Assembly (NCBI GenBank): GCA_902789265.1
Contig: CADANR010000007.1
Location: forward strand, 1 to 32,529
Length of the DNA: 32,529 nucleotides
Direction: 5' to 3'
Source: an uncultured Lachnospiraceae bacterium
GTDB taxonomy: Bacteria > Bacillota > Clostridia > Lachnospirales > Lachnospiraceae
The notes under the pieces are model-generated. The model did not search any database. It was not told the origin of the DNA and saw only the letters and a program-made list of their open reading frames with translations. Position numbers and translations under genes: made by a program. Positions within the stretch are counted from its first letter, which is position 1. Each line of letters starts with the position of its first letter. Shown piece by piece: positions 1-32,529 of the stretch.

Positions 1-30
1 TGTTTACATAATCAACAAGCACATTGTGCA

Positions 31-744
31 TTACTGATTCTTGTTGCAGATTCTGGTCTCGTATTTACCGGTCTCGATATCGATGAAACGAACAAACAGG
101 GAAACCTTATTGTCTTCGTTTAAGTTTTCCCAAACAAGCTTCGTAAATTCATCGATATTTCCTTTAATATCTACCCATTCAGGCTCGCCTTCGAAGGAAG
201 GAAGGGGATTTCCGTCACCCATATAGGTATGAACGAAACGTCCCTCGCCTGCGAACGGTTTCTCATAAGCAAAGGTAAAGCGGTTGCATGCGGAATCTCT
301 TCCCGCATCGGATTTCAGAATTGACATTGCATAGCTGTAATTACCGTTCTCCACATGCATAATACCGGAGATTCTCGGAGTCAGATTCGGTGCATCCGGC
401 TCAAACTCACGGCTTCTTAAACTCTGTTCAAAGGTAAGCTGCTTGTCCATTCCTTCGTAAATTGTATCGGTCTGATCACCGTTTGTTACGATGGTCTTGT
501 TTCCGAGCACTCTGACAGGTGCATAAATAATCAAAGACGGATCTTCCATCTTGGAAGGATCAAATGCCTGGGTACGGATTCCTTCCCCGTCTTCCACGAA
601 AACACGGTTTCTTGAATTCGTGCTTCTTCCCATAATAAAATATGCGCATACCGCAGATTTGCCGTCCTCGGATTTACCGATTACGATACCTCTGCCGGGA
701 TACGCATTTGCGCTGAGTAATGATGCAAGCGACATTTTTTCCAT
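31..744 (-). CDS. purO: IMP cyclohydrolase, PurO type
   Basis: The 237-residue product resembles the archaeal-type IMP cyclohydrolase family (PurO, PF07826), which closes the ring of FAICAR to give IMP in the last step of purine synthesis. Family-like stretches are the N-terminal 'NAYPGRGIVIG', 'YFIMGRSTNSRNRVF' and 'PNLTPRISG'. It is a cytosolic enzyme with no signal peptide. The start is supported by AGGAG eight bases upstream of the ATG. Its own promoter is visible to the right (834-862), and the gene is separated from the unrelated VWA gene behind it. In clostridia that carry this protein it usually replaces the cyclohydrolase half of PurH, so a formyltransferase-only PurH would be expected nearby, perhaps left of the window; that is inference. 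Confidence 0.88.
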   Translation of the reverse strand: MEKMSLASLLSANAYPGRGIVIGKSEDGKSAVCAYFIMGRSTNSRNRVFVEDGEGIRTQAFDPSKMEDPSLIIYAPVRVLGNKTIVTNGDQTDTIYEGMDKQLTFEQSLRSREFEPDAPNLTPRISGIMHVENGNYSYAMSILKSDAGRDSACNRFTFAYEKPFAGEGRFVHTYMGDGNPLPSFEGEPEWVDIKGNIDEFTKLVWENLNEDNKVSLFVRFIDIETGKYETRICNKNQ

Positions 745-833
745 ATGCTCTTCTCCTTTGCTGACTTTTTCACAAGATATAAGTGGGAATGCCCTGTTTT
801 ACATACGTTTTACATGAAATTTCCACATATGTT

Positions 834-862
834 AGAATAGCATTTTCAAGCGGAAAAATCAA
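834..862 (-). promoter_or_regulatory. Probable sigma-A promoter of purO
   Basis: On the minus strand, TTGATT (857-862) is followed after 17 bases by TATTCT (834-839), with TG one base before the -10 (extended -10). The predicted leader to the purO start is about 85 bases. I looked for a purine riboswitch in that leader and saw none. Confidence 0.55.
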
Positions 863-901
863 CGAAAACGGGCGTTCTTTCACAAAGAATACAAGAGTTT
901 T

Positions 902-2080
902 TTATAAAGTAATTCTGGCAATCCTTCCCCATCCGGGATTTACCTTTTCATTGTTTAAAAGCCAGAGTACGGGAATCCCCATAGCTACACTTTCCGGAGG
1001 AAACGGAGCATATCCGTCCGTCAGAATAATAATGCTTGCCGGGAGATTTTCCTGCATATTCTTTCGGACATACTCGAAAACAGCATTAAAATCCGTTCCG
1101 CCGCCGCCTTCCGGACGGATGATACGAAGCTCTGCTTCATCAGAAAAAGGCTTCGGCGGAATTACCAAGGCATCAAAGAAGCCGAGCCACCCGGACAGTT
1201 TTCCGTCAAACTGGTCAATTGCACCTTTTATCTCGGAATAAGCTGCTGTAATCATCTCATCCGACATGGAACCGGAGGTATCAATCATAAAAAGTATATT
1301 TTCAAGCCGATCTTCTCTTTCATTGAAATCGGGCAGGAAGAAATCTCCGCCGTCAAATCTTCTGTCCGGCGGTGTAAAAGAATAGTCCATAATCTCTTCC
1401 TGGACGAATTCAGTTAAAATCTTTCTCCAGTCAATTTGCGGATTCCTAAGTTCTTTTAAGAAACGCTCGGCAAATGCCGGAAGCAGACCCCTGGAATGGT
1501 CGGGATCCCTGATTTCCATCGCCGCACAGGCTTCTTTCAGCCTTTGCACCCAGACATCCTGAAGTTTTCCGTTCTCCTCAGCACTTTCCCACATGGAGTG
1601 ATCGTCCTTAAAACCGCTCGCCGGCATCACCTTCCCAAGCATTTCATAAACCTGCTCCGCGGTAAAAAGATACCCTTCCTGTCCGTCCGGAGTCAAATGC
1701 ATGGCCGGTTCTCCGTTCACGGAAATCTTTCTTTCGTCCCCGCCGAAGGAATTCATAATTTCCGAATTCACAACAATATCCGCAGCGATATTGAACCGCT
1801 CCATATCCCTTTCTCCCTTACGTGCAAGGTGTTGCAACACCACATGCATGATTTCGTGCATGATTACGAAATCCAGCTCCGCATCGGAAATCGAATCAAG
1901 GAACTCCGGTCCGAAATAAATTCTTTCCCCATCGGTTGCAGCCGTATCAAGGGTTTCATCCAAAGAAAAGGTGACATGCATAAGCAGTAGCCCGTAGAAC
2001 CCGTTGATACAAAGTAGCCTCATCCTGGATTGAAGAAGCCGTTTCATAAATTCTTTTATTTTATCATCCGAATGTACCAT
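902..2080 (-). CDS. Zincin-like + VWA domain protein (DUF2201 family)
   Basis: The 392-residue protein has two domains. The N-terminal half carries HEIMH at residues 75-79, a HExxH zinc-binding motif, followed by 'NIAADIVVN' with D101 as a likely third ligand, as in the DUF2201_N putative metallopeptidase domain. The C-terminal part is a von Willebrand A domain with a complete MIDAS site: DTSGS at 267-271, T329 in 'GGGTDF' and D355 in 'ILTDG'. No signal peptide or membrane segment is seen. It is the last gene of a three-gene set; its start lies 17 bases inside the preceding MoxR ATPase gene, with AGGAAG in front. MoxR and VWA proteins usually work as pairs, the ATPase remodelling a target that the VWA protein recruits. 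Whether the zincin site cuts protein is unknown. Confidence 0.88.
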   Translation of the reverse strand: MVHSDDKIKEFMKRLLQSRMRLLCINGFYGLLLMHVTFSLDETLDTAATDGERIYFGPEFLDSISDAELDFVIMHEIMHVVLQHLARKGERDMERFNIAADIVVNSEIMNSFGGDERKISVNGEPAMHLTPDGQEGYLFTAEQVYEMLGKVMPASGFKDDHSMWESAEENGKLQDVWVQRLKEACAAMEIRDPDHSRGLLPAFAERFLKELRNPQIDWRKILTEFVQEEIMDYSFTPPDRRFDGGDFFLPDFNEREDRLENILFMIDTSGSMSDEMITAAYSEIKGAIDQFDGKLSGWLGFFDALVIPPKPFSDEAELRIIRPEGGGGTDFNAVFEYVRKNMQENLPASIIILTDGYAPFPPESVAMGIPVLWLLNNEKVNPGWGRIARITL

Positions 2081-3182
2081 TTAAGAAGCTTCCTTTCTCT
2101 TCCAGCCATTTCCGGAATTCCGGAATCTGCATCAGTTTCTTTTTATAATCATCTTCCAGGTACATATAATCCTTCATCAGGACGGTCGCAAAATCAGGCG
2201 GCATCTGATTTGCATAGCGGATGGAATTGGTCATTTTATTTAAATCTCCCTTACACCCTCTCGCATATGCCGTCATGGACGAAGTAAGCGCATAAAGTGC
2301 ATCCGTTCCGGTCGGCAGCTTTGGATTGGAACCTGCAAAAATATCTTCCACTTTCGGAAGCTCCCGATACACATTTGCCCATGTCCTGAACTCAACCGCC
2401 ACACCGGTACCGACAATTCCCGAAATCATGGAATACATTTCATCCACATCATCCGATACCGCATTCAACAGGTTGCTGACCATCTCCCAGGAACGCGGTG
2501 TGGGGAATGCCAGATCCTCTGCGGACGCATCAAACCCCATAAGGTAATTGCTACGGAATGAAAGAAAGCCGATCACCTTTTCGTTGATGCCGGACTGAAT
2601 TGCCCAACGTTTCCAGGAGTCGAAATTTCCTTCCACCTCCATATGCAGGAAACGGTTTGCCAGTGCCTTCGGCATTTTATACGCTACGGATTTATCCGTC
2701 GTTCTGTTACCGGCAGCAATTACGATGCAGTTATCCGGCAATCTGTGCTCTCCGACCGTCCGGTCAAGCGCAATCTGGTAAGCCGCAGCCTGCACGGACT
2801 GCGGTGCCGCTGAAATTTCGTCTAAGAAAAGAATATTGATTACTTCTTCCGACGGATCCATTTGAAAAATCTCCGGTCTTAGCCATACTGCCAGCGTCTT
2901 ATCCGCATTTGCCGTCGGGATACCGCGAAGATCAATCGGATTAAAAAGCAAAAGACGCACGTCGGTAATCGAAACGCGCTTTTTCGTCTCTTTCTCAATA
3001 CGGTTTCCGATCTGTCTTACCGCCTGGGATTTGCCGACACCGGGAGGTCCCCATAGCATCACGGAAGGCACTGTTTTCACAGGTAGACCCGATTTTAAAA
3101 CGGCAATATATGCCGAAGATATTTCTTTTACCATCTCTCCGATCGACAAAACCGGAACATTCTTATTCATGATATCATTCAT
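2064..3182 (-). CDS. MoxR-family AAA+ ATPase
   Basis: The 372-residue ATPase has Walker A GPPGVGKS (45-52), Walker B ILFLDE (117-122), sensor 1 AAGNR (156-160) and an arginine finger candidate in 'LANRF' (R177). The layout fits the MoxR group (COG0714), whose members act as hexameric chaperone-like machines with a VWA partner (RavA-ViaA, CbbQ-CbbO, NorQ-NorD). Its ATG overlaps the stop of the helicase gene as ATGA, and its 3' end overlaps the start of the VWA gene by 17 bases, so all three are probably translated together. The usual MoxR plus DUF2201 pair is common; the coupled helicase is the unusual part. Confidence 0.9.
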   Translation of the reverse strand: MNDIMNKNVPVLSIGEMVKEISSAYIAVLKSGLPVKTVPSVMLWGPPGVGKSQAVRQIGNRIEKETKKRVSITDVRLLLFNPIDLRGIPTANADKTLAVWLRPEIFQMDPSEEVINILFLDEISAAPQSVQAAAYQIALDRTVGEHRLPDNCIVIAAGNRTTDKSVAYKMPKALANRFLHMEVEGNFDSWKRWAIQSGINEKVIGFLSFRSNYLMGFDASAEDLAFPTPRSWEMVSNLLNAVSDDVDEMYSMISGIVGTGVAVEFRTWANVYRELPKVEDIFAGSNPKLPTGTDALYALTSSMTAYARGCKGDLNKMTNSIRYANQMPPDFATVLMKDYMYLEDDYKKKLMQIPEFRKWLEEKGSFLNGTFG

Positions 3183-6100
3183 TCTCTGTTTACCCCCAGT
3201 CTTTCATCCAGTTCATTTACTTTCAGTCTGTAGTACTCAATCTCATCCGTATAGGATTCATTCTTCATAAGCTCCGCTTCGATTTCGCATTTCCTTGTTT
3301 CAAGCTTTAATAAGCCTTCCCGGTATTTCGTTAATCGGTCTTCGAAACCGTCCAGGAAATTATCGATACGGATTAAATTGCCGAGCTGTGTATCCGCCAT
3401 TTCCAGCTGATACTGCCCGTTAAGACGAATCCATACAAAAGGCTTGATTATTTCCATACGCGCGGGAAGGACAATCTCAAAACCTTTGTAGGTTGCAAAT
3501 ACGCTCTCGTGTTCCTTAAAGTCATTCTCTTTAATTGCGGCATTCAGCTCTTCCCTGAAGGACCGGCGGATCTCCGTCTCCTGTTCTTTGAGCAGGGTAT
3601 CCTCTGCGGCTGCATTTTTCTCTTTCCAGTCGTTATATGCATTCAAATCCTTAATGCAGTCTGCAATTCGTTCCTTCTGCTTCTCGATTTTTTCCGGAAG
3701 TTCCTTTAATTCCTTTTCCATACCGAGTCTTGCATCCAGGGTTTTCCTCTGGAGGGATAAGAATTTGGTCAGCTCATTCTGGGCTTCCACGCGCTCTTTC
3801 ACAAGCGGATTTCCTACTGCAAGTGCTTTTACTTCCGCATAATTTAAGACAATATCGTCCACGTCTCTGCCGTCACGTTCCGTTACGGAACCGGAAAGGA
3901 GATTCGATATAAATCTCTGCTTCGTCTCCAGCAACTGCCAGGAATAAGCATCGAAACTGCCCTCCGTGATATAGCGGTAGATTTCGACCTCCTTATTCTC
4001 GTTTCCCTGTCGGATGATTCTGCCCTCTCTCTGCGTCATGTCAGCAGGACGCCAGGGCACATCCAGATGATGCAGTGCAACGAGCTTATTCTGGATATTG
4101 ACACCGATGCCCAGTTTAAAGGTGGAACCGATGATAATGCGCACTTCTCCCGACTGGATACGGGCAAAGAGTTTCAGTCTCTCCTTCTCCGTTTTTGCAT
4201 CGTGAATATAGGCAATCTGTTCCGAAGGAATGCCGAAGAATTCCAGTCTTTTCCGTAATTCGTCATAGATATTAAAATCCTGCTTCGGCGTGGAACTGTC
4301 GCAGAAAATAAGCTGGGTGCTCTTCTTATCGGACGTCCTTAAATAGATCAAAGCCACATTCTCTGCGCACCTTGCCACTTTGGAGGAATATGAAAAACCT
4401 GCTTTTTCATCCACGAGTCTGATGTCCAAAGCCGCCTTCCTGCCGTCCGTCGTGATTTTCAGCATATTGTCTTCTTCCCTGGAAACCAGTCTGGCACGAA
4501 CAGCATCCGCACGTGCGGAAATATCCTTTAAATACTCCGCAAGCTCCGGTGTCTTCGTAACAAGGGAATCCTTGTACCCGTCATGAACGGGTACGTCATT
4601 CTCCTCATCCATCTGATGAAAATCGGCAATCATGGAAAGTAAGGACGTCATCTCCGGAAGATTATGAAATTCCGCGAATCTGGTTGCGAGACGGTAGCTG
4701 CTGGTATCCACGTCAATTTCAAATTCCGTGCGTTTTTCCGCAAACATGCCGATCCAGCTGTCAAAGTTCTGTAAATCGAGCATTGCCAGTTCCCCGCTTT
4801 GCAGATACATCTGCATGATAAATGCATCCGTAATGGAATTGGTAATCGGTGTACCCGTTGCCATAACAACGCCTTTTCCGCCGTTGTTTTTCTGAATCAT
4901 GTGCACCTTATCCAGCATATCCCTGCACTTTTTGGAACCGGCGGAGCTGATGCCGAGAACGCAGTTTGCCTTCGTCTCAATCGGAACATTTTTGAAATTA
5001 TGAGCCTCATCGACAAAAAGCCTGGTGATTCCCAGCTCATCAAAATAAACCCCGTCATAGGTATCCTCTGTCTCACACAAAAGATCCTCCAGATCGGAGG
5101 TCAACTGGTCCCTCTTTTTCTTAAGCTTTCCGGTAGCTTTCTTCTTCTCACGGATTGCCTGTTCGACTTTTTCCTTCTCTTCCCTGATTTCTTCGCGGAA
5201 GTACTCCTTCGAAAGCGGAATCTGCTCAAAGCAGCTGTAGGCAATAATAATGCCGTCTGCTTCTTCATCACGGATGCTCTCAAGAATTATTTTGCGTTTT
5301 TCCGGCTTAAAGCTCTTCGGGTCCACGACGATGAGTTTCGCATCGGGATACATGGTTTTAAAAATCTGAGCCCACTGTCCTACGATGTTATTGGGAACAA
5401 CATACATATTCTTGGCGGAAAGCCCCATTCTCTTAAGCTCCTGTCCGGACGCAATCATGACATAGGTTTTTCCCGCACCGACATCATGCGCAAGCAGGGT
5501 ATTCGGCGTAAAGAGAATCCTTGCAACCGCATTCTTCTGATACGGGTATAATTGTATCTCGGAAGACATATTCGGAAACGTAAGAAAAGACCCGTCAAAT
5601 AATCTTCTTTTAACGCAGCTGAACTTGTTTTCAAAAATATTTCTCAGCCGCTCTTTTCTTGCCTTATCCTTCCATATCCAGTCCTGAAAAGCTTCGATTA
5701 ATTTCTTCTGCTTTTCAATGGCTGCCAGTGTTTCGGTCTGATTGATGACGCGCTTCTTCCCGGAGGAATTCGTCTGGCACATTTCTTCGTCGGTCACAAC
5801 GATGGTTTTCATATTCAGGGTTTTCTCCAGAATATGGAGTGCCTCCATACGTTCCGTTCCGTATGTACGGGTAACAAGAACGCTGTGATAATAGCGATTT
5901 TTCTCAGGAATTTCCCAGCTTCCGGTAATCGGATCATGCTTTGTTCCGAAGTATGGTTCCAGCCTTTTTTTGTACTCCGGTGTATAGGCTAAACGGAACG
6001 GATTTCCGAAGATCTCCACCATGAAATCATCGATAATATCAGCCGGAACCCACGGAGATCCCAGCGTGATATAGATATCTTCGGTTGCAACACTCGGCGG

Positions 6101-6484
6101 AAGGACCTTCTCAATTGCTCTTAAATTGTCCTTAAAATACCCGTTATACATTTTATTGGCATCATTTGCCGCCTGCCATTTGCGCATAAGGTTACCGGAA
6201 AGATACTCTTCCGCCGTCTCCCAGCCTTTATAATAAACTTCTCCCCACTTTTCGGGATTCTGATAAATAGAGCCCTTCAGGGTTTCGATGACGGTTTTAT
6301 AGTCTTCCCCCGTAACTGCGGAAATATACTCAATATCCACTTCTCCGCGCGTACAGATACAATGAACCAGAGCATCCGGAATGCTGTCGAAATGCACTCC
6401 TCCGGAGCTTTTATCCGTTCCGAATACGTTGCCCCAGTCAAGCGGTAAATCCATGCGTAATGCTAAATTTCCATCTGTTTTCAT
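3179..6484 (-). CDS. SF2 (SNF2-like) helicase, methylase-less relative of ICE methylase-helicases
   Basis: The 1101-residue protein has Walker A HDVGAGKT (333-340), DEAH (492-495), motif III TGTP (543-546), a motif V region 'GSTFKLGIGVNIQ' and motif VI 'QREGRIIRQG'. A charged coiled coil (about 428-470) sits between motifs I and II, and the last 200 residues are rich in coiled coil. The first 300 residues, with 'WETAEEYLSGNLMRKW', 'YGTERMEALHILE' and 'FQDWIWKDKARKERL', match my memory of the region before the helicase core in the giant N6-methylase/helicase proteins of conjugative transposons and phages. No methylase motif is present here. I place the start at 6484 because AAGGAG stands six bases before that ATG; an in-frame start at 6511 has no such site. 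Its stop overlaps the MoxR start. Cytosolic, probably a double-stranded DNA translocase; function unknown. Confidence 0.85.
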   Translation of the reverse strand: MKTDGNLALRMDLPLDWGNVFGTDKSSGGVHFDSIPDALVHCICTRGEVDIEYISAVTGEDYKTVIETLKGSIYQNPEKWGEVYYKGWETAEEYLSGNLMRKWQAANDANKMYNGYFKDNLRAIEKVLPPSVATEDIYITLGSPWVPADIIDDFMVEIFGNPFRLAYTPEYKKRLEPYFGTKHDPITGSWEIPEKNRYYHSVLVTRTYGTERMEALHILEKTLNMKTIVVTDEEMCQTNSSGKKRVINQTETLAAIEKQKKLIEAFQDWIWKDKARKERLRNIFENKFSCVKRRLFDGSFLTFPNMSSEIQLYPYQKNAVARILFTPNTLLAHDVGAGKTYVMIASGQELKRMGLSAKNMYVVPNNIVGQWAQIFKTMYPDAKLIVVDPKSFKPEKRKIILESIRDEEADGIIIAYSCFEQIPLSKEYFREEIREEKEKVEQAIREKKKATGKLKKKRDQLTSDLEDLLCETEDTYDGVYFDELGITRLFVDEAHNFKNVPIETKANCVLGISSAGSKKCRDMLDKVHMIQKNNGGKGVVMATGTPITNSITDAFIMQMYLQSGELAMLDLQNFDSWIGMFAEKRTEFEIDVDTSSYRLATRFAEFHNLPEMTSLLSMIADFHQMDEENDVPVHDGYKDSLVTKTPELAEYLKDISARADAVRARLVSREEDNMLKITTDGRKAALDIRLVDEKAGFSYSSKVARCAENVALIYLRTSDKKSTQLIFCDSSTPKQDFNIYDELRKRLEFFGIPSEQIAYIHDAKTEKERLKLFARIQSGEVRIIIGSTFKLGIGVNIQNKLVALHHLDVPWRPADMTQREGRIIRQGNENKEVEIYRYITEGSFDAYSWQLLETKQRFISNLLSGSVTERDGRDVDDIVLNYAEVKALAVGNPLVKERVEAQNELTKFLSLQRKTLDARLGMEKELKELPEKIEKQKERIADCIKDLNAYNDWKEKNAAAEDTLLKEQETEIRRSFREELNAAIKENDFKEHESVFATYKGFEIVLPARMEIIKPFVWIRLNGQYQLEMADTQLGNLIRIDNFLDGFEDRLTKYREGLLKLETRKCEIEAELMKNESYTDEIEYYRLKVNELDERLGVNRE

Positions 6485-6490
6485 AATTTT

Positions 6491-6552
6491 CTCCTTTTGA
6501 CACTTTGACACTGGGGGGACGGGGTTATCGTATCATTTTTGTCCCGCGCCCC
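6491..6552. repeat. REP-like imperfect palindrome in front of the helicase operon
   Basis: The tandem TGACACTTTGACAC (6498-6511 region) leads into GGGGGGACGGGG, which can pair with GTCCCGCGCCCC at 6541-6552 across a loop of about 20 bases. It resembles the short G/C-rich palindromes with GACAC boxes found in scattered copies in Firmicutes near Y1 (REP-associated) transposases; that likeness is from memory. No transposase is present. It ends a few bases from the ribosome site of the helicase. Confidence 0.4.
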
Positions 6553-6721
6553 TTATATACGGTATCATCCCATGTGTACATTTACATGGACAGGTCACCA
6601 CAGGGACTAAAGTTGCCATCGTAGCTGACAATTTGCCCAGAGGATCCCATTGCTGCATATTCAATATATCGTGGAAAAATGAAAAATAACAGCAACCGGT
6701 AGTTGCATGCCTTACGCAGCC
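6553..6721. other. Non-coding stretch between cotH and the helicase gene
   Basis: This spacer holds the short inverted repeats CCATGT/ACATGG (about 6570-6589) and GCAAC/GTTGC (about 6692-6706). I found no convincing promoter for the helicase operon on the minus strand and no credible gene. It may be decayed repeat sequence continuous with the REP-like element beside it. Confidence 0.35.
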
Positions 6722-6755
6722 TTGCAAAAGAAAAAGAGCCGCCAAAGCGACTCTT
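6722..6755 (-). terminator. Rho-independent terminator of the VTC-DUF4956-CotH operon
   Basis: On the minus strand AAGAGTCGC (6747-6755) pairs with GCGGCTCTT (6734-6742) across a four-base loop with one G-U pair, and a TTTCTTTT tail follows. It lies 25 bases after the cotH stop. Confidence 0.85.
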
Positions 6756-6779
6756 CTCGTTTCCGTTATTATACTTTTC

Positions 6780-8549
6780 CTACCGCCTGCGTTTTACCAC
6801 GATTACAACCACAAGGGCTGCAACCAGAACTGCAAGGTAAATACCGTAAACGGCAAGTGATTTAAAATTCACAGGACCGGTATTTCCGTTATCGCCGTCA
6901 CCGGAGGGATTGTTTCCGTCAAACGGATTAAAACCTCCTCCCGGATGAAATCCCTGTCCGGGATTGAAGCCGCCCCTCTTTTCAGGCTGTTTCTTGAAAT
7001 CACGGTCATTTCCGCCCATACCGCCCATGTTGAATTGACCCATGGCTTTTACGTCTATTTCAGAACCGTCCACGAAGGAGGAAGAATCTTCCCGCTGTCC
7101 TTCATCGGTTGACGGAATCGTACCGTTTAACTGTCCTTCAATGCTTTCCGCACGGAGCTTTATCGTTTTATAGAGATAATCTGCTGCCACCTGATATTCA
7201 TCATAATCGTAAAATGCGGTCGGGTCTGTTTCCACTAAGGAATCAATCCGGGAACGGATCCGGGTATATGTTTCATCGAATTTTCCGCCGTTTACATACT
7301 CGTCCACCAGCATCTGCAGATATTCATGATACTTTGCACGATACTCATCGTTTTCAAGCAGTGCATCAAAGAATTCCGTTCCGGAGAAAAGCGTATCGAT
7401 TGCATCATTAATCATCTCCGTTGCATCCCCGCTTGAGCCCATCGACATACCGCCGAAGGATAAGTTGTAATCCCAGGGAATAATGTTTAACTTTCCTTTC
7501 GCTTCATACAGGTAGTAATTATGCGCCATGTTACCGGAAAGGCTGTCATTATTTACTGCAAAGGTATGAACTGCCATGTATTTTAAAACATTGTCCACAT
7601 CCAGATACTTTTCCAAGTCATTGCCTTCGCTAATGTTCTTTAATGCTTTAACAACTCTTTTGTGATCCTTTTCTCCGGTCTTTGTAATTTCGCCTTCCCA
7701 GATGGTACTGTAACTGTCCAAATCATCATCCGTGTAATTTAAGTTGGAACCGCCGTTTCCACCCATGGAGAATCCGCCTTTTCCGCCGAACGAAAATCCG
7801 CCTTTCGGATCCTTACCGTCTGATTTTCCGTTATCCTTTCCGCTGTCTTTTCCGCTGCTCTTGCCGCTTCCTTTACTGCTGTCTTTTCCGGATTTACTGT
7901 CTCCGCCGCCCATACCCATGGACTCCGGCTTATAGATTTCTCCGTCTTCCGCTCCGTAGTTCCGAAGCATAAAACTCTGCTCTACCGCTTCAAGCGCAAG
8001 ATAGACACCCTGATACTCTCCGTTTCTGGAAACCGATGCGTAATTGTATAACGATGCATCCGCACCGAGATACTGATACATATCGTAAATTACGGCTTCC
8101 TTCATATTGGTGGCATCCGCGTAATTGTTGTTCAGAATCAGCTTGTCGAGGCCGAAGCAGGTCTGACCTTCGGTAAAATGCCCGAATTCCAGTTTTAAAC
8201 TGTACCTGTCGGAATCCGGATCCATTGCGATTGCGGAAAGGCTGGTATTTCCCTTCGGACGGATTGCGACATTGTAGAACTTCGTCCCGTTTATCACCAC
8301 ATCACAGCTGTAATAATTTTCCGACATGGCATTCTCTAACATTTCGTTCCATGTATCATCATCCATCAGAATATCAATACTGATTATTTCATCGGTATTG
8401 AAAAGCTTTGTTTCGTACTCAACCTTCACACCGGTTCCGCCGGCTTTTTCAAGGATTTTATCAGAAAAAACAACCGCCAAAAGACTCAGGATGACCGCAA
8501 TCGCCATAAGCGCTATAATTATTTTTGAAACATGTTTATTTGCGACCAT
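6780..8549 (-). CDS. CotH kinase family membrane protein
   Basis: The 589-residue product has an N-terminal membrane anchor (about residues 8-30), an extracytoplasmic CotH-like kinase domain, and a C-terminal membrane helix ending in KRRR. CotH signs are 'LDKLILNNNYADATNMKE', 'QGVYLALEAVEQ' and 'NIIPWDYNLSFGG', the last carrying the metal-binding aspartate. A low-complexity insert rich in SGK/SGKD followed by glycine repeats lies near residues 215-275, and another Gly/Pro/Asn-rich linker precedes the last helix. CotH of Bacillus phosphorylates spore coat proteins; the target here is unknown. GAGGAGG five bases upstream supports the start. It is the last gene after the VTC and DUF4956 genes, a grouping seen in many Firmicutes, suggesting a joint surface or phosphate-linked role. 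Confidence 0.88.
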   Translation of the reverse strand: MVANKHVSKIIIALMAIAVILSLLAVVFSDKILEKAGGTGVKVEYETKLFNTDEIISIDILMDDDTWNEMLENAMSENYYSCDVVINGTKFYNVAIRPKGNTSLSAIAMDPDSDRYSLKLEFGHFTEGQTCFGLDKLILNNNYADATNMKEAVIYDMYQYLGADASLYNYASVSRNGEYQGVYLALEAVEQSFMLRNYGAEDGEIYKPESMGMGGGDSKSGKDSSKGSGKSSGKDSGKDNGKSDGKDPKGGFSFGGKGGFSMGGNGGSNLNYTDDDLDSYSTIWEGEITKTGEKDHKRVVKALKNISEGNDLEKYLDVDNVLKYMAVHTFAVNNDSLSGNMAHNYYLYEAKGKLNIIPWDYNLSFGGMSMGSSGDATEMINDAIDTLFSGTEFFDALLENDEYRAKYHEYLQMLVDEYVNGGKFDETYTRIRSRIDSLVETDPTAFYDYDEYQVAADYLYKTIKLRAESIEGQLNGTIPSTDEGQREDSSSFVDGSEIDVKAMGQFNMGGMGGNDRDFKKQPEKRGGFNPGQGFHPGGGFNPFDGNNPSGDGDNGNTGPVNFKSLAVYGIYLAVLVAALVVVIVVKRRR

Positions 8550-8561
8550 AACTGCCTCCTC

Positions 8562-9233
8562 TTAGGCCATGTACTCTCCGTTATAAGAAACCAGAGTTGC
8601 TGCACTTACACCGGTAAGTTCATTGACACGGTTTACGAAATCGGTGGAATTATTTTTAATCCGAACCTCTGTTGTCAGTTCGATTCCGGAAGCATTCACG
8701 CTCTTGGATTTTACCATGTATTTTCCGACTGACTTTCCGATTAATTCAAGTGCACTCTTCTCCGCGTTTTCATCGTTACAGTTCACAATCAGAATGTACG
8801 GGGTGTTACGGATTTTACGGTTTGCAAAAATCACAAGAATAATTCCGATAATCAAAGAACCGATTACAGCAAGCGGAATCATTCCGGCTCCGATTACAAT
8901 ACCGACCGCAAGCGACCAGAATAAGAATACGATTTCCATCGGCTCCTTAATGGCTGTACGGAATCTGACGATGGAAAGGGCGCCGACCATACCGAGTGAA
9001 AGAACTACGTTTGAGGTTACCGCCATAATAACCAGTGTCGTAACAAGTGAAAGGCCGATTAATGTAAGCCCGAATCCGTTGGAATACATGATTCCGCTGA
9101 AGGTCTTTTTGTAGATGAAAAATATGAACAACCCGATCACCAGTGCAAATGCCATTCCGATCAGTACATCGACTGTGGAAAATTCCGTTACATTCTCCAA
9201 AAAGCTTGATTTAAATACATCATTAAAACTCAT
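8562..9233 (-). CDS. DUF4956 family membrane protein
   Basis: The 223-residue protein has about four hydrophobic helices in its first 140 residues and a soluble C-terminal domain. The family mark 'GMVGALSIVRFRTAIKEP' sits between helices. AGGAGG stands before the ATG. It lies between the VTC-domain gene and the CotH gene, 12 bases before the latter. DUF4956 proteins are regularly next to VTC genes, so it may be the membrane part of a polyphosphate-type machine; its biochemical role is not known. Confidence 0.87.
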   Translation of the reverse strand: MSFNDVFKSSFLENVTEFSTVDVLIGMAFALVIGLFIFFIYKKTFSGIMYSNGFGLTLIGLSLVTTLVIMAVTSNVVLSLGMVGALSIVRFRTAIKEPMEIVFLFWSLAVGIVIGAGMIPLAVIGSLIIGIILVIFANRKIRNTPYILIVNCNDENAEKSALELIGKSVGKYMVKSKSVNASGIELTTEVRIKNNSTDFVNRVNELTGVSAATLVSYNGEYMA

Positions 9234-9353
9234 TTTTCTTCCTCCTGAATTTATGTATGTTTTCGAGTATTTCTGTTTTCTTATATTTGTTTTTCTGCTT
9301 TATATTTATTCTTTTATATTTACGCTTTCTTTCGCGCTCTTCATTCTGTCTGT

Positions 9354-10046
9354 TTATCCGTATCTGCGGCATGCTCCGTACTTGGAGAAGGCTTCCTGCC
9401 TTACATCCCTCAGCTGTATGAAATCCTGAATGATTTCCGGCAGGAACGCATCATATTTTACTTCCAGAATCATATCCTTCGGAGTCTCCGTTGCCGAAAT
9501 ATCCCAAACCTCTTCGGTTAAAAATTCCCTGGAATAAAGGCTTGTGCGAATCTCGGAATCGAATGTGACACGCACGTTTCCGGGAGCGTAGATGTATGGT
9601 TCCCTTACATACGAAACCAGGACTCTCGGGCGCAATCTCTGATAGTACATCTTTGCGTATAATTCCCTGACAAGTTCCTCTTTATGATCCCTCATAAAAT
9701 CAAGGTCTCCGTCCAGGATCATCCTGCATTCCTCTTTCGTAATCGGTGCATCATATTTCAGACAGAGGTTATTGATTTTCATCTTTTTTTCCAGTGTGAT
9801 AAAGGAAAAATCGTCGTTATAATAGCGAATCCTGAACTTCTCACGTTTTGCGATTCCGTCTGTTTTTTCATGCAGTGCCTTATCGTCACTGTTGTCGAAA
9901 TAAATGCTTCGAATCCGGTACCGGCCGTCTGCATTCGTATGCGGATCCGAACTCATAATGCTTCTTATTCGGCTTCTGATTGCCAGATAATCGGTATACG
10001 AAACAGGGTATTTCAATTCGTGTCTGTAGGGCTTTTTCTCTTCCAA
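9354..10046 (-). CDS. VTC-domain protein, polyphosphate-polymerase-like
   Basis: The 230-residue product is one VTC domain (PF09359). In yeast VTC4 this tunnel-shaped beta barrel makes polyphosphate from ATP. The basic strands expected to line the tunnel are visible: 'RHELKYP' at the N-terminus, 'RYRIRSIYFD', 'REKFRIRYY', 'LEKKMK' and, near the end, 'MILEVKYD'. The start codon is TTG: an in-frame stop lies two codons upstream, no ATG is available, and AGGAAGGG precedes it by ten bases. It is the first gene of the VTC-DUF4956-CotH set; the gap to DUF4956 is 120 bases of purine-rich sequence without a terminator. Bacterial members may polymerise phosphate or act on another substrate, so the activity is inferred. 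Confidence 0.88.
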   Translation of the reverse strand: MEEKKPYRHELKYPVSYTDYLAIRSRIRSIMSSDPHTNADGRYRIRSIYFDNSDDKALHEKTDGIAKREKFRIRYYNDDFSFITLEKKMKINNLCLKYDAPITKEECRMILDGDLDFMRDHKEELVRELYAKMYYQRLRPRVLVSYVREPYIYAPGNVRVTFDSEIRTSLYSREFLTEEVWDISATETPKDMILEVKYDAFLPEIIQDFIQLRDVRQEAFSKYGACRRYG

Positions 10047-10096
10047 TCCGGTTTACCCTTCCTTTCTCAAAAATACATTCATAGTGATTCATTTCA

Positions 10097-10127
10097 GTTA
10101 TACTATAAAATGCTTACCTTAATTCAA
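10097..10127 (-). promoter_or_regulatory. Possible promoter of the VTC operon
   Basis: On the minus strand TTGAAT (10122-10127) and TATAAC (10097-10102) are 19 bases apart, longer than ideal. It is the best match in the spacer before the VTC gene. Confidence 0.3.
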
Positions 10128-10142
10128 CCTTAAATAATAAAT

Positions 10143-10224
10143 CGAGTAGGGAAGAATTTATTCGCACCCTACTCGCCGCGCCGCCTGCGTCCGGCTTTAG
10201 CCGGAAAACTACATTACGCAGGCG
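10143..10224. repeat. Double palindrome element
   Basis: Two perfect stem-loops stand side by side. The first has 9-base arms CGAGTAGGG (10143-10151) and CCCTACTCG (10167-10175) enclosing GAAT/ATTC. The second has arms CGCCTGCGT (10182-10190) and ACGCAGGCG (10216-10224) enclosing CCGGCT/AGCCGG (10191-10204). Neither is followed by a T-run, so they are not simple terminators. It could be a dispersed repeat or a structured RNA. Confidence 0.5.
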
Positions 10225-10239
10225 TGAGCATAAAGAAGT

Positions 10240-10274
10240 AAAAAAAAGAAGGGCTGCCGCAAATGCGACAGCCC
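10240..10274 (-). terminator. Rho-independent terminator of hsp20
   Basis: Minus strand: GGGCTGTCGC (10265-10274) pairs with GCGGCAGCCC (10251-10260) over a four-base loop, followed by TTCTTTTTTTT. It is 57 bases past the hsp20 stop. Confidence 0.9.
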
Positions 10275-10331
10275 CCGAAAGGAGAATTAATTATGAAACA
10301 AAAGCATCAGGCTTTAATACACTTCTTTGGG

Positions 10332-10769
10332 TTATTCAATGGAGATTAATTTCTTCTCTTCCACTTTCTCTTCTTTTTCTTTCTTCGGAACATTCAGGGT
10401 AAGAATACCATCCTTGAATGCTGCCTTAATGTCTTCCTGCGTTACCTCTTCCCCTACATAGAAGCTTCTGGCGAAATTACCGTAGTAACGCTCTTTGCGG
10501 ATATAGTGACCTTCTTTGTCCTTCTCATCCTTCTCGGTCTTATGCTCTGCACGAACGGTTAAATATCCGTCCTTCAGTTCTGCTTCCACATCCTCTTTCG
10601 TAAATCCCGGAAGCTCCATATCGATAATATATCCTGCTTCGGTTTCACGAATATCGGTGTGCATAATTGCTGCGCCTCCGTTCGGATGACGTGCCGGTGC
10701 AAAGAAATCATCACCGAAGAAATCATCAAATAAATTGTTGTTGTGTGTAAAAATAGTCGGTCTTAACAT
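10332..10769 (-). CDS. hsp20: Hsp20/alpha-crystallin small heat shock protein
   Basis: The 145-residue form starts 'MLRPTIFTHNNNLFDDFF', the usual start of clostridial 18-kDa heat shock proteins, and continues with an alpha-crystallin domain containing 'ELPGFTKEDVEAELKDGYL' and the closing 'AAFKDGILTLNVPK'. It is an ATP-independent cytosolic holdase. GAAGG eight bases before the ATG supports this start. A second in-frame ATG at 10826 with its own GGAAG would add 19 residues, and the open frame continues to 10901 without a ribosome site. A CIRCE operator and promoter lie upstream, so HrcA control is likely. Confidence 0.93.
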   Translation of the reverse strand: MLRPTIFTHNNNLFDDFFGDDFFAPARHPNGGAAIMHTDIRETEAGYIIDMELPGFTKEDVEAELKDGYLTVRAEHKTEKDEKDKEGHYIRKERYYGNFARSFYVGEEVTQEDIKAAFKDGILTLNVPKKEKEEKVEEKKLISIE

Positions 10770-10889
10770 AGTGCATACCTTCTTTCCTTGTATATTGGGA
10801 GATATCGGTCTTAATACAAGTTGCATCGTACTTCCTTTCTGCGGCGTAGCTTTACGGCTTCCATCTCGCTTGTTTGATTTGTTATACAT

Positions 10890-10920
10890 ATTATATAACA
10901 CATTTTGTTAGCACTGTCAA
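10890..10920 (-). promoter_or_regulatory. hsp20 promoter
   Basis: Minus strand TTGACA (10915-10920), a perfect -35, is followed by TATATAAT ending at 10890. Spacing is 17 bases to TATATA or 19 to TATAAT. The -35 lies inside the CIRCE element, so a bound repressor would block polymerase directly. Confidence 0.75.
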
Positions 10921-10934
10921 TAGGTGAGTGCTAA
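10908..10934. promoter_or_regulatory. CIRCE operator (HrcA site)
   Basis: TTAGCACTG, nine spacer bases, GAGTGCTAA. This matches the CIRCE consensus TTAGCACTC-N9-GAGTGCTAA with one mismatch in the left arm. HrcA binding here would make hsp20 heat-inducible. Confidence 0.93.
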
Positions 10935-10940
10935 TTTTTT

Positions 10941-10976
10941 AAAAAAAGAAAAACCACCCGTTTTCCGAGTGGTTTT
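10941..10976 (-). terminator. Terminator of the pyk-transporter gene run
   Basis: Minus strand AAAACCACTCG (10966-10976) pairs with CGGGTGGTTTT (10950-10960) across a five-base loop, followed by TCTTTTTTT. It stands 33 bases after the permease stop and just before the hsp20 CIRCE. Confidence 0.88.
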
Positions 10977-11009
10977 CCTGCCAAATATACATTTTTTCCG
11001 TTTCTGTCG

Positions 11010-11990
11010 TCACCTTCGGTCTTTATCGATAAATTCAAGGATTAACGTTGACGCCCCGACATAAATGAGTGTCCATGCAATCAGCATCGCCCAGCACTTG
11101 TATACGACAAGTGCATCATGCTTATAATTTTCATTCTGGTTTAATTCGGCTGACTTTAATAGAATCTCATCCCTTAAATCGTGTTCTTCGATATAGTCAA
11201 AGACAATTGCAAAAGGTTCCGTATCGCCTTCCATTTTTATATGTTTCAGCTTGTATGCACTGTTCCAAAGGCTGACCATGGGAAGGGAATTATAATCTCC
11301 CTCTGCGCAGATTGCCGTTAAGCCCCACTTGGTCGTAGTCAGATTCGTAAACGGCATTACCTTCTCCGGAAGGCTGAAAAACGCACCGGAGAAAAGAAGC
11401 TGAACGATTAACAAAAAAGGCATGATTGTCATCGCTGCGGTTGTAGTCTTTGCGATCGTGGAAACCAAAAGTGCAAGCATATCCGAACAGTAAGTAATCA
11501 GGAAAAGCGTGATGCCGAATTCTATAGTCGCATTTCTTACAACAAGTGCATCCTGCGGCAGTTTAACCTTCATAAAGTAACATACAAGGATAATAATCCC
11601 CGCCTGCAAAGCACAGAGAAACGCCTGATAGATCATGTGCGCCACGATATAGGAACTTATATGAAGTCCCGATCTGTGTTCACGTTTTACGATCGGACGT
11701 TCCCGGCAGACAGACTGAATTGAATTGAAAAATCCGTTCCATACACAAATACATGCATATGCAAATGCTGCGGTACCGGTACCTTCCATGGATACAAAGA
11801 GATTCTTACCGACGGTAAAGCTGACAAGACCTGCGATTACCGCGGACATCGGAAGTACCTTCCAGTCATTCTGGAAAATGAACATTCTGAATAATTTACC
11901 CAAATAAATTAAGGTTTGTGACACATGACCGATATGACCCTGTCTCAGATTTGAGCTTGTACCTGTATTTGTCTCACCCATTTTCATCAC
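11010..11990 (-). CDS. ABC-2 type transporter permease
   Basis: The 326-residue protein has about six membrane helices: two near residues 45-90, a block of four between about 110 and 215, and one close to the C-terminus, with a hydrophilic loop of about 80 residues before the last. 'ERPIVKREHRSGLHISSYIVAHMIYQ' resembles the coupling region of ABCG-type permeases. Its ATG overlaps the stop of the ATPase gene by four bases (ATGA), so the two form one exporter. The substrate cannot be told from the sequence. It is the last gene before a strong terminator. Confidence 0.8.
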   Translation of the reverse strand: MMKMGETNTGTSSNLRQGHIGHVSQTLIYLGKLFRMFIFQNDWKVLPMSAVIAGLVSFTVGKNLFVSMEGTGTAAFAYACICVWNGFFNSIQSVCRERPIVKREHRSGLHISSYIVAHMIYQAFLCALQAGIIILVCYFMKVKLPQDALVVRNATIEFGITLFLITYCSDMLALLVSTIAKTTTAAMTIMPFLLIVQLLFSGAFFSLPEKVMPFTNLTTTKWGLTAICAEGDYNSLPMVSLWNSAYKLKHIKMEGDTEPFAIVFDYIEEHDLRDEILLKSAELNQNENYKHDALVVYKCWAMLIAWTLIYVGASTLILEFIDKDRR

Positions 11991-13291
11991 CCTACCTTTT
12001 CCTGCATATAATCTGCATATTTTTCGACGAACTCATCAGCTTTTCCTTCTCCGCCCTCTTCCTTCTGGTTAATGGAAAGAAGGATCTCTTCCATGGAGTC
12101 TTTTCCGAAGAATTTATAGGATTCGTCCACAGGACCGTACCATGCCAGACGTCCCGTTCTGGAAGCGTCCTTTGCAAGAACAATAACATCATCAAATAAA
12201 TCAATTACACGATCCGGTGTGTGAGTGATTACGATAACGATTTTTCCTTCATCGGCAATGGCACGAAGTTTCTCAAAAAGACCTCTTGCCACCACGCCGT
12301 CAAGACCGGAATCCGGCTCATCCAGAATAAATAAAGACGGATCGGAGATATATTCCATCGCAATGGAAAGTCTCTTTCTCTGGCCGCCCGAGAGCTTATC
12401 CACCAGACTGTTTTCAATCGCACGAAGTCCGAATTCTTCCAATACGGCTTCAATACGTTCCTTCCTTTCCTTTTTCGGAACACCTGACGGAAGTCTTAAA
12501 GATGCCGCATCGGAAAGAGTCAGCTTCACGGTATCGGTTCCGCGCATTAAGTCCTGCTGCGGAACAAAACCGATATCAAACAACATCCTGGAGTACTCGG
12601 TATAAATATTTTTTCCGTTAAGGAGGACTTTGGCATTCGCTTTTTCGTACCCGGTTACCGCATTTACATATGTGGTTTTTCCGGCACCGGAACCACCGAG
12701 CAGGAGTACCATGTGACCCTTCGGAATGTTCATATGAATATCCTTAAGAAGTGTTTTCTTTTTAAAGAAAGCAGTTGCCGTACGTTCCGTAATATTCACG
12801 GAAAGACCCTCGTCTTCCGCTTTAACCTCACCGCCGAATACCTTTGCGCCTTCCTTATCATAAAGATTCAGTTCTTTTACGGGCTGGAAGCTCTTGGAAA
12901 ATCCCCAGACGAGTGCAGCGACCGATTCGGCAAAAATAAATAAAAATGCCCATTTTTTACTGCGCCCGAATACCTCCGCAAGACCGGTATAAATCCTGAT
13001 TGCATAAACAATTCTGCCGATTACAAAAGCAAGATACGGGATTGACAGAAATGCAACCAGGTAAGAGTAATCGCTTAAGAAAGAAAAGAGAATATCCATA
13101 AGCATTTCGACTCCGCCGAAAAATGCATAAACCAGTCCGTCATTCTCTCTCTCTGAACATCGGCTGATCTGATATTCTCTCGCAAAAGGAATAAATGCCC
13201 AGAACAATTTGATTCCGCATTTTTTGAAAATCATCATATAACCGAGTGAAATCAGTAGATCAAATACAATCGAACACATGCTAATTCGCAT
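11987..13291 (-). CDS. ABCG-like ABC transporter ATPase with N-terminal membrane domain
   Basis: The 434-residue product begins with about 150 residues containing four hydrophobic segments, with 'KLFWAFIPFAREYQISRC' resembling the small DUF5684-like membrane domain. After a linker comes an ABC domain: Walker A GGSGAGKT near residue 200, signature LSGGQRKRLSIA, Walker B LFILDE and H-loop ITHTPD. 'RKRLSIA' is typical of the ABCG/White group. The start at 13291 is chosen because AAGGAGG precedes it; the frame is open to 13378 but that part overlaps the upstream gene. It follows the heterodimeric exporter by 13 bases and is coupled to the permease downstream. Confidence 0.85.
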   Translation of the reverse strand: MRISMCSIVFDLLISLGYMMIFKKCGIKLFWAFIPFAREYQISRCSERENDGLVYAFFGGVEMLMDILFSFLSDYSYLVAFLSIPYLAFVIGRIVYAIRIYTGLAEVFGRSKKWAFLFIFAESVAALVWGFSKSFQPVKELNLYDKEGAKVFGGEVKAEDEGLSVNITERTATAFFKKKTLLKDIHMNIPKGHMVLLLGGSGAGKTTYVNAVTGYEKANAKVLLNGKNIYTEYSRMLFDIGFVPQQDLMRGTDTVKLTLSDAASLRLPSGVPKKERKERIEAVLEEFGLRAIENSLVDKLSGGQRKRLSIAMEYISDPSLFILDEPDSGLDGVVARGLFEKLRAIADEGKIVIVITHTPDRVIDLFDDVIVLAKDASRTGRLAWYGPVDESYKFFGKDSMEEILLSINQKEEGGEGKADEFVEKYADYMQEKVG

Positions 13292-13304
13292 AAATTCATC
13301 CTCC

Positions 13305-15020
13305 TTATATTTCCACACCCGCAAACTGCGAATAATAAAGTTCCCTGTAAAAACCGCCCTTCTTAAGCAGTTCGTCATGCGAACCCTGCTCCACGATATG
13401 GCCGTCTCTCATAACCAAAATAATATCAGCACTGCGTATTGTTGACAAGCGGTGTGCCACAATAAATGTGGTGCGTCCTTCCATCATCTTCTCGAATGCA
13501 TTCTGTATCTTTAATTCGGTTCTTGTATCAATCGATGATGTTGCTTCATCCAGAATCAGCATTGGCGGTTTGGTTAACATAACTCTGCTGATGCAGAGAA
13601 GCTGTTTCTGTCCCTGGCTTAAAGAAGAATCGTCGATTACGGTATCCAGTCCTTCCGGCAGACGTTTGATAAAGCTGTAGCTGTGCGCTTCTTTGGCGGC
13701 TTTGATAATCTCCTCGTCCGTTGAATCGGGATGTCCGAATGCAATATTTTCCCGGACGGTTGCATTTTTAATCCAGGTCTCCTGTAAAACCATGCCGAAG
13801 CTTTCCCGAAGGGACTTTCTGCTGATTTCATAAATATCCGTTCCGTCAATAAAGATACTGCCTTCATCCACATCATAGAAGCGCATCAAAAGATTGATAA
13901 ACGTTGTCTTTCCGCAACCCGTGGGACCTACAATGGCGACATGGGTTCCCTCTTTTACGCGAAGGGAGAAATTCTCGATTAAAGGTTTGTCCTTTACATA
14001 GGAAAAATGCACGCCCTCGATGTCCATCGTGCCATGTACATCTTCTAATTCCTTTGATTTTTCTTCCGGTTCGGAAGGCTCCTCCAAAAGCTCAAAAACA
14101 CGGTCCGCGCAGGATAATGCGTTCTGAAGCTCCGTTACGACACTTGAAATGTCGGTAAAAGGCTTCATATACTGATTTGCATATGCCAAAAGAATTGAAA
14201 GTCCGCCGACGGTTAAGTTGCCTTTCAGAATCATAAAGGCACCCAGCAGTGCAACGGAAGCATAAATGACTCCGTTCACCGCTCTCGTGGAAGGATTCGT
14301 TAAGGAACTGTAAAAGACCGCCTTGGTGGAAGCATCTTTCAGCCTGTCATTTATTTCAGAAAAACGTTCTTCCGCGCGACGTTCGTATCCGAAGGCATGC
14401 ACTACTCTCGCACCGCCCACCATTTCCTCGGTTAATGCGGTCTGCTGCCCTCTGATTTCGGACTGCAGTTTAAACATTTTATATGTACCGCTTGCAATGA
14501 ATTTCGATACAAAGAAACTGATCGGTGTAAGACATACCACCAAAAGCGTAATCCACGGACTTAAGCCGAGCATGAAATAAAGCGTTGCAAGAATTGTAAC
14601 CACTCCGGCAAAAAGCTGTGTAAAACCGAGTAAGAGCCCGTCGGAAACCTGGTCCGTATCGGTAATTATTCTGGAAACCAGATCGCCCACACCCATGCGG
14701 TCTAAAAACGAAAGCGGAAGTTTTTGCATCTTTCTTATGGATGCTGCGCGGATCTGTTTTACGATTCCGTAAGTCATGCGGTTATTGACAATTCCCAGAA
14801 CCCAGGTAAGTATTCCGGAAAAGCCTAAAAGAATCAAAATCAGAAGCAGTTTCTGATGGAGTCCGTCAAAATCCACATTTCCTTTTTCGACAACGAAATC
14901 AATTCCTTTTCCGAAAAGAATCGGAATATAAAGCTGAATTAAAACCGTTATCGTGCTTAATAAAAGACTTAAGACTAAAAGGCCTTTGTAACGGCCGATA
15001 AAGCGAAGGAGTTTTTTCAT
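13305..15020 (-). CDS. ABC exporter half-transporter (permease + ATPase), canonical subunit
   Basis: The 571-residue half-transporter has six helices in the first 310 residues and an ABC domain with Walker A GPTGCGKT, Q-loop LQETW, signature LSQGQ, Walker B LILDEATSS with the catalytic glutamate, and H-loop VAHRLST. The signature differs from LSGGQ at one place. Its start overlaps the stop of the partner gene by four bases. Such pairs (BmrC/BmrD, TM287/TM288) are inner-membrane multidrug or lipid exporters with one good and one weak ATP site; this subunit carries the intact Glu and His. Confidence 0.9.
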   Translation of the reverse strand: MKKLLRFIGRYKGLLVLSLLLSTITVLIQLYIPILFGKGIDFVVEKGNVDFDGLHQKLLLILILLGFSGILTWVLGIVNNRMTYGIVKQIRAASIRKMQKLPLSFLDRMGVGDLVSRIITDTDQVSDGLLLGFTQLFAGVVTILATLYFMLGLSPWITLLVVCLTPISFFVSKFIASGTYKMFKLQSEIRGQQTALTEEMVGGARVVHAFGYERRAEERFSEINDRLKDASTKAVFYSSLTNPSTRAVNGVIYASVALLGAFMILKGNLTVGGLSILLAYANQYMKPFTDISSVVTELQNALSCADRVFELLEEPSEPEEKSKELEDVHGTMDIEGVHFSYVKDKPLIENFSLRVKEGTHVAIVGPTGCGKTTFINLLMRFYDVDEGSIFIDGTDIYEISRKSLRESFGMVLQETWIKNATVRENIAFGHPDSTDEEIIKAAKEAHSYSFIKRLPEGLDTVIDDSSLSQGQKQLLCISRVMLTKPPMLILDEATSSIDTRTELKIQNAFEKMMEGRTTFIVAHRLSTIRSADIILVMRDGHIVEQGSHDELLKKGGFYRELYYSQFAGVEI

Positions 15021-16807
15021 GCCGAGCCCTCCTTCGTCTGCGATGCATAAATTTCCGCATAAATCTCACAGTTTTTCAGTAATTCTTCATGCGTGCCCAT
15101 GCCCACGATTTCCCCGTCATCCAAAACCAGAATCCGGTCCGCACTCTGAATACTGGAAGTACGTTGCGAAACGATGACGATTGTGATTTTTCCGTCCAGG
15201 GAATTTAAGGCTCTTCTTAAATTTAAATCCGTTGCATAATCAAGTGCCGAAGATGAATCGTCCAGAATTAAAATCTTCGGATCGGCTACCAGTGCTCTTG
15301 CAATGGTAAGACGCTGTTTCTGGCCACCGGAAAAATTCTTTCCGCCCTGTTCCACCATGTAATCAAGGGCGCCCTCCTTTTTTTCCACGATTTCCTTCGC
15401 CTGTGCAAGTTCCAGTGCGTGATAGATTTCTTCATCGGTTGCATTCTCGTTGCCGAATTTCATGTTGTCGCGAATGCTTCCCGCAAACAAAACCGCCTTT
15501 TGCGGAACAACTCCGACAATCCGGTTTAACTCCCCTCTTCCGTACTCTTTGACATCGCGACCGAATACACTGACATAACCGTTCGATGCATCGTAGAATC
15601 TTGGAATCAGATTGACCAGTGTGGATTTGCCTGAACCCGTACCGCCGATAATACCGATGGTTTCGCCGGGATTGATTTCAAAATTGATGCCTTCCACCGC
15701 ATTTTCCTTGGCATCATGATAAGCGAAGCTTACATTGTGAAATGTAACCGCGGGTTGCAGTTTTTTGTTCTCTGTTTCCGGTAATTCTTTTCCCGGTTCT
15801 CCCGTATTGTTTTTATCCTTATCATCAGAAAACGATTTGCCCATGTCTTCCGGATACTCCATACCCGGTTCGGTCTGCAGCACTGCAGAAACCCTGTCTG
15901 CACAGGCAAGCGCTTTATTGATGGTAATAATCAGATTTGCAAGCTTTACCAGCTCCACAATCATCTGAGCCATCAGGTTATAAAGGGCAAGCAGATCGCC
16001 CTGCTCGATTCTTCCTTCATTCACGCTTTTGCCCGATACCATAAAGAGAATGCAGATTGCAATATTGATTAACACGTAAGTTGCAGGATTCATGATGGCG
16101 GAAATGCGTCCGACAAAGAGATTCATTTTTGTCAGGGCATCGTTTTTTACATCGAATTCGGCAACCTCCGCCTCTTCCTTACAGAAGGCACGGATGACTC
16201 TCACGCCGGTGATATTTTCTCTGGTTGTAAGTAACACGCCGTCAAGGTGCGACTGCACTTTTTTATACATCGGAATCGTAAGCGCCATGATGATATAAAT
16301 GACCGCCGTCAAAACGGGAATGCTGACTGCAAAAATCAATGCCGCTTTCACATCGATTGTAAAAGCAACAATCATGGAACCGAAGACGATAAACGGGCTC
16401 CTGAGAAGGAGACGAAGGACCATATTGACGCCGTTTTGCACCTGCAGAACATCTCCGGTCACTCTGGTAATCAGCGTTTCCGTGCCGACTTCGTCCAATT
16501 TGTCAAAGGATAATTTCTGAATATGTTTAAAAAGATTCTCTCTTAAGGAGGAGGCGAATCCCACGCTTGCTTTGGCCGCAAAATACTGCGCGGTAACGGA
16601 GAATCCGAGACCGATAATGGCCAGAATAATTAAGAATATAAATCTCGAAATGATATACTGCTTATCTCCGTATTTAATCCCGTGGTTCGTAATATCCGCA
16701 ATAATCACCGGAACGAGTAAATCAAGAAGCGCCTCCACTAACTTAAATGCAGGCGCTAAGATACTCTCTTTCGTATACGGTTTTAAATACTTCAGTAAAT
16801 ATTTCAT
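15017..16807 (-). CDS. ABC exporter half-transporter, subunit with degenerate catalytic residues
   Basis: The 596-residue partner has six membrane helices, a linker of about 35 charged residues (near 330-365) that the other subunit lacks, and an ABC domain with Walker A GGTGSGKS, signature FSGGQ and Walker B LILDDSSS. The catalytic glutamate is replaced by aspartate, and the H-loop histidine by glutamine ('IVSQRTSS'). These are the changes expected in the weak-site subunit of heterodimeric exporters. The ribosome site (AAGGG close to the ATG) is weak, suggesting coupling to upstream genes. Confidence 0.9.
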   Translation of the reverse strand: MKYLLKYLKPYTKESILAPAFKLVEALLDLLVPVIIADITNHGIKYGDKQYIISRFIFLIILAIIGLGFSVTAQYFAAKASVGFASSLRENLFKHIQKLSFDKLDEVGTETLITRVTGDVLQVQNGVNMVLRLLLRSPFIVFGSMIVAFTIDVKAALIFAVSIPVLTAVIYIIMALTIPMYKKVQSHLDGVLLTTRENITGVRVIRAFCKEEAEVAEFDVKNDALTKMNLFVGRISAIMNPATYVLINIAICILFMVSGKSVNEGRIEQGDLLALYNLMAQMIVELVKLANLIITINKALACADRVSAVLQTEPGMEYPEDMGKSFSDDKDKNNTGEPGKELPETENKKLQPAVTFHNVSFAYHDAKENAVEGINFEINPGETIGIIGGTGSGKSTLVNLIPRFYDASNGYVSVFGRDVKEYGRGELNRIVGVVPQKAVLFAGSIRDNMKFGNENATDEEIYHALELAQAKEIVEKKEGALDYMVEQGGKNFSGGQKQRLTIARALVADPKILILDDSSSALDYATDLNLRRALNSLDGKITIVIVSQRTSSIQSADRILVLDDGEIVGMGTHEELLKNCEIYAEIYASQTKEGSA

Positions 16808-16840
16808 CTTCCCTTTATTCTTGCTGTCTTAAACAGTTTT

Positions 16841-17833
16841 TTACTCTGCTTCTCCCAGGCCTTCCGCAATTCCCATCATCACGATTCCGACGATGACCGC
16901 AATGACGCATGCATACTGGGATGCCTTTAATTTTTCTTTTAGGAAAATGCGTGAAAGAATCACGGATACGATGCAGTAGGATGCAACCATCGGTGCAGCA
17001 AGTACCGGTTTTCTGGCCATTGCAAATACATAAAAAATCTGGCCGAATTCCTCAAAACATGCAGCCACACCTTTATTTAAAATTTCTTTCTTTGCAAAAG
17101 GATTGTACGGTTTCTTCGTACGAATCAGAATGTAAATCCAGGCTATAATTCCGGCAAGTAAGAAGGTTAATCCGTAAAGAATCAAAACATCGATTTCGCC
17201 GATTCCCAAGCCTGTTTCATCATCCAGAATAATGCCGTCCGCCGCAGTTCCTACGGTATCGAAAATACAGTAAAGAATCGGGAAAATCAGTGCCAGTGCA
17301 CCGAACCGGTATTTTCGGTTTTTCTTCTTCTCCTCATCCGTTGTCGCCAGTTTGTCCGCTTCTTTTCGGGACAGGGAATTCTCGACAATCGCAAGCGCCA
17401 CAACCCCGCCGACAATAATAATCGTACCGATTACGTTAAGCGGGGAAAAATCTCCGAGATCATCTTCCACCGTGCCCGTGATTGCAAAGAAAACCATCAT
17501 GGCAATCATGGAAAATGCACCGGATGCATTTTGCACCGGGGAGACAATGGAAACCTCCAGATAGCGAAGTCCCGCATATCCGATTACCATGGAAATGATA
17601 TATGCCAAAGATGCAGGTGAATATTTCACCGCATTAACAAGTAAACTTCCGACAGAAAATCCGGTTTCGGAAAAGGGCAAAAGAACAAGTGCCACAACGC
17701 CCATCACGAGTCCGACCCAGACTGCGATTTTTAAATGAGAGAACCTGTCGTCTTCATCCGTTCCTTTCTTGTAAAAAAGATCCGCAAACCCCCATCCTAA
17801 CAAACAAATTAATGCAAATACAAACCAACTCAT
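16841..17833 (-). CDS. DMT/EamA-family transporter
   Basis: The 330-residue protein has about ten hydrophobic helices arranged as two repeats of five, with a charged cytoplasmic loop near residues 155-170. The start 'MSWFVFALICLLGWGFADLFYKK' and the end of each repeat fit the drug/metabolite transporter superfamily. Its ATG overlaps the pyruvate kinase stop by four bases, so it is translated together with pyk. Substrate unknown. Confidence 0.85.
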   Translation of the reverse strand: MSWFVFALICLLGWGFADLFYKKGTDEDDRFSHLKIAVWVGLVMGVVALVLLPFSETGFSVGSLLVNAVKYSPASLAYIISMVIGYAGLRYLEVSIVSPVQNASGAFSMIAMMVFFAITGTVEDDLGDFSPLNVIGTIIIVGGVVALAIVENSLSRKEADKLATTDEEKKKNRKYRFGALALIFPILYCIFDTVGTAADGIILDDETGLGIGEIDVLILYGLTFLLAGIIAWIYILIRTKKPYNPFAKKEILNKGVAACFEEFGQIFYVFAMARKPVLAAPMVASYCIVSVILSRIFLKEKLKASQYACVIAVIVGIVMMGIAEGLGEAE

Positions 17834-19248
17834 TTCCGCACGGTCTCCATCTTAATGGTATTTGTGTTTCCGCTTCCTCCGTGAATCTGGCCGCCGGTCA
17901 GAACCACATTATCCCCGGGTTTCAAGCCAAGCACTTCCTTCGCCTGATTTAAGTTCTGATAAAACATAACGTCGATGGAATTATATTCTTCACAAAGCAC
18001 CGGCGTGATGCCCCAGCTTAAATTCAGCTGTCTCCAGACCTTTAAATCCGTTGTCGTGCCGATAATATCACAGGGGCAACGGAAACGGCTGACCATACGT
18101 GCCGTCATACCGGATACGGAGTTTACCACGATACATTTCGCATCCACATCGATTGCCATTGCGCAGGTCGCATGGGAAATGGAGTCAAGCGTATTATGAA
18201 TCTTGAATTCCGTCCTGTTGAAACGTCCCCTGTAATCAATATGTTTCTCGGTATATTCCGCAATTTCCGCCATGTTGCGTACTGCATCCACGGGATGTTT
18301 GCCTGCTGCGGTTTCGCCGGAAAGCATAATCGCCGAGGATCCGTCATAAACCGCATTCGCCACATCGCTGATTTCCGCTCTGGTGGGACGGGGATTCGTA
18401 ATCATACTCTCTAACATCTCCGTGGCGGTAATAACGCGTTTGCCCAAAAGACGGCATTTCTGGATTAAAAATTTCTGAATTGCGGGTACCTCGACAAAAG
18501 GAATTTCAACGCCCAGATCACCTCGGGCAACCATGATGCCGTCGGCGATTTCACAGATTTCCTCGATATTGTCAACACCTGCACGGTTTTCAATCTTTGC
18601 AATGATGTTAATCTGCTGTCCGCCGTTTTCATCTAAAAGTTTCCTTAAATCCACAACATCCTGCTTCGTGGAAACGAAGGACGCCGCAACAAAATCCACA
18701 TCATTTTCGATACCGAATAAGATATCCGATCTGTCCTGCTCCGAGATGTACTCTCCCTTCATAACTTTATTCGGGAAATTCATGCTCTTTCTGTCCGACA
18801 AAACACCGCCGGACAATACGGTGCAGACTGCATTCGGACCGTTTATTTCCTTTACCTCGCAGATCACGAGTCCGTTGTTTACAAGGATTTTATCCCCGAT
18901 ACTTAACTCCTCGCAAAGATGCTCATAGTTCACGGAAACTTTCGTTTCATCACCTTCCACATCTTCCGTGGTAAAAGTAAATGTTGCGCCCTCTTCAAGC
19001 GTAACTTTATGGTCTTTAAAGGTTTTAATCCGGTACTCCGGTCCCTTCGTATCCAGCATAATCGCAATCGGAAGATTTAAGCTTTCACGCACTTTCTTTA
19101 CAAGCGTGATTTTTGCAAGATGTTCTTCATGTGTTCCGTGGGAAAAATTAAGACGTGCCACATTCATGCCTGCTTCACACATCTTGGTGAGTGTTTCTTC
19201 GTTCTCACAGGCAGGACCGATTGTACAGATTATTTTTGTTTTTCTCAT
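17830..19248 (-). CDS. pyk: Pyruvate kinase
   Basis: The 472-residue enzyme makes pyruvate and ATP from phosphoenolpyruvate and ADP at the end of glycolysis. Motifs seen in order: 'KTKIICTIGPA' at the start, 'ARLNFSHG', 'LDTKGPEYR', the catalytic 'IIAKIENRAGVDNI', 'DGIMVARGDLGVEIP' and 'ATEMLESMITNPRPTRAE'. The length is that of the plain form; the extra C-terminal domain of Bacillus enzymes is absent. I chose the ATG at 19248, giving 'MRKTKI' with AAAGGATG upstream; another ATG at 19257 has the AAAGG directly against it. It heads a run of membrane transport genes. Confidence 0.97.
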   Translation of the reverse strand: MRKTKIICTIGPACENEETLTKMCEAGMNVARLNFSHGTHEEHLAKITLVKKVRESLNLPIAIMLDTKGPEYRIKTFKDHKVTLEEGATFTFTTEDVEGDETKVSVNYEHLCEELSIGDKILVNNGLVICEVKEINGPNAVCTVLSGGVLSDRKSMNFPNKVMKGEYISEQDRSDILFGIENDVDFVAASFVSTKQDVVDLRKLLDENGGQQINIIAKIENRAGVDNIEEICEIADGIMVARGDLGVEIPFVEVPAIQKFLIQKCRLLGKRVITATEMLESMITNPRPTRAEISDVANAVYDGSSAIMLSGETAAGKHPVDAVRNMAEIAEYTEKHIDYRGRFNRTEFKIHNTLDSISHATCAMAIDVDAKCIVVNSVSGMTARMVSRFRCPCDIIGTTTDLKVWRQLNLSWGITPVLCEEYNSIDVMFYQNLNQAKEVLGLKPGDNVVLTGGQIHGGSGNTNTIKMETVRK

Positions 19249-19288
19249 ATTTTTCATCCTTTCACACCGTATTCAAAGACACAATATA

Positions 19289-19316
19289 ATTATACATGAA
19301 ATCCATATATTCGCAA
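19289..19316 (-). promoter_or_regulatory. pyk promoter
   Basis: Minus strand TTGCGA (19311-19316), 16 bases, TATAAT (19289-19294). It is immediately next to the -35 of the divergent araC-type gene, so one bound protein could affect both. Confidence 0.65.
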
Positions 19317-19345
19317 TTGTGGAAAAGGCGAAAAATTGCTATAAT
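19317..19345 (+). promoter_or_regulatory. Promoter of the AraC-type regulator
   Basis: TTGTGG (19317-19322), 17 bases, TATAAT (19340-19345) with TGC before it (extended -10). It gives a leader of about 65 bases. Confidence 0.65.
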
Positions 19346-19414
19346 GCAAGCATATCATGTCACATTTCAACAAAGATAAAAGAAACGATTACGAATAATT
19401 CACGGAGAGCTGCA

Positions 19415-20377
19415 ATGACAGAGAATAATTACGAATCTCTCCAGGAGATCGTAGAACATGAGAATAAGGATTATCCGCTCGGAGTCTACTATGTAGAGCC
19501 GGGGGAAATGTTCATGGAACATGTCCGCTGGCACTGGCATACGGAAATCGAGATTGACCTCGTGCGTGAAGGCTGTGCTAGATACCGCATCGGAGAAAAT
19601 ACCTATCTTCTCCGTGCAGGACAGGCAGTCTTTATTAACCGGAATATTATGCATTCCATTGAAGCCGAAAAAGATGTCAAATGTGTCATCATGTCTGTAA
19701 TCTTCTCTCCGTCGCTTTTATTTCCGGAGCAGAATTCCAGTGTTTCCAATAACTATTTAAAGCCTGTTCTGGAAGACCCGAAATTCCGCTTTTTAACCTT
19801 TAATCCGAAGGACCGTTGGGACCGCGGTGTCATCTCCTATTTAGAGGACATCATCTATGCCAATCTCCAGAAGGAATTCGGTTATGAATTGCAGACACAG
19901 AGCCTGATCTGTCAGCTCTGGCTTTTATTCCTGTCGAAAGTGACTCTGAAGGAAAAAAGCGAACAGCCGGAACCTGTAAGCCGTTCCATGTCGGCGGATG
20001 AAATCCGTATCAAGGATGCCATCGTTTTTATTGAGCAGAATTACCCCGATCCGATTACTTTGGAAGATATCGCAAACTCCATTCACGTCAGCAAATCCGA
20101 GTGCTGTCGTTGCTTTAGCCGTGCCGTCAACATGACACCCTTTCAGTATCTGATGCACTACCGCATCCTGAAGGCTGCCGATATCATTCAGCATAATTTA
20201 AAAAATCCGGCACCGATTTCAGAGCTTGCAATCAGTGTCGGATTCAATAATACCAGTTATTTCAACAAGCGTTTCCGCGAATACTTCGGCTGCACGCCTA
20301 CGCAGTACCGGAAGATGGCGAAAACGGAACATCGTGACAGTCTCGGCACATTCGGATTGTCACTGTCACATATCTGA
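19415..20377 (+). CDS. AraC-family transcriptional regulator
   Basis: The 320-residue protein has a cupin-like sensor domain at the N-terminus, with 'WHWHTEIEIDLVREG' and 'LRAGQAVFINRNIMHSIE', and an AraC-type double helix-turn-helix at the C-terminus (about 225-305). The latter includes 'TLEDIANSIHVSKSECCRCF' and 'ISELAISVGFNNTSYFNKRF' followed by 'FGCTPTQYRK'. The ATG at 19415 has GGAGAG a few bases upstream; the open frame further left runs antisense through pyk and is not coding. It is the only clear plus-strand gene here, divergent from pyk and convergent with prfA. The cupin suggests sensing of a small ligand, perhaps a sugar; its targets may include the pyk run. Confidence 0.92.
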   Translation: MTENNYESLQEIVEHENKDYPLGVYYVEPGEMFMEHVRWHWHTEIEIDLVREGCARYRIGENTYLLRAGQAVFINRNIMHSIEAEKDVKCVIMSVIFSPSLLFPEQNSSVSNNYLKPVLEDPKFRFLTFNPKDRWDRGVISYLEDIIYANLQKEFGYELQTQSLICQLWLLFLSKVTLKEKSEQPEPVSRSMSADEIRIKDAIVFIEQNYPDPITLEDIANSIHVSKSECCRCFSRAVNMTPFQYLMHYRILKAADIIQHNLKNPAPISELAISVGFNNTSYFNKRFREYFGCTPTQYRKMAKTEHRDSLGTFGLSLSHI

Positions 20378-20387
20378 GTTCTTAACT

Positions 20388-21467
20388 TTAATATCCACTC
20401 TCGTTCATCTTAAGAAGCTTCGCTGCCTGATCCGCTGCGATACAGCCATCGATGATTTCCTGGATATCCCCGTTCATAATCTTATCGAGTTTATAAAGTG
20501 TCAGGCCGATTCTGTGATCGGTTACTCTTCCCTGCGGGAAATTGTAGGTACGAATCTTCTCGCTGCGGTCTCCGGTTCCTACCTGGGAACGACGAAGCTC
20601 GGCTTCTGCATCATGTTTTTTCTGCTGCTCCAAATCATATAATTTTGCACGAAGCAGGGCAAAAGCCTTTGCCTTATTCTGAATCTGTGATTTCTCCGTC
20701 TGTGAATAGATTACAATACCGGTCGGCATATGGGTTAAACGTACCGCGGAGTCCGTTGTATTGACACACTGTCCGCCGCAGCCCGAAGCACGCATAACAT
20801 CAATTCGGATATCGTTATCATCGATGACAACGTCTACCTCTTCCGCTTCCGGCATCACTGCAACGCTGGCAGTGGAGGTATGGATTCTTCCGCCTGATTC
20901 CGTCTCCGGAACACGCTGTACACGGTGAACACCGCTTTCATATTTCATTACGGAATACGCACCGTTTCCGTTAATCATGAATTCTACTTCCTTCATGCCG
21001 CCGATTCCGGTTTCATCCGCATTGATTGTCTCAATTTTCCAATGACGTTCTTCTGCAAAATGCACATACATACGATAGAGTTCCGCCGCAAAGAGTGCTG
21101 CTTCGTCTCCGCCCGCGCCGGCTCTGATTTCCACGATAACGTTTTTGTCATCGTTCGGATCCTTCGGAAGAAGTAAAATCTTAAGCTCCTGCTCTAACTC
21201 TTCCACCTTTTTCTTGGCATCGGAAAGTTCTTCCTTTAACATCTCCCTCATCTCTTCGTCGGACTCGGACTCAAGCATGGAAAGGGAATCTTCGATATCC
21301 TGCTTTGCCTTTTTGTAAGCTGTATACGCTTCCACAATCGGGGACAAATCACTTTGTTCCTTCATCAGTTTCCGGAAACGGACCGTATCATTTGCAACAT
21401 CCGGGGACTGCAGTTCTAACATTAAATCTTCATAACGATGTACTAAATCTTCTAATTTATCAAACAT
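20388..21467 (-). CDS. prfA: Peptide chain release factor 1
   Basis: The 359-residue factor recognises UAA and UAG in the ribosomal A site and triggers peptide release. The codon-reading loop shows PET in '[14 protein letters not shown]', the Firmicute form of the RF1 PxT motif, and the catalytic loop shows GGQ in '[19 protein letters not shown]'. The base before GGQ is cysteine rather than the common alanine or proline. AAGAGG precedes the ATG. It lies downstream of prmC, whose product methylates this GGQ glutamine, after a 175-base AT-rich spacer that may hold its own promoter. Confidence 0.97.
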
Positions 21468-21501
21468 TTTTATTACCTCTTAATTTTCTCGTTTGCGCAA
21501 G

Positions 21502-21632
21502 TTTACATAATTTTTATATATTATCCACTATAAGCAATGTATTTTTTGCTTATTAGATTTACATAATTTTCAAAATAAAGTTAACATAATCTCATTTTTG
21601 GTTTACATAACTAAGATAAGTTTTTTACATAA
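21502..21632. repeat. Five phased TTTACATAA repeats upstream of prfA
   Basis: Copies begin at 21502, 21558, 21581 (one mismatch), 21602 and 21624. The last four are 23, 21 and 22 bases apart, about two helical turns. An 8-base inverted repeat, ATAAGCAA (21530-21537) and TTGCTTAT (21546-21553), sits between the first two. This is the whole prmC-prfA spacer and may be an operator array or promoter region. Confidence 0.6.
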
Positions 21633-21642
21633 AATCATGCAG

Positions 21643-22479
21643 CTAGTAAAAATGTGCCCGGATGACGCGGTCAAGCCCCGCTAAATCTTTTAAAATCTCC
21701 ACGTTCTTATACCCATTTTGTTCAAATAACTCTTTCACAGCAGGTCCCTGATCATAACCGATTTCCATGTAAATGATTCCGCCCCGCTTTAAATAATCCT
21801 TTGCTTCCGATGCCAGAATCTTATAGAAATCAAGACCGTCAACACCGCCGTCCAGTGCTTTTTTCGGCTCGTAATCACGAACCTCAGGCTCTAATGTTTC
21901 GATAATATCTCTCGGAATATACGGCGGATTTGAAACAATCCTGTCATACTTTCCGGTTACGTTTTCAAACATATCCGAAACGAGAAATTCGCACTGTTTT
22001 GAAAGGCCTAGGTTTTCTGCATTTTCACGGGATAATTCCACCGCATGCTCATTTAAATCAACACCCACTCCCCTTGTATCATTACTGAAATGAAGGAGCG
22101 ATAAAAGGATACATCCGGTCCCGCAGCATACATCCAGGATTTCCATCCCGTCATGCAGATCCTTCATTGCATCTTCCACGAGCGTTTCGGTATCCTGTCT
22201 CGGAATCAGTGTATCGGGCCTTGTTTTGAAATTAAGTCCCATGAATTCCTGCTCCCCTAAGATATACTGCAGGGGTTCTCTCTTTTCCCGTCTTGCAAGG
22301 AATTCTTCAAAGAGCTTTTGTTCTTCCGGTGTGACCTCCCTTTCCGGATGTGCATAAAGCGTCGTCCGGTCCGTTTTGCATACAGACTCCAAAAGAAGCC
22401 TTGCATCAAGCTCGGCTTCTTGTACAAAACAATCTTTCAGGCGTTTTACACCGTTTTTATAACAATCAATATATTTCAT
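21643..22479 (-). CDS. prmC: Release factor glutamine methyltransferase
   Basis: The 278-residue enzyme transfers a methyl group from S-adenosylmethionine to the glutamine of the GGQ loop in release factors. It has an N-terminal helical domain (to about 95), the SAM-binding 'EILDVCCGTGCILLSL' and the catalytic NPPY in 'RIVSNPPYIPRD'. The motif 'QYILGEQEFMGL' is family-typical. Its start has only a weak ribosome site and lies 73 bases after the DUF1385 stop, so it is probably read from that transcript. It stands directly before the gene of its substrate. Confidence 0.95.
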   Translation of the reverse strand: MKYIDCYKNGVKRLKDCFVQEAELDARLLLESVCKTDRTTLYAHPEREVTPEEQKLFEEFLARREKREPLQYILGEQEFMGLNFKTRPDTLIPRQDTETLVEDAMKDLHDGMEILDVCCGTGCILLSLLHFSNDTRGVGVDLNEHAVELSRENAENLGLSKQCEFLVSDMFENVTGKYDRIVSNPPYIPRDIIETLEPEVRDYEPKKALDGGVDGLDFYKILASEAKDYLKRGGIIYMEIGYDQGPAVKELFEQNGYKNVEILKDLAGLDRVIRAHFY

Positions 22480-22552
22480 AATTTCTATGTTTTGAATCGC
22501 CGTAATTTTTATTCAAATCTTTTTGATTTAAATCTTTTTCGAATAAATCCGG

Positions 22553-23728
22553 CTATTCATCCGCATCATTTGCATCTGCAGAAGCTTCTTCTGTATCTTC
22601 TGTTTCTTTCGCAACTTCTGCGTTATATTCATCTGCCAGCTTCATTTCCGCCATAATTTCACTGCTGTCCGTTTCGACCTCGCTCATTAAGGCTTCCATG
22701 GTTTCGGTATCCATCTCCTCGTCATCGTCATCGAGCCACCCTTCCTCATCACCTGAGGGTACATAGCCGAAATTTTCCTTTAAGTACTCTTTCCAGTCAA
22801 AAACCGCTTCCACAGCCTTAATTGCAACCTCAGCCATATCTTTGTCCGGCTCTCTGGTGGTCAGGGACTGGAACCACAGACCCGGTGCGGAAATCGCTCT
22901 CGTAAACCAGTTATCGTATTTACCCATTGCACGAAGTACTTCGTAGGAAATGCCCGCAATCACGGGAATCATAAGCAAACGGATGCCGAGTCTTAAGAAC
23001 GGGGAATCCACGCGGATAAAGAAAAATAATACAATCGAGATCATCATGATAAACAGAATAAAGCTGGTTCCGCATCTTCTGTGACGTCTCGAGGAACGCA
23101 TTACATTCTTTACGTTTAAAGGCTTGCCGTTTTCCACGCAGTTGATGCATTTATGCTCCGCTCCGTGATACATGAAGGTTCGCTTAATATCTTTGGAAAG
23201 CGAAATCACAAGAATATACAGAATGAAAATAATAATACGCACCAGTCCTTCGAGAATAATAATCAGGGACTGGTTCGCAATAAAACGTTCCAGAACAAAA
23301 TGGGAAATCAGTGCAGGCAACACAAAGAACAGGCCGATTGCCAGGATCAGTGCAAACAGAATTGTAAACGCATTTACGATGCTTTCCGCCTTGTTTCCGA
23401 ATAATTTCGTCAGAAAACGGTCGAATCCCGTTTCTTCCTCTTCATCGCCGACATAATATTCCGCGGAAAGAGAAAGCGTCTTCATACCGAGACGCAGAGA
23501 ATCGACAAATGCAAAAATACCGCGTATAAAGGGGATTTTACGGATTCCCTGCAGATTATTCTCATCCGCACAGTCCGCAAGAATCACTTCGATTTGCTGA
23601 TTCGGTTTACGAACCGCCACTGCGTAACGGTTATTGTTACGCATCATGATTCCTTCCATAACGGCCTGTCCGCCGATTCCGGAATACTTTGCTTTTTTCT
23701 TTTTCTTAGATTTTGCTTTTGTACCCAT
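22553..23728 (-). CDS. DUF1385 family membrane protein
   Basis: The 391-residue protein begins with a basic stretch and the family signature 'SGIGGQAVMEGIMMR', then has about four to five membrane helices (near 110-310), with 'MYHGAEHKCINCVENG' holding a conserved HxxEH and 'RCGTSFILF'. The last 60 residues are strongly acidic. I prefer the ATG at 23728 (AAAGG eight bases upstream) over 23746, which has none. DUF1385 genes regularly sit between rpmE and prmC in clostridia. The role is unknown; the His/Glu/Cys residues suggest metal binding. Confidence 0.9.
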   Translation of the reverse strand: MGTKAKSKKKKKAKYSGIGGQAVMEGIMMRNNNRYAVAVRKPNQQIEVILADCADENNLQGIRKIPFIRGIFAFVDSLRLGMKTLSLSAEYYVGDEEEETGFDRFLTKLFGNKAESIVNAFTILFALILAIGLFFVLPALISHFVLERFIANQSLIIILEGLVRIIIFILYILVISLSKDIKRTFMYHGAEHKCINCVENGKPLNVKNVMRSSRRHRRCGTSFILFIMMISIVLFFFIRVDSPFLRLGIRLLMIPVIAGISYEVLRAMGKYDNWFTRAISAPGLWFQSLTTREPDKDMAEVAIKAVEAVFDWKEYLKENFGYVPSGDEEGWLDDDDEEMDTETMEALMSEVETDSSEIMAEMKLADEYNAEVAKETEDTEEASADANDADE

Positions 23729-23800
23729 TCCGATATCCTTTATCATTAGTAGTTATAATCAATTCCCGCGTAAGCAGGAATATTCATTATGAGGGTATCA

Positions 23801-23832
23801 TAATAAAAAAGGTTGAGGTTTCGGCCCCAACC
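23801..23832 (-). terminator. rpmE terminator
   Basis: Minus strand GGTTGGGG (23825-23832) pairs with CCTCAACC (23811-23818) over a six-base loop with one G-U pair, followed by TTTTTTATTA. It separates rpmE from the DUF1385-prmC-prfA set. Confidence 0.85.
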
Positions 23833-23840
23833 CTTTTAAA

Positions 23841-24056
23841 CTATTTGCTTTCTACACCGTATTTCTTATTGAACTTATCAATACGTCCTCTTGCTGCTGC
23901 AGCTTTCTGCTGACCGGTATAGAATGAATGACATTTGGAGCAAACTTCTACGTGGATGTCTTTCTTGGTTGAACCGGTTACAAATGTATTACCGCAGTTG
24001 CAGGTAACGGTTGCCTGATAGTACTCAGGATGGATTCCTTCTTTCATTTTTTTCAC
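23841..24056 (-). CDS. rpmE: 50S ribosomal protein L31
   Basis: The 71-residue protein is the zinc-binding form of L31: CNCG near residue 19 and CSKC near residue 38 supply the four cysteines. '[20 protein letters not shown]' and 'CHSFYTGQQ' are family-typical. AGAGGTG precedes the ATG. It has its own promoter (24103-24131) right behind the rho stop and its own terminator. Confidence 0.96.
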
Positions 24057-24102
24057 CTCTCTATATCTTTATACCATATTATGCTTTTTTGACAGCTTAT
24101 TG

Positions 24103-24131
24103 ATTATAACATGCCAAATCAACATGTGCAA
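24103..24131 (-). promoter_or_regulatory. rpmE promoter
   Basis: Minus strand TTGCAC (24126-24131), 17 bases, TATAAT (24103-24108). No terminator is seen between rho and this promoter, so read-through from rho is also possible. Confidence 0.7.
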
Positions 24132-24141
24132 GAAAAATTTA

Positions 24142-25611
24142 TTAAAACCACTTCAGCTTTTTCACCATATCCGAGAATTCCCTGTTATTACGGGTTCTGG
24201 AGAACAGATCAATTGCCTTGTCCGCAGCCTCTTCCGGCTTCAATCCGTTAAATGCTTTTCTTAAAATATTGATTGCTTCGAGCTCATCCGGAGTTAATAA
24301 TAAATCTTCTCTTCGGGTACCGGATTTCGGAATATCGATTGCCGGGAATACCCTCTTTTCAGAAAGTTTCCGGTCAAGCACCATTTCCATGTTACCGGTT
24401 CCCTTGAATTCCTCGTAAACCACATCATCCATTTTGGATCCGGTCTCCACAAGTGCCGTAGCCAGAATGGTAAGGCTTCCGCCCTCTCTCATGTTTCTGG
24501 CAGCACCGAAGAAACGTTTCGGCATATGTAATGCCGCCGGATCCAGACCACCGGAAAGCGTACGTCCGCTGGGCGGGATAACCTGATTATAAGCACGTGT
24601 CAGACGCGTAATGCTGTCAAGTAGAATAATGACATCCTTTTTATGCTCTACAAGTCTTTTTGCACGCTCGATTACCATTTCCGCAACTCTCTTATGATGC
24701 TCGGGAGTTTCATCGAAGGTGGAATAGATAACCTCCACATTCGGTCCCATAATGGCTTCCTTGATATCCGTAACTTCCTCGGGGCGCTCGTCAATTAACA
24801 GAATAATCATGTGCATGTCCGGATTGGAGTATTTTACACACTTTGCAACTGCCTTAAGAAGCGTGGTTTTACCGGCTTTCGGCGGGGAAACGATCATACC
24901 TCTCTGTCCTTTTCCGACAGGGGAAATCAGGTCCATGATACGCATGGAAACCGGTGCTCCCGGAATGTCCAAATGAATTTTCTCATCCGGGAAAATCGGT
25001 GTCATTTCCTCGAAATTTGCACGCTTAATTGCTTCTTCCGGCGAATATCCGTTGATTTTTTTGACAAATAGCAAAGCCGAGAATTTCTCTTTCTCCGTTT
25101 TGATTTTCGTGCTTCCCTCAATGATATCACCGGTCTTTAAACCGAATTTCCGAATCTGTCCGGGTGCCACATAAACATCATGCTCTCCGGGAAGATAATT
25201 CTCGCAACGGATAAATCCGAATCCGTCCGGCATAACTTCTAAGATTCCGCATGCGGGAATTTTACTGTCAAGTTCTGCCATATCCTCTTCATCGGATTCC
25301 TTCTTTTCTGCGGGCTTTTCGGCTGCTGCAGCCTTCTCGGGTGCAGGGGCACTCTTTTCCGGTATACTCTTTTCAGGAGCTGTTTTTTCCTGAGCACTCT
25401 TCTCGGGTACACTCTTCTTTACAACAACCACCTCAGGCTTTTTTGCTGTAGCTGCGGAAGATTCCGCTTTTGCTTCCCTGTTCTTTCTTTCCTCTTCTTC
25501 AAGAAGATTGACAAGTTCCTCTTTCTTCATGGAAGAAGCACCTTTTACACCGATTTTTTTTGCAATATCGCGTAAATCGGCTAATTTTAATGTTTCCCAT
25601 TTGTTTTCCAT
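24142..25611 (-). CDS. rho: Transcription termination factor Rho
   Basis: The 489-residue protein has a SAP-like Rho N domain (residues 1-40), an inserted low-complexity region of Glu-Lys-Pro-Ala repeats (about 50-110), the cold-shock-like RNA-binding domain with '[20 protein letters not shown]', and the hexameric ATPase domain with Walker [11 protein letters not shown] and '[16 protein letters not shown]'. It moves along nascent RNA and releases polymerase. AAGGAG precedes the ATG. The inserted region makes it longer than the roughly 420 residues of E. coli Rho, as often seen in clostridia and actinobacteria. Confidence 0.97.
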
Positions 25612-25900
25612 TTTGTTCTCCTTATGAAGCTAATATGTCTGGATGGATTCTTTAAATGTAAATCAATATACTTTCAAACTTACTGTATTTTTCTAAATCA
25701 TAATACTTTCTCAATTACTTTACTTCTCAGTTACTTTCTCCGGGAATCTCTACAAGAAAGGGCTTTTTGCTGCCCCCGGCACACTATTGATGCGTACCTG
25801 TATTAATGACTGTTACCAATAATAGATGGTTGAATAGCTTAACCGTTAATAGTATAACCTATCATATTTAAAAAGTAAATCAGATTTTTTTATCATAGAA
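25612..25900 (-). promoter_or_regulatory. rho promoter and long leader
   Basis: Minus strand TTTACT (25874-25879), 17 bases, TATACT (25851-25856) is a good promoter. The predicted leader is about 230 bases with no gene. It holds a possible CCGGG/CCCGG stem closing a smaller GGGC/GCCC pair near 25738-25790 and is otherwise purine-rich and poor in C. Confidence 0.55.
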
Positions 25901-25940
25901 GAAGCCAGGTTGTTCAGTTTTTACTGAATAACCTGGCTTC
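25901..25940. terminator. Bidirectional stem-loop terminator after DUF4364
   Basis: Arms 25901-25918 and 25923-25940 match at 17 of 18 positions around a four-base loop. It follows the DUF4364 stop by 19 bases on the minus strand. The T-tracts are short on both sides. Confidence 0.7.
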
Positions 25941-25959
25941 TTTCTGTAAATCGTTTGCC

Positions 25960-26472
25960 TTAGAACAATTTTTCGGTCAGATACGAATAAATCTCTGCAC
26001 TGTTCTTCTTCCAGTTTTTGCAAACATTTGACGCAATCTCTTCATCCGGAACAACGAGTGTTAAATCCACCAGTGTATTACCTCGATCTCTTGCAATCAG
26101 ATGTGCTTCAAATTCTCCGTTTGAACTACGTTTGTAGTTTGATATAACGGAGGAATCATTTCGCATATCCTGATTCTTTGCCTTTAAATAGTTTGTCAGA
26201 TCTTTTCGGATTTCTTCATTTAAACTTCCCAAAAACAAAGAAAGAGTTTTCGAACCATCCGGTTCAATAACAAGCCACGTGCAGTCTCCTTCCGTATAGG
26301 AGCGGATGAAATTGCCTTCCGTAAGTTCGGCAATGGCGGTCTGTGCAGTCATATAGTCCGTATAATTCTGCTCGATAATGCATTCTGAAGTCAGTGTTTT
26401 TTTAACCGGTCCGTTTACACTGTCTAAGATATACAGAATCATTAATTTATATAAAGTAAGTGGTTCCTGCAT
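25960..26472 (-). CDS. DUF4364 family protein, winged-helix-like
   Basis: The 170-residue protein starts 'MQEPLTLYKLMILYILDSVN', followed by a winged-helix-like fold to about residue 70, then a mixed alpha/beta part. This fits DUF4364 (PF14277), a clostridial family. It follows the malic enzyme gene by 11 bases, so the two are one transcript. A regulatory role is plausible from the fold but not shown. Confidence 0.8.
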   Translation of the reverse strand: MQEPLTLYKLMILYILDSVNGPVKKTLTSECIIEQNYTDYMTAQTAIAELTEGNFIRSYTEGDCTWLVIEPDGSKTLSLFLGSLNEEIRKDLTNYLKAKNQDMRNDSSVISNYKRSSNGEFEAHLIARDRGNTLVDLTLVVPDEEIASNVCKNWKKNSAEIYSYLTEKLF

Positions 26473-26483
26473 GGTAAATCCTT

Positions 26484-27632
26484 TTAGACATTTGCTTTGA
26501 TTGCTTCTGCAACGACTCTTGCTACGGTAGGATGGAAAGCTTCCGGAAGAATATTGTCTTCGTTTAATTCTTCATCCGGAATGCAGCCTGCAATTGCTAG
26601 GGCAGCGGCAAGTTTCATTTCTTCCGTAATCTGACGTGCGTGGCATTCTAAAGCACCCTTAAATATTCCCGGGAAAGCGATTACGTTGTTTACCTGATTC
26701 GGGAAATCGGAACGTCCGGTTCCTACGACTTTTGCGCCTGCAGCTTTTGCAACGTCAGGCATGATTTCGGGAACGGGATTTGCCATGGCAAAAAGGATGG
26801 CATCTTTATTCATGGATGCAACCATTTCCGCACTGACTAAATTCGGCGCGGAAACTCCGACGAACACATCGGCATCGACAAGAGCATCCTTTAACAAACC
26901 TTTTTCGTGATGAAGATTGGTTACTTCCATCATTTTTTTCTGCATCCAGTTAAGACCTTCCGAGGATTCGTCCAGAATGCCGATTTTATCACACATAACC
27001 ACATTCTTAAATCCATAACGGAGTAACAGCTTGGTAATGGCGATTCCGGCACTGCCTGCGCCGTTTACAACCACCTTGCATTCTTCCTTCTTCTTTCCGG
27101 TAACCTTTAATGCATTAATTAAACCTGCCAAAACAACAATGGCGGTTCCGTGCTGGTCATCATGGAATACGGGAATATCGAGAATCTCTTTTAAACGTTC
27201 TTCAATTTCAAAACATCTCGGAGCGGAAATGTCTTCTAAGTTAATGCCGCCGAAACCGGGAGCCAAATATGTTACAGCCTTAATGATTTCTTCGGTATCC
27301 TGGGTATCTAAGCAGATCGGAACTGCGTTTACACCGCCGAATTCCTTGAATAAAACTGCCTTTCCTTCCATAACCGGCATGGCTGCATATGGTCCGATGT
27401 TTCCGAGTCCTAAAACGGCGCTTCCGTCAGATACGACTGCAACGGTATTGGACTTTATGGTGTAGGTGTAAGCAAGGCTTTTATCCTTTGCAATTTCCTT
27501 GCAGGGTTCTGCAACACCCGGTGTGTAGGCAAGTGCAAGATCCTCCCTGGATTTTACTTTGACCTTGGAGGTGGTTTCTAACTTGCCGTTCCATTCTTTA
27601 TGTAACTGTAATGCTTTTTCTTCGTTTGTCAT
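26484..27632 (-). CDS. NAD-dependent malic enzyme
   Basis: The 382-residue enzyme turns malate into pyruvate and CO2 with reduction of NAD(P). Visible motifs are 'LAYTPGVAEPC', 'SDGSAVLGLGNIG', metal-binding 'VFHDDQHGTAIV', the dinucleotide fold 'VNGAGSAGIAI', 'AMANPVPEI' and 'GRSDFPNQVNN'. The length is that of the short bacterial form without a phosphotransacetylase domain. AAGGAG stands six bases before the ATG. Cofactor choice cannot be decided by eye. Confidence 0.95.
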   Translation of the reverse strand: MTNEEKALQLHKEWNGKLETTSKVKVKSREDLALAYTPGVAEPCKEIAKDKSLAYTYTIKSNTVAVVSDGSAVLGLGNIGPYAAMPVMEGKAVLFKEFGGVNAVPICLDTQDTEEIIKAVTYLAPGFGGINLEDISAPRCFEIEERLKEILDIPVFHDDQHGTAIVVLAGLINALKVTGKKKEECKVVVNGAGSAGIAITKLLLRYGFKNVVMCDKIGILDESSEGLNWMQKKMMEVTNLHHEKGLLKDALVDADVFVGVSAPNLVSAEMVASMNKDAILFAMANPVPEIMPDVAKAAGAKVVGTGRSDFPNQVNNVIAFPGIFKGALECHARQITEEMKLAAALAIAGCIPDEELNEDNILPEAFHPTVARVVAEAIKANV

Positions 27633-27690
27633 GGGGTACTCCTTGTTTTTGATTCATTAGAAATATCGGTATATCAACAATACCTTCGGT

Positions 27691-27699
27691 ATTATACCA
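27691..27699 (-). promoter_or_regulatory. Extended -10 promoter of the malic enzyme gene
   Basis: Minus strand TGGTATAAT, an extended -10. The -35 position (TAACAA) is weak. It lies 59 bases before the start codon. Confidence 0.5.
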
Positions 27700-27791
27700 T
27701 AATAATATTTTCATTGTTATACCTAAAATATTTTTTGTCCGCAAATTAATCGTAAGTTCTGAAATTCATACAAAATCAATATCAAAAAGAA

Positions 27792-27820
27792 AAGGGTTGC
27801 TCACACAGCGAGTAACCCTT
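27792..27820. terminator. Terminator after rarA
   Basis: Arms AAGGGTTGCTC (27792-27802) and GAGTAACCCTT (27810-27820) match at 10 of 11 positions. The minus strand continues TTCTTTTTG and the plus strand is also T-rich, so it may work both ways. Confidence 0.8.
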
Positions 27821-27890
27821 ATTTCTTTTCATTTCATTTTTTTCTTTATTATCTATTTTGTATCTCTTACTGTTTCTTTAATCTCTATTT

Positions 27891-28484
27891 TTATTCTTCC
27901 GTATCTTCCTTCTTGCTGCCCTTGATCATATCCATATGCTCCCGGATCTTCTTCTCATACCCGAGTTCGCCCGGCACATAGAACTTTGTTCCGGTCAGTT
28001 CATACGGCAGATACTGCTGTTCCACATAATGATTCGGAAAATCGTGGGAATACAGATATCCGCTTCCGTGTCCGAGTTTTCCTGCCGATTTATAATGTGC
28101 ATCCTTTAAGTGATTCGGGATCTCCAGATTTCCGGTTCTTCCGACTTCCTGCATTGCATCGAAAATCGCATTCACCGCTGCATTGCTCTTCGGTGCACAG
28201 GCGACATATGCTGCTGCCTGTGACAGAATAATCTGTGCTTCCGGCATTCCGACTCTCTCTACCGCAAGGGAAGCGCTGACGGCTACCTGAAGTGCCTGCG
28301 GATCTGCATTCCCGACATCCTCCGCTGCACAAATCATAATTCTTCTTGCAATAAAGGTCACACTCTCTCCCGCCGATAACATCCTTGCCAGATAGTATAC
28401 CGCAGCGTCCGGATCAGACCCTCTCATGCTCTTGATAAATGCGGAAATCGTATCGCGAAAACGCACCCGAACTACCATGGCCAT
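27891..28484 (-). CDS. rarA: RarA/MgsA C-terminal part, separate reading frame
   Basis: The 197-residue frame matches the C-terminal helical tetramerisation domain of RarA: 'DTISAFIKSMRGSDPDAAVYYLARML', 'RRIMICAAEDVGNADPQAL' and 'IPNHLKDAHYKSAGKLGHG'. Its first eleven residues replace the usual linker. The ATG overlaps the end of the N-terminal frame by 13 bases and has GGAGG about ten bases upstream, inside that frame, so it may be translated by coupling. Otherwise it is the second half of a frameshifted gene. Confidence 0.85.
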   Translation of the reverse strand: MAMVVRVRFRDTISAFIKSMRGSDPDAAVYYLARMLSAGESVTFIARRIMICAAEDVGNADPQALQVAVSASLAVERVGMPEAQIILSQAAAYVACAPKSNAAVNAIFDAMQEVGRTGNLEIPNHLKDAHYKSAGKLGHGSGYLYSHDFPNHYVEQQYLPYELTGTKFYVPGELGYEKKIREHMDMIKGSKKEDTEE

Positions 28485-29221
28485 TGTCTGTATTCCTCCG
28501 CTACTTCCAGCGTTATATGAATCAGTCCGTCTTCGTCTCTCGGTGTTGTAAGAACCGCAAGTTCCACGGCATTCAATGCATGTCTTGCATCTCCCCCTGC
28601 CATGTCTGCTAAAAAAGAAACCGCCTCGTCCGTAATCTCTGCTTTATAGATTCCCATGCCGCATTCCTTGTCTGTTACGGCACGTTTGATTAACTTCTCA
28701 ATATCTTCCTGGGACAGAGGTTTCAGTTCGAAAATCACGGAACGGGAAATAAGTGCCCCGTTTACCTCGAAATATGGATTCTCGGTTGTTGCACCGATTA
28801 AAATCAAAGTCCCGTCTTCCACAAACGGAAGCAGAAAATCCTGCTGCGCCTTATTGAAACGATGGATCTCATCCACGAAAAGAATCGTCCGTCTGGCATA
28901 CATTGCCATGGTTTCTTTGGCTTTCTCAACAACCTCTTCCATCTCTTTCTTTCCGGAAGTGGTTGCATTGATCTGCATGAACTCCGAGGATGTGGTATTC
29001 GCAATTACTTTTGCAAGCGTTGTTTTTCCGGTTCCCGGAGGGCCGTAAAAGATTACCGAGCGAAGCTTGTCCGCCCGAATTGCTCTCGTCAGCATCTTAT
29101 CTTCGCCTAAGATATGCTCCTGCCCTACCACCTCATCCAGAGTTTTCGGACGCATTCTTGCAGCTAAGGGTGCTTCCTGCTTCTCGCTGTTCTTTTCTCT
29201 CGCATAGCTGAATAAATCCAT
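28472..29221 (-). CDS. rarA: RarA/MgsA N-terminal AAA+ part, separate reading frame
   Basis: The 249-residue frame holds the AAA+ module of replication-associated recombination protein A: 'ARMRPKTLDEVVGQEHIL', Walker A GPPGTGKTT, Walker B LFVDEIHRF, 'IGATTENPYFEVN' and 'GGDARHALNAVELA'. Full RarA is about 440 residues. This frame ends at the join between the AAA+ lid and the C-terminal domain, after 'EVAEEY', with four off-frame residues and TAG. Compared with the usual linker about 13 bases seem missing, shifting the frame. RarA acts at stalled replication forks with SSB. AAGGAA precedes the start. Confidence 0.87.
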   Translation of the reverse strand: MDLFSYAREKNSEKQEAPLAARMRPKTLDEVVGQEHILGEDKMLTRAIRADKLRSVIFYGPPGTGKTTLAKVIANTTSSEFMQINATTSGKKEMEEVVEKAKETMAMYARRTILFVDEIHRFNKAQQDFLLPFVEDGTLILIGATTENPYFEVNGALISRSVIFELKPLSQEDIEKLIKRAVTDKECGMGIYKAEITDEAVSFLADMAGGDARHALNAVELAVLTTPRDEDGLIHITLEVAEEYRQWPW

Positions 29222-29331
29222 CTAAGTCTGTTCCTTTATATAATCAAACTACATTTTTCACTTTACCACAGAAGCGTGAGAATGTATAGTTTTCCCAAAT
29301 TTACATTACTCCGAATATACACTGAAATACA

Positions 29332-29409
29332 GCTTGACGATTGAAAACATTGCGAAGGGTGAGTTGCCACTGCATCCGAACCCTGAACAATAGTTTGCAA
29401 TCGTCAAGC
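29332..29409. repeat. Long orphan stem-loop between clpB and rarA
   Basis: Perfect 12-base arms GCTTGACGATTG (29332-29343) and CAATCGTCAAGC (29398-29409) continue inward with AAAC, ATTG and AGGGT pairings separated by small bulges, ending in a loop of about 19 bases. No T-run follows on either strand. It could be a structured RNA or a small mobile repeat. Confidence 0.6.
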
Positions 29410-29440
29410 GTGCCTTAGAATATATTCAATTATTTACTTT

Positions 29441-32026
29441 TCAGCGCACAACCCGTGCCTTCAGTTCTCCGTCTTCCGCCGCAAACTCCACCGTATCCTT
29501 CATGGACACTTCACCCGCAAGAATCATGCGTCCAAGCAGTGTTTCCACCGTCTTCTGTACATAACGCTTAAGCGGTCTTGCGCCGTAAACCGGATCATAT
29601 CCGTTCTCCGTGATAAACTCTTTCGCAGAATCGGAAAGCTTCACGGTAATCTCCTTGTCTTCCAGACGCTTATTGATATCCGCTACAATCAGATCCGCAA
29701 TATGACCGATATTGTCGCGGGTAAGCGGCTTGAACATAATAATCTCGTCCAAACGGTTTAAAAATTCCGGCCGGAAGGATGCATGCAGCTTATCCATTAC
29801 TTCTTCCTCTGCTTCCGCGGAGATATTGCCTTCTTCATCCATTCCTTCAAGAAGATCCATTGCGCCGATATTCGAAGTCATGATGAGAATCGTATTCTTA
29901 AAGTCCACGGTTCTTCCCTGGGAATCCGTGATACGACCGTCATCCAAGACCTGCAAAAGCACGTTATAGACATCCGGATGGGCTTTTTCAATTTCATCGA
30001 AAAGTACAACCGCATACGGTTTTCTGCGGACTGCCTCAGTCAGCTGACCGCCTTCGTCATAGCCTACATATCCCGGAGGTGCTCCGATCAATCTCGATAC
30101 GGAGAATTTCTCCATATACTCACTCATATCGATTCGAACCATATTGGATTCATCGTCAAAAAGTGTTGCCGCAAGGGATTTTGCAAGCTCGGTTTTGCCG
30201 ACACCGGTAGGTCCTAAGAATAAGAATGAACCGATCGGTTTGCTCGGATCCTTAATTCCGGCTTTCGAACGAATGATGGATTCCGTCACAAGCTTAACAC
30301 CTTCATCCTGTCCGATGACACGTTTATGAAGTTCATCCTCCAAATGCAGAGTCTTATTTCTTTCACTCTCGGTAAGCTTTGCAACGGGAATTCCGGTCCA
30401 TCTGGAAATAATACGGGCAATCTCTTCTTCCGATACGTTCTCATGTAAAAGTGTGCGGTCTGAGGATTTTAATGCCTCTTCTTCCTGCTCCAGTTCCTTC
30501 TTCAAAGTGGGCAGGGTTCCGTAGCTTAACTCCGCCGCCTTCTCCAGATTTCCTTCACGCTGTGCAATCTGAATCTGGCTGTTTACGGATTCAATCTGTT
30601 CCCTTAATTTGCTTAACTTTCCGACATTGGCTTTTTCGTTTTCCCACTGTGCCTTGGCCGTATCGAAACGTTCTCTTTCCTCGGCAAGTTCCTTCTGCAA
30701 AGCCTCCAGTCTTTCCGCACTTAAGGAATCTTCCTCTTTCTTTAAAGCCGCTTCCTCGATTTCCATTTGCAGAACTTTTCTGCGCATTTCATCAAGTTCG
30801 GTCGGCATACTGTCAAGTTCGGTTTTAATCAGCGCACATGCCTCATCTACAAGGTCAATGGCCTTATCCGGCAAGAATCTGTCTGAAATATAACGGTGCG
30901 ATAAAACCGCTGCACTTACCAGGGCATTGTCGAGAATCTTGACACCGTGATAGACCTCGTAACGGTCCTTTAAACCACGCAGAATCGAAATCGTATCCTC
31001 CACGGTCGGCTCATCCACCATAACCGGCTGAAAACGACGCTCAAGAGCTGCATCCTTTTCAATATACTTCCGGTATTCATCCAGCGTCGTTGCACCGATA
31101 CAGTGAAGTTCGCCTCTGGCAAGCATTGGCTTTAACATGTTTCCGGCATCCAAAGAACCTTCCGATGCGCCCGCACCGACAATCGTATGAAGCTCATCGA
31201 TAAAGAGTAAAATCTCCCCGTTTGATTTGCGTACCTCATCCAGAACGGCTTTCAGACGTTCCTCGAATTCGCCCCTGTATTTCGCACCTGCAACCAGTGC
31301 ACCCATATCGAGTGCGAATATCCTTTTATCCTTTAATCCCTGCGGTACATCACCCTGTACAATACGCTGTGCAAGACCTTCCACTACGGCCGTTTTGCCG
31401 ACACCGGGCTCACCGATTAATACGGGATTATTCTTCGTTTTTCTCGAAAGAATACGGATTACGTTTCTGATTTCGGAATCACGTCCGATGACCGGATCGA
31501 GCTTCTGCTCTCTTGCCCGGTCCACGAGATTCGTTCCGTATTTTGTCAAAACATCATAGGTTCCTTCGGGATTATCGCCGGTCACTCTCTGGCTTCCTCT
31601 TACCGTGGAAAGCACCTTCAGGAAGCGCTCCTTGGTAATACCGAACTCTTTTAAAATTCCCTGCATTTCCTTGGAAGGATGCTCAATCATTGCAAGAACA
31701 AGATGCTCTACGGAAATATATTCGTCTCCCATCCGCTTCGCAATCGACTCTGCATTCTGGAATACCTTCCTTAGTCCGTCACCCACATAAGGTTCAGCTC
31801 CGGAAACCTTCGGCTTTTTCTCGATTTCGGAAAGCACACGGTTTACAAAGTATTCCTTGTTGATTTCCATTCTTTCAACCAGTTTTAAAATCAGACTGTC
31901 GTCCTCGGTCAAAAGTGCATATAACAGGTGTTCCTGAGATATTTCCTGGTTCCCGTACTCCTCTGCCAGACTCTGACAACCCTGAATCGCCTGTATTGAT
32001 TTCTGTGTTAATTTAGAACCATCCAT
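29441..32026 (-). CDS. clpB: ClpB disaggregase
   Basis: The 861-residue AAA+ chaperone has the Clp N domain (1-145), first ATPase domain with Walker A GEPGVGKT and '[13 protein letters not shown]', a coiled-coil M domain (about 400-520) that separates it from ClpC, and second ATPase domain with Walker A GPTGVGKT and '[16 protein letters not shown]'. No IGF/L loop for ClpP docking was noticed, as expected for ClpB. It untangles protein aggregates with DnaK. I set the start at 32026 ('[10 protein letters not shown]', AAGGTGG upstream); the open frame continues to 32080. Confidence 0.97.
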
Positions 32027-32089
32027 TACGAACACCACCTTTCTTTCTATTTGTAAAATACATGCAATCCGGTTTTGCATGCTTGTTTT

Positions 32090-32116
32090 AACTGTTCTAT
32101 ATCTAATATAACAGTT
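32090..32116. promoter_or_regulatory. Palindromic operator candidate on the clpB promoter
   Basis: AACTGTT (32090-32096) and AACAGTT (32110-32116) are a perfect inverted repeat with 13 spacer bases, overlapping the -10. It is neither CIRCE nor the tandem heptads of CtsR. Confidence 0.5.
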
Positions 32117-32132
32117 TATTTTTCCGTGTCAA
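32105..32132 (-). promoter_or_regulatory. clpB promoter
   Basis: Minus strand TTGACA (32127-32132), 16 bases, TATATT (32105-32110). It gives a leader of about 70 bases to clpB. Confidence 0.75.
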
Positions 32133-32144
32133 GGTTTTTTTCAT

Positions 32145-32180
32145 AAAATCTAAAAAATGCGATTTCTTATGAAATCGCAT
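32145..32180 (-). terminator. Terminator overlapping the end of the BlaI-like gene
   Basis: Minus strand ATGCGATTTC (32171-32180) pairs perfectly with GAAATCGCAT (32157-32166) over a four-base loop, followed by TTTTTAGATTTT. The stem includes the last codons and stop of the gene. Confidence 0.85.
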
Positions 32181-32529
32181 CTTTCATACGCCTTTTCTGA
32201 TTCGGCGTAAGTTTTTTCTTCTTCATATACGCTTCCATCATTGCTACGGGATCGCCGTCAAACCAGGTCTTGCAGAAATCCACAACCTCCGTTCCGCAAT
32301 ATGCTTTTGCCGTAACCTCTGCATGATAATAGAAAATCCTGCCTTCGCGGTACATGGAAACATAGCCTGAGTCTTCCATTCTCTTAAGAAGTGTGGAAAC
32401 CGTCTGCTTTGCCCAGACTCTTCCGTACACATCTGCTGCCTCGTCCATCAGTTCACGCATGGACATGTCACAATTTTCTTCCCAGAGAATCCGCATCAGA
32501 ATTGCTTCGGATTCCGTAAGTCTCCTTCT
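32167..32529 (-). CDS. BlaI/MecI-family repressor, 5' end beyond the window
   Basis: At least 120 residues of a winged-helix repressor are present. The frame is open to the right edge; the edge codons read 'LTESEAILMRILWEENCDMS', the normal BlaI/MecI start, so the true ATG lies just outside. 'TVSTLLKRMEDSGYVSMYREGRIFYY' is the recognition helix and wing. In known systems a membrane peptidase of the BlaR1/M56 type releases such a repressor; a partner would be left outside this window. Its own terminator separates it from clpB. Confidence 0.88.
   Translation of the reverse strand, partial: RRRLTESEAILMRILWEENCDMSMRELMDEAADVYGRVWAKQTVSTLLKRMEDSGYVSMYREGRIFYYHAEVTAKAYCGTEVVDFCKTWFDGDPVAMMEAYMKKKKLTPNQKRRMKDAIS

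Follow-up and report, generated by a model that had tools for sequence, protein, structure and literature searches.

The window analysed here, a stretch of 32,529 nucleotides from an uncultured Lachnospiraceae bacterium, carries on its minus strand three open reading frames that overlap end to start and read as one unit: a helicase, then a MoxR ATPase, then a zincin-VWA protein. The first (3179..6511, 1110 aa) encodes a putative SNF2/DarB-type DNA translocase without a methyltransferase domain. An earlier note had found this gene but began it at 6484, giving 1101 aa; that ATG is internal, and the reading frame opens with a GTG at 6511. The second (2064..3182, 372 aa) encodes a MoxR-type AAA+ ATPase of phage type (phrog_1297, 3e-94), and the third (902..2080, 392 aa) a protein with a zincin (DUF2201_N) and a VWA domain (phrog_1314, 1e-75). 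The frames, their place and their strand are as the note had them, with overlaps of 4 bases between helicase and MoxR (3179..3182) and 17 bases between MoxR and VWA (2064..2080). When gene starts are taken as longest-ORF starts, a gap of -4 is found at the first junction in 49 of 71 loci and one of -14 or -17 at the second in 60 of 74, and the recurrence of both overlaps is beyond chance. A promoter scan was uninformative, with 10 sites against 9.6 expected, and terminator-like sites numbered 17 against 6.6 expected.

The helicase matches Helicase_C (2e-10) and SNF2-rel_dom (8e-10) in Pfam and, over residues 43-1105, the DarB-like antirestriction family phrog_10089 (2.6e-241). An N6-adenine methyltransferase part was not found in the protein with Pfam and NCBIfam. 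Judged by sequence, it is a DarB-family SNF2 motor without the methyltransferase, and its families suggest that it would translocate on double-stranded DNA. Active sites were checked in full-length, hand-chosen rows (41 for the helicase, 40 for the VWA protein and 32 for MoxR). In all 41 helicase rows, positions 345 and 347-349 of the Walker A motif GxGKT (residues 345-349, 5465..5479, minus strand, as for all motifs below), the DEAH box (residues 501-504, 5000..5011) and motif VI, QREGR (residues 827-831, 4019..4033), are invariant; G553 of TGTP deviates in a single row. The predicted structure (pLDDT 78) resembles SWI2/SNF2 translocases including Mot1, which strips TBP off DNA, Rad54 and RapA, with ZorD of Zorya at rank 50. 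Helicase frames in trio loci span about 1,050-1,360 aa, and longer relatives are present in many genomes of the order. Compact size was considered as a defining mark and rejected, since the helicases of genomes G052 (1251 aa), G083 (1171 aa) and G387 (1178 aa) are also short at 37-40% identity. A MoxR or VWA match was not found on the whole G052 contig, and a VWA match was absent from G083 and G387 among the matches listed in the genome comparison of the order.

The MoxR protein matches AAA_3 (8e-9). In its Walker A motif (residues 45-52, 3027..3050) G48, G50, K51 and S52 are present in 32/32 rows and G45 in 31/32, and the Walker B DE and sensor-1 N159 are invariant in all 32. The trio MoxRs group with those of large phages, the nearest kin (44-50% identity) being on large viral contigs and in Bacillus phage G. 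In alignments against viral sequences the figure was 68 loci for MoxR and three for the helicase; single-protein viral scans gave three loci in one and none in the other. Six large viral records with the MoxR/VWA pair were without a helicase match. A plasmid search with MoxR gave none of 125 rows at 60% identity or more (best 38% among ten of the 125 rows) and thus showed no plasmid-borne trio.

The third protein has an N-terminal DUF2201_N zincin with HExxH (2e-30), followed by a DUF2201 VWA domain (1e-13; residues 264-390) that ends the protein, which is the make-up of a DUF2201 metallopeptidase-VWA protein. H75, E76 and H79 of the HExxH zinc-protease motif (residues 75-79, 1844..1858) are invariant in 40/40 rows, as are the MIDAS DxSxS (residues 267-271, 1268..1282) and MIDAS D355; T329 deviates in one row. 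Every catalytic residue checked in the trio is thus invariant or deviates in one row, and the intact key residues reported earlier are borne out. There is a weak profile match (E 0.012) to Methanocaldococcus jannaschii MJ1213, which we take to be the minigluzincin selecase. In the predicted model the domains are poorly joined (pTM 0.51); a TROVE domain heads its structural matches, NorQD comes at rank 28, and TM-scores are low. From the families, zinc proteolysis and coupling of the ring to the VWA domain would be expected.

The possibility that the pair is an ordinary chromosomal DUF2201 operon was rejected, as the VWA matches listed for the order below seven close genomes are mostly 23-35% identical. 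Among these listed matches the highest identity is 41%, across some 115 residues, apart from a stray 37-residue VWA piece at 57% in genome G196. The MoxRs of 14 ordinary DUF2201 loci fall outside the trio's MoxR group. By sequence, the pair belongs with the MoxR-metallopeptidase/VWA pairs of phages and not with ordinary DUF2201 proteins. The earlier description of it as one of the common DUF2201-type pairs therefore fits its domains but not its kinship.

The three genes are conserved together as one unit. A scan baited with trio VWA proteins gave 119 relatives, of which 80 were kept; among the kept loci 65 leave room upstream, and in 64 of these a helicase of nearly full length is present there, in most cases overlapping in the same way. 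In the reverse direction, 392 genomes of the order contain five near-full helicases with 50% identity or more, and each of the five is accompanied by the pair. The three proteins also diverge together (Mantel r 0.84, 0.80 and 0.77 in 64 complete loci; for each of the three comparisons, 0 of 2000 permutations were as high). The fixed coupling of pair and motor that the earlier note proposed is upheld by these results. Its refuting condition, that helicase homologues rarely adjoin the pair, fails for the trio's own clade but applies to the wider DarB-type family: where the surroundings of helicase relatives at 33-37% identity were read, the pair was not found.

The trio is an accessory cassette. 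It is scattered among gut and rumen Clostridia; within the genus it occurs in 2 of the 31 genomes, not all of which are complete. In the window it forms part of a 9.6 kb stretch (745..10331), together with CotH, DUF4956 and VTC genes, that lies between the genes for Hsp20 and IMP cyclohydrolase and is absent in two relatives, L232 and L235, where these genes are spaced by about 226 and 211 bp, respectively. Neighbours differ from locus to locus, many first neighbours being ordinary genes, and a constant fourth gene or nuclease was not found in or around trio loci. In other genomes the surroundings of the trio are enriched in WYL regulators, with 24 genes in the 823 kb flanking 80 loci compared to 15 in seven whole genomes (~17 Mb). 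By direct comparison, a WYL gene is present in the flanks of 23 of 82 loci, and in 10 of the 82 it is on the same strand and at most 260 bp away. An automatic "WYL" cluster of 28 loci was replaced, as it contained leucine-rich-repeat proteins. A WYL match was not found in the window's own genome, and in three of seven genomes searched WYL genes are on contigs other than the trio's. Among 90 neighbour proteins scanned there were, as raw counts, two retron-type reverse transcriptase and two GmrSD_N matches.

Patchiness and WYL enrichment favour a role against invaders, although the earlier note's defence or DNA-uptake control is still an inference. Our preferred reading, with a probability of roughly 0.4, is of a single accessory machine that moves horizontally and acts against invaders; its targets and its role in defence are guesses. 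The SNF2-type protein would track along double-stranded DNA, and the MoxR ring would dock through the VWA MIDAS and remodel the motor or the proteins that the motor meets. The N-terminal minigluzincin-like zinc protease could then cut the exposed protein, the probable targets being proteins that sit on foreign DNA or come in with it. Against this reading stand the absence of WYL matches from the window's own genome and their place on other contigs in three of seven genomes, the lack of a nuclease or fixed fourth gene, the many ordinary first neighbours, the weak or generic PADLOC matches, the part that WYL regulators also play in DNA-damage responses, the virion-assembly function proposed for the phage pair, and the poorly joined VWA model with its low TM-scores. 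A narrower version, rather unlikely as it stands, is an immune protease guided by DNA: the mobile-element-type motor would bring the MoxR-metallopeptidase machine, itself of phage type, to the DNA of an invader, and proteins bound there (injected, replication or transfer-pilot) would be unfolded and cut and the DNA left uncut. Most known prokaryotic defences act by cutting or modifying nucleic acid or by harming the cell, and the only recognised hydrolytic effector in the trio is a zinc protease. If the reading is right, targeted proteolysis on DNA would be an added defence strategy, and host cells would carry a machine assembled from phage-type and mobile-element-type parts. The trio also places the phage pair, which is widespread, in a cellular setting where it can be tested.

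One of three other readings is that the trio serves the host chromosome by clearing protein roadblocks or crosslinked proteins off the DNA, as Wss1 does with Cdc48 in yeast, and that it is kept only where such stress is frequent, as in rumen and gut. The motor fold is related to that of Mot1, the protease is minigluzincin-like (by the weak match), and Wss1 is itself described in the available text of PMC4559962 as minigluzincin-like with a Cdc48 partner; WYL regulators, as PMC10693628 and PMC11804915 describe in part, also control DNA-damage responses. However, a genome maintenance function sits poorly with the lack of a trio match in 29 of the 31 genomes of the genus (some incomplete), insertion at a variable spot and the phage and mobile-element kin of the parts, and we consider it fairly unlikely. 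That kinship would instead suit a helper with a DarB-like function or one in transfer, left behind in the chromosome by an integrative element or prophage that has decayed, as would the longer helicase relatives in the order, PcfJ-like proteins (4 of 90 neighbours), transposase-like fragments seen by eye (adjoining the trio in L100, which is Ruminococcus bromii 5AMG, and near it in L068) and recombinase genes adjoining it in L157 and L158. Yet narrow pattern searches of the flanks of 82 loci gave no more than two proteins like recombinases and two that doubtfully resemble methyltransferases, many neighbours read as chromosomal housekeeping genes, the active sites are conserved, and the six large viral records with the pair are without a helicase match; a mobile-element helper is thus an unlikely explanation. 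Abortive infection, in which the motor merely senses foreign DNA and MoxR frees the protease, which then cleaves a host protein needed for life, has a precedent in MoxR-vWA-iSTAND systems, where the peptidases that vWA proteins carry as effectors are presumed in PMC12839542 to stay inactive until an invader triggers them. The N-terminal position of the trio's peptidase and a third gene that encodes a motor with intact ATPase motifs make it quite improbable.

A name for the trio was not found in family and defence libraries or in the open-licence papers searched, in agreement with the earlier note, which knew of no named system. A known defence system was rejected: PADLOC matches are weak, partial or helicase-generic (helicase to DrmD, 6e-16, residues 752-949 only; MoxR to DolB, 4e-5; VWA, 0.005), and system-specific core genes of BREX, DISARM, Zorya, Dpd and other PADLOC systems were not found in the trio. 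Restriction-modification was likewise rejected, since Pfam and NCBIfam gave neither a methyltransferase nor a nuclease match for the three proteins. Closer in organisation are the MoxR-vWA ternary conflict systems (VMAP, iSTAND, TERNS3), which, as far as described in the sections available of PMC7159879 and PMC8195603, combine MoxR, a vWA protein with an enzymatic domain and a system-defining third gene. The trio too has a MoxR AAA+ and a vWA partner in one operon. However, by those descriptions the ternary effector is C-terminal to vWA, whereas the trio's peptidase is N-terminal; the ternary third gene is VMAP, iSTAND, a beta-propeller or TERNS3, whereas here it is a SNF2 translocase; and ternary systems occur mainly in multicellular bacteria, whereas the trio, with its phage-type MoxR, is in Clostridia and Bacilli. 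Ternary third-component domains were not found in a Pfam scan, which may not model every module. The motor fold is common to ZorD, RapA and Mot1, which differ in partners and accessory regions. DarB-type or N6-MTase-SNF2 proteins of phages and ICEs align with nearly the whole trio helicase, but the trio lacks their methyltransferase and those of their kin that were read outside the clade lack the pair. Wss1/SPRTN with Cdc48/p97 works in a like way, joining a minigluzincin-like protease, an AAA+ ring and DNA, but the trio's motor is SNF2 and its ring MoxR, and the likeness is put forward as an analogy of working, not as a whole-sequence relationship. The nearest relatives of the pair are those of jumbo phages, where the same two proteins occur in the same domain order and are proposed, in the part seen of PMC7824862, to be virion-assembly chaperones; what sets the trio apart from them, judging by the six large viral records, is its SNF2 helicase.

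In the window, the three genes of the trio lie on the minus strand, each joined to the next by an end-to-start overlap in the ORF listing: a helicase ORF (3179-6511; 1110 aa from a GTG, the 1101 aa version of the earlier note starting at the ATG at 6484), a MoxR-like ATPase ORF (2064-3182; 372 aa) and a DUF2201 VWA ORF (902-2080; 392 aa). By Pfam, the helicase is SNF2-related, the ATPase is a MoxR-like AAA+ protein with AAA_3 and AAA_5 matches, and the third protein is a DUF2201 member whose putative metallopeptidase domain precedes a VWA domain. In PHROGs, the helicase falls in a DarB-like antirestriction family (2.6e-241, residues 43-1105), the ATPase in phrog_1297 and the VWA protein in phrog_1314. 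The HNH endonuclease label of phrog_1314 stands on several phage records, and is unsupported by the metallopeptidase-VWA matches of the protein in Pfam. Pfam also identifies an IMP-cyclohydrolase-like gene (31-744) downstream of the trio and CotH kinase, DUF4956, VTC-domain (the three in a row, 6780-10046) and Hsp20 genes upstream. Farther along the same contig (28472-32080) are two more AAA_5 proteins of 249 and 879 aa, possibly another MoxR-type pair.

This anatomy is conserved. Among 392 genomes of the order, seven contain a VWA relative that aligns over a long stretch at 47% identity or more; below these, the matches listed are mostly 23-35% identical and do not go beyond 41% (across about 115 residues), except for one stray piece in G196 with 57% identity across 37 residues. 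The helicase adjoins the VWA gene in six of the seven, near-full in G000, G368, G398, G329 and G078 and broken in G287, and G130 (G130:C5, L073) has MoxR and VWA without the helicase. The earlier note had proposed counting how often MoxR and DUF2201 genes flank helicase homologues. When the same genomes were searched for helicase relatives (E up to 1e-20; 114 genomes), five yielded near-full matches with 50% identity or more, and the pair is present in all five, in keeping with the coupling that the note proposed. Shorter pieces above 50% identity come from G287, on two contigs of which one carries stops, and from G227, whose lone fragment with a stop (G227:C117:10397-11272; 54% identity) and the helicase-less pair of G130 are apparent cases of decay or divergence of the trio. 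No other helicase among the matches listed exceeds 45% identity. Although frames of 1,600-4,744 aa are frequent in this remainder, some frames are as short as that of the trio (for example G052, with 1251 aa at 37% identity); presence of the pair therefore tracks the clade and not protein size. Around the relatives of 33-37% identity whose surroundings were inspected, viral ones included, no match to the trio MoxR or VWA was found within 1.5 kb on each side, or more widely at four loci.

Scanning genome contigs with the alignment of VWA proteins produced 119 relatives, and the 80 best were retained. The trio's own VWA served as bait, which leaves divergent VWA proteins under-represented. Where a title names a group, the relatives are all from Bacillota (Clostridia, Bacilli, Erysipelotrichaceae), and the sources are mostly gut and rumen assemblies. 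All 80 loci have a MoxR match, cut down by the contig end to the final 41-54 residues in two of them. Upstream of the VWA gene, 65 loci offer 4.4 kb or more, and 64 of these contain a near-full helicase; in the exception, L103, there is a C-terminal match only. The other 15 loci have less room: nine still show the helicase in part or almost whole, and six show none, the VWA gene in these six being at most 1.3 kb from the contig end. A helicase-MoxR gap of -4 recurs in 49 of 71 loci, and 60 of 74 have a MoxR-VWA gap of -14 or -17. For the 64 loci whose ORFs are complete, pairwise distances are correlated between the three proteins (0.84, 0.80 and 0.77), each value exceeding all 2000 permutations. 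The catalytic positions checked are invariant or deviate in one row among 41 helicases, 40 VWA proteins and 32 MoxRs (the window plus 40 of 63, 39 of 74 and 31 of 72 full-length rows, respectively).

The predicted helicase structure (pLDDT 78, pTM 0.61) matches SWI2/SNF2 translocases, with SMARCAD1, Mot1, Rad54 and RapA within the first 50 rows and ZorD of Zorya at rank 50. For the VWA model (pLDDT 82, pTM 0.51), a TROVE domain ranks first; VWA/MIDAS domains, Midasin and NorQD among them, make up most of the other rows, and every TM-score on the query is low. For the zincin part, the sole profile match is weak (E 0.012); its target, MJ1213, we take to be selecase. Selecase is described as a metallopeptidase of M. 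jannaschii, with no mention of the MJ1213 entry code (PMC10808063).

The origin of the pair was studied in a MoxR tree of 93 rows of 300-480 aa (20 from trios, 59 from viral contigs and 14 chromosomal DUF2201 partners). The trio MoxRs form one group (100/99), which sits with six rows (L159-L164) from viral contigs of 73-504 kb. Together they make a 26-row group apart from the chromosomal rows, with support (92/96) below the tree's own star level in a midpoint-rooted tree with several long branches. In Bacillus phage G, the MoxR is 49.8% identical and the VWA relative 35%. No helicase profile match was found in the six viral records, which may be fragments.

Double-stranded DNA is the track of moving SNF2 proteins. 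In NorQD, a finger of the VWA partner enters the MoxR ring and the VWA is rotated to remodel the target (PMC13036017), and Wss1, described as minigluzincin-like and a partner of Cdc48, removes chromatin-bound proteins (PMC4559962). Putting these family behaviors together, the SNF2 motor of the trio may find or follow foreign DNA, the MoxR ring would remodel whatever the motor meets, and the zincin would cut what the ring has remodelled. What the analysis establishes is the anatomy and its conservation; for substrate, trigger and benefit, we infer an accessory machine directed against invading DNA, with a probability of roughly 0.4. The same machine may serve other DNA, clearing protein roadblocks or crosslinks from the host chromosome, which we consider rather unlikely. 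A further reading, that the trio may be the helper of a stranded mobile element, differs from the anti-invader scheme in who benefits and seems improbable. WYL-type regulators touch the defence and repair readings: they accompany defence systems (PMC9122601, PMC9122588, PMC9122589), and DNA-damage responses are also WYL-governed (PMC10693628, PMC11804915). Such regulators occur in 23 of 82 loci compared directly, on the same strand within 260 bp of the trio in ten. The 823 kb flanking the 80 scan loci hold 24, and seven whole genomes of about 17 Mb hold 15 PF13280 matches, three near the trio, a thirty- to forty-fold excess that is only rough because the two counts were made by different methods, with query proteins drawn from the loci themselves. 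Against this excess, in G028, G329 and G287 the WYL genes are on contigs other than the trio's, and a PF13280 search found no match in the window's own genome. Among 90 neighbour proteins (87 of 103 first neighbours and three from L068), raw counts include two matches to retron-type reverse transcriptases and two to GmrSD_N. Reverse transcriptases of retron type lie beside or close to the trio in L068 (6021-9095) and L111 (10599-11561); L068 has a GmrSD-like gene directly downstream of the trio and the reverse transcriptase also downstream. The commonest PADLOC names, among the first 25 families, are ATPase models such as mad3, IetA and mad8, with four members each. By inspection, AAA, metallophosphatase, NADAR-, RtcB- and SLOG-like genes recur near the trio; automatic clustering also suggests a recurrent uncharacterized protein, of median 672 aa, in 15 of 82 loci (e.g., L100:7111-9129).

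The trio is accessory and apparently mobile, with a patchy distribution: the helicase is in two of 31 genomes of the genus, several others being only 69-90% complete. The Hsp20 and IMP-cyclohydrolase genes adjoin in G025 and G028 (about 226 and 211 bp apart), are separated in the window by 9.6 kb holding the trio and the CotH/DUF4956/VTC genes, and have other genes at that spot in G004. G003 has the CotH/DUF4956/VTC row and no match to the trio helicase; G028, of the same genus as the window, has its trio on a different contig with different neighbours, and flanks vary between loci generally. Only 14% of helicase positions differ between L087, labelled Lachnospiraceae, and L100 of Ruminococcus bromii, which suggests transfer between these lineages if the assembly label of L087 is right. 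A narrow pattern search of the 82 loci found two recombinase-like proteins in the flanks, one doubtful; transposase-like fragments were seen by eye in L068 and L100, and four of the 90 neighbours are PcfJ-like. Two short contigs classed as viral, L157 and L158, both carry the trio. By inspection of their proteins, both hold serine-recombinase-like genes and L157 also a relaxase-like gene, and they are therefore taken for integrative elements rather than phages. In L157 (5318-8004), a gene resembling serine recombinases, with genes similar to ParB and relaxases upstream of it, enters the trio helicase immediately ahead of motif VI, a layout that would fit insertion of an integrative element at this point; snf2 genes of ICEs are known targets of Tn1806-like elements (PMC12942858). 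In L032 (8001-16711), about 6.4 kb lie between residues 599 and 604 of a DarB-type helicase match, and in L158 (5293-6858) the trio is followed by a VWA protein of TROVE/DUF2828 appearance and by two large genes resembling serine recombinases.

The earlier note knew of no named system with these parts, and no publication describing a MoxR with DUF2201 and a helicase was found in the open-licence literature searched. In MoxR-vWA ternary systems, a ring, a vWA protein and a third component follow a logic common to the trio, but the position of the peptidase, the third component and the hosts differ (PMC7159879, PMC8195603, PMC12839542, PMC10910872). The nearest kin of the trio's pair are the MoxR-metallopeptidase/vWA pairs of jumbo phages (PMC7824862).
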